Source of the DNA: Planctomycetota bacterium
GTDB lineage: Bacteria > Planctomycetota > Phycisphaerae > WQYP01
Assembly (NCBI GenBank): GCA_021805985.1
Contig: JAJZDN010000033.1
Location: 1 to 40,746 of the forward strand
Length of the DNA stretch: 40,746 nt
Reading direction: 5' to 3'
Positions 1 to 40,746 of this stretch are shown piece after piece. The notes beneath the pieces are model-generated. The model saw only the letters and a program-made list of their open reading frames with translations, was not told the DNA's origin and made no database searches. Numbering within the stretch: the first letter of the stretch is position 1; every line of letters begins with the position of its first letter. A program made the translations under genes and the position numbers.

Positions 1-573
1 TTCCGATCTACCATCGGTGGCGATAAACAGGTCGTGAATCATTGCCGTATCCTGGGATTTCAAGATACGATTTATTTTTCCCATCCGGATCCCCGGGCCT
101 ATTTTTCGCACTGCCTGATTACCGGAGCGGTGGATTATATTTATGGTTTTGGCACCGGCCTGTTTGATCATTGCGTGATCCGGAATGTCAATAAGGGGCA
201 TTGGGGAAGCATTACCGCGCCTTCCACGCCGGAAAATCAAAAATTCGGTTTTGTTTTTAGACATTGCCGCCTGACGGGCTTGAAATCTACTCCGGCGGGA
301 AGCGTCTATCTTGGGCGCCCATGGCGGCCGTACGGCAGCACAACGTTTATGGATTGCTACATGGGAAAACAAATCCGTGCGGTCGGGTGGAGCAACTGGA
401 AAAAGCCGAAGCTGGAAAAAACGGCGCGCTTTGCGGAATATCACAGCACTGGCCCCGGCGCGGATGTAAAAGGTCGGGTTACATGGTCAAAGCAATTGAC
501 CCGCACACAGGCAAAAAAACTTACCACTGCAAGGGTGCTTGGATCGGGAAATTGGTGGAAAATCAAACCGTGA
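1..573 (+). CDS. Pectinesterase (CE8), 3' part only
   Basis: The reading frame is open to the left edge, so only the C-terminal part (190 residues) is present. It matches the right-handed beta-helix of pectin methylesterases, which remove methyl groups from homogalacturonan. Visible family motifs are GFQDT (the QD pair), VDYIYG (the family's DFIFG motif holding the catalytic Asp, here with Tyr instead of Phe) and LGRPW (substrate-binding Arg). The protein ends normally after a GNWWKIKP tail. It is followed after only 13 bases by a second pectinesterase, so the two are likely co-transcribed. The signal peptide and start lie outside the window. Confidence 0.9.
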   Translation, partial: FRSTIGGDKQVVNHCRILGFQDTIYFSHPDPRAYFSHCLITGAVDYIYGFGTGLFDHCVIRNVNKGHWGSITAPSTPENQKFGFVFRHCRLTGLKSTPAGSVYLGRPWRPYGSTTFMDCYMGKQIRAVGWSNWKKPKLEKTARFAEYHSTGPGADVKGRVTWSKQLTRTQAKKLTTARVLGSGNWWKIKP

Positions 574-586
574 AAGGATCTATAGG

Positions 587-2833
587 ATGCGTCTAAATAA
601 AATTGTTGCGGCAGGGATTGCGGCACTATTTTCTTGCGGGCTTGTACATGGGGCTGCCGCGGCGAAAATGCTGACCGTTGCAGCCAACGGGAGCGGCCAA
701 TTTAAAACGATTCAGGCGGCCGTGAATTCCGTGCCCAATAACAGCAAGGCACCGGTGATTATTTATATTAAGCCGGGGATATATCGGGGGCTGGTTGTGG
801 TAGGGCGGCATAAGCCGGCCATCACATTCCTCGGCCAGGACGGCAAAACCCGGCAGACGATCGTCACGTATAATCGTAATGCCAACGACAAAGGTCCCAA
901 CGGAAAACCCATTGGCACGTTTTCCACGCAAACGGTATGGATCCGATCCAATAACTTTTCAGCGGCCAATATCTCATTTGTTAATTGCGCCGGCAACACC
1001 GGGCAGGCCCTGGCGATCCGGGTGGATGGCGACCGCGCCATATTTGATCATTGTCGCTTTACCGGTTGGCAGGACACCGTTTTAACCAGCGCCAATCGGC
1101 AATATTTTGAAAACTGTTATATCGCCGGTGCCACCGATTTTATCTTTGGCGGTGGAATCAGTTATTTTGACCATTGCCGAATTCATTGTCTGGGGTATGG
1201 CTTTATCACGGCGGCGCGGACGCCCAAAAACCAGAAATATGGATATGTATTTAATCACTGCAAAATAACCTCTGAAAGCCGCCCGGACCGCGTGGTGCTG
1301 GGCCGGCCCTGGCGGCAATATGCCGATGTCGTGTTCATGCACACATGGATGCCCAAAGCCATTCAACCGCGCGGCTGGATTACCTGGCATCATAACCCGG
1401 TGGATAAGAAGACCACGCGTTATGCCGAATTTGATAATGCCGGACCCGGTTGGACACCCACCCAGCGGGTTCATTGGGCAAGACAATTAACCGCAGCACA
1501 AGCAGCGGATTTCACGGTGCGCGACGTTCTGGGCGGCGCCGACCATTGGAATCCGCAGGCGGTTGTGCAGCGTGTGTTGCTGCCGGAAATCCTCGCAGCC
1601 AGCAGCCCGCGTATTCCACAGCAGACGTTTAATGTGGCCTGGTATCACGCCAAAGCCAATGGCCGAACACTTGATACATTAGCGTTCCAGCGGGCGCTGG
1701 ATATTTGTAGTGAGGATGGTGGGGGCGAGGTGCTTATTCCAGCGGGTAAATACTTATCGGGTGCCTTGAAACTCCACAGCAATACAAATTTGCATCTGGC
1801 AAAAGGTGCAGAGCTTCTTTTCAGCAATAACATGGCGGATTACGAACGTGGCAAATTGGGCTACGGCGGATGTCTGCAGGCCAATAAAGCCCATGACATT
1901 GAAATTACTGGCCGGGGCGTCATTGATGGCCAGGGGCGGCCCTGGTGGAAAATAGCGTGGGCGGAAAAGGCAGCGGACAAAAAGGCCAAAATAAAGCCGG
2001 TTCCCACACCGGTCCCGCTTCACCGCCCACAGTTGATCGTGCTTAATAACTGCCGCCGGGTACTTATTGAAGGTGTCACGCTGGAAAATTCCCCGAGCTT
2101 TCACCTGTTCCCGCAGGAATGCCGAGATGTGGTGATTCGTGGAATTACCATTCTGGCACCGCAAAACTCGCCTAATACCGATGGCATTGATCCATCGGGA
2201 TGGAATTACCTGATCACCGGATGTCATTTTAACGAGGGTGACGATTGCATCGCCATTAAGGCGGCCGGGAAACATGGCTGGATCCATTTATCCTGCGAGA
2301 ACTTTCTTATTACGCACTGCTTATTTGATCATGGCCACGGCATGTCGGTGGGCAGTGTCACTTACGGCGGCCTGCGCAACCTCACGGTGATGGATTGCAC
2401 GTTCAATAAAACCGATGCGGGCATACGCCTGAAGGCCAATCGCCATCGCGGTGGCCCGGTTACTGATCTGGTGTACACCCACCTGACCATGAAGGGCGTT
2501 AAAGTGCCGGTGCAGATTGTCAGCTACTATCTGAAAGTTCCCAAACATCCGCAGCTCGATCGCGCCCAGCCGATCACCGCCACCACGCCGATCTGGCGAC
2601 ATATTTATATTCATGATGTTACGGCGACGGCGGGAAAAGTGGCCGGCATGATTGCGGGTTTGCCGGAAAAGCGGATCGCCGATGTGCTATTTAAAAATGT
2701 GCATATCCGTGCGCATGATGGCATGAAAATCGTCAATGCCAATGGCGTAAAATTCGTTGACAGCACTATTCGTGCAGCGCACGGCCCGACGTTTATCATC
2801 CATGATGCGCAGGTGCAGGGGATTAAAAAATAA
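587..2833 (+). CDS. Secreted pectin methylesterase-polygalacturonase fusion (CE8-GH28)
   Basis: The 748-residue protein joins two pectin-degrading beta-helix enzymes. Residues about 1-26 are a signal peptide (MRLNK, hydrophobic stretch, GAAAA). Residues about 27-325 are a pectin methylesterase with GWQDT, DFIFGGG (catalytic Asp near 183) and LGRPW (near 238). Residues about 345-748 are a GH28 polygalacturonase with NTDGIDP (near 529), GDDCIAIK (near 552), GHGMSVGS (near 583) and RLKAN (near 614), which are the four canonical GH28 catalytic motifs. I chose ATG 587 because an in-frame upstream ATG (539) lies inside the previous gene and adds 16 charged residues before the signal peptide. De-esterification and chain cleavage in one polypeptide would process pectin sequentially. 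Both active sites look intact. Confidence 0.93.
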   Translation: MRLNKIVAAGIAALFSCGLVHGAAAAKMLTVAANGSGQFKTIQAAVNSVPNNSKAPVIIYIKPGIYRGLVVVGRHKPAITFLGQDGKTRQTIVTYNRNANDKGPNGKPIGTFSTQTVWIRSNNFSAANISFVNCAGNTGQALAIRVDGDRAIFDHCRFTGWQDTVLTSANRQYFENCYIAGATDFIFGGGISYFDHCRIHCLGYGFITAARTPKNQKYGYVFNHCKITSESRPDRVVLGRPWRQYADVVFMHTWMPKAIQPRGWITWHHNPVDKKTTRYAEFDNAGPGWTPTQRVHWARQLTAAQAADFTVRDVLGGADHWNPQAVVQRVLLPEILAASSPRIPQQTFNVAWYHAKANGRTLDTLAFQRALDICSEDGGGEVLIPAGKYLSGALKLHSNTNLHLAKGAELLFSNNMADYERGKLGYGGCLQANKAHDIEITGRGVIDGQGRPWWKIAWAEKAADKKAKIKPVPTPVPLHRPQLIVLNNCRRVLIEGVTLENSPSFHLFPQECRDVVIRGITILAPQNSPNTDGIDPSGWNYLITGCHFNEGDDCIAIKAAGKHGWIHLSCENFLITHCLFDHGHGMSVGSVTYGGLRNLTVMDCTFNKTDAGIRLKANRHRGGPVTDLVYTHLTMKGVKVPVQIVSYYLKVPKHPQLDRAQPITATTPIWRHIYIHDVTATAGKVAGMIAGLPEKRIADVLFKNVHIRAHDGMKIVNANGVKFVDSTIRAAHGPTFIIHDAQVQGIKK

Positions 2834-2941
2834 ACGTAGATCCCTGTGACGGGCTGAAGCGATTCATATCATCAAGCAGCGTTCCGCCACCAGCTCAACG
2901 CTGCCGCATTGAGCTAAGGCATTTCGCGGTGAAAGATGGGT

Positions 2942-4210
2942 TTAATTTCCTTCGAATGGCGGGGATTTGGCTTCGTCAATATCGCTGCTGCCGGCGGGGC
3001 CGGCCAGTACGATAGCATTTTTACCAATGGATTTAGCACGCATGAGTTCCTGATCAGCGACAGCCAGAAGGTCCGTGAGATTCTGCGCATCCCAGGGGAA
3101 TGTGGCCAAGCCGCCACTAATGCTTAATTTTCCGGAAATGGGTCCGCCTTCGGCATTCCACGGATGTTCGGCCACGGCTTTGCGGAATCGCTGGGCAATA
3201 TTTAACACGGTCCGCGGGTGCTGTGAGTCCGGCTGCCGGGGGCCCCCTTCGTCCCAGAACACCACGGCAAATTCATCTCCACCTACGCGTGCCACCATAT
3301 CCCGGTTACGGGTGCAGTGGCGCAACAGGCGGATAACCTCGCGGATAATGGCATCGCCGGCGGCGTGGCCAAACTGATCGTTGTATTGCTTGAAATCATC
3401 AATATCAAATAACAGAATCGTCACGCAGAAGCGGTCACGCCGGGCGCGATTCAGCAGGTGCGGGACGTTTTCCATAAAATACCGTCGATTGTACGCACCG
3501 GATAACTCATCGGTATCCGCCAGGCGACGGAGATTTTTGAAATTACGGTTTAATACCAGCATAGCTGTCAGCCAGGCTGCTGATTGCTGAAGCTGATCGG
3601 TAATCCGCGTACTTTTAGCGGCACCCTCCAATATCAGCGTACCAAAATGAACGCCTCGATGTTGTAAAGTGGCTGAGGCCTTTTCCGCCGCTACGGGGAA
3701 TAGTTGGGCCGGCTCGGAACCGGGCGGTTCAATTTTCAAATATCCCGGCCAGCGAAAATTGTTTTGCAAAATTTCCAGTGCGACAGTTTGAACATCCCGG
3801 TGCCCCGTTTGCATTTCCTGCGTGAGGGTGATCTGGGCCTGCATGGGAATTTTTAACGTAGCGGACGCTGCGGCTGCCGTACTGGCTTGCTCTTGATCGG
3901 CTAAAATATCCGCAAGCGGTTCGGTCGCGGCGCTGGCGTTTTCTGTGGTCTTATCCCCTGGTGTTGATGAGGTGGATTTGCCGTCACGCTTAATTGGCTT
4001 TACACCGCGTGCCGGCGCGACATGCGGCACTGGCCGAAATATCTCAAATGCGGGCCGGGGAGGGCTTCCTCCAGGCACCGACGGGTCCATTGGGTTTAAA
4101 CCAGGCACTGCACACCTCTCTCTCGCAGGCTCTTGGACAAGACGTGGTCTTACGAGGCTGTTATCTTCAACCTCGGACGCCTCCTTGCGTAACTCGCCAG
4201 AAACACTCAT
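2942..4210 (-). CDS. Diguanylate cyclase (GGDEF), soluble
   Basis: The 422-residue protein ends in a GGDEF domain (about residues 238-410) that makes cyclic di-GMP from two GTP. VGGDEFAVV near residue 310 is the intact active site, and RNRD five residues upstream is an intact RxxD inhibitory site, so product inhibition is expected. DTDELSGAYNRRYF is the usual domain opening. The first about 120 residues are Pro/Ala/Thr-rich and probably disordered. Residues about 130-230 may be a small degenerate sensory (GAF-like) domain; that is inference. There is no membrane segment or signal peptide. The gene converges on the pectinase gene (108-base gap). Confidence 0.9.
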   Translation of the reverse strand: MSVSGELRKEASEVEDNSLVRPRLVQEPARERCAVPGLNPMDPSVPGGSPPRPAFEIFRPVPHVAPARGVKPIKRDGKSTSSTPGDKTTENASAATEPLADILADQEQASTAAAASATLKIPMQAQITLTQEMQTGHRDVQTVALEILQNNFRWPGYLKIEPPGSEPAQLFPVAAEKASATLQHRGVHFGTLILEGAAKSTRITDQLQQSAAWLTAMLVLNRNFKNLRRLADTDELSGAYNRRYFMENVPHLLNRARRDRFCVTILLFDIDDFKQYNDQFGHAAGDAIIREVIRLLRHCTRNRDMVARVGGDEFAVVFWDEGGPRQPDSQHPRTVLNIAQRFRKAVAEHPWNAEGGPISGKLSISGGLATFPWDAQNLTDLLAVADQELMRAKSIGKNAIVLAGPAGSSDIDEAKSPPFEGN

Positions 4211-4513
4211 TTGCCATCAGCCTGACGACAGTTCCACGACACCGGCCGGCTCTATAAGCCCGCGTTGGTGCCATTCACAAGAGCCTTCCGCCCTGAGCCT
4301 TACACCCAGCCCAAGCGTCGAAAAACCCTTCCTTCGGCCATCCTCCATTGACAGGGGCGAATCAGGATTCTTCCCGGCAAGGTCTTTTTGGCACACCGTA
4401 CCGGAATTCCACTGTCAACATCCATACTTACTCTAAGCTAAAGCGGTTCACAACGCAAAACTATTTCCTGCATTTATGCATTTTAACCGTTTATGAGACT
4501 TTTCATGCCTATA
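4211..4513. other. Intergenic stretch upstream of the GGDEF gene
   Basis: Together with the terminator and its flank up to 4618 this is about 400 bases without a convincing gene. Open frames on the plus strand here are low-complexity shadows that run in from the GGDEF gene. The promoter of the GGDEF gene should lie here on the minus strand, but I see no strong -35/-10 pair. Confidence 0.5.
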
Positions 4514-4563
4514 AAAATGGCACCGGCGGTAATGTTGGGCCTTCTTCCAACAATCCGCCGGTG
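4514..4563 (-). terminator. Intrinsic terminator of the DUF1444-like gene
   Basis: A two-part stem, CACCGGCGG with CCGCCGGTG (outer) and TGTTGG with CCAACA (inner), spans 4521-4563. Read on the minus strand it is followed by CCATTTTTAT. It lies 56 bases after the stop codon at 4619, where a rho-independent terminator for that gene is expected. Confidence 0.85.
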
Positions 4564-4618
4564 TCTTGGGGAGGGAGCCTTCCGTTGTTGTTACTCGACG
4601 GTTGGCTGCCGAGGGTTG

Positions 4619-5941
4619 TTACTCTTGATGATCCTCCTTTTCAGAACCATAGGTATCCCCGACGACGCCATCAGGGGTAATGAGAAATAATTTGTCGCTT
4701 AATGGATTAGCGGATTTGGTGTAACGCACTTCCACCTGATGGCGGAACCATTTGAGCGTTTCTTCATCATCACAGGAAAATGCCAGCAGCACATCGCGGT
4801 CCGGAGCGGCCATGTAGAAGTTCTTTCCCAGATGGGGCCGCAGATGCTTCTGCACCAGTGGCAGCATAATACGGGCGGCGTTAAGCGGATGGTCCAGGGG
4901 GAAACTGAAAAGCGTATAGTTATCGCACCGGCCTCCGGTCATATTGAGTTCGCGCGTGTCGCGAAGGATATTGCCCATGGCATGTTCTTGCAGGGTTTCC
5001 TGATCCACTCCCCAGAGGCGGCAATCTTCCATGCTTACCAGCGTGGTACGTGATTTAACCTGATACCCAATGATTAAATCATTGATCCATTCTTCAAGCA
5101 TGATCGAAGCAGGAAGCTTGGCAGCCAAAGTACGCGGTAACAGAACCGGAAATATTTCACTGCGCACCAGGGACCAGGCGTCATCGGCTTGCGGACTATC
5201 TTGTTCCGGATCCTGTACCATCAACTCGTCAAAAAAGCGTTTGACATTTTCCGCCAGGTGTTCCGGTTGCTCCATAAAGGTGTGATGCAGCGGCGAAACC
5301 CGAATGCGCATTCCGCCGACGCTGATCGTTTCATCATCTACCGGAGCCACCGCCGCAGCGGGCGTAATATCTTTCGCAAGATCCACCACCGCCTGGATAA
5401 ACGGACTTTTAAGCGTGTCACGCACACCCACGCGCACCGCCGCGATGATGCCATCTTCCACGGGTTTAAGGAAATTCACCGCCTTATTCGATCCGCGGCA
5501 GGATGCGAAGATCACATCCTGTCCATGAAATACAGCCCAGAAGCGCGTGCCGGTGGCGGCTTGTTTCTTCATAAGTCTCTGCGCCAGGCCCCGCACCATT
5601 CCCCGGCAATCAGCACCCTGGGCTGTGCAGGTCACGTGGTGCATGCCCAGCACCAGTTTGGGAGATTCCGTGATCCGCATATTTTTATAGCGTCCCAGCC
5701 ACTGTTTGAATCGCGCCAACGCCTGACGCGGATTCACCGGTGCTAACGATGGGGTATTTTGTCCGCCGGAACGATCAGATCCCTCTGCCTGATCGTTTCC
5801 GGCGGTCATTTGCAATTCCATTTGAATACTCTCGGCCGGATCGTGAATCAGCAGATGGCCGTCATCACGTTGCACGGCGGTGAAATCATTAGGAATTTCC
5901 ACCGCGTAGCCGTCACCGGAAACTGTCTTCCAACCTCGCAT
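4619..5941 (-). CDS. DUF1444-like cytoplasmic protein of unknown function
   Basis: A 440-residue protein with no signal peptide or membrane helix. The C-terminal part (about residues 290-425) resembles the DUF1444 (YtpQ-like) family: a segment ending in LWGVDQETLQEHAMGNI, then a region with ARIMLPLV and a PDRDVLLAF motif. The N-terminus (GYAVEIPNDFTAVQRDDGHL) looks like a small beta domain for which I have no firm name. The family's molecular function is unknown. ATG 5941 is supported by TTGGAGG seven bases upstream. It is divergent from xseA and has its own terminator, so it is probably monocistronic. The DUF1444 match is from memory of the motif pattern. Confidence 0.75.
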   Translation of the reverse strand: MRGWKTVSGDGYAVEIPNDFTAVQRDDGHLLIHDPAESIQMELQMTAGNDQAEGSDRSGGQNTPSLAPVNPRQALARFKQWLGRYKNMRITESPKLVLGMHHVTCTAQGADCRGMVRGLAQRLMKKQAATGTRFWAVFHGQDVIFASCRGSNKAVNFLKPVEDGIIAAVRVGVRDTLKSPFIQAVVDLAKDITPAAAVAPVDDETISVGGMRIRVSPLHHTFMEQPEHLAENVKRFFDELMVQDPEQDSPQADDAWSLVRSEIFPVLLPRTLAAKLPASIMLEEWINDLIIGYQVKSRTTLVSMEDCRLWGVDQETLQEHAMGNILRDTRELNMTGGRCDNYTLFSFPLDHPLNAARIMLPLVQKHLRPHLGKNFYMAAPDRDVLLAFSCDDEETLKWFRHQVEVRYTKSANPLSDKLFLITPDGVVGDTYGSEKEDHQE

Positions 5942-6264
5942 GGGAAAACCTCCAAAGAGCCGCGGGTAGGGGCAAAGTTCCTCACGCTGGAGCTACAACG
6001 CCAGACCATGAAGAAGCCGCCCCGCGGCCGGATTAAATTTTTCAACTCTACGTTCTTCGATGCGGTTCTGTGATATGGCAAAACCGCCGAAACCAAAATG
6101 TTAATACTTCTATCGAACCGCCCGGGGCAAAACGTTAACACAAAAATGAGAGAAAAAATTTCTGGGACGTGAAGGCTTTCTTCTGCATCTGCCCCCCGTG
6201 CCCCGGGCGCTCGGACAGACCGGTAAAATCGCTTATGATGCAGGCTGTATTGGAGAAACCGGTC
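5942..6264. other. Divergent intergenic region (DUF1444-like gene / xseA)
   Basis: About 320 bases between divergent genes, which must contain both promoters. It has an AT-rich centre around 6090-6165. Short frames on both strands here lack family similarity. I could not identify a consensus promoter with confidence. Confidence 0.5.
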
Positions 6265-7980
6265 ATGAGCGGCGGATTATTTCAAGAGCCTTTATTTGAT
6301 ACACCCGATAAAACCCGCAGCAAACGCGCTGGCGCGGCCCAGCGGTCCGACACTTCCCAGAGGGCCAGTAAGATGAAGCCCGCAGCCGAGAACAGCCGCG
6401 CGTCCGCCCAGCCTGATCAGCCGGAACATGCTGCCTCTTCTGACGCACCTGTGGCTGATAATACCGCCGGGCCGCTAGCGGTCCCACCCAGTAAAGTGTC
6501 GGGCGCCTCGGGAGCCGCGGGCGTGTCAGGCGGGCCGGGCGGGCCGACTCCGGTGCGATCAGTTAGTGAGGTCAATGTTCTGATCTCCCGTGCGCTTCAG
6601 GCGCAGTTGCCGCCGGGGCTGCGCGTGCGCGGTGAAATATCCAACTTTAATATTTACAGCAAAGGGCACGCTTTTTTCAAACTTAAAGATCAGCGATCTG
6701 AACTGCCTTGCATGATGTGGCGCAATGATCTCGAAAAGCTCCGATTTACTCCCGCCGACGGCCTGGCAGTCATCGCGGAGGGGGAGGTGAAACTTTATGA
6801 AGCGCAGGGGCGATTGCAGTTATATGTCAGTTCCCTTATTCCGCAGGGGGCCGGCGAACTGGAGTTGGCATTTCGGCAACTCTGTGACAAGTTGCGGGCG
6901 GAAGGCTTGTTTGATGCCGCCCGCAAGCGGCCTATTCCTCCGGTGCCGCTACATATTGTTGTCATCACCAGCGCCGCGGGCGATGTATTTGATGACGTAT
7001 TAACAACTGCGTACCGGCGCTTTCCTGATATGCATATCATGTTGTTCCCGGTTCAGGTGCAAGGGGCGTCGGCGGCGGGGGCGGTGGTACGGGCCATTGA
7101 ATTGGTTAATCAGCACGCTCTGGCCATCGGGGGGGTCGATGTCATTCTGCTGGTGCGGGGAGGCGGCTCGTTGGAGGATTTATGGGCCTTCAATGAGGAG
7201 TCTGTGGCCCGGGCGATTGTGGATAGCGCTATTCCCATAGCCACGGGCATCGGCCACGAGCCGGATATTACTATTGCGGACCTTGTGGCGGATTTGCGCG
7301 GCCCCACGCCCACGGGAGTGGCGGCGCTGGTGGTTCCAGAAAAGGCGGCCTTGGAGAATGACGTGGCGGCGCTGGCGGATTTGTTGAAGCGTGAATTGAC
7401 CACGCGCTGCCGGGAAGGCCAGCACGTTCTGGCACATCAGCGGGCGGAATTGACGCAAGCCATTTCGCTAAGCGTACGCGACGCTGTGCGAACCATTGAG
7501 CTTGCGGGTCGACAGATTGCCGCGATCGAACCGCGGCATGCCATCGCTCAAGGCTGGCGGCGGCTGGAAAATGCGACGCAACAACTGCGGCAGCGCGGGG
7601 TGGAATTCACCCGCCACGGTCGCGATCGCCTGGCGGAAAACGTGGCAGATTTACAGCGTTATGGCCCGCAGAGCCGGCACGCGAAATATCGGGCGGTACT
7701 GTCAGGTTTCGACACGCACCTCGCTTCGGCCATGCGCCATAAGCAGCAGTTCAGCGGGCAACGGCTGGCGGATTTGGAAAAACAGTTGAAGCTGGCCGGG
7801 CCGTTACAGGTGTTGAACCGCGGCTTTACCATCACCACTGACCAGCGTGGCCGGATTGTAAAAAGTGCCGGGCAGGTTATGCCGGGGGAACAGGTCGCCA
7901 CGCGCACCGCCGACGGCACGTTTGGTTCGATAGTCGCGGAGGGAATCGTTGCGGACGGAATGTCGTCGGACGGAACTTGA
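6265..7980 (+). CDS. xseA: Exodeoxyribonuclease VII large subunit
   Basis: Large subunit of the single-strand exonuclease that chops long ssDNA into acid-soluble oligonucleotides. The OB-fold domain starts at SVSEVNVLISRALQ and continues through VRGEISNF and GHAFFKLKD; the catalytic domain shows PVPLHIVVITSAAGDVFDD, a RGGGSLEDLWAFN motif and a GIGHEPDITIADLVAD motif; the C-terminal coiled coil and a LNRGFTIT motif follow. ATG 6265 is preceded by TTGGAGA at suitable distance, whereas the in-frame ATGs at 6235 and 6238 and the longer frame from 6169 lack one. Even so, the protein (571 residues) has about 95 residues of Ser/Ala/Pro/Gly-rich disorder before the OB fold. No xseB is in the window. 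Confidence 0.95.
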   Translation: MSGGLFQEPLFDTPDKTRSKRAGAAQRSDTSQRASKMKPAAENSRASAQPDQPEHAASSDAPVADNTAGPLAVPPSKVSGASGAAGVSGGPGGPTPVRSVSEVNVLISRALQAQLPPGLRVRGEISNFNIYSKGHAFFKLKDQRSELPCMMWRNDLEKLRFTPADGLAVIAEGEVKLYEAQGRLQLYVSSLIPQGAGELELAFRQLCDKLRAEGLFDAARKRPIPPVPLHIVVITSAAGDVFDDVLTTAYRRFPDMHIMLFPVQVQGASAAGAVVRAIELVNQHALAIGGVDVILLVRGGGSLEDLWAFNEESVARAIVDSAIPIATGIGHEPDITIADLVADLRGPTPTGVAALVVPEKAALENDVAALADLLKRELTTRCREGQHVLAHQRAELTQAISLSVRDAVRTIELAGRQIAAIEPRHAIAQGWRRLENATQQLRQRGVEFTRHGRDRLAENVADLQRYGPQSRHAKYRAVLSGFDTHLASAMRHKQQFSGQRLADLEKQLKLAGPLQVLNRGFTITTDQRGRIVKSAGQVMPGEQVATRTADGTFGSIVAEGIVADGMSSDGT

Positions 7981-8048
7981 CGGAATCTCATCCTGCCCGG
8001 TATGCTGCCGGAGCGAACTGATCTTTTTCTCGTATGCGAGGATGCCCC

Positions 8049-8561
8049 ATGCAATGTCCAATGTGCCAGCAAGCCCTGCGCGGCCTTGATTATCAGGGAG
8101 TTCACATCGAAACCTGTCCCGCCTGCGGAGGCGACTGGCTGGATGCCGGTGAACTGGGCAACATTGTCGAGGCTCGCCAGACCCGTTTTACGCAACAGGA
8201 ATGTGTGGCCGTGGCGCAGGCCGCGACGATCAAGGGTGTCAAACTAAACACGCTGGACCGGCATTTAACATGTCCCAAGTGTGGCGGCACGACCCACCCG
8301 GTGAACTATGGCGATGACAGCGGGTTGATCATTGACCAATGCGCCCAGTGCAGCGGTGTATGGCTGGCGGCCGGCGAACTGGACAAAATCGACGAATTGG
8401 TGCACGGCTGGGATGATGAATTGCCTGATGACCTGGCGAAATACGGCCCCCGGCTCCGGCAAGTCGCCGCCGAGGTCAATCAGGACGAGATGGTTCATAT
8501 TACCCATATCCGCCTGATTGACAGCCTGATCAACCACGTCTTGGATTTTTTCGGCGACTAG
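8049..8561 (+). CDS. Double TFIIB-type zinc-ribbon protein
   Basis: A 170-residue protein with two copies of the zf-TFIIB zinc ribbon common in small bacterial proteins of unknown role. The first has CPMC (residues 3-6) and CPACGGDWLDAGEL; the second has CPKCGG and CAQCSGVWLAAGEL. Each ribbon binds one zinc through four cysteines. The C-terminal 60 residues are acidic and helical, ending LINHVLDFFGD. ATG 8049 is chosen over ATG 8034 because GAGGA lies six to seven bases before it and the protein then starts directly at the first zinc motif. It follows xseA by 68 bases on the same strand. Confidence 0.85.
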   Translation: MQCPMCQQALRGLDYQGVHIETCPACGGDWLDAGELGNIVEARQTRFTQQECVAVAQAATIKGVKLNTLDRHLTCPKCGGTTHPVNYGDDSGLIIDQCAQCSGVWLAAGELDKIDELVHGWDDELPDDLAKYGPRLRQVAAEVNQDEMVHITHIRLIDSLINHVLDFFGD

Positions 8562-8682
8562 TCACTGGCCACGGAAGCCGTCTTGCGTTGCTTCGACATC
8601 GTACAAAAGCTTGCATTCTGTGGGCTTATTAAGTGTCGCTGTATTATCCGTCTTTACGAATATAGAAAAAATAAAATTTCCC

Positions 8683-8711
8683 TTGACATGTTCTTCATAC
8701 ATGTCTATACT
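8683..8711 (+). promoter_or_regulatory. Strong sigma-70-type promoter with an inverted repeat in the spacer
   Basis: TTGACA (8683-8688), a 17-base spacer and TATACT (8706-8711) form a near-consensus promoter preceded by an A/T-rich tract. The spacer region contains GACATGT-N7-ACATGTC (8685-8705), which would let a repressor occupy the promoter. It should drive a transcript with a leader of about 240 bases ahead of the PEP-CTERM gene at 8960. Confidence 0.85.
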
Positions 8712-8717
8712 CACCGT

Positions 8718-8774
8718 TATGAATCTGTTTCATAAACCGTTATCAATATGACGGCCTTCCATGAAACCGGTTCA
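8718..8774 (+). promoter_or_regulatory. Pair of TGAA-N5-TTCA operator-like palindromes
   Basis: TGAATCTGTTTCA (8720-8732, inside the longer TATGAA-N5-TTCATA palindrome) and TGAAACCGGTTCA (8762-8774) share the form TGAA-N5-TTCA. Their centres are 42 bases apart, about four helical turns, just downstream of the promoter. The second, with a central CCGG, resembles LacI-family operators. The LacI-type regulator at 12872 is a candidate binder; this is inference. Confidence 0.55.
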
Positions 8775-8835
8775 GATGAACAATTTTCGTGAAGTCACCA
8801 GCGTTGCGGGCCCGCAGATCAAAATCCGCAAATGA
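8761..8835 (+). CDS. Possible 24-residue leader peptide
   Basis: An ATG frame begins with MKPVQMNNFREV and stops at TGA 8833-8835, within the leader of the PEP-CTERM gene. Its stop overlaps the 3' half of the leader stem. I see no clear Shine-Dalgarno sequence, so translation is uncertain. If translated, ribosomes would cover the base of the leader structure. Confidence 0.2.
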   Translation: MKPVQMNNFREVTSVAGPQIKIRK

Positions 8836-8910
8836 GCTGGTGATGAAAAAATGTGACCCCCTCATGAATGATGCGGATTGGTTCCGCGCCGGGGGGAGAA
8901 ACAAGAGTGC
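8796..8910 (+). ncRNA. Structured 5' leader upstream of the PEP-CTERM gene (candidate riboregulator)
   Basis: CACCAGC (8796-8802) can pair with GCTGGTG (8836-8842), enclosing TGCGG/CCGCA; a palindrome TGCGGGCCCGCA (8805-8816) offers an alternative fold. Further on are a GCGGA-TTGGT-TCCGC hairpin (8872-8886) and C-rich and G-rich tracts (ACCCCCTC and GGGGGGAG) that could pair around it. An intrinsic terminator follows directly. I do not recognise a known riboswitch consensus. Confidence 0.45.
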
Positions 8911-8947
8911 AACAGTCAATGTGACTGTTTTAGTTTTTTTCTTTTTT
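8911..8947 (+). terminator. Intrinsic terminator/attenuator abutting the Shine-Dalgarno sequence
   Basis: AACAGTCA-ATG-TGACTGTT (8911-8929) is a perfect 8-bp hairpin followed by an 18-base T-rich tail. The tail ends immediately before GGGAGG (8948-8953), the ribosome site of the gene at 8960. A terminator placed between promoter and gene implies transcription attenuation, or a short leader RNA as the main product. Confidence 0.8.
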
Positions 8948-8959
8948 GGGAGGTCTCTT

Positions 8960-9934
8960 ATGACTACTTCGTATGGAAAAATTTCGGCGGTTCTTCTAAG
9001 TTCGGCAGCCGGCCTCATTGCGTCCGCCGGGTTGGCGTCGGCTGCCAATATCACGCTGCTCAACGGAACTACCACAACAGCAGTATTCCCCAGCTCCGCC
9101 AGCTACGGAACGACGTGGGCGCAGCCAGTACTCACTACCGGAGCCCAGGACGCTGCATACGGGGCAGATGGCTATGTGATGTATGCAACATCGCCCAGCG
9201 GCAGCAGCTACGGCGGTGGCAACGGTTCGTATTATTATCCTGGGGATGCAAAGTATCCGACCGGCACGCCGACGGATCCACTTAATGTCACGAATGAGCA
9301 GGGATTTAGTAACGGTGGGCAGATACATCCTACCATCGTCAACACGCTGTCCAAAATCCCCAGTTACCTTACGTACTCGGATGCCAGCTACCTGACGAGT
9401 TGGGACGCGGGTTATGGCTACGGTAACGTCTACGCTCGCGACGGGTCCGCTGCCAACACTGTTGAATATGGTGTGGCCAGCCCGAGCAACGGCATTGCAT
9501 ACAATACGTTGACAAAAATGGCCACCATGACTGTTGGTGCGGGCGCACCTAAAAATCTATATATCGGTGTACTTAGCGACCAGGCGGTGGACAGTTCCTC
9601 GCAAATTCAAATCAGCGATGGAACGGCATCGGTTACGGCTATGCTGCAAAACTACGGCAGCGGAACGCCTGAAAACACATCAGCTTTTCCCGGACAGAAC
9701 ACCTGGTATTTCTTTGACGTCGCCAATGCGCAGTCCGGTGACGTTATCACGCTCTCCATGGCACAATACAACACCGGTGCCAGCTACGCCATGCACCCGA
9801 CACTCGCTGGATTGACGTTTGACTCCACGAATCCCATTGCAACCCCTGAACCTGCCTCTTTGGGCTTGTTTGCCCTTGGCGGTCTGGGAATGTTGTTAAT
9901 TGGCCGCAAGCGGGCGGCCCGTCGGACGGCTTAA
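8960..9934 (+). CDS. PEP-CTERM anchored secreted protein
   Basis: A 324-residue secreted protein with a signal peptide (MTTSYGKISAVLL to GLASAAN) and a C-terminal PEP-CTERM signal: ATPEPAS, a hydrophobic helix and the basic GRKRAARRTA tail, which is processed by an exosortase. The body is rich in Gly, Ser, Thr, Tyr and Asn and contains no catalytic motif I recognise. The second half (from about residue 190) resembles a jelly-roll extracellular domain. ATG 8960 has a perfect GGGAGG six bases upstream; a longer in-frame start at 8789 would run through the terminator hairpin and put 57 residues before the signal peptide. It is likely an abundant surface or matrix protein. Confidence 0.9.
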   Translation: MTTSYGKISAVLLSSAAGLIASAGLASAANITLLNGTTTTAVFPSSASYGTTWAQPVLTTGAQDAAYGADGYVMYATSPSGSSYGGGNGSYYYPGDAKYPTGTPTDPLNVTNEQGFSNGGQIHPTIVNTLSKIPSYLTYSDASYLTSWDAGYGYGNVYARDGSAANTVEYGVASPSNGIAYNTLTKMATMTVGAGAPKNLYIGVLSDQAVDSSSQIQISDGTASVTAMLQNYGSGTPENTSAFPGQNTWYFFDVANAQSGDVITLSMAQYNTGASYAMHPTLAGLTFDSTNPIATPEPASLGLFALGGLGMLLIGRKRAARRTA

Positions 9935-9948
9935 TACGGTCCACTCAT

Positions 9949-9992
9949 GGCGGGGGCGCATCGGGCGTTCCTTTGTGCTCCCGCCTTTTTTT
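9949..9992 (+). terminator. Intrinsic terminator after the first PEP-CTERM gene
   Basis: GGCGGGGGCGCA (9949-9960) pairs with TGTGCTCCCGCC (9974-9985) over 12 bp with two G-U pairs, followed by TTTTTTT. It is 14 bases after the stop codon. Confidence 0.9.
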
Positions 9993-10049
9993 GCCAAGAT
10001 TGCGTTGGTCTTGACGATATATAGATTTGGTCATACGAAGGAGAAAATC

Positions 10050-10742
10050 ATGAGGAACAAATTTTTACCAGCAATGTCAGTCGCCTTGGTAGGAACCTTG
10101 GCCATGGGAATGGCGGCCTCCAACGCTAATGCGGGAAATATTTTGCTGAATGGCAATTTTTCAACGGCTGACGCTACCACCAGTACGGGTGCAGCGGACT
10201 GGAATTCCGTGCTGGGATTAGGTGCCGGAACAACAGGTTCCGCTACCCGGTTGACCGGATCGGGCGCGTACACGGGTGATACGGCCTATTTACAGATTAC
10301 CGGAACCGGTGCCAGCGGCGCGGGTTCTTATGTTGCCGCGAATAACACAACCACTGTTGGTACCGTAACGCCCGGCACCAATTATACGCTTTCCCTTGAA
10401 GCCAACGGAACAAATGGCATAAGTGGCGTAAATGGCTTTACCCTTGACTTCTTTAATTCCAGCGGTGGTAACGTCGGGCAGGCCAGCGGCGAGCTGGCGC
10501 TCACAAACGCCTACCAAATGTTTTCGGTTTCTGATGCCGCACCCGCTGGCGCTTCTTACGCGGAGGCGATTGTCCATTTATCCATGGGCGCCGTTGCTGG
10601 CGATACGGGTAAGATCAACATAGACAATGTTTCGATCAGTTCACCCGCCGTACCCGAGCCGGGCGTTCTTGGAATGCTAGCCCTGGGCGGTCTGGGAATG
10701 TTGCTAATTGGCCGCAAGCGGGTAATCCGCAAGACGGCTTGA
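10050..10742 (+). CDS. PEP-CTERM anchored protein with carbohydrate-binding-like jelly roll
   Basis: A 230-residue protein with a signal peptide (MRNKFLPAMSVALVG to NANAG), then NILLNGNFSTAD, the typical opening of CBM4/9-like jelly-roll modules ('N-G-x-F'). The module ends in KINIDNVSIS, and VPEPGVLGMLALGGLGMLLIGR plus a basic tail form the PEP-CTERM anchor. The anchor is nearly identical to that of the preceding protein, indicating use of the same exosortase. AAGGAG precedes ATG 10050 at good distance. It lies between two terminators, so it has either its own weak promoter (none clear) or depends on read-through. Binding specificity cannot be told. Confidence 0.88.
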   Translation: MRNKFLPAMSVALVGTLAMGMAASNANAGNILLNGNFSTADATTSTGAADWNSVLGLGAGTTGSATRLTGSGAYTGDTAYLQITGTGASGAGSYVAANNTTTVGTVTPGTNYTLSLEANGTNGISGVNGFTLDFFNSSGGNVGQASGELALTNAYQMFSVSDAAPAGASYAEAIVHLSMGAVAGDTGKINIDNVSISSPAVPEPGVLGMLALGGLGMLLIGRKRVIRKTA

Positions 10743-10757
10743 TTCTAACGATTTCGG

Positions 10758-10797
10758 CGGAGGCGTTGCGGGCGTTCCGCGACGCTTCCGTCTTTTT
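10758..10797 (+). terminator. Intrinsic terminator after the second PEP-CTERM gene
   Basis: CGGAGGCGT (10758-10766) pairs with ACGCTTCCG (10782-10790) with one G-U pair, followed by TCTTTTT, 15 bases after the stop codon. Confidence 0.88.
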
Positions 10798-10877
10798 CGA
10801 TACTTCCCCAACTTATCGGGGTGGTGCGAAAACAGCTACTTTTGGTCGGGCGCGTTGCCCCTGATAGGAGAACCATC

Positions 10878-11894
10878 ATGAATACCAACCGTTCCATCCC
10901 ACTGATTCGGAAAACCGGCAAGCGCGGCTTTACGCTCATTGAGCTGCTGGTGGTAATTTCTATTATCGCACTGCTGATTGCATTGCTGCTGCCCGCGCTG
11001 GCAAGAGCCAAGGAAGAGGCCTTGACCACCGCATGCGGTGCCAATATGCACAGCATTGGGCAGATTCTGGCGGAATATGAGACTACGTATGAGGGGGCAA
11101 TTCCATCCGGCAATGCCTACATCAACGGCGGTTACAACCTTTATCCGGCTGCCGAGTGGAATATCCTACTTTACACCTATAACGTCGGGTTGGACCCAGT
11201 ACGGTATGTCCAATGGAACGGAGTCGGCGGGTCAACGCCTAACTACCCCGTGGCGTCACAATCCGGCCCCGCTTATCTGGGAACCTTTACCTGTCCGGCT
11301 TCTTCTATCAAACCGACCCTTGGACCAGCTTGGGGTGTGCAGGTGGGATGGTATTGGTCGAGCTACGCCGCCAATCCCAACTACTTCTGGACCTACGCCG
11401 GCCCGGGCTGTAACTATTGGGACAACATTGATAAAGTCAACATGCGTGCGTCCAATGTGCAGAACCCGGCTAGCGCCATCGCCATTGGTGATGCGACACA
11501 AACATCGCAATGGGGTGGAAGCTGGATGATCATGAGCGATTGGATCCAAAATAGCGCGGGCAATGCCAGTTCGGCTCAGGCGTACGTAAACGATCCTAAC
11601 TATCTGGTTCCGGCCAACGGATTTTCCTCAGCGGAAACCGTCAACCAGGATATCCTTCAGCCAAACCAACCGGCGATCAACAATCAGACCGGCATGCGTT
11701 ACCGTCACATGCAGGACTCGCCGAATACTGGCGAAGCCAACGGCCTGTTCTTTGACGGCCATGCCGAAACACTGCCGATCAATAACAACGTTGCCGGGGC
11801 TGCCATTGCCTCGCCGGCGGCCAATGGGACACAGGGCTTGCGGATGCAGAATATCTACAACCCGGACCTGCCGTCCTCCATCGGCTTGTTCTGA
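10878..11894 (+). CDS. Type II secretion/pseudopilin-like protein with H-X9-DG-type C-terminus
   Basis: A 338-residue protein with a prepilin N-terminus: RGFTLIELLVVISIIALLIALLLPAL, where cleavage by prepilin peptidase before Phe and methylation are expected. The C-terminal ANGLFFDGHAETLP resembles the H-X9-DG ending of the DUF1559-type pseudopilins expanded in planctomycetes. These are thought to sit in the envelope, but their exact job is unknown. ATG 10878 has AGGAG seven bases upstream; the in-frame start at 10821 would add 19 residues without a good ribosome site. The gene follows the PEP-CTERM pair and precedes a GH16 enzyme by 33 bases, suggesting co-expression with polysaccharide processing. 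Confidence 0.9.
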   Translation: MNTNRSIPLIRKTGKRGFTLIELLVVISIIALLIALLLPALARAKEEALTTACGANMHSIGQILAEYETTYEGAIPSGNAYINGGYNLYPAAEWNILLYTYNVGLDPVRYVQWNGVGGSTPNYPVASQSGPAYLGTFTCPASSIKPTLGPAWGVQVGWYWSSYAANPNYFWTYAGPGCNYWDNIDKVNMRASNVQNPASAIAIGDATQTSQWGGSWMIMSDWIQNSAGNASSAQAYVNDPNYLVPANGFSSAETVNQDILQPNQPAINNQTGMRYRHMQDSPNTGEANGLFFDGHAETLPINNNVAGAAIASPAANGTQGLRMQNIYNPDLPSSIGLF

Positions 11895-11927
11895 TCGTCG
11901 CGGAAATATTACAGGCCAGGAAAAATT

Positions 11928-12842
11928 ATGAAAAAACCAGGACCACATAAGTGGATTAAAAGCGGCATCGCGGGCGTATCCGCCATCCTGTTGGCCGCCC
12001 TCTGCGGCGGGGCCACGCCGGCTCACAAGACCCCGGAGGTCCCCGCACCGGCGGGATTGCATTGGAAGCTCACTTGGGCCGACCAATTCAACCACGGTGC
12101 GGCGGATCTGAAGGGGTGGCATTATGACCTCGGCGGCGGTGGCTGGGGTAATGGTGAATCCGAGGTTTATACCCACTCCCGGAAAAATGTGTTTGTGGCT
12201 CATGGCAAATTACACATCAGGGTCATCGGTAAAAAACGCCATGGTAAAGTCCATTACACCTCCGGCCGCATCACCACGCGTAATGTCTTCAGCCAGAAAT
12301 ATGGCCTCTTTGAATTCCGTGCCAAGCTACCGCACGGCACGGGCCTGTGGCCTGCGATCTGGATGATGCCGGAAAAATCTGCCTTTGGAACCTGGCCGCA
12401 GTCCGGTGAAATCGACATCATGGAATCGCGTGGTAATGGCATTGGGCAGGTGCAGGGCAGCCTGCATTCCGGCAGTGCTGCTGGCCGCGATTTCACCCAA
12501 ACCAAGGTCTACCACTTACCCCGCCATAAAGTCACGACCGGCTGGCACACCTACGATCTTCTGTGGGAACCTGTGGCCAATTCGCTGCATCCCAACCACC
12601 GCCAAGTGGAGATCCAATGGTTTGTGGATGGACATTTATACGAAACTCAAAAGGGTGGCTGGACTGTTCCAACAGCCGCCGGAACTGGGCATCCCAATGC
12701 GCCATTTAACAAAAGCTTCTATATAATCTTGAATATGGCGGTTGGGGGTAATTACGTCGGAGGTAAAACTCCCGGTCCGGGACGCTATGATATGGAAATC
12801 AATTTTGTCAGAGCGTATGCTTTGGCGAAAGCCGGACATTAA
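11928..12842 (+). CDS. Secreted GH16 endo-beta-glucanase (laminarinase type)
   Basis: A 304-residue secreted enzyme: N-terminal signal segment (KWIKSGIAGVSAILLAALCGG), then a complete GH16 jelly roll. The active-site motif GEIDIMES gives nucleophile Glu161, Asp163 and acid/base Glu166. Flanking GLWPAIWMMP and WGNGESEVYT are typical of bacterial beta-1,3-glucanases/lichenases. There is no extra binding module and no PEP-CTERM tail, so it should be freely released or kept by the N-terminus. Substrate (laminarin, lichenan or another beta-glucan) cannot be fixed from sequence. The LacI-type gene follows after 29 bases. Confidence 0.92.
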   Translation: MKKPGPHKWIKSGIAGVSAILLAALCGGATPAHKTPEVPAPAGLHWKLTWADQFNHGAADLKGWHYDLGGGGWGNGESEVYTHSRKNVFVAHGKLHIRVIGKKRHGKVHYTSGRITTRNVFSQKYGLFEFRAKLPHGTGLWPAIWMMPEKSAFGTWPQSGEIDIMESRGNGIGQVQGSLHSGSAAGRDFTQTKVYHLPRHKVTTGWHTYDLLWEPVANSLHPNHRQVEIQWFVDGHLYETQKGGWTVPTAAGTGHPNAPFNKSFYIILNMAVGGNYVGGKTPGPGRYDMEINFVRAYALAKAGH

Positions 12843-12871
12843 AACTTCCTTTTGAGAGGTTGGTGAAGGAT

Positions 12872-13885
12872 ATGGGATCGGTTCGAGAAATAGCCAAGGA
12901 ACTGGGCATTTCGCCCGCTACGGTTTCCCGGGCGATTAACAATCACCCGGCTGTCGCGGCAAAAGTGCGCCAGCGCGTGGTGAAAGCCATGAACCGGTCG
13001 CGATATGTTCCCGCCGTTGGTAAGCGAGAAACCATGAACATAGCGTTCGCCTACACCGGCGATTCATCTTTAGGCTCGCCCTTTGATGCGGCCCTGATGC
13101 AGGGTATGAGCCAACGCATGGACCAGTTTGGTTTTGACCTGCTGATTCTGGACGTCCGCCGCGCGGTTTTGCCGCATGAATCCTTCTCCCAGATGTGCAT
13201 TCGTAAAGGCATCCGCGGTGCCGTATTGCGCACCACCACCGAAACCCGGCACACCTGCGAGGAAATTGCTGCAGAAGGCTTTCCATCCGTCGTGGTGGGC
13301 GACCGTTTTATATCCGATAAAATAAATTTCATCGCCAGCGACAGTCAGTCCACCAGCCGGGAGGCTGTTGCGCACCTGATTCAACTGGGGCATAAAAACA
13401 TTGGTATTGCGATTAATGTGGTGGATGATTCAGATCATACCGACCGACTCAATGGCTATAAGGAAGCTTTGATTGCCGCCGGTATGGACGTGAATGAGAA
13501 ATATATTTATCGCGTGCCTGCCACTCGGGAAGGCGGGGTGCAATGGGCACGTCGCCAGGCGAGCCTGCAGGATCGCCCGACTGCTTTATATTGCACGGAT
13601 CCGATGACAGCGGTAGGAGTCCTAAGTGAAGTGCAGCAGATTGGCTGGAAAATTCCCGATGATTTATCGATCATCGGTTTTGATGATTCAGATATCCGTT
13701 TTCTGACTTACCCCACACTCACGGCCATTTGCCAAGATGCCCAGGAAATTGGTCGCGAAGCGTTTGAAGCACTTAGCAGCCTGCTAAGTTGGCCGGCCAA
13801 CGGCTCGCCGGAGCCGCTGATTCAGCGCGTGCTGCCTACCCAGTTGGAACTTCATGGCACTACCGCCGCTCCCAAACAAGGGTAA
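12872..13885 (+). CDS. LacI-family transcriptional regulator
   Basis: A 337-residue regulator with an N-terminal LacI helix-turn-helix (SVREIAKELGISPATVSRAI) and hinge, then a periplasmic-binding-protein-like sensor domain (about residues 57-330; DDLSIIGFDDSDI near the end is typical). Family members bind sugars and palindromic operators. The start is uncertain: ATG 12872 matches the PurR-type spacing to the HTH exactly, but GTG 12863 and TTG 12860 are also in frame and GAGAGG at 12854 favours an upstream codon. Lying between two GH16 genes, it probably senses a product of beta-glucan breakdown; the operator-like sites at 8718-8774 are candidate targets. Confidence 0.92.
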   Translation: MGSVREIAKELGISPATVSRAINNHPAVAAKVRQRVVKAMNRSRYVPAVGKRETMNIAFAYTGDSSLGSPFDAALMQGMSQRMDQFGFDLLILDVRRAVLPHESFSQMCIRKGIRGAVLRTTTETRHTCEEIAAEGFPSVVVGDRFISDKINFIASDSQSTSREAVAHLIQLGHKNIGIAINVVDDSDHTDRLNGYKEALIAAGMDVNEKYIYRVPATREGGVQWARRQASLQDRPTALYCTDPMTAVGVLSEVQQIGWKIPDDLSIIGFDDSDIRFLTYPTLTAICQDAQEIGREAFEALSSLLSWPANGSPEPLIQRVLPTQLELHGTTAAPKQG

Positions 13886-13916
13886 ATAACCCATGACAAA
13901 ATCCCTGAAGGAAGAG

Positions 13917-15641
13917 ATGTTAAAGTCCTCACCGCTGGTGCGTTGGCCGACCGTCCATTCGCTGGTGCTGATCGCTGCGGCGATCAGTGCTTCTGCAGCG
14001 TTTGCCGGGGCGTCTCCTATTGCCGCGCCTGCGGTTGCGGCTCCGTCCGGCCTGCAATGGAATTCAACCTTCAGTGATAGCTTCAGCAATGCGTCATCTC
14101 TTAGCGGCTGGACCTATGATCTGGGCAATAACAATGGCTGGGGCAATGGTGAATCGGAAACATATACCAATTCATCTAATAATGTAAATGTATCCGGCGG
14201 CAATCTGAATATTCAAGCGATCGGCACGCCCACCGCCAGCGGGACGTATTACACCTCCGGCCGCATTACCACCCAAAGCCTTTTCAGCCAAACTTACGGA
14301 CTTTTTCAGTTCAGCGCCCAATTGCCCGCTGGTGCGGGGCTTTGGCCCGCGATCTGGATGATGCCCACAAATTCTGTCTATGGTAGTTGGCCCCAATCCG
14401 GTGAAATTGACGTCCTGGAATCCCAGGGGTCGAACACCAACCAAGTGCAGGGGAGCCTGCATTCCGGAAGCAATTACAACAGCCAGAACACGCAATATCA
14501 GGTCTATACGCTGCCAAATAACGGCTCTACAACTTCCTGGCATACCTACGACCTGCAATGGGAGCCGACAAGCAGCTCCGCCGGAGGTACCCAGGTGCAG
14601 TTGAATTGGTATGTCGATGGGAATCTTTATGAAACCCAAACCGGGGGATGGACCGTGCCATCCAGTGCGCCGGCGGGGGATACTAATGCTCCATTTGATC
14701 AAAGCTTTTATATTATTATGAATCTCGCCGTGGGCGGCAGCTATACTGGTTATCAAACTCCGGGCGTGGGCACGTATGATATGAAAGTCGGCTATGTCAG
14801 CGCCTATCAGGCGGCACTCCCCCAGGTAACTGCCGCGTCCGCCATCGACAACGCTACGAACTACCAGGCCAATTCCGCCTTTAACGGCAGCAATTCAGGA
14901 TCAGGTTTTGGAAAATGGAACGTGAACTTCAATTATTCCGGCCCCTCCGGCGGCGGAGGAGGCGGTAATGGGTTCATCAGCACGAACAGTGGTATTCCCA
15001 CGGCCACGCCCGCTTTCGATATTTATGTTTATCCGGGATCGGCGGCGGACACGGGTCTGAATACGGACGTCACCACGGCCACGCGGCCATTTACTGCCGC
15101 CCTAGCTGCGGGTCAAACCTTCACCACGGATTTAAATCTTAACCATGCCCAGACCGCGACCAACAACGCGACACCGCAAAACCCGGCTTCTGCGGATTCC
15201 AATATGGGATGGCGATTGCTGGATGCTTCCGGCAAAGTGTTGTTTGCCATGACCGCATTCGGCGGCGGATCATCGTACTGGTCCACGGACGCCACGGGCA
15301 CGGTGCAGCAGTCCAATATTTTGTACAATTATAAGATTGATGACATATTTAAATTTACATTACTCAATGCGTTAGGCGATTATTCGCTTACCGCCTCAGG
15401 CAATACCAGCACGGGGCAGGCGGTGACCTTCTCCGGACAAATTAACATGCTTTCCGGCGGCCCGGCGCAGGTGCAATATTTTGATAACAATGGCGGCAAC
15501 TACAGCGATGTGCAGTGGAGCCAGATGTCCATCAGCGGGGATCCCGTCCCCGAACCCTCCATCCTCGGATTCGCCGCCCTTGCCGCGGGAGGACTTGTTT
15601 TAGCTTCCCGGCGGCGCATGCTTCCCCACCGGACAAGATAA
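13917..15641 (+). CDS. GH16 glucanase with C-terminal module and PEP-CTERM anchor
   Basis: A 574-residue protein: signal peptide, GH16 domain (about residues 40-300; GEIDVLES gives Glu163, Asp165, Glu168), a second beta-rich module (about 305-535) that I do not recognise, then DPVPEPSILGFAALAAGGLVLA and a basic tail, a PEP-CTERM anchor. The catalytic domain is close to the GH16 at 11928 (shared GLWPAIWMMP, VQGSLHSGS, SFYIIMNLAVGG), so they are paralogues. The anchor should tether this one at the surface while the other is free. ATG 13917 is preceded by GAAGGAAGAG; ATG 13893 is in frame but has a poor ribosome site. Only 31 bases separate it from the LacI-type gene. Confidence 0.92.
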   Translation: MLKSSPLVRWPTVHSLVLIAAAISASAAFAGASPIAAPAVAAPSGLQWNSTFSDSFSNASSLSGWTYDLGNNNGWGNGESETYTNSSNNVNVSGGNLNIQAIGTPTASGTYYTSGRITTQSLFSQTYGLFQFSAQLPAGAGLWPAIWMMPTNSVYGSWPQSGEIDVLESQGSNTNQVQGSLHSGSNYNSQNTQYQVYTLPNNGSTTSWHTYDLQWEPTSSSAGGTQVQLNWYVDGNLYETQTGGWTVPSSAPAGDTNAPFDQSFYIIMNLAVGGSYTGYQTPGVGTYDMKVGYVSAYQAALPQVTAASAIDNATNYQANSAFNGSNSGSGFGKWNVNFNYSGPSGGGGGGNGFISTNSGIPTATPAFDIYVYPGSAADTGLNTDVTTATRPFTAALAAGQTFTTDLNLNHAQTATNNATPQNPASADSNMGWRLLDASGKVLFAMTAFGGGSSYWSTDATGTVQQSNILYNYKIDDIFKFTLLNALGDYSLTASGNTSTGQAVTFSGQINMLSGGPAQVQYFDNNGGNYSDVQWSQMSISGDPVPEPSILGFAALAAGGLVLASRRRMLPHRTR

Positions 15642-15670
15642 GGCACGCAGTTGGGTTGTGCGGCAGGGAA

Positions 15671-15739
15671 GCGGGGCAGAGCACTAGAATTTCGATACGC
15701 GGTATGCACTCCGAAGCAGACGGTAAAAAGACCGCGGAT
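15671..15739 (+). repeat. 69-bp direct repeat, copy A
   Basis: Matches copy B (16942-17010) at 68 of 69 positions in the same orientation (one G/A difference at 15676). The pair brackets the toxin-antitoxin genes. It ends in CCGCGGAT, the start of the short CGCGGAT repeat family seen elsewhere in the window. Confidence 0.9.
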
Positions 15740-15898
15740 TGGGCTGCGGCCCAATAGAGCAGAGTTTTGAGAGAGTAGACAGTAGAGCAAATAGGGCTGG
15801 GAGCATTAGAGGGCTGTCGCCGGAGCAGAAGAATTCCTCCTGCGGTCTACTCTCGACTCTCAAGTTCCAATTAGAGCAGCGTAAAAAAGCCGCGGATA
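15723..15898 (+). repeat. Inserted segment in repeat copy A bounded by near-identical 17/18-bp repeats
   Basis: GTAAAAAGACCGCGGAT (15723-15739) and GTAAAAAAGCCGCGGAT (15881-15897) flank about 140 bases absent from copy B. After the second repeat the sequence resumes as GCGGATAAACACCGGG, which also follows the matching part of copy B (17023 onward). Copy A therefore looks like copy B interrupted by an insertion. Confidence 0.6.
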
Positions 15899-16039
15899 AA
15901 CACCGGGATTTCATATTTATTCGCTTTAATGTCGACTCTCAAAACAGACGCGGCAACGTCGAGCACCAATGTGAACTGACCGCCGAAGAATATTTGAAAA
16001 TTACTTGATTTATAGGTTAAGAAATGTAGGATGATAGGA

Positions 16040-16294
16040 ATGGCTATCGTAAAGTTGACGCTTGGCGCTGCCCGATCGCTTGAGGAGCTGCCGAATGTCA
16101 TACACCGGCGAGTGATGGCCGTGATAGCTCAGTTGGAGCGTTGGCCTGAAGTAAGCGGAGCCAAGCCGTTGCAGGGCAAACTGGCCGGCCATTATCGGAA
16201 ACGCACCGGTGATTACCGGGTGCAATTCCGCATGGAGGGCCAGACGGTGCTTATTGAGCGAATCGGGCACCGCGATGGCTTTTATGAGGATTAA
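16040..16294 (+). CDS. RelE/ParE-type toxin
   Basis: An 84-residue protein of the RelE/HigB fold: N-terminal strand and helix pair (LTLGAARSLEELPNVIHRRV), then GAKPLQGKLAGHYRKRTGDYRVQFRMEG and the terminal VLIERIGHRDGFYED. The LxGxxxGxYRxRxGDYRVxF pattern is that of plasmid-stabilisation/RelE toxins, which usually cleave mRNA on the ribosome. ATG 16040 is preferred because TAGGA lies eight bases upstream; ATG 16031 adds three residues. Three bases separate it from the HTH gene, giving a toxin-first (HigBA-like) order. It looks intact. Confidence 0.88.
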   Translation: MAIVKLTLGAARSLEELPNVIHRRVMAVIAQLERWPEVSGAKPLQGKLAGHYRKRTGDYRVQFRMEGQTVLIERIGHRDGFYED

Positions 16295-16297
16295 TCC

Positions 16298-16708
16298 ATG
16301 AAGATTCACACTCTTGAAGTCAAGGGGAAGCGAATCGTGCAGTTGCCCGAACAGGACTATCTCGCCCTGGTGCGGCGGGCTGGGATTCAGGCGCAGGACA
16401 CTGAGCTGCCGCCTTTGCCGGCCCCCGGGGCGGATGGCCATTATCCCGCCATGGAATACGCTAAGATCAGCCTGGCCCGCAAGATTATCCGCGACCGAAA
16501 GCGGTTGGGCTTATCGCAGGTCGAATTGGCTCGCCGGGCTGGCATTGCGCCTGAAAGTTTGAACCGCCTGGAACATGGTAAAGCCAATGCCACCATTCAA
16601 ACCATTGAGAAAATTGACTGGGCGCTTAGAGCCGCGGAGAAGCGTACCGTAAGGACACGGACAGCCATGCGGGTAGGACGTAAGTGCTCGGTCACGCCCG
16701 CAAATTAG
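16298..16708 (+). CDS. XRE-type helix-turn-helix antitoxin
   Basis: A 136-residue partner of the toxin. The first about 50 residues (KGKRIVQLPEQDYLALVRRAG) probably cover the toxin; residues about 65-115 form a Cro/C1 helix-turn-helix (IIRDRKRLGLSQVELARRAG, then ESLNRLEHGKANATIQTIEKI) that would autorepress the operon. A GAGGA site lies inside the end of the toxin gene, consistent with coupled translation. The last about 25 residues (basic, RTRTAMRVGRKC) are unlike the family and run into repeat-rich DNA, so the original stop may have been lost. Confidence 0.88.
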   Translation: MKIHTLEVKGKRIVQLPEQDYLALVRRAGIQAQDTELPPLPAPGADGHYPAMEYAKISLARKIIRDRKRLGLSQVELARRAGIAPESLNRLEHGKANATIQTIEKIDWALRAAEKRTVRTRTAMRVGRKCSVTPAN

Positions 16709-16941
16709 CATTGATTGGCCGCCAAGGCTACAGATGCAAGAAGTAGCGGCGAAAACCGGGTCCGTGTGACCCCTTGAGCTGCTGCGACGCCGCAGATGGG
16801 GCGTTTGCGGCCAAACCCTGTGGCACCGGCGGCCGGGAGGCCGTGAGCTTTGGCGCTCGTCCTCAACGTAGGTACCCATACACTTTCCCCCTCCGCTTCG
16901 CGCCCACAACCTCTTGGTTCTCCGTCAATCCTAATTTGTGG

Positions 16942-17010
16942 GCGGGACAGAGCACTAGAATTTCGATACGCGGTATGCACTCCGAAGCAGACGGTAAAAA
17001 GACCGCGGAT
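16942..17010 (+). repeat. 69-bp direct repeat, copy B
   Basis: Same orientation as copy A (15671-15739), 68 of 69 identical. It runs directly into three tandem 9-base units of the form NNCGCGGAT. Confidence 0.9.
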
Positions 17011-17029
17011 CACGCGGATTGCGCGGATA
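17002..17029 (+). repeat. Left 28-bp inverted repeat of the GxxExxY unit
   Basis: Three NNCGCGGAT units. The reverse complement occurs at 17691-17718 with one mismatch, so the two copies enclose the GxxExxY gene in inverted orientation. A partial reverse copy also lies at 17099-17125, and shorter forward relatives at 24388-24406 and 39575-39595. Confidence 0.85.
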
Positions 17030-17264
17030 AACACCGGGCTTTCGTGCTCCGAGCGATGCTCTATCGGGCCGGCGGCCCGATTCCCCTCATACCCGCGCTA
17101 TCCGCGCAATTCGCGGTTCAATCCCGATGATCGTAGGTGTAATACGCCTGATCGTGGTGGCACGCGCCTCATCCGCCAGCGCGTACCGGCATCAGAATTG
17201 GTGCCAGTCACGTTCGTCCTGTATTATGGCGGCTCAACAGTTACGCGGACGGAGGCGACAGCGT

Positions 17265-17663
17265 TTGAAGACAGAAATAGTCCATGAGCAGCTAAGCGGG
17301 GCGATCATCGGTGCGGCGATGGCGGTACTTAATGAACTCAAACCGGGACTTGATGAAAAACTTTATGAAAATGCTCTGGTTCTTGAACTTGAAGCGCGCG
17401 GGCACAAAGTCTGGCAGCAAAAGCGTTTTCCGGTGTCGTATCGTGGCCATCGTATCGGGGTATTGATTCCGGATTTGATCATTGATGAGTTGGTATTGGT
17501 GGACACCAAGGTCGTTTCAGCGTTCACACCGGCCCACATGGCCCAAATGACCGGCTATCTTGCCATCACCAATCTGCAGTTAGCGATGTTGCTGAACTTT
17601 CAGGATTCGACACTCCAGTGGAGACGCGTGGTGCGACAGCCCGATCGCCTGCACCCACAGTAA
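17265..17663 (+). CDS. GxxExxY family protein (PD-(D/E)XK nuclease fold)
   Basis: A 132-residue protein named for its motif, here GLDEKLY after IIGAAMAVLNELKP. The later IPDLIIDELVLVDTKVV supplies the Asp and DxK pattern of the PD-(D/E)XK nuclease fold, and QMTGYLAITNLQLAMLLNF is the usual ending. The family occurs in many copies in environmental bacteria; activity and role are not established. TTG 17265 is chosen because GGAGG lies nine bases upstream and the length then matches the family (about 125-135); ATG 17226 is an alternative. Inverted repeats bracket the gene. Confidence 0.85.
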   Translation: MKTEIVHEQLSGAIIGAAMAVLNELKPGLDEKLYENALVLELEARGHKVWQQKRFPVSYRGHRIGVLIPDLIIDELVLVDTKVVSAFTPAHMAQMTGYLAITNLQLAMLLNFQDSTLQWRRVVRQPDRLHPQ

Positions 17664-17690
17664 ATTTCAACGCCGTGGTGATCCGGGCCC

Positions 17691-17718
17691 TATCCGCGTA
17701 ATCCGCGTGATCCGCGGT
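17691..17718 (-). repeat. Right 28-bp inverted repeat of the GxxExxY unit
   Basis: Reverse complement of 17002-17029 with a single difference, starting 27 bases after the stop of the GxxExxY gene. Confidence 0.85.
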
Positions 17719-17813
17719 TTAATCCCTTTGCGTTTGTAACTACGATAATGGCATGGTGCTTTGTAGCGGCAGAAATTGGGATAATGACGCGCCATCTGAT
17801 ATAACCTGTCAAT

Positions 17814-18167
17814 ATGTTGAATCCGTTTCTGGCAGTTATACATTCCAGGCCCGTGAGCCGCCGACGGAAAATTCTCGCGCTGGGCGTGGCGATTTCCAAT
17901 GACACCTTGCGCCTGCTCTGCGGCGGGCTGATCGGCTTTATTGACCCGATAGATGATTTGGCGGATGTTATAACGGCCGTGGTGCTGGCGATGATTTTGG
18001 GCTTTCAGTGGCCCATGGTTTGCGCGTGCATCGCAGAAGCGATTCCCGGTGTCGCGGTGCTTCCCACCTGGACAGCCTTTGTGCTGTTGGTGCCCTCGAC
18101 AAACAGCGCTGATAAACAGCCTCTCTTGCCGGATGGGAAACTTAATGATAAAAAACCTGTGCCGTAA
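17814..18167 (+). CDS. Small membrane protein of unknown function
   Basis: A 117-residue protein with hydrophobic segments around residues 21-45 and 52-92. The central GGLIGFIDPIDDLADVITAVV and the later AIPGVAVLPTWTAFVLLVP look conserved-membrane-protein-like, but I do not recognise a named family. The tail is polar and charged (DGKLNDKKPVP). No clear ribosome site precedes ATG 17814, and a later GTG start is possible. The opposite strand carries a longer frame over the same DNA, but it lacks protein-like features. It sits between the repeat island and astB. Confidence 0.55.
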   Translation: MLNPFLAVIHSRPVSRRRKILALGVAISNDTLRLLCGGLIGFIDPIDDLADVITAVVLAMILGFQWPMVCACIAEAIPGVAVLPTWTAFVLLVPSTNSADKQPLLPDGKLNDKKPVP

Positions 18168-18277
18168 AATCTTCGCCTGTGATGCTGTGACCGCCGCGAA
18201 AAAATCGGCAACGCGGCACGGTGATAATTCAGGCGCGGGCCGTTGTGGAACCCATTGTAACGTGTGGAGTTCATTCA

Positions 18278-19618
18278 ATGATGCAAGCAGTGGAACTGAA
18301 TTTGGACGGCATTGTGGGTCCCACGCATAACTATGCCGGTTTGGCCGCAGGAAATCTGGCGTCGATGCGCCATCGCGGGCGTAAGTCTTATCCGAGAAAG
18401 GCGGCACTGCAAGGCCTGGATAAAATGCGGCTGCTCATGGAGTTGGGTGTGCCGCAGGGAGTGCTGCCGCCCCATGAACGGCCTTATCTTCCATTTTTGC
18501 GAGCGTTAGGCTTCCGGGGTTCAGACCAGGCCATTATTACCAAAGCCGCGAAAGATAATCCGCTGATGTTGGCCAACTGCAGCAGCAGTTCTGCGATGTG
18601 GGCGGCTAACGCGGCGACGGTATCACCCTCGGCCGATACACTTGACCGTAAAGTGCACTTTACCCCCGCTAATCTTTTATCCGAATTGCATCGGTCTCTG
18701 GAAGCGGTCGTCAATACTCGGATTTTACGCGCACTTTTTGCCAATACCCGATATTTTACGGTGCATGATCCCCTGCCGGCCGCATGGGCTTTACGCGACG
18801 AAGGTGCCGCCAATCACTTACGATTGGCCGCATCGCATGGCGGCAAAGGCCTGGAGGTTTTTGCGTTTGATTCGGGAGCGCCTTACCAGCCGCAGGAATA
18901 TCTGCACCGTTATCCGGCCCGGCAGAGCTTGGGGGCGGGTATTGCGGTGCGGCACCGTCATTTAATTCGTAAAGATCAGTCGCTTGGGCTGCAACGCTCC
19001 GGGCAGTGTATTGACGCCGGAGCCTTCCATGCTGATCTGGTGGCCATGGGGAATCTGGATGTGCTGATTTATCATCAACAGGCATTTGATCGTGGGAGCA
19101 TGGCGGTGCTGCGGAAAGCCTGTCACCGCCTGATGGGTGCACCGCCGCGCTTTGTGGAAATTATCGAGGATAATTTTTCCCTGACGGATGCAGTGCAAAC
19201 CTATTTTTTTAATAGCCAACTGGTCACGCTCTCCAGCGGCGCCATGGCTTTGATTGCGCCGCAGGAGTGTCGAAGCCATCCGGCAGCCAGAGCGCAAATT
19301 GATCTGCTTAAACAGCGGCAACTTTTCAGGAGCGTGGAATTTGTGGATGTGCGGCAGTCGATGCTTAACGGCGGGGGGCCAGCATGTTTACGTCTGCGGG
19401 TAGTGCTGAACACAAAAGAACTCGCGGCCATGCACCAGGGCGTGCTTCTGACGCCGCAACTTTATGGGCAACTTACCCAATGGGTGCAAAAGCATTACCG
19501 CGAGTCATTGGCTCCCGCGGATCTTGCTGATCCGGCGTTGTTGCGAGAATCGCGTAAAGCATTGGACGAACTCACGACGCTTTTGCGGCTCGGCAGTATT
19601 TACGACTTTCAATTGTGA
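18278..19618 (+). CDS. astB: N-succinylarginine dihydrolase
   Basis: A 446-residue enzyme of the guanidine-modifying superfamily that hydrolyses N2-succinylarginine to N2-succinylornithine, ammonia and CO2 (second step of the arginine succinyltransferase pathway). The catalytic triad aligns with E. coli AstB: Glu175 (in DEGAANH), His251 (in AFHADLVAMGN) and Cys370 (in GGGPACLRLRV). The opening LDGIVGPTHNYAGLAAGN is diagnostic. ATG 18278 has GGAG nine bases before it; the frame extends to GTG 18221 but those residues are not family-like. None of astA, astC, astD or astE is nearby. Confidence 0.95.
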   Translation: MMQAVELNLDGIVGPTHNYAGLAAGNLASMRHRGRKSYPRKAALQGLDKMRLLMELGVPQGVLPPHERPYLPFLRALGFRGSDQAIITKAAKDNPLMLANCSSSSAMWAANAATVSPSADTLDRKVHFTPANLLSELHRSLEAVVNTRILRALFANTRYFTVHDPLPAAWALRDEGAANHLRLAASHGGKGLEVFAFDSGAPYQPQEYLHRYPARQSLGAGIAVRHRHLIRKDQSLGLQRSGQCIDAGAFHADLVAMGNLDVLIYHQQAFDRGSMAVLRKACHRLMGAPPRFVEIIEDNFSLTDAVQTYFFNSQLVTLSSGAMALIAPQECRSHPAARAQIDLLKQRQLFRSVEFVDVRQSMLNGGGPACLRLRVVLNTKELAAMHQGVLLTPQLYGQLTQWVQKHYRESLAPADLADPALLRESRKALDELTTLLRLGSIYDFQL

Positions 19619-19644
19619 TTCCGGGCACGGTGATGGGGGCCTTT

Positions 19645-19669
19645 GAGGACATCTGGAGGACATCTGGAG
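19645..19669 (+). repeat. Tandem 11-base repeat with Shine-Dalgarno-like units
   Basis: GAGGACATCTG occurs twice in tandem followed by GAG, giving several GGAG(G) words just upstream of the TPR gene. They could feed TTG 19674 (in frame) or ATG 19679 (out of frame, 19 codons), which makes the start of the next gene ambiguous. Confidence 0.6.
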
Positions 19670-19709
19670 TTCTTTGCCATGCTGGGCAAGTTATGTTCAA
19701 ATAGTGCCT

Positions 19710-21935
19710 ATGGCCGAATTGTCACCACTATCCGCTGATTCTAATGGTCCATCCTATGGGCCTCCCCGCACTGTGGAACTGTCGCAGGGTGTCAGGGCAA
19801 CGCGGAAATATGTGCTGGGAGTGGTGGGGATCTTTCTGCTGGCGCTGGTGGCCTATTGGCCGTTGCATACGGCAGGGTATATCTGGGATGACGGGGGATG
19901 GCTGGTCCATAATCATTTTGTCCATCATTGGCGGGGGCTGGGGAATATATGGTTTAACCCGCATGATTCCATTCAGTATTATCCGTTGGTCTTTACAGCT
20001 TTTAATATCCAATGGCATATCTGGGGCGGCAATGCACTTGGTTATCATCTGCTGAATATCATGATGCAGGCGACAGATGCGGTTTTGTTGTGGCGGATTC
20101 TCAAGGCGTTAGGCCTGCGTAGCGCCTGGATTGCCGCGGCGATCTGGGCGATTCATCCCGTGCAGGTGGAAACCGTGGGATGGGTGGTGGAGCAAAAAAG
20201 TCTTCTTTCAGCTCTGTTTCTGTTTCCGGCCGTGCTGGCCTGGACCCGTTTTGCGGATTTTACGACCCACCGCCCTGTTGGTGAACCCCTATTAAGCGCA
20301 CGGCAATGGAAAATTTACGCGCTGGCAACATTGTCCTTTATCCTGGCACTGTGTTCTAAAACAGATGCCTGCGTTGTTCCGGTGGTGCTGCTTTTTGTGC
20401 TGGTTTGGAAACGTGGGTTTATCAATAAACGTGATATTCTGCTGATGGTCCCATGGATGATTGCGGGATCCCTTGCGGCTTGGATGACGATTCACATTGA
20501 GCACGGCCAAGCGGGCGCCAAGGGGCACCGTTTCCATTTTTCCGTAGCACAGCATTTAATTATTGCGGGTAAAGACCTGTGGTTTTATCCCTTTAAGCTA
20601 TTCTGGCCCTGGCCGATGATGGCGGTTTATCCGCGTTGGCATATAAGCCATGTGGCGGCGTGGGAATGGATTTTTCCGGTTACCGCCTTTGCTATCCCCC
20701 TGGTGCTCCTGGCATTGTCCAAAAAAATCGGACGGGGAGCGTTCGTGGCCGTTTGTGTTTACGGATTAATGATTTCCCCCCTGCTGGGTTTTATCGCCTT
20801 TTACACGGAAGAATATACGTTTGTCGCGGACCATTATCAGTATCTGGCGTGCATCGGGATTATTGTGATGGTCACAGAGACTGCGGCAGGAATTTTTAGT
20901 TGCTTGGGACGCTTTGATAAACCATCGAACGATCAAGGCGTGCCGGCCGAGGCGCAGGCGTCAGCGACCGTGCTGGCGGATGCCAATAATGGCATGGTGA
21001 GTTGGCTAAGCGCGGCGGTTTCTGTTCTGGTATTGCTGGCCTTAGGAACCATGACTTGGGCACAAAGCGAAATTTATACGCCGCCGCTGCGGGTCTGGAC
21101 GCATAACCTCCGATGCAATCCGGATTGCTGGCTGGCCATGGAACAAATGGGCGTGTATGAATACGGGAAAGGACACATTGCCGCGGCGCAGGTGCTTTTT
21201 CAGCGGGCTAATGAACTTTCGCATGGCAGGAATCTGATTGTCAATGCGAATCTCGGTGATGTGTATCGAAACCTTGGGCAGTATGCCAAAGCCATTCCCT
21301 ATTACCGTCGGTCTCTGGCGGTGGCGGGTCGACAACCTCCGGTTATCTCCCATCTGGTTGAGTGCTATGAAAAAATCGGCGATTGGCGGCTGGCATATCG
21401 GGACCTGGCGCAGGGTGTTCGATTGCTGCCCCACTCGGCTGATCTGCAAACCAAGTTGGGGTCCATGCTGGCCCGGGCAGGACATGCCAAGCGAGCCATA
21501 CCACACTTTCGGGCAGCCATAAAATATGAACCGCAGGACACCAAGGCGCTTTTTGGCTTGGCGGAGTGCCTGAATGCAACAGGGCAGTGGCAAACGGCGA
21601 TTCCCTATTACCGTCGAGCGCTGAAAGCCTCGCCGGATTTCGGACAAGGACATTTTGCGTATGGTATGGTGCTATTGCAGCATTCAAACCCCGCCGCCGC
21701 CGCACGGCAATTTCAGAAAGTCCTGACGTTAGGCCGGCAACGGCGGCTGGAACATCATACGTTAGGCAGGCACGGTGCACCCGAGCCGTGGCGCATACTG
21801 ACGCATCAGGCCTTGGCAGCCGCGTTGCTGGCCCTGCATCATCCGCGGCAGGCGGCCAGGCAATCTGCAATAGTCAAGCAGTTGTTGCAGCGGCAGAAGC
21901 ATTTATCGCCGGTACAGCAAACGGACGGAAAATAA
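19710..21935 (+). CDS. GT-C-type membrane glycosyltransferase with C-terminal TPR repeats
   Basis: A 741-residue membrane protein. After a short polar N-terminus, about ten transmembrane helices carry GT-C motifs: GYIWDDGGWLVHN (acidic pair in the first outer loop) and HPVQVETVGWVVEQKSLLSALF, both as in TMTC/PMT-like proteins that use lipid-linked sugars. From about residue 470 at least six TPR units follow (YAKAIPYYRRSLAVA, AKRAIPHFRAAIKYEPQD, WQTAIPYYRRALKASPDF). It probably glycosylates exported proteins, with TPRs binding partners; the acceptor is unknown. The start is unsure: ATG 19710 lacks a ribosome site, while TTG 19674 has GGAG four bases upstream. The gene at 21954 is a paralogue. 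Confidence 0.85.
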   Translation: MAELSPLSADSNGPSYGPPRTVELSQGVRATRKYVLGVVGIFLLALVAYWPLHTAGYIWDDGGWLVHNHFVHHWRGLGNIWFNPHDSIQYYPLVFTAFNIQWHIWGGNALGYHLLNIMMQATDAVLLWRILKALGLRSAWIAAAIWAIHPVQVETVGWVVEQKSLLSALFLFPAVLAWTRFADFTTHRPVGEPLLSARQWKIYALATLSFILALCSKTDACVVPVVLLFVLVWKRGFINKRDILLMVPWMIAGSLAAWMTIHIEHGQAGAKGHRFHFSVAQHLIIAGKDLWFYPFKLFWPWPMMAVYPRWHISHVAAWEWIFPVTAFAIPLVLLALSKKIGRGAFVAVCVYGLMISPLLGFIAFYTEEYTFVADHYQYLACIGIIVMVTETAAGIFSCLGRFDKPSNDQGVPAEAQASATVLADANNGMVSWLSAAVSVLVLLALGTMTWAQSEIYTPPLRVWTHNLRCNPDCWLAMEQMGVYEYGKGHIAAAQVLFQRANELSHGRNLIVNANLGDVYRNLGQYAKAIPYYRRSLAVAGRQPPVISHLVECYEKIGDWRLAYRDLAQGVRLLPHSADLQTKLGSMLARAGHAKRAIPHFRAAIKYEPQDTKALFGLAECLNATGQWQTAIPYYRRALKASPDFGQGHFAYGMVLLQHSNPAAAARQFQKVLTLGRQRRLEHHTLGRHGAPEPWRILTHQALAAALLALHHPRQAARQSAIVKQLLQRQKHLSPVQQTDGK

Positions 21936-21953
21936 GGTCATAAAGGGTATTAC

Positions 21954-23774
21954 ATGAAGCGAAAGAACCCCAGCAAATCCATGGCACCGACAAGCAGTTC
22001 CGCCGAAGTTGCCATGGTCCGCTCTGGGCGCAGGCGGTGGCTTACTATTTTGGGGATTGGCGGGTTGCTTTTGCTGACGCTGGCGGCTTATTACCCGTTG
22101 CGATGGGGCATATTCCTCTGGGATGATGCCGCCTGGTTGACCAACAACCCACTGATCCATCATTGGCGGGGTTTTGAAATATTCTGGCTTTCCACCAAGG
22201 CTATGGGGGAAGTGCAATATTATCCCATGACATTAAGTGTCTTATCCATTGAATATCATCTGTGGGGTCTGCAAACCCTGCCTTATCACCTGGTGAATGT
22301 ATTATTTCAGGCCGCCAACGCCATTCTTCTCTGGTTTATTCTGCAGAGATTGGAATTGCGATCCGCGTGGCTGGTGGCCGCGCTGTTTGCCATTCATCCG
22401 GTTCAGGTTGAGACGGTGGGGTGGATAGCGGAAATTAAAAACCTGCTCTCCGGTTTGTTTTATTTTCTGGCGCTGCTTAGTTTTCTAAAATTTATCGACG
22501 TGGGGCCCAAAATCGTGACCGGCCGTGATTCTGCTAATTCCCCAAAGCCCTATCAGAATCATCAGTTATATATTGTTTCAACGATTTTATTTTTACTGGG
22601 ATTGCTAAGCAAAACCGCGGTTTGCACCTTACCGGTGGCCATTTTAGTGATTCTCTGGTGGAAAGATCGCTGGCGGGACAGGGAAATTATTCTGCGGCTG
22701 GTACCCTGGTTCCTCATTGCGTTTATCATCGGCCTGGTGACGGTTCATGTGGAGCATACCAGTGTAGGCACGCACGGGGCGGACTGGCGATTTACCATTG
22801 GACAACGAATTTTAATCGCGGGCCATGCGTTCTGGTTTTATATTATCAAATTATTCTGGCCCCATCCGTTGCTGATGATTTATCCACGATGGCATCTGGG
22901 AAACAGTGTTGGATACATTTGGGCTATCGCTGCGGTCGCTCTGTTTGCATTTCTGTGGTTCATGAGGGATCGCATTGGGCGGGGACCGATGGCGGCGATG
23001 CTGTTTTACCTTATTACCATTGGGCCGGTACTGGGTTTTATCACTTTTTATACGCAGCTTTACAGCTTTGTCGCGGATCACTATCAGTATCTGGCGTGCA
23101 TTGGCCCGATGGTATTGGCGGGCGAGCTTATTTACTGGGCTGCTGAAAAGGCCGGTCGGCGGAAGCACATTATAAGCTTCTGGGTGTCGGCGGCGCTCCT
23201 GGTGATACTGGGGGGGGTAACGTTTAATCAGAGCCGCCTTTATGATTGGGATTACTCGCTGTGGCATTATGTCTATCAGCACAATCGGCATTCTTTTATC
23301 GTCAAGGGACAGTATGGAGCCACGCTGCTGGAGCGGCAGGAATACGGGCTCGCAATGAAGCAGCTTGTTGCGGCCAATGCTATGCACCCCCATGCCATTG
23401 CGGTGGTATTTAATCTGGCATCGGGGTATATGATCACGGGGCATTATCATCATGCGTTGCATTATTATGGCTGGTATCTCCTGCACGATCCGGGATCCGT
23501 GGATGCCTGGACCGATGCGGCCAATTGTCTGGTGGCATTGCGCGCCTATGAGCCGGCGGCGCGGGATCTGGCGGTGGCGTTGAAACTCAAGCCGAATTTT
23601 GCGGTCGGGTGGATGGAATTAGCGCATGTAAGTTATCTGGCGGGGCATATGAAGTACGCGAAAAAGTTTTATCGCCATGCGATTCGCCTGGATCCCTCCA
23701 TGGCCAAGGTGAAACTTGCCATTTCCGCCAAGCTGCTGCCGCAGATACCGACAGGCCCGGCAATATCCCATTAA
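21954..23774 (+). CDS. GT-C-type membrane glycosyltransferase with TPR repeats (paralogue)
   Basis: A 606-residue paralogue of the preceding protein, with the same landmarks: GIFLWDDAAWLTNNPLIHHW near residue 50, HPVQVETVGWIAEIKNLLSGLF, a FVADHYQYLACIG loop, about ten membrane helices and then roughly four TPR units (from about residue 440). The shared order shows tandem duplication, with fewer TPRs in this copy. AAAGGG lies about eight bases before ATG 21954, and only 18 bases separate the genes, so they form an operon. Sugar and acceptor are unknown. Its stop codon overlaps the first operator repeat of the next gene. Confidence 0.87.
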   Translation: MKRKNPSKSMAPTSSSAEVAMVRSGRRRWLTILGIGGLLLLTLAAYYPLRWGIFLWDDAAWLTNNPLIHHWRGFEIFWLSTKAMGEVQYYPMTLSVLSIEYHLWGLQTLPYHLVNVLFQAANAILLWFILQRLELRSAWLVAALFAIHPVQVETVGWIAEIKNLLSGLFYFLALLSFLKFIDVGPKIVTGRDSANSPKPYQNHQLYIVSTILFLLGLLSKTAVCTLPVAILVILWWKDRWRDREIILRLVPWFLIAFIIGLVTVHVEHTSVGTHGADWRFTIGQRILIAGHAFWFYIIKLFWPHPLLMIYPRWHLGNSVGYIWAIAAVALFAFLWFMRDRIGRGPMAAMLFYLITIGPVLGFITFYTQLYSFVADHYQYLACIGPMVLAGELIYWAAEKAGRRKHIISFWVSAALLVILGGVTFNQSRLYDWDYSLWHYVYQHNRHSFIVKGQYGATLLERQEYGLAMKQLVAANAMHPHAIAVVFNLASGYMITGHYHHALHYYGWYLLHDPGSVDAWTDAANCLVALRAYEPAARDLAVALKLKPNFAVGWMELAHVSYLAGHMKYAKKFYRHAIRLDPSMAKVKLAISAKLLPQIPTGPAISH

Positions 23775-23832
23775 GAAAGTAATACAAGAAAGTAATACAC
23801 CGTTGCGGAAAGCAGGTATTACTTTGTATAAT
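23773..23832 (+). promoter_or_regulatory. Promoter with tandem and inverted operator sites for the RHH regulator
   Basis: AAGAAAGTAATAC occurs twice in perfect tandem (23773-23785 and 23786-23798). The inverted half-site GTATTACTTT follows at 23816-23825, giving AAAGTAATAC-N17-GTATTACTTT. A consensus TATAAT (23827-23832) abuts the last site, with TTGCGG 18 bases further up. Ribbon-helix-helix metalloregulators such as NikR use half-sites separated by about 16 bases, so autoregulation by the downstream gene is likely (inference). Confidence 0.8.
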
Positions 23833-23884
23833 AGGACCAGCAGGCGTTATCAAGGCTCTGATATCACGTGTTAAAGGATGACCG

Positions 23885-24346
23885 ATGAAGAAAAATAAAC
23901 GCATCGGCCGAATGCCGAAGGACCAGGTTATGGCCTTTAAGGTGGACGCAAAACTCGCGGAGTTGCTGGGTGGCGTAAAAAATAAAAGCGAATTAATTCG
24001 CGATGCGGTGTATGCGTATCTTGGGCATTTATGTCCATTGTGTGAAGGCAAGGGCACTATTCCGGCCAATCGCAGCCATGAAATTGAACTCCTGCTCAAA
24101 CAGCTTGAATTTGCAACCTGCACGGGCTGCCATACGGCGCTGCCGGTCATGCCGCGATTGCGTAAGCTGGTGAAAACAATGCCCCGGCCGGATCAGTTGC
24201 GGCTCACTGAATTTGAAAAAACCGGCGAATTGTTATGTGTTGATTGCTTTGAGAAAGCCGATCAGTGCGCAACATGCGGCCAGCATGTGCCACACGGGCA
24301 GCTTTCATCGCATTTGGCACGTCGGCACGCAGCGGCAAGGAATTAA
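23885..24346 (+). CDS. Ribbon-helix-helix regulator with Cys/His metal-binding C-terminus
   Basis: A 153-residue protein. Residues about 12-48 form a ribbon-helix-helix DNA-binding domain (VMAFKVDAKLAELLGG, then KSELIRDAVYAYL). The rest is dense in potential metal ligands: C50-C53, C79-C82-H83, C118-C121, C128-C131-H134, H143 and H148, arranged as CxxC pairs that suggest two zinc-ribbon-like sites. I know no named family with this pairing. NikR has a ribbon-helix-helix domain plus an ACT-like sensor instead. With its own operator array upstream and a NiCoT-like permease downstream, it is best read as a metal-responsive regulator; the metal is unknown. Confidence 0.8.
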   Translation: MKKNKRIGRMPKDQVMAFKVDAKLAELLGGVKNKSELIRDAVYAYLGHLCPLCEGKGTIPANRSHEIELLLKQLEFATCTGCHTALPVMPRLRKLVKTMPRPDQLRLTEFEKTGELLCVDCFEKADQCATCGQHVPHGQLSSHLARRHAAARN

Positions 24347-24432
24347 AGCTCCGCGATTTTCAGTCGCAGGCTGCCACGGTGGCAGCAAAGCGCGGATCGC
24401 GGATAAATTGGGTCGTTTGGCGAGGTGGACGC

Positions 24433-25416
24433 ATGTCCTGGCAAATCTTGGCGAGTATGAATTTGTGGAATCCCAGCGGTATGGGAATGACGGTAGCAGC
24501 GATTTTGGCTACCGCGTTTTTGCTGGGAATGGTGCATGGTATTACGCCTGATGAGCACACCTGGCCGATCACCTTCAGCTACAGCGTCGGCAGCTACAGT
24601 TGGAAAGGTGGCATGCGGGCGGGACTGTTGTTTTCGCTGGCCTTTACGGTGCAGCGTTCCATTGCTTCAGAATTGGCCTATTTATTCGTCAAGCCCGTTA
24701 TGGCGTTAATGGGATCAGACTGGTTCAACTATTCGGTTTATATTATCGTTGGAACGGTCATGGCGGGTTCGGGAATTTATATTTTGCGGCGTGGGAAAAT
24801 CTGGCATTTGCTGCATACGCATAACATGCTGCATTCAGAAGGTGGTGCCGATCCGCGGTCGGCTCCGTGGTGGATGCCGCTGGTACACGGGTTTATCGCG
24901 GGCTGGGGTACCGGTGCGTTTGCCATTCTGGTGTATACCGCCCTGGCTCCGCACATGCCAAATGCCTACGTGGGCTTTGTTCCGGGGATGTTCTTTGGCT
25001 TAGGAACGATGGTTATGCAGGTGCTGGTGGGGGGGCTGTTTGGGCAATGGATGGCCAAACGAAAATTCAGCGAAAATGCCCGCGTCATGATTGCCCGGCT
25101 CATGTCCGGACGCGTCCTGACCTGGGGTGGTTTTGGATTTGCTCTGGTAGGGTTAGTCGGGCTGATATTCCCGGCGATTGGCGATCTTCAGATGAATACC
25201 GGTATCAAAATTCATAATTTGGCCCATTTAGGCGTTGGATTTTTCCTGGCAGTTGTGATGCTTTTTGGCGTGGCGGCTGTGGCGTTTTTCAAATCCATTC
25301 GGGATGTTACCGCCATGGGAACGCAGGTGCCGCCGCCCGGTACAGATGCAGATCATGCGTCGTGTGCGCATCACCACCATCAGGATGAATCAGATGCAAA
25401 ACCAACTTCCGAATAG
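24433..25416 (+). CDS. NiCoT/RcnA-like metal permease with His-rich tail
   Basis: A 327-residue membrane protein with about seven hydrophobic segments. GMVHGITPDEHTWPITFSYS resembles the HGxxPDH-type signature in the first helices of nickel/cobalt transporters (NiCoT, UreH, RcnA), though with an extra Glu before the His. A second His motif is VHGFIAGWGTGAF. The C-terminus ends ADHASCAHHHHQDESD, a likely metal-binding tail. Direction of transport cannot be told. ATG 24433 follows GAGGTGG at the right distance; the frame opens at 24265 but overlaps the regulator gene. It lies 86 bases after the regulator and is probably in the same transcript. Confidence 0.75.
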   Translation: MSWQILASMNLWNPSGMGMTVAAILATAFLLGMVHGITPDEHTWPITFSYSVGSYSWKGGMRAGLLFSLAFTVQRSIASELAYLFVKPVMALMGSDWFNYSVYIIVGTVMAGSGIYILRRGKIWHLLHTHNMLHSEGGADPRSAPWWMPLVHGFIAGWGTGAFAILVYTALAPHMPNAYVGFVPGMFFGLGTMVMQVLVGGLFGQWMAKRKFSENARVMIARLMSGRVLTWGGFGFALVGLVGLIFPAIGDLQMNTGIKIHNLAHLGVGFFLAVVMLFGVAAVAFFKSIRDVTAMGTQVPPPGTDADHASCAHHHHQDESDAKPTSE

Positions 25417-25588
25417 TCCTTGTTGAAATGGCCGCTCTGGGGTAATCTATTAGGTGCTGAAACTGTGTTGTCGCATGCCGCGACGTGCAAATCAGCCTGG
25501 ACCGGTCAGGAAATGGTTGCCGCTGGCGCTAATATGACGGGTTTCCGGTTTTTCCAGCCAGGCGCAACCACTCTGCGGGAGTTTTTCC

Positions 25589-26590
25589 ATGCGCACCGAC
25601 GCTAAGGTCGCTCTGGTCGCGGTACTGATCATCGTCGTACTGGTTATCATTTACTTTGCATTCCATAATTCGTCGAACAAGACGGCGGAAAATAATGCCC
25701 TTCCCAGCGCCCAGCCCGCGCTGGTGGAGTCGCCGAATCTTCCGGGTTCCAGCCCTGTGCCGCCGGCTCTGACGCAGACCAGCCAAACCCAGCCAGGGCT
25801 GATTTCCCTGCCGGCTACTACCGCTACATCCATGCCCGCCACCATGCCTGGCATGACCGATCAGGCTGCAACGTCCATGCCTGCACCAGCGCTTGATCAA
25901 ACTGCAACGACTTCACCGGCGGCTGATTCCAACGGACCGATCGGTGCAACGGCGGATAATTCCAGTGCGACTTTGGCACTTCCTACATCGGGCGCGGATA
26001 CGGGCACTTCGAGCGCTAATAGTGGCACCCCAAATACCGCATCCAACACTGGCTCTGGCACAACGGCCGGTAACACCAACACGAATGCCACGCTGTATAT
26101 TCCGCCTGTAACTTCCGGCAGTAACGGATCATCCTCGGGAATGTCTTCGCAGGCCCGTGGTCATCGCAGCAGGATGCTGAAACTTTCGGCCCCGCACAAC
26201 GGCATCTATGTGGTTCGCAAGGGCGATACACTGGCTTCCATTTCCCGGCATATTTACGGCAATGAACGCATGATTCACGCACTGGAAAGGGCCAACCCGG
26301 GCCTGGATCCGCGCCGCATGCGCGTAGGACAAAAAATTCGTCTTCCGCATCATGGCACCGCACGCGCGGTCGCAAGACATCGCACATTGCGGCGGCATGT
26401 TTATGCGTCTTCCGCACGCGGCGGACGCACGTATGTAGTTCGTGCCGGGGAAGATTTATCTGGAATCGCCCGGAAGTTCTACCACAACCCCGCCATGTGG
26501 AAGAAAATCTACAACGCCAACCGGCGTGTCATCGGGTCAAGTCCCAATAAGCTTCGCGCTGGCGAACGAATCGTGATTCCCGCAAGATAA
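25589..26590 (+). CDS. Membrane-anchored LysM protein
   Basis: A 333-residue protein with one N-terminal membrane helix (VALVAVLIIVVLVIIYFAF), a long Thr/Ser/Pro/Ala/Gly-rich linker (about residues 30-195), and two LysM domains: YVVRKGDTLASISRHIYG (from about 207) and YVVRAGEDLSGIARKFYH (from about 281), each ending in a KIRLP/ERIVIP-type strand. LysM binds peptidoglycan or other GlcNAc polymers, so the protein probably links the inner membrane to the wall. GGGAG precedes ATG 25589. There is no enzymatic domain. It stands alone, 172 bases after the permease. Confidence 0.88.
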   Translation: MRTDAKVALVAVLIIVVLVIIYFAFHNSSNKTAENNALPSAQPALVESPNLPGSSPVPPALTQTSQTQPGLISLPATTATSMPATMPGMTDQAATSMPAPALDQTATTSPAADSNGPIGATADNSSATLALPTSGADTGTSSANSGTPNTASNTGSGTTAGNTNTNATLYIPPVTSGSNGSSSGMSSQARGHRSRMLKLSAPHNGIYVVRKGDTLASISRHIYGNERMIHALERANPGLDPRRMRVGQKIRLPHHGTARAVARHRTLRRHVYASSARGGRTYVVRAGEDLSGIARKFYHNPAMWKKIYNANRRVIGSSPNKLRAGERIVIPAR

Positions 26591-26894
26591 TCCAACGTTA
26601 TCGCGGCAATATTAATGATCTAAATGCGGCACTGCAGGGTTGGCAATGTTGCGCCCAATTAGTGGTGCGAGCTGTCTGGTTACCCGTGTACGGCATGTCT
26701 CCAAGTCTGAATGTGGATAACCTGTCAGCAAATAATTATCGTGACAATAACCACGTTTCTGCGACAATGCGACAGCCTCCATTGGACAATGGGCGGCGGC
26801 CTATTGTACTATATATAGCATGGTTAGCGGTTTGTTCGGGTAATATTTTGCGGTTCAAGGCCGGATCGCCGAAAATTAGAATAAGGGTGTTACG
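26591..26894 (+). other. Intergenic region with a candidate promoter for the methyltransferase
   Basis: About 300 bases without a supported gene. CCATTG-GA-CAATGG (26779-26792) is a perfect palindrome, and TTGGAC (26783-26788) followed after 18 bases by TACTAT (26807-26812) could be a promoter overlapped by that palindrome. A short frame (26662-26904) here looks non-coding. Confidence 0.45.
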
Positions 26895-27836
26895 ATGGAA
26901 TTAAATCACATTTATCAGCGCGACTGTATTGAAGGACTCGCCGAAATCCCCGAGGCAAGCGTCGATCTGGTATTCGCTGATCCGCCGTTTAACATCGGTT
27001 ACAAATACGATGTTTATGAGGACAAACGTGCGGCCGAAGATTATCTGGCGTGGACCGCGCAATGGGGTGCCGGCGTGGTGCGGGCACTGAAACCTGACGG
27101 GGCTTTCTGGCTGGCGATCGGCGATGATTTCGCAGCGGAGTTGAAAATCCTTTTTCAGCGTGAACTGGGCCTGACATGCCGCAGTTGGGTGCTGTGGTAT
27201 TACACGTTTGGCGTGCAGTGCAAAACCAAATTTGCCCGCAGCCACACGCATCTGTTTCATTTTGTAAAAAATCCGAAGAAGTTTACTTTCAATGTTCCGC
27301 CCATACGTGTGCCCTCCGCGCGAACCTTGGTATACGGGGACAGCCGTGGAAATCCCGATGGCCGGCTGCCGGATGATACGTGGATTTTGCGCCCGCAAGA
27401 TATTCCCGATAGCTTCCAAGCCAATGAAGACATCTGGTATTTTCCGCGTGTGTGTGGCACATTTGTCGAGCGCGCGGGTTGGCATGGCTGCCAGATGCCG
27501 GAACAGTTGCTGGCACGCGTTATCCGCGCGTCTTCAAATGAAGGAGAGCTGGTGCTGGACCCCTTTGGCGGCAGCGGTTCAACCTTGGTGACGGCTAAAA
27601 AACTGGGACGAAAATTTATCGGCTTTGAACTCTCGCCGGAGTATGCCACGCGCATTGCCGCTCGGCTGGATGCAACAAAAGTCGGCGAGCCGTTGCTTGG
27701 TTCGGATGTACCATTGAAATCCGCACCATCCACCGCCAACGGAAAAATCCGCATCAACGGTAAACGGGTGAAGGCCAAAGCCGCAGCGCAGCAACCCTCC
27801 CTCTTGATCCCACCCTTGCCAGCCACGGGCACGTAA
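26895..27836 (+). CDS. Site-specific DNA methyltransferase (beta-class, N6-adenine or N4-cytosine)
   Basis: A 313-residue methyltransferase. [13 protein letters not shown] near residue 30 is catalytic motif IV (DPPF) and comes before the SAM-binding motif [12 protein letters not shown] near residue 220, the beta-class order used by CcrM/HinfI-type enzymes. [15 protein letters not shown] precedes motif I as usual. The last about 55 residues (Lys/Ala/Pro-rich) are probably disordered. AAGGGTG lies upstream of ATG 26895. No restriction endonuclease is adjacent, so it may be an orphan methyltransferase. The recognition site cannot be read from sequence. Confidence 0.92.
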
Positions 27837-27877
27837 AGCACTACAATAGGTCGGTGAACTAATTCAGGAGAGTTTCC

Positions 27878-28144
27878 ATGCAAACTGCCGAAACCTACGT
27901 CCGTGCTCGCATCGACCGCGCCACCAAAAAGCGGGCCACTAAGGCACTTAAGGCGATGCGATTATCAACTTCCGACGCCATTCGTCTGCTGATGGTGAGC
28001 ATCGCCGACCAAGACCGCCTGCCTTTCGAAGTCAGAGTACCCAATGCCCCGACGCGCAAGGCCATCGCCGAACTGGAACAGGGCAACGGGAACAAGTTTG
28101 CACGCATAGAGGATCTGAAGGCGGACTTGCATGCGGACGATTGA
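27878..28144 (+). CDS. RelB/DinJ-type antitoxin, toxin partner broken
   Basis: An 88-residue antitoxin. The N-terminus AETYVRARIDRATKKRATKALKAMRLSTSDAIRLLM is the ribbon-helix-helix DNA-binding part of RelB/DinJ proteins, and IEDLKADLHADD is the toxin-binding end. AGGAG is seven bases before ATG 27878. A YafQ/RelE toxin would normally overlap its 3' end; only a short remnant of such a frame is present (28131-28193). Confidence 0.9.
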   Translation: MQTAETYVRARIDRATKKRATKALKAMRLSTSDAIRLLMVSIADQDRLPFEVRVPNAPTRKAIAELEQGNGNKFARIEDLKADLHADD

Positions 28145-28193
28145 ACGATCGACCACGTTTAAGCGGTTGCCGGATCGTCGGATAGCGGGGTAA
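28131..28193 (+). pseudogene. Truncated YafQ/RelE-type toxin remnant
   Basis: ATG 28131 overlaps the end of the antitoxin gene in another frame, as in dinJ-yafQ modules. The product starts MRTIERSTTFKR, matching the usual first residues of YafQ-type toxins, but after a further eight unrelated residues it stops at 28193. No remaining toxin sequence is seen before the next gene at 28204, so the bulk of the gene has been deleted. Confidence 0.6.
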
Positions 28194-28203
28194 TATTCCA
28201 GTC

Positions 28204-29259
28204 ATGTATTCACGCAGTCGCAACCTTTACAGTTTTTTGATCATTGCTCTGGCGGTAAGTCTTGCCGGTTGTGCAAGCAGCGGTCACTGGCCGGCGGGGT
28301 TGAATTCCGCGGCGCGGCGGCGCTTACGAGCGATGCCAGCGGTAGCGAGTGCGTGGCCCGGCGGGCCAGCGGGCGGCCGGATTATTCAAACCAGACATTA
28401 CCGTCTTTACACCACCATTGACAATCCGCTGCAGCTGCGGCTGATGGCCCGCGTGCTAGAGGCGGATTTTGCCCGGTTTATCCGTCTGGTGCCCGGTGCG
28501 AAGCCTAAGTTGCCTATGGTGGGGTATGTATTTCGCAACCGCAGCCAATGGTCGCGCTACACGCGCCAGACGGCTGGTACACAGGCCGCCATTTATCTTC
28601 GCATAAAAGCCGGTGGATATGAGCGATCCGGTATATTTGTCGCGTACCGTTCCAATGTCGGTGAGGTTTTATCGGTGCTGGCCCATGAGGCGTGGCATCA
28701 GTTCAGCTTCCTGGCCTTAAAAGACCATCTGCCTGCCTGGCTGGATGAAGGCCTGGCTACACAATGCGAGGCCATGCGATGGCGACATGGATATCCAATT
28801 TTTACCCCCTGGCTTAACGCGCCACGCTGGGAAATGCTACGCACGGCCATTCAACGGCGGCAACTTTTGCCGCTGCGGGAATTTGCTCGCACCCAGGCCG
28901 GCAGTGTGGTCATGCACACCGGAGCTTATATTCGAGCCTATTATGCTCAAGTGTGGTCGTTTATGCTTTTTCTTGAACACAGCCCTTACCGCCCGGAACT
29001 GCTGGAGCTTTTAGCCATGGCAAAAAAGGGAAAATTAAATGCCCTTCTCGCCCACTCCGGGCTTACGAAAGCAGATACACAGAATCTCACGCTGCGTTGG
29101 AATCGTGTTGCCGGGGAAATCTATCTGCATCATTTTTTCACCCGCCATCCCGGTTTAAAACAACAGTATGTGATTTTTATTGATCGCCTGATAAAGTCCT
29201 GGCCGCCCGCGCTGCCGAAAGACGGTTATGTCACCGCCGCACGGAGCCTAACGCCATGA
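28204..29259 (+). CDS. DUF1570-type lipoprotein with peptidase-like HExxH motif
   Basis: A 351-residue lipoprotein: signal LIIALAVSLAGC with lipid attachment at Cys about 23. The middle contains LAHEAWHQFSF (HExxH, zinc-site motif) followed by LPAWLDEGLATQCEA, where the downstream Glu completes a gluzincin-type metal site. This fits the DUF1570/peptidase MA-like proteins common in planctomycetes. Proteolysis has not been shown for the family, and the substrate is unknown. No strong ribosome site precedes ATG 28204. The stop overlaps the start of the TerC gene (ATGA), so the two are translationally coupled. Confidence 0.82.
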   Translation: MYSRSRNLYSFLIIALAVSLAGCASSGHWPAGLNSAARRRLRAMPAVASAWPGGPAGGRIIQTRHYRLYTTIDNPLQLRLMARVLEADFARFIRLVPGAKPKLPMVGYVFRNRSQWSRYTRQTAGTQAAIYLRIKAGGYERSGIFVAYRSNVGEVLSVLAHEAWHQFSFLALKDHLPAWLDEGLATQCEAMRWRHGYPIFTPWLNAPRWEMLRTAIQRRQLLPLREFARTQAGSVVMHTGAYIRAYYAQVWSFMLFLEHSPYRPELLELLAMAKKGKLNALLAHSGLTKADTQNLTLRWNRVAGEIYLHHFFTRHPGLKQQYVIFIDRLIKSWPPALPKDGYVTAARSLTP

Positions 29260-30209
29260 TGCATGCCTGGATTTTATTTATTTTTCTCGCCAGCACGATC
29301 CTGGCTATGGATCTTCTGATTCCGCAAACGCGTGCGGGTGCCAACGCCTTCAGGCGTGCGGCAATTTTGTGCCTGCTGCCAATGATGGTGGCTCTGGCTT
29401 TCGGCGTGTACCTGCACTTTGCTTATGTTCCTAAGGCTGCGGTAGCAGGGGTCACGAGCCATCAGGGGCTATTAACCTTCAGCACCGGTTACCTGCTGGA
29501 ATTGGGGTTAAGCGCAGACAACGTGATGATGTTTATCCTCCTGCTGCGAACCTTGAAAATCCCCGCAGAGGATCAGGGCTTGGTGATGTTCTGGGCGATT
29601 GTCATAGCAATTTCAGCGCGCGTGGTACTGATTCTTACCGGTCTGGCGTTGGTGACACGGTTTCATATTCTTTTTTATTTTATGGGCGGCTTTCTGCTGC
29701 TGGCCGGCGTGGCGATGTTTTTTCAACGGCATGGCGAACGCGGTCTGGGAGATCGCCTGATCCGCGTGGCCGGCAAAGTGCTTCCTATCACCGAGACTTT
29801 TTCCGGGCGACGGATGATTGTCCGCGTCAAGGGCCGCCGCTGTATTACGCCGTTGCTGGTGGCCATTATTCTGGTAGGCCTGGTGGATGTGCTGTTCGCC
29901 TTTGATTCAATCCCGGCGGTTTTTGGCATTACCAGCGATCCGTTGATTGTGACCAGCAGCAATGTGTTTGCCGTGCTGGCGTTGCATCGGCTCTATTTTA
30001 TCATGGCACCGCTGATGGACCGCCTGCGCTTTCTGGAAGCGGGCCTGGCATTGATACTGCTGTTCATCGGCGGGAAAATGCTTTTGCCGCTGCTGCCACA
30101 GCACGGGTGGAAGCTTCACATCAGCACAACCGCGTCTCTAATGACCGTTGCCGCCATTCTGACGCTCGCCGCCGGGGCGTCGATCGCCCTGCCGCAAAAG
30201 AAGAAATAG
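29256..30209 (+). CDS. TerC family membrane protein
   Basis: A 317-residue integral membrane protein with about nine helices. The two acidic family motifs are present: LLELGLSADNVMMF (first half) and DVLFAFDSIPAVFGIT (second half), which in TerC/Alx proteins lie in the membrane and are linked to metal (manganese, calcium) export or tellurite resistance. The C-terminus ends in a basic LPQKKK. It overlaps the lipoprotein gene by four bases. Whether it exports manganese during metalation of secreted proteins, as shown for some homologues, is inference. Confidence 0.93.
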   Translation: MMHAWILFIFLASTILAMDLLIPQTRAGANAFRRAAILCLLPMMVALAFGVYLHFAYVPKAAVAGVTSHQGLLTFSTGYLLELGLSADNVMMFILLLRTLKIPAEDQGLVMFWAIVIAISARVVLILTGLALVTRFHILFYFMGGFLLLAGVAMFFQRHGERGLGDRLIRVAGKVLPITETFSGRRMIVRVKGRRCITPLLVAIILVGLVDVLFAFDSIPAVFGITSDPLIVTSSNVFAVLALHRLYFIMAPLMDRLRFLEAGLALILLFIGGKMLLPLLPQHGWKLHISTTASLMTVAAILTLAAGASIALPQKKK

Positions 30210-30335
30210 TATTTATATTTCGCCAACGCAACCCTCAACGCAAATTTACTTGATGCTCATACCAGCTTCACAATGTGCCACTACACTTCCCCTGCGTTCG
30301 CTTTCCAAAACGCATCACCCACCTCTCTTCCGCCT

Positions 30336-30363
30336 GAAGCCCCGGCTCCCCGCCGGCGGCTTC
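30336..30363. terminator. Possible bidirectional hairpin between convergent genes
   Basis: GAAGCC (30336-30341) pairs with GGCTTC (30358-30363) and CCGGC with GCCGG inside it. It sits between the convergent TerC and DeoR genes, but neither side carries a real T-run (TTTCG on the plus strand), so termination is doubtful. Confidence 0.35.
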
Positions 30364-30385
30364 TTTCGCGCCCAAGCGATGGTGT

Positions 30386-31135
30386 CTACTCGGCAATTTT
30401 CAGGCGGTCCTGCAGTTTGTTTCTCCAGCTTTCGGTGATGGCGGCGTCGGTAATGATCAGATCAAGGTCTTCAATGGAACATACCCGGGCCAAGCCTTTG
30501 CGGCCGAATTTGCCTGCGTCGGCTAAAAGGATTTTTCTGGCGGCTTGCTTCAAGGCGAGTTTTTCAATTTGCACCATGGCCAGATTGGTATTAAAAATAT
30601 CGGTTTCATAAATGCCGGCCACGGAAAAAATCATGACATCTGCATGAATTTCCGCCAATGCCTGCATAGTGATAGGCCCCACCAAGACACCTGATCGCGG
30701 ATACATCGCGCCGCCTAGAACCAGCAGTTCCACGCCATCCTCATTGGCAAAATGATTGGCTACCGTCAGGCTGTTGGTCACCACTTGCAGGGGTCGGACA
30801 TCTAATTGCTGCACGGTGTAATCAATGGTGGAACCGCCGTCAAAATAGACGGTCATTCCCGGTTCAATCATCGCAGCGGCAGCCTTGCCAATGGCACGCT
30901 TGGCCTCCACCTGTTCCTGCATGCGCTGATCCAGGTCCAGCATCGCCGGGGAGCGGCCACGATACAAAACTCCGCCGCGCGTAGCTTCCAGTACGCCCTG
31001 CCCACATAGGGCATCAACATCTCGCCGCACCGTGGAACTCGATACGCCAAGTTCTTCCGACAATTGTTCCAATGACGCGCTCTGGCGCGTTCGCAGAATG
31101 TCGAGAAGTTTTTTCTGGCGATCCACGATCAGCAT
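30386..31135 (-). CDS. DeoR-family regulator of the BMC operon
   Basis: A 249-residue DeoR-type regulator: N-terminal winged helix (KKLLDILRTRQSASLEQLSEELGVSSSTVRRDV) and a sugar-phosphate-binding domain with VYFDGGSTIDYTVQQL and the late KILLADAGKFGRKGL motif. Members usually repress sugar catabolic genes and are released by a phosphorylated intermediate, here perhaps a deoxysugar phosphate or DHAP. It is the last gene of the minus-strand BMC run, 34 bases after the dehydrogenase. A candidate target is the promoter region upstream of pduL (38728-38768). Confidence 0.92.
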   Translation of the reverse strand: MLIVDRQKKLLDILRTRQSASLEQLSEELGVSSSTVRRDVDALCGQGVLEATRGGVLYRGRSPAMLDLDQRMQEQVEAKRAIGKAAAAMIEPGMTVYFDGGSTIDYTVQQLDVRPLQVVTNSLTVANHFANEDGVELLVLGGAMYPRSGVLVGPITMQALAEIHADVMIFSVAGIYETDIFNTNLAMVQIEKLALKQAARKILLADAGKFGRKGLARVCSIEDLDLIITDAAITESWRNKLQDRLKIAE

Positions 31136-31169
31136 CAGGCAATTCCACCCACGTCATGCAAGTTGGACA

Positions 31170-32087
31170 CTATTTAATTTTGCCCCAGGTCTCTTCCAGT
31201 GCTCGGGCACTGGCTTGAATTCCCGCGACTTCCTTGGGCCACAATTCTGGCTCCAGAGCCGCTTCCACGCCTGACGCGCCCACCACGGTCGGCACGCTTA
31301 AACAGACTTTTTTGATTCCATACTGCCCGTTAAGCTGACTGCTGACCGGCAAAATCCGCTTGCGATCCAAGGCGATGGAATGGATCACTTCGGCAATGCT
31401 TATTCCCACGGCGTAACCCGCGCCGCCTTTAAGTTTAATGACTTCCGCCCCGGAGGTTTGGGTTTTCCGGAAAATTTCCGCCTGCTGGGGAGGCGTGAGC
31501 ATCTTAATTAGCGGCATTCCCGCCACGGTGGCGGTGCTCCAAATCGGCGTCATGGTATCGCCGTGCTCACCGAGGATAACTGCATCCACCTGCGTTGCCG
31601 GAAGATTTTTCGTAGCCGCAATCAAAGATCGGAATCGCGTGGTATCCAGCACCGTGCCCAAGCCAATTACTTGTTTAGCCGGCCAGCCAAGATATTCAAT
31701 GTTCAACCGCGTCAGCACATCTACCGGGTTGGACACCACGACAAAAATGCACTCTTTTTTAACGCCTGCCCCCTTGAGGGAATCCAGAACACCTTTATAC
31801 AAAGATACATTGCGATTAATCAGATCCAGTCGGGATTCATCGGGCTTGCGGCGTAAGCCCGCAGTGATGCAGATGACATCAGAATTCGCGGCCCCCTTGA
31901 TGTCCGTTGCATAAATACTCTGATCGCCCACCAGCGATGCGCCATGCAGCAGATCCAGTGCTTCACCGGAGGCCAACTCCGCATTGGCATCCACGAGAGC
32001 AATTTCCCGGACAATGCCCGCACATTGCAAAGCAAATGCGGCATTGGAACCCACGCGGCCGCCGCCACCGATAATTGTAACTTTCAT
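31170..32087 (-). CDS. Lactate/malate dehydrogenase family enzyme
   Basis: A 305-residue NAD-dependent 2-hydroxyacid dehydrogenase: GGGGRVGSN (nucleotide loop), LVDAN (acidic residue favouring NAD), Arg86 (loop arginine), DTTRFRSLIA, and GEHGDTM with the catalytic His. The substrate-selecting position, Gln in lactate dehydrogenases and Arg in malate dehydrogenases, is Arg80 (AGLRRKPDESR), so malate-type specificity is suggested even though the BMC context predicts lactate. AAGGA precedes ATG 32087. There is no visible encapsulation helix, so it is probably cytosolic. Confidence 0.88.
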   Translation of the reverse strand: MKVTIIGGGGRVGSNAAFALQCAGIVREIALVDANAELASGEALDLLHGASLVGDQSIYATDIKGAANSDVICITAGLRRKPDESRLDLINRNVSLYKGVLDSLKGAGVKKECIFVVVSNPVDVLTRLNIEYLGWPAKQVIGLGTVLDTTRFRSLIAATKNLPATQVDAVILGEHGDTMTPIWSTATVAGMPLIKMLTPPQQAEIFRKTQTSGAEVIKLKGGAGYAVGISIAEVIHSIALDRKRILPVSSQLNGQYGIKKVCLSVPTVVGASGVEAALEPELWPKEVAGIQASARALEETWGKIK

Positions 32088-32117
32088 AAAAATCCTTTCG
32101 TAAAACGCCTCATGGCG

Positions 32118-32210
32118 TTAGGAGCTAGAAGTTAGGAGTTAGGAGTTAGAAGAAATGGGAAGCGCTTCGCTTCTATTTCTTGGCTTCCAGCTTCTAACTT
32201 CTAACTTCTC
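32118..32210. repeat. Imperfect palindromic repeat element in the BMC operon
   Basis: Tandem GTTAGGA/GTTAGAA words on the left face CTTCTAACTTCTAACTTCT on the right, with AAATGGGAAGCG and CGCTTCTATTT forming the top of the stem. It fills the gap between the aldolase and dehydrogenase genes. It may be an inserted non-coding repeat with an effect on mRNA stability. Confidence 0.7.
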
Positions 32211-32215
32211 TTAAC

Positions 32216-33070
32216 TCACCTCAGGCCGGCCATGATTTGGTCGGTCATTTTCTGCACCAGATCTTCCAACTTATCTTCGGTAATCACCGGGCCGGTCGAT
32301 TCAATATGGCCATCACTTTGGCAGGCACATACGCTTTGCGTCGGGGCATCAAAGCTTGCCAGGAACGGCTGATTATCCGACCCGATACAGCCCGTAGGTG
32401 CGCAGGCCAGGCGTTGATCCGGCATGCCGAACTTTTCTTTAACTTTCAGCAGGTCCACCATTTCCTGCTGCGACAACTGATTAATTTTCCCAAGCTGCCG
32501 TGTCAAAAGCAGAATGCGGCAATAGGCATCCAGTATTTCCAGCTTGTAATAAGCACTTATTAAGGAAGTGTCAAAGCAGACCGCTCCGTGGTTGCCCATC
32601 ATCACAGTGTTCGTATCTTTGTTAACTAACGCCACCACCGATTCACCGAGTTCCTTATAACTGGGTGTCGTGTACTTGGCCATGGGAACTTTTCCCAGGA
32701 ACACTTCCGCCTCCGGGTGAATGCCTTCCGGAATGGGAATATTGGCCATGGCAAACGCGGTCGCATGGGGCGGGTGGGAATGCACTACGGATTTAACATC
32801 TTTACGGGCTTTATAAATCTGCAGGTGCAGCAGCACCTCGCTGGTGCGTTTCATTTTGTTTTGCGTGTCAACCTGTTTGCCGTCCATATCTACAACGGTG
32901 ATCTGGTCCGGCGTCAGAAATCCTTTGGATATGCCGGTGGGGGTGCACAGGACCCGATCATCGGCGATGCGGACGCTGTGATTGCCCTCATTGCCCGCGC
33001 AGTAGCCGCGCATCCAGATGCGGTGGCCGACATCACACATTTCCTGACGCACTTGAAACTGATTTTGCAT
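32216..33070 (-). CDS. Class II aldolase (fuculose/rhamnulose-1-phosphate type), BMC-associated
   Basis: A 284-residue aldolase that should cleave L-fuculose- or L-rhamnulose-1-phosphate to DHAP and lactaldehyde. Zinc ligands align with FucA: Glu78, His97 and His99 (VVHSHPPH) and His161 (MMGNHGAV). After about residue 225 a Cys-rich linker leads to a terminal amphipathic helix (EDKLEDLVQKMTDQIMAGLR), a likely encapsulation peptide. ATG 33070 is chosen because GAGGTG is six bases upstream; the frame extends 16 residues further without one. Which sugar is used cannot be told here. Confidence 0.9.
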   Translation of the reverse strand: MQNQFQVRQEMCDVGHRIWMRGYCAGNEGNHSVRIADDRVLCTPTGISKGFLTPDQITVVDMDGKQVDTQNKMKRTSEVLLHLQIYKARKDVKSVVHSHPPHATAFAMANIPIPEGIHPEAEVFLGKVPMAKYTTPSYKELGESVVALVNKDTNTVMMGNHGAVCFDTSLISAYYKLEILDAYCRILLLTRQLGKINQLSQQEMVDLLKVKEKFGMPDQRLACAPTGCIGSDNQPFLASFDAPTQSVCACQSDGHIESTGPVITEDKLEDLVQKMTDQIMAGLR

Positions 33071-33108
33071 AATACACCTCAAAAATACCACGACGCCGCG
33101 GCACCGCT

Positions 33109-33987
33109 CTAACGGCACGCAGCCAATTCGGTTAACTGACTTTCAACATCTTTGGGAGCTCTTCCACTGGAGGTCAAAAACAGCCTGACCAATTCATCCA
33201 TGGATTTAAACCCATGATGCGGATATTCCAGCACCAGCACATTGGCACCCAGATATTCAATACCTTCCTGCACGGCCTGCCGACACGTTCCGACGATGGC
33301 TCGCAAATTCTCACACCGATTCGCCAGACACGCCGCCCGCGCCGCCGATGGCACAAACAGCACCGCCAGTCGCGTCTGCCCGCCCGCAAATTCTTTGGCT
33401 ATCGCCCGAATAACTGCCGGTAGTTGCTGATTGGCCGATGTGCGCACATCCGCCACCGCTTTGCCGCGCCCTTGTTCAATGGCCCGTGCCGCCGATGGGC
33501 AATGGCCCTGCATCCAGTAAATCCAGGATGCTACGGGGGCGGCCTGAGGTGCCGCAGAAACTTTCTGCATTTGCAGTCCGCGCTGCTTGACCAGGTCCAT
33601 GGCCAGCGGTGAGAGCCGCGCCCCAGGTGCCAGATAAATGGTTCCCTCCAGCCCCGCGAGCTTGGACGCAGTAATGACGCCGTGGAGCACAGGACCACCC
33701 GCCGCGGCGGCCTCACTTGGCACGGCTGCGGCCGAAATAGATGGGCCTTGCGCCGCAACCTGAATCGCGGCGGCGGCATCTTCCACAAAGCCGTTGGGTG
33801 CGGCATTTGCCGCCGGAGTATGCGATGATCGCATATTCGCCAGTTCCGGAAACTTGGAATAATCACCGGTGCATATACCCATGGGCGCGTGAACCGCAGC
33901 GGGTGAAGAGGCAGTATCAGCCTTGCGGCTTAGTACTTCCAGCACCGCATCGGTGATTGCTTTAATAAGTTCCGGACTTGCGTCCAC
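33109..33987 (-). CDS. BMC-associated protein of unknown function with encapsulation-like helix
   Basis: A 292-residue protein starting at GTG 33987 (AGGAG upstream). Residues 1-22 (ELIKAITDAVLEVLSRK) form an amphipathic helix like that of the neighbouring dehydrogenase, followed by an Ala/Pro-rich linker. A short module (LHGVITASKLAGLEGTIYLA, then LSPLAMDLVKQRGLQM) resembles the 'ITPxAxDxAxxxG' segment found at the ends of several BMC accessory enzymes. The C-terminal half (about 155-290) has alternating strands and helices, perhaps a Rossmann-like domain, with no clear catalytic motif. Its place between aldehyde dehydrogenase and aldolase suggests a luminal role. Confidence 0.75.
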   Translation of the reverse strand: MDASPELIKAITDAVLEVLSRKADTASSPAAVHAPMGICTGDYSKFPELANMRSSHTPAANAAPNGFVEDAAAAIQVAAQGPSISAAAVPSEAAAAGGPVLHGVITASKLAGLEGTIYLAPGARLSPLAMDLVKQRGLQMQKVSAAPQAAPVASWIYWMQGHCPSAARAIEQGRGKAVADVRTSANQQLPAVIRAIAKEFAGGQTRLAVLFVPSAARAACLANRCENLRAIVGTCRQAVQEGIEYLGANVLVLEYPHHGFKSMDELVRLFLTSSGRAPKDVESQLTELAACR

Positions 33988-34035
33988 AATTAACTCCTGA
34001 TGCCCATATAGGTTCCGGCACCACCAAAATAATAC

Positions 34036-35436
34036 TTACACCACATGCAGCGAACCGCTGATGGCCATGCGCCGGAAGCGAGTAAACGTCAGCGGATTGG
34101 TCACACCTTCGCCCGTCGGTGTGGCGATCGTGTAACTGGGATAACCTTCTCCCTGTATGCCCAACGCTGCAGTGCTGGGACCATTGACCGCAAACAGTGT
34201 CGTATTCATCACTCGGCCCATACGCGTAATATTTGCCAGATTATTGGAGTGAATAATTCCCGTATGCCCAAAGCCGTGCTCATACTTCACGGCCAATTCC
34301 AAAGCATGTTCAAAATTGCGCGCCCGTACAAAAGGTACAAACGGCATCATCTGTTCTTCCGGCACAAATGGATTGCGCTCATCGGTTTCACCGAACAGCA
34401 ATTCCACGTTCTCACCACAATGGGTTCCGGCGGCCTGTGCCAGAACCGAACAATTTTTACCCACCAGTTCCTTGTTGACCGCGTAATGGTCGTCTTTCCA
34501 ACTGAAGGCTTTTTTTGTGAGCTGATCAATCTGTTCTTTATTTAGCCGCAGTGCACCGGCCCGACTCATCGCGTCCATCATCTTGTCAAAGACGCTTTCT
34601 ACAACGAACACTTCTTTTTCACCGATGCACAACAAATTGTTATCAAAACCTGCACCGGTAATGATGGAGCGTGCCGCACGATCCAGATCAGCCGATTCAT
34701 CAATAACCACCGGCGGATTTCCCGGCCCACCCACCACCGCCCGCTTTTTCTGAGCCATCGCCGCTCGTGCCACCGCCGGCCCGCCGGTAATTACCAGCAG
34801 GGCCACATCCGGATGTTCAAAAAGTGCATTGGCGGATTCTAATGTCGGCGGCTCAATAACGCATATCAAATTGTCAATGCCATACGTTTCCGCGATATGC
34901 CGATTGTAGGTGCGCACCGCTTCCGCTGCACAGCGATGGCCAGAGGGATGGGCATTGGCGACTAACGCATTGCCCGCAGCAATCATGCTAATGGCATTGG
35001 CGCTAAGTGTCGGTATCGAATGCGTTACCGGCGTCACCACACCGATCACGCCCCATGGTGCCATTTCATCCAGTGATATGCCGTTATCCCCGCTATGGGC
35101 GGCGGTGCGGATAAACTCCACACCCGGTACGCTGGTGAGCAAATGGAGTTTGGCTATTTTATGATCCAGGCGGCCCACTTTGGTTTCATCCAGTTCCATG
35201 CGGCCCCAAGCGTCGGCATTTTGCACGGCGATTTTCTTGATCAGCTTGCAGATGCCGTCGCGGACGGCCATCCCCGCTTTAGCCAGTTGCTTTTGCGCCT
35301 GGGTCGCCGCCTCAACCGCATCACCGGCCGTTTTGAATATGCCATTGGCACCGCTGGAAGTTTTTACAGCACCGGTTGTGCCCAAACGCTGCAAAACTTC
35401 ACGAACCACAGATTCAACAAGTGCGGATTGATCCAT
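34036..35436 (-). CDS. CoA-acylating aldehyde dehydrogenase (PduP-like)
   Basis: A 466-residue aldehyde dehydrogenase that converts an aldehyde, NAD and CoA to acyl-CoA; in this locus lactaldehyde is the expected substrate. The N-terminal amphipathic helix (ALVESVVREVLQRLG) and linker are the encapsulation peptide seen in PduP/EutE. The core shows APWGVIGVVTPVTHSIPT, catalytic Cys near residue 269 (GFDNNLLCIGEKEVFVV) and PEEQMMPFVPFVRARNFEHA. It lies between a shell protein and the unknown BMC protein. The length matches the family. Confidence 0.92.
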   Translation of the reverse strand: MDQSALVESVVREVLQRLGTTGAVKTSSGANGIFKTAGDAVEAATQAQKQLAKAGMAVRDGICKLIKKIAVQNADAWGRMELDETKVGRLDHKIAKLHLLTSVPGVEFIRTAAHSGDNGISLDEMAPWGVIGVVTPVTHSIPTLSANAISMIAAGNALVANAHPSGHRCAAEAVRTYNRHIAETYGIDNLICVIEPPTLESANALFEHPDVALLVITGGPAVARAAMAQKKRAVVGGPGNPPVVIDESADLDRAARSIITGAGFDNNLLCIGEKEVFVVESVFDKMMDAMSRAGALRLNKEQIDQLTKKAFSWKDDHYAVNKELVGKNCSVLAQAAGTHCGENVELLFGETDERNPFVPEEQMMPFVPFVRARNFEHALELAVKYEHGFGHTGIIHSNNLANITRMGRVMNTTLFAVNGPSTAALGIQGEGYPSYTIATPTGEGVTNPLTFTRFRRMAISGSLHVV

Positions 35437-35493
35437 AAATATCCAAACCCCATAAACGGGATTTTCCTCTAATCACGACAGACTACGTCTGAT

Positions 35494-35590
35494 CTCAAAT
35501 TTCAAATCTTAAATTTAAAAACTGAAATCCTGGAGGCCGCATTCCCAGCATCTGAAAATCTCAAATCTGAAATTTCAAATTTGAAATCTC
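35494..35590. repeat. A/T-rich palindromic repeat element in the BMC operon
   Basis: Repeated CAAATTT, CAAATCT and TGAAAT words on both strands (CTCAAATTTCAAATCTTAAA on the left, CTCAAATCTGAAATTTCAAA and TTTGAAATCTC on the right) fill the gap between the aldehyde dehydrogenase and a shell protein gene. No gene is present. Confidence 0.65.
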
Positions 35591-35602
35591 GGGTGCGGCG
35601 CA

Positions 35603-35866
35603 TCAAACCTTCACGGTCTCTTCATGCGGACGGGCAATCACGGATGTTGCCGCGATCTGACCCAGCTTGCTTCCGGCGGCCGCACCGGCTTCCACCGCAG
35701 CTTTTACCGCTGACACGTCACCGGTAAAAGTAATGGCCACCAGACCGTTGCCTACACGATGCTGCCCTACATACTGCACATTGGCGGCCTTGAGTGCGGC
35801 ATCCGCTGCCTCGATGGCGGCAATAAGGCCCTTGGCTTCAATCATGCCGATTGCTTGTTGTGACAT
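35603..35866 (-). CDS. BMC-H shell protein (pore loop VGNG)
   Basis: An 87-residue single BMC domain: AIGMIEAKGLIAAIEAADAALKAANV, pore segment HRVGNGLVAITFTGDV, and SVIARPHEETVKV. Such proteins form hexamers tiling the facets of the compartment. ATG 35866 follows AGGAG seven bases upstream; the frame open to 35950 is not part of the domain. It lies 20 bases downstream of the kinase gene. Confidence 0.95.
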   Translation of the reverse strand: MSQQAIGMIEAKGLIAAIEAADAALKAANVQYVGQHRVGNGLVAITFTGDVSAVKAAVEAGAAAGSKLGQIAATSVIARPHEETVKV

Positions 35867-35886
35867 TGTTGTACTCCTAAAAAAAA

Positions 35887-37107
35887 CTATGATCCATGAA
35901 CCGACGCGACCCGCGGTCGCGGCTTGTGTTCGTTGCTTTGCAAGGCCCAAACAGTTTGCCGGGCCACAATAAGTTCTTCATTCGTCGGCAGTATCCAGAT
36001 CTGCACTTTGCTCTCGGGGGCGTCTATGCGGTACTCGCCTTTTGCCTGATGATTTTTCTCTTTATCCAGCACAATGCCCGCGTATTGCATGTCTGAAATA
36101 ATCCGTTCGCGAATGTTCACCGCGTTCTGACCGATGCCGCCGGTAAATACCACCGCGTCCGCTCCGTTAAGCACCGCCAGATATGAGCCGATATATTGCC
36201 GCACTGATTCTACAAAAATATCTAATGCCAGTTGCGCCTGTTTGTTCCCCTGCGCGGCGGCCTGTTCCACGTCGCGGCAATCCGAACTGACTCCGCTGAC
36301 TCCCAGCAATCCGCCCTCTTTCCCGAGCTTCTTCCAAATTTCGTCCAGCTTCAGGCCGGCCTGCAACAACTTCAGCAACGCAAACGTATCAAAATCACCA
36401 CAGCGAGACGCCTGCGGCAGGCCGCTTTGCGCTGTCATGCCAAAACTGTTGGCCACACTCTTGCCATCAAGCGTGGCATTCACACTGCTTGACCCGCCCA
36501 GATGCACGGAAATAATTTTCCGCGCCTGCCGATTTAATTCCTCCATGCGCGTGGCGATGTAGCGGTGCGATGCGCCATGGAATCCGTACCGGCGGATTCC
36601 CAGTTTCTCTGTCCACTCATAGGGAATCGCATACGCCTGCCGATGCAACGGAATGCTCTGGTGAAACGCCGTTTCAAACGCCGCCACCTGCGGAATATCT
36701 GGTAGTCGCCGGGCAAACGCCCGCATCGCTGCAATGTAGGGTGGATTGTGGGCTGGGGCTACATCGGCAAACTGCTGCATAACATTCAGGACATGCTCAT
36801 CCACCTGTACCACTTCCAGTGGGCCGCCGTGTACCGCCTTGAACCCGATGGCTTGAACGTCTTCCATTTTTTCAATCACACCGGCCCGCACCAGTTCATG
36901 CAGGTGCAGTTCGATCGCAGCGCCATGATCAGACAACTGGGCGCTACCCGTGAGTTTGGGTTTGCCGGTCGGCGTAAAAGTCCACGCACTTTCCGACAGG
37001 CCAATGCGATCGGCAGCGCCTTCCGCCAGAACGCGCTCGCCCGCGGCCATATCAAAGAGCTTGTACTTAAAGCTCGTCGAGCCCAGATTGGCAACCAGAA
37101 CAATCAT
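35887..37107 (-). CDS. ackA: Acetate kinase family protein with altered active-site residues
   Basis: A 406-residue member of the acetate/propionate kinase family, expected to make ATP from an acyl-phosphate (here perhaps lactoyl-phosphate). Conserved: VLVANLGSTSFKYKLF, AHNPP (His120), GFHGASH, HLGG, Arg235 and PTNEEL. Altered relative to the well-studied Methanosarcina enzyme: Lys90 where Arg91 is expected (FKAVHGG), Glu145 for Asp148 (FETAFHQ), and HLGGSSS instead of HLGNGSS; the DTSMGFTPLEGL segment is also replaced. These are positions shown to matter for catalysis or nucleotide binding, so specificity or activity may differ. ATG 37107 is preferred over TTG 37119. Confidence 0.88.
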   Translation of the reverse strand: MIVLVANLGSTSFKYKLFDMAAGERVLAEGAADRIGLSESAWTFTPTGKPKLTGSAQLSDHGAAIELHLHELVRAGVIEKMEDVQAIGFKAVHGGPLEVVQVDEHVLNVMQQFADVAPAHNPPYIAAMRAFARRLPDIPQVAAFETAFHQSIPLHRQAYAIPYEWTEKLGIRRYGFHGASHRYIATRMEELNRQARKIISVHLGGSSSVNATLDGKSVANSFGMTAQSGLPQASRCGDFDTFALLKLLQAGLKLDEIWKKLGKEGGLLGVSGVSSDCRDVEQAAAQGNKQAQLALDIFVESVRQYIGSYLAVLNGADAVVFTGGIGQNAVNIRERIISDMQYAGIVLDKEKNHQAKGEYRIDAPESKVQIWILPTNEELIVARQTVWALQSNEHKPRPRVASVHGS

Positions 37108-37154
37108 CAGAAATCCCAAACAACACTATCAGGGCGAACGCTTCATCGCATCAC

Positions 37155-37228
37155 AGAGCACCGTGGTGATAACCCGGTGGTTAGCTCGCGATACTGGATC
37201 AACCACCGGATTAATGATCCGGTGCTCT
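37155..37228. repeat. Large two-part hairpin in the BMC operon
   Basis: AGAGCACCG (37155-37163) pairs with CGGTGCTCT (37220-37228), and inside it GGTGGTT (37176-37182) pairs with AACCACC (37201-37207). It occupies the gap between a shell gene and the kinase gene. There is no T-run, so it is more likely an mRNA-stabilising or REP-like element than a terminator. Confidence 0.75.
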
Positions 37229-37240
37229 AAACTTCGCGCG

Positions 37241-37504
37241 TCAGAAGTTTTCCATTAAGCCTTCGGTGGGCCTGGCGATCACATGCGATGCGATAAGTTC
37301 CCCGGTCTTCTGCGCCGCTGCTGCCCCGGCTTCTACCGCCGCCTTGACGGAACCGACATCGCCTTTGACGATCACCGTCACGTAGGCGCCGCCGATCTGA
37401 ATGCTTTTCACCAGCGATACATTCGCTGCCTTGAGCATGGCATCCGTGGCTTCCACGATGCCGGTCTGACCCTTTGTTTCAATTAATCCAAGTGCATGTG
37501 CCAT
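37241..37504 (-). CDS. BMC-H shell protein (pore loop IGGAY)
   Basis: An 87-residue BMC domain: [63 protein letters not shown]. The pore segment lacks the usual GSG and has a Tyr next to it, which could narrow the pore. AGGAG is nine bases before ATG 37504. It is a paralogue of the other two shell genes. Confidence 0.95.
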
Positions 37505-37636
37505 AATATTGGCTCCTAAAAAAGTTTTGTCTTAACCTGTAACAATCCACGGGCAATGGTGCTTGACCCGAGCTGGGTTCAATGCTCCAGACTCTGGGGC
37601 GGGCGGGCCATGCCTGTTGCGCCATTGCCGGCAGCG

Positions 37637-37945
37637 TCACTTCTTTGCCGGAACGCCTGCCGCCGCTGCAGTCTTGCTCTTGGGCAATACATTGGCCAAA
37701 TCTTCATGCGGGCGGGCAATCACATGCACCGCCAGCACTTCGCCGATTTTGCCGGCGGCTTCCGCCGCAGCGTCCACCGCGGACTTTACCGCCCCGACAT
37801 CACCAGTAATAAACGTGGTGACGATACCAGAACCAATTTTGTCCCAGCCGATCATCTGTACGCTGGCGGACTTAAGGGCCGCATCGCTGGCTTCAATCAG
37901 CGATACCAATCCGCGGGTTTCAATCATGCCTAATGCCTGTGCCAT
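37637..37945 (-). CDS. BMC-H shell protein (pore loop IGSG) with short tail
   Basis: A 102-residue BMC domain: [56 protein letters not shown], then an Ala/Lys tail ([15 protein letters not shown]) of about 20 residues. The KIGSG pore motif is the classic PduA type, suited to small polar substrates. AGGAG precedes ATG 37945. It follows pduL by 46 bases. Confidence 0.95.
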
Positions 37946-37991
37946 AAAAACTCCTAAAAAAAGTCGACCTGTATTGCCACCGCCGGTCGTG

Positions 37992-38687
37992 TCAGCGGAT
38001 CAATTCAATTCGCGTGGCTGATTCCAGATCACACGCGTTACCTTCATCAGTATCAATGTGTACTTCTAATCGCACCTTGGGATGCTCACGCACACGCAGG
38101 TTATCAAACACCACCCCGCATGGCCCTGCAACCGCCAACTTCATCATGTCGCCATCTTTAACGCTGTAATGCGCCATATCTGCTTTGTTCATGTGAACGT
38201 GCCGCATCGCCCGGATGACGCCGTTTTTCATGTTAAACGCGCCATGAGGTCCCACCACTACCATCCCTGGCGTATCATGATGATCACCGCTGGTTCGCAG
38301 TGGCAAATCGATGCCCATAAATATGCCGTCGGTGTAGCTAAGTTCAATTTGCGTATAGTTGCGGATCGGCCCCAAAATGCGAACACTGGGAATCATGCGG
38401 TTACGTGGGCCGATGATATTGACCAGTTGCTCGCTGGCAAATTCGCCTTCCTGGTATAAGTCTTTGAGTTTTGTTAATTTGGATCCCGGCCCGAAAAGAA
38501 CGTCTAAAGCTTCCTGGGAAACGTGCATGTGCCGCGCGGAAACATTTACTACCAACGGGTTGGGGCCGCCGTTGTGGCTCGCCGGCTTAATCACCCGGCC
38601 TTCGCCCGCCAACCGCTGCCGCAAAGACTCGCGGACAAGGTTTTCGACCGTTTTGCGATCCAAAACTGCGGAACCAGATTCAGCCAT
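37992..38687 (-). CDS. pduL: Phosphate propanoyltransferase (PduL-type)
   Basis: A 231-residue acyltransferase that converts acyl-CoA and phosphate to acyl-phosphate and CoA, recycling CoA inside the compartment. An N-terminal amphipathic helix ([15 protein letters not shown]) followed by a linker is the encapsulation peptide. Zinc-site motifs are ARHMHVS (His53, His55) and RHVHMN, in the two beta-barrel halves; [12 protein letters not shown] is also typical. ATG 38687 is chosen because AGGAGG is seven bases upstream; ATG 38693 is only one base from it. It is the first gene of the BMC run. Confidence 0.95.
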
Positions 38688-38727
38688 AATCATGCCTCCT
38701 GAAGCCATCATCGGCAAGTTATGGAAG

Positions 38728-38768
38728 ATTCTAAAACAATTTGGAAGGTTCTGCAAGCAAAATTCCAA
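38728..38768 (-). promoter_or_regulatory. Candidate BMC operon promoter with inverted repeat
   Basis: On the minus strand TTGCAG (38756-38751), a 17-base spacer and TAGAAT (38733-38728) resemble a sigma-70 promoter. TTGGAA-N16-TTCCAA (38741-38768) overlaps the -35 and spacer and could be a regulator site. A/T-rich TTTATAAAT repeats lie just upstream (38771-38788). The start codon of pduL is about 40 bases downstream. Confidence 0.6.
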
Positions 38769-38899
38769 CGGTTTATAAATTTATAAATACGAAATTTTCC
38801 GTCCCTCACAAAGCCGCCGGCTTCGCCGGTGGTGCCCCGCGAGAGTGCAGCGCCGATCGGGAAATTATGTTGCTACCATTCCTGCGTTAAAACCTTGAT

Positions 38900-39475
38900 T
38901 TACAACAAAAACGGAATAATCCCACTCCGGACTTTTTGGCGATACGCCGGATAAGCTTCCGGAAATTGCCCCTGCATGAGTTTTTCTTCCTGCTGGGATT
39001 TTATCCAAAGTGCTACGATAAGCGATGCCATAAGTATCACGCTGCCGACTGTCGGCCAGGACGCTATGAACGTTCCCAGAAATGCCAGCACCAAACCCGT
39101 GTAAATCGGATGCCGCACCATTTTATATGGCCCGTTGCAAATTAACTCGTGATCCTGTTTCACTGTGGCAATTCCGCTCCAATTCCGGCCCAGAATCGTT
39201 CGCGCCCAAATGGCAAACGCAAAGCCGCCGGCGCACAGAATCATCCCCACCGCCCGCTGGATTGATGACGCCGGTAACAGAACTATTCTTCCCTCAGACC
39301 AATGGGTGGAAATGATCGCCGCAATAATCAGCGGCCACGCGTATGCCAAACGGCTCAAAAAAGGTTGGCGATAGACTGATTTTTTGTTATTAAAAGCCTT
39401 GGCCAACCAATAAAGCCAGAACATCAGCCACACAGCTTGAAGAATATGCACCGTTACAGCATGATTGATGACCAT
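38900..39475 (-). CDS. Isoprenylcysteine carboxyl methyltransferase (ICMT)-like membrane protein
   Basis: A roughly 191-residue membrane protein with four to five helices. The C-terminal CNGPYKMVRHPIYTGLVLAFLG with later EEKLMQGQFPEAYPAYRQKV is the SAM-binding pattern of ICMT/PEMT-type methyltransferases (RHPxY...EE). In bacteria the substrates are usually lipids or other membrane molecules and are rarely known. The start is uncertain: ATG 39475 (MVINHAV) gives a helix-first protein; ATG 39496 and 39538 are also in frame, and none has a strong ribosome site. Confidence 0.85.
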   Translation of the reverse strand: MVINHAVTVHILQAVWLMFWLYWLAKAFNNKKSVYRQPFLSRLAYAWPLIIAAIISTHWSEGRIVLLPASSIQRAVGMILCAGGFAFAIWARTILGRNWSGIATVKQDHELICNGPYKMVRHPIYTGLVLAFLGTFIASWPTVGSVILMASLIVALWIKSQQEEKLMQGQFPEAYPAYRQKVRSGIIPFLL

Positions 39476-39574
39476 AGCGCAGATATTACCACGCATTGCA
39501 GTATATTCCCAAGTGGCCACGCATAAAGTGTTGTGCATACATCGATAATTTTACATACGATGCAACAGGACAGA

Positions 39575-39595
39575 ACCGCGGATTACGCGGATCGC
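39575..39595 (+). repeat. Copy of the CGCGGAT repeat family
   Basis: Two NNCGCGGAT units, matching 17002-17020 except one base, in the gap between rplI and the ICMT-like gene. It shows the family is dispersed in this genome. Confidence 0.7.
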
Positions 39596-39643
39596 CAAAG
39601 ACAGTTTGTCGCCTGCGCGCTAAATCGTCGCCGTTCTGGCTTA

Positions 39644-40174
39644 TTAGGCCGAAGCCGGCTCATCGGCGTCGGCGGACGGCGCTGCTGACGGCGATTCCTC
39701 GGATGCAACTGCGGGCTGGCCTTCGGCTGATTTTTCGCGAACAACCCAAATCTTGATTTGGCATTTCAGGTCGCCGGCCAATTGCACGGGAACCTGGAAG
39801 GTGTCGATGCGGCGTAATGGCTCATCCAGTCGCACGTCCTCGGCTTGTACTGCGTGTCCGAGCTTCTGAAGTTCCTCGGCAATATCGCGACGGGAAACGG
39901 AGCCGAAAAGATGGCCTTCTTCATTGGATGCGCGGGCAATGGTGATTTCCAAACCTTCCATTGCCAGAACCAGTTTTTCCTTCTGTTCGCGCAACAGCTT
40001 GAGCTTGGCTTCGTATTCTTTACGAGCCGCTTCATAGCGCTTGACGTTGCCATCGGTTGGGGCCACCGCAAGGTTGTGGGGCAACAGATAGTTGCGGGCA
40101 TAGCCATCGCGGACGTCCACGACTTCGCCAACGGTTCCGATGTTGTTAATGGTGTCGGTTAATAAAACTTTCAT
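39644..40174 (-). CDS. rplI: 50S ribosomal protein L9
   Basis: A 176-residue L9. The N-terminal domain MKVLLTDTINNIGTVGEVVD with GYARNYLLPHNLA is the signature that binds 23S rRNA; a long connecting helix (KEYEAKLKLLREQKEKL) and the C-terminal domain (LFGSVSRRDIAEEL) follow. The last about 28 residues are an acidic Ala/Ser-rich extension not found in the 150-residue E. coli protein. GAGGT is six bases before ATG 40174. It follows ssb by 60 bases, part of the usual rpsF-ssb-rplI grouping, although rpsR is not between them. Confidence 0.97.
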   Translation of the reverse strand: MKVLLTDTINNIGTVGEVVDVRDGYARNYLLPHNLAVAPTDGNVKRYEAARKEYEAKLKLLREQKEKLVLAMEGLEITIARASNEEGHLFGSVSRRDIAEELQKLGHAVQAEDVRLDEPLRRIDTFQVPVQLAGDLKCQIKIWVVREKSAEGQPAVASEESPSAAPSADADEPASA

Positions 40175-40234
40175 AGTGTACCTCGGTATTTTAAATTTTT
40201 CTAACTTCTTGCAATTCCAAAATTATCTCTGCGA

Positions 40235-40735
40235 TCAAAATGGGATGTCATCATCCCGAATAGGCGGTGCATCGACTTCCGGCGGCGGCTCTTCATTGGG
40301 GGCGGGCCGGGCCGGTGCGGTGCGAGCCGCCGGGCGATAGGCGGGCCTGGCCGCCGGGGCACCTGATTCATCTTCCGGGGCGGCGGAATCACCGCCTCCG
40401 GCGGGGCGGCTGTCGATAAATTGGAACCCTTCGATGATCACCCGCATTCGGCTGCGCTTGGCACCATCCTGGGCTTCCCATTGGTCGAGCTTAAGGCGCC
40501 CCTCAATAAACACAGGTTTGCCCTTGCGGAGGTATTTAGAAAGCGTTTCCGCCTGCCGGCCATAGGAAACACAATCTACAAAGGTGACTTCTTCGCGTGG
40601 CTGACCGTCCTGGCCGTTCCAGCGGCGATTGACGGCGAGGCCCATTTCACAAACAGGCGTCTGGCTGGGGAGATAACTTAACTGCGGATCGCGCGTTAAA
40701 TTACCCATCAGAAACACTTTGTTTAAATTGGCCAT
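40235..40735 (-). CDS. ssb: Single-stranded DNA-binding protein
   Basis: A 166-residue SSB. Residues 1-107 form the OB fold (NKVFLMGNLTRDPQLSYLP, VDCVSYGRQAETLSKYLRKG, RVIIEGFQFI); the middle is a Pro/Ala/Arg-rich disordered linker; the end DDDIPF is the conserved acidic tip that recruits replication and repair proteins. CAGGAG at the window edge is the ribosome site for ATG 40735. rpsF is probably just outside the window. Confidence 0.97.
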   Translation of the reverse strand: MANLNKVFLMGNLTRDPQLSYLPSQTPVCEMGLAVNRRWNGQDGQPREEVTFVDCVSYGRQAETLSKYLRKGKPVFIEGRLKLDQWEAQDGAKRSRMRVIIEGFQFIDSRPAGGGDSAAPEDESGAPAARPAYRPAARTAPARPAPNEEPPPEVDAPPIRDDDIPF

Positions 40736-40746
40736 AACTGCTCCTG

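Follow-up and report, generated by a model that had tools for sequence, protein, structure and literature searches.

Only a handful of protein folds are known to serve in metal-sensing repressors; in the papers that we found, the ribbon-helix-helix (RHH) fold is represented by NikR. Its half-sites start with GTAT and are arranged as GTATGA-N16-TCATAC (PMC7055735). A study of zinc exoproteins in cyanobacteria finds that zinc genes in the PVC superphylum are located close to FUR genes, leaving RHH regulators unmentioned (PMC10957091), and in a study of zinc in Paracoccus a CopG regulator appears as a table entry only (PMC5387054). Our search of the open-access literature returned neither an RHH zinc regulator nor a zinc repressor of planctomycetes.

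Here, we describe a planctomycete locus contained in a stretch of 40,746 nucleotides (contig JAJZDN010000033.1), which was analysed as a whole and is called the window. Its regulator is very probably a zinc-sensing repressor of zinc uptake genes and belongs to a new family in which an RHH domain is joined to a Cys4 zinc ribbon; we infer both the zinc ligand and the repressing action. Of the known systems, NikR comes closest in principle and Zur in function, and the regulator belongs to neither. Common to NikR and the regulator are the RHH domain, a C-terminal metal site (predicted here), the proposed repression of metal importers and the GTAT start of the half-sites. In contrast to NikR, the regulator carries a Cys4 ribbon instead of an ACT-type domain, the half-sites of the putative operator, a 17-bp dyad, are separated by one helical turn, and the predicted targets serve zinc uptake. 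Zur shares the predicted job and the targets (znuABC, outer-membrane entry proteins and possibly exported zinc proteins), whereas its winged helix differs from the RHH fold, its site is a different one and its sequence is unrelated. RHH metal-sensing repressors are a known kind; sensor, operator and regulon appear to be new.

Results

An RHH protein with conserved cysteines

The regulator gene (positions 23885-24346; this and all other parts of the locus are on the plus strand) is an open reading frame of 153 codons whose product contains eight cysteines and seven histidines. Orthologues are present in 22 of 28 genomes of the window's family, and 52 of the 248 genomes sampled from the class contain a relative. 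No Pfam or NCBIfam family covers the protein, and no curated family scored past its cut-off. RHH_1 reached 14.1 bits with the window's regulator, which is under the cut-off, and an E value of 0.0034 among the relatives in a profile search. The nearest curated family to the RHH part, that of the archaeal cell-cycle repressor aCcr1, matched relative L077 with 30.9 bits (E 1.8e-7; cut-off 60); it differs in function, and its 38-position model lacks the zinc ribbon.

No usable model of the regulator was obtained from its sequence alone, whereas alignment of 60 relatives led to a good one (mean pLDDT 81) comprising the RHH helices plus the Cys-bearing region. Helices at residues 22-29 and 34-46 follow an extended segment, and the N-terminus has the strand-helix-helix of about 45 residues typical of the RHH superfamily. 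The model helices and the RHH_1 and aCcr1 scores place the DNA-binding domain at approximately residues 14-48 (23924-24028). As a fold search of the model against the PDB returned weak zinc-finger arrays only and no significant match, the RHH assignment rests on sequence and model.

A first metal site, CPLC-x25-CTGC(H), is predicted from conservation (C50, C53, C79, C82 and H83; 24032-24133). As the preliminary description had demanded of its potential ligands, the cysteines are conserved: C50 and C53 occur in 60/60 and C79 and C82 in 59/60 aligned relatives. S35, I38, R39, P51, G55 and G57 are invariant together with C50 and C53 in this alignment, and C79 and C82 are nearly so. A second Cys/His module (C118, C121, C128, C131, H134 and H143; 24236-24328), recognised by conservation within the family, is invariant in 21/21 members of the window's family. 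The C118-C131 module is missing from short relatives linked to znuABC.

The locus had initially been described as a nickel-responsive, NikR-like circuit. We rejected identity with NikR, which was matched neither in Pfam and NCBIfam nor in the PDB; the RHH domain is followed by a Cys ribbon, not by an ACT-like nickel domain. The Fur-type winged helix and dimer domain (PF01475) did not match the regulator either, and FUR genes are separate.

A 17-bp dyad overlapping the promoter

Comparison of the upstream regions of 21 family members revealed a conserved operator, the 17-bp dyad GTAWTAC-N3-GTAWTAC. Its half-sites of 7 bp (GTAWWAC or GTAWTAC) are one helical turn (10 bp) apart, which suggests that two RHH dimers bind next to each other on the same face of the double helix. 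The main operator of the window, identified by matrix score and conservation, reads GTATTAC-TTT-GTATAAT (GTATTACTTTGTATAAT; 23816-23832). With a matrix trained on other families it scored 15.7 bits, above 60 shuffles. A TATAAT -10 element (23827-23832) lies within the right half of the dyad. The putative -35 element, a weak hexamer TTGCGG (3/6; 23803-23808) read from the sequence 18 bp from TATAAT, is under the threshold of a consensus promoter scan, which found nothing in the window. Since the dyad covers the spacer and the -10 element, binding should repress transcription.

Tandem upstream arms (two copies of AAGAAAGTAATAC at 23773-23785 and 23786-23798, within 23769-23798) are located 5' of the -35 region, and an inverted GTATTACTTT (23816-23825) follows the tandem boxes after 17 bases. 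Three box matches with up to two mismatches were counted in the window against 0.35 expected, and 1 of 100 shuffles reached three. All elements listed in the preliminary description, namely the RHH/Cys-His reading frame, the tandem and inverted boxes, the TATAAT, the permease motif and its His tail, are present where it had placed them. Its proposed operator, the pair GTAATAC-N17-GTATTAC, did not hold up, as only the 17-bp dyad recurs and not boxes separated by 17 bases. Only the window's close relatives have the 13-bp tandem duplication. Positions orthologous to the upstream arm start with GTATAAG in G007, G006, G003, G002 and G004, and the single upstream arm of G007 reads GTATAAGAAAGTAATAC.

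Conservation of the boxes upstream of orthologues, which had been anticipated, was borne out by the dyad, which recurs across the family. With a matrix derived from loci of other families, a site above all 60 shuffles was found in 12/21 genomes of the window's family, and in most members it is positioned 54-171 bases upstream of the regulator. Conversely, when a matrix from the window's family was applied to 28 loci of other families, 26 scored higher than any of the 60 shuffles. The strict dyad pattern is present in 17/21 family members and 14/28 others (shuffle means 0.01 and 0, respectively). Genus g8 has no clear box upstream of the regulator itself, and in branches f51, f70 and f80 the regulator is present and a perfect site absent.

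A whole-genome search for RTAWTACNNNGTAWTAY yielded 31 sites in 47 genomes, 19 of them at the regulator operon or a znuA, and its reversed control pattern none in the same 47 genomes. The first 28 genomes contributed 20 sites, of which the regulator operon accounts for 12 and another znuA for one; four of the remaining seven are copies of the dyad RTATTACTSAGTAATAT in G142 (L186 and three more places), apparently inside a repeated element. The further 19 genomes, from other branches, contributed 11 sites, six of which (family f3) are directly before znuA.

Zinc uptake genes as predicted targets

The regulator's short relatives, found in 11 other families, mostly reside next to zinc uptake genes: znuA, znuC or znuB adjoins the regulator in 25/28 loci, most commonly in the order regulator-znuA-znuC-znuB. 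In seven other families of the class a relative heads such a cluster, and four families from other parts of the phylum have znu genes beside it. The operator-linked importer genes match ZnuA, ABC_tran and ABC-3 in Pfam, and the ZnuA-type binding proteins of L217 and L197 have His-rich loops.

The link between dyad and znuA persists in trans. Six f3 genomes, in which the regulator is unlinked to znuABC, contain exactly one perfect dyad each, before znuA (L213/L219 in G029, L216-L218, L220 and L221). In a control scan of 19 znuA upstream regions, the sole strong site was that of G029, which holds a regulator of the f3 branch, and the other regions had no comparable site. Among 20 searched genomes of the window's family, extra sites precede znuA-znuC-znuB in G008, G010 and G018, and eight OprB porin genes have an upstream site (two in G000 and one each in G004, G006, G007, G010, G011 and G018). 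OprB porins are the predicted non-regulator targets in the window's own genus. As expected of a repressor of zinc uptake, the predicted operator thus precedes zinc uptake genes. Control of nickel uptake was rejected, the sites being at znuABC, OprB and permease genes.

G055 contains four perfect dyads (L214, L222, L223 and L224), which adjoin genes for an ArsP_1-type permease, a surface protein with dockerin, a small exported protein rich in His, and an ABC exporter; a wider regulon is possible. In family f51 (L162-L164, L166 and L167), a MerC-like membrane protein, assigned to Pfam MerC in the one tested, is encoded after the regulator relative, and there is no perfect dyad. In L154 (1817-2470) and L156 (739-1446), a regulator with dyad precedes a membrane protein that is a candidate for another zinc transporter. 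Its N-terminus is His-rich in L156, and the part of the L154 protein that was tested had no Pfam match. A second regulator copy of G047 (L083, 4344-6184) is flanked closely by choice-of-anchor-M/PEP-CTERM surface proteins on its upstream side and by a FUR gene on its downstream side.

The neighbouring permease

The permease, a proposed zinc importer, is encoded at 24433-25416 and starts 86 bases past the regulator stop. From the best start it comprises 327 amino acids with six hydrophobic segments, the motif HGITPDEH at residues 35-42 and HHHH at 313-316 in a tail that is His-rich in many members. It had been described as NiCoT-like. This assignment was not sustained, because there was no match at all in Pfam or NCBIfam and comparison by HHalign with NiCoTs from its own bacterial family gave a probability of 0.6%. 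These NiCoTs are separate genes, and G000 has no NicO. Membership in NicO (PF03824) was likewise rejected, given that no profile matched and a HAxDADH-type signature is missing. In 392 genomes of the phylum, the permease matched only two proteins outside the window's family, both weakly: an RcnA-like NicO protein and a DsbD_2 protein (E 2e-5 and 3e-5; HHalign 57% and 83%). NicO/RcnA and DsbD_2 proteins resemble the permease in having six hydrophobic segments and a His-x6-His motif where helix 1 ends, and they match it weakly by profile, whereas HGITPDEH replaces their HAxDADH or HALEPGH. On profile evidence, the permease appears to be a remote NicO/RcnA-DsbD_2 relative and not a NiCoT, and these comparisons did not assign it to a non-metal family. 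A search of genome contigs with the single permease sequence returned near relatives only; the closely related genomes with this permease are metagenome-assembled, one labelled Phycisphaerales.

The permease adjoins the regulator except in genera g8 and g2. In g8 it is encoded on another contig with its own box GTATAAGAACGTAATAC, and in g2 it is absent and ZnuABC present. In a comparison of 11 genera of the family, ZnuA and the permease are mutually exclusive except in g4; two genomes carry both. Fisher's test gave p 0.0014 when genomes with a completeness of 85% or more were counted and p 0.015 when genera were counted, values that overstate independence because the genomes are related. As the permease shares the box even when located elsewhere and nearly excludes ZnuABC, it probably imports zinc in place of this transporter, although we infer the direction of transport.

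Discussion

Gene order, conserved cysteines, a conserved operator, its link to target genes and the complementary occurrence of permease and ZnuABC are the observations on which our model is built. When zinc is sufficient, the Cys-ribbon sites would be filled, and zinc-loaded dimers side by side on GTAWTAC-N3-GTAWTAC would block RNA polymerase. When zinc is short, the regulator would leave the DNA, allowing expression of the zinc uptake genes and of the regulator itself. The uptake genes under its control would be znuABC in most planctomycetes that have them, and OprB-type porins together with the neighbouring permease in the window's lineage, where the permease may move zinc across the inner membrane instead of ZnuABC. 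Co-regulation of uptake genes implies that the metal is a co-repressor, which is also its role with NikR and Zur. The targets, together with the Cys4 ribbon, make zinc the most likely ligand, and a regulon of ZnuABC and OprB argues for zinc rather than nickel. The metalloregulatory circuit of the preliminary description is therefore retained in its RHH repressor with a Cys/His zinc-ribbon sensor, its conserved operators and its metal-related permease, and abandoned in its nickel and NikR framing. On balance, we consider it somewhat likelier than otherwise that an RHH/zinc-ribbon zinc sensor with its own operator took the place of Zur in planctomycetes and that a new family of zinc importers displaced ZnuABC in one lineage.

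One rival reading concerns the permease alone. Its nearest detectable relatives include RcnA-type proteins and its tail is often His-rich, so that it might export zinc (or nickel/cobalt) under an otherwise unchanged regulator. We regard this as fairly unlikely, since the permease has its operator in common with znuABC and the porins, the site overlaps the -10 region in a way suggesting repression, and the gene occurs where ZnuABC is missing. ZnuA-type (cluster A-I) transporters may carry manganese or iron. The binding proteins of this cluster include manganese and iron types, and RcnA/NicO nickel-cobalt proteins appear to be remote relatives of the permease, as would fit a regulator that senses Mn, Fe or Co/Ni, with a structural Cys ribbon and with the ZnuABC-like transporters and the permease carrying that metal. 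Such a sensor is improbable in view of the Pfam ZnuA matches of the operator-linked binding proteins, the His-rich loops in L217 and L197 that are typical of zinc types, the suitability of Cys-rich ligands for zinc and the true NiCoTs encoded separately in the same bacterial family.

Zinc sensing by the RHH protein also has to be weighed against a Fur-family protein (Zur) that binds the dyad and has the RHH gene merely as another target. Some versions of the dyad, such as GTTATACTTTGTATAAC, look like Zur boxes, and almost all genomes of the window's family carry one or more FUR genes. However, the dyad tracks the RHH gene rather than FUR and is missing from genomes that have FUR and znuABC and no regulator, and its 7-3-7 architecture with half-sites 10 bp apart is unlike the Fur/Zur consensus. 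Moreover, the genera without the regulator (g7, g9 and g10) have ZnuA and two FUR genes, whereas the others have at most one. A Zur-bound dyad is thus very unlikely; where the RHH protein is missing, a Fur-type Zur presumably does its job. Many RHH proteins are self-regulating antitoxins, and an antitoxin or plasmid-type autoregulator could be near metal genes by accident. With znu genes recurring in 11 families, no recurring toxin-like partner and the same dyad at unlinked znuA, we give this explanation hardly any credence.

If the regulator is the zinc sensor that we propose, RHH proteins would provide a new solution to zinc homeostasis, and Planctomycetota would gain a predicted zinc regulon with a defined operator, GTAWTAC-N3-GTAWTAC, together with a candidate zinc importer outside the known families. 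The flanks of the locus in the window have features of their own. Upstream of the regulator (19674-23774), two membrane proteins encoded side by side, each with TPR repeats at the C-terminus, appear to be a duplicated pair, and the gene directly after the permease (25589-26590) encodes two LysM domains and a long Ser/Thr/Pro-rich stretch.
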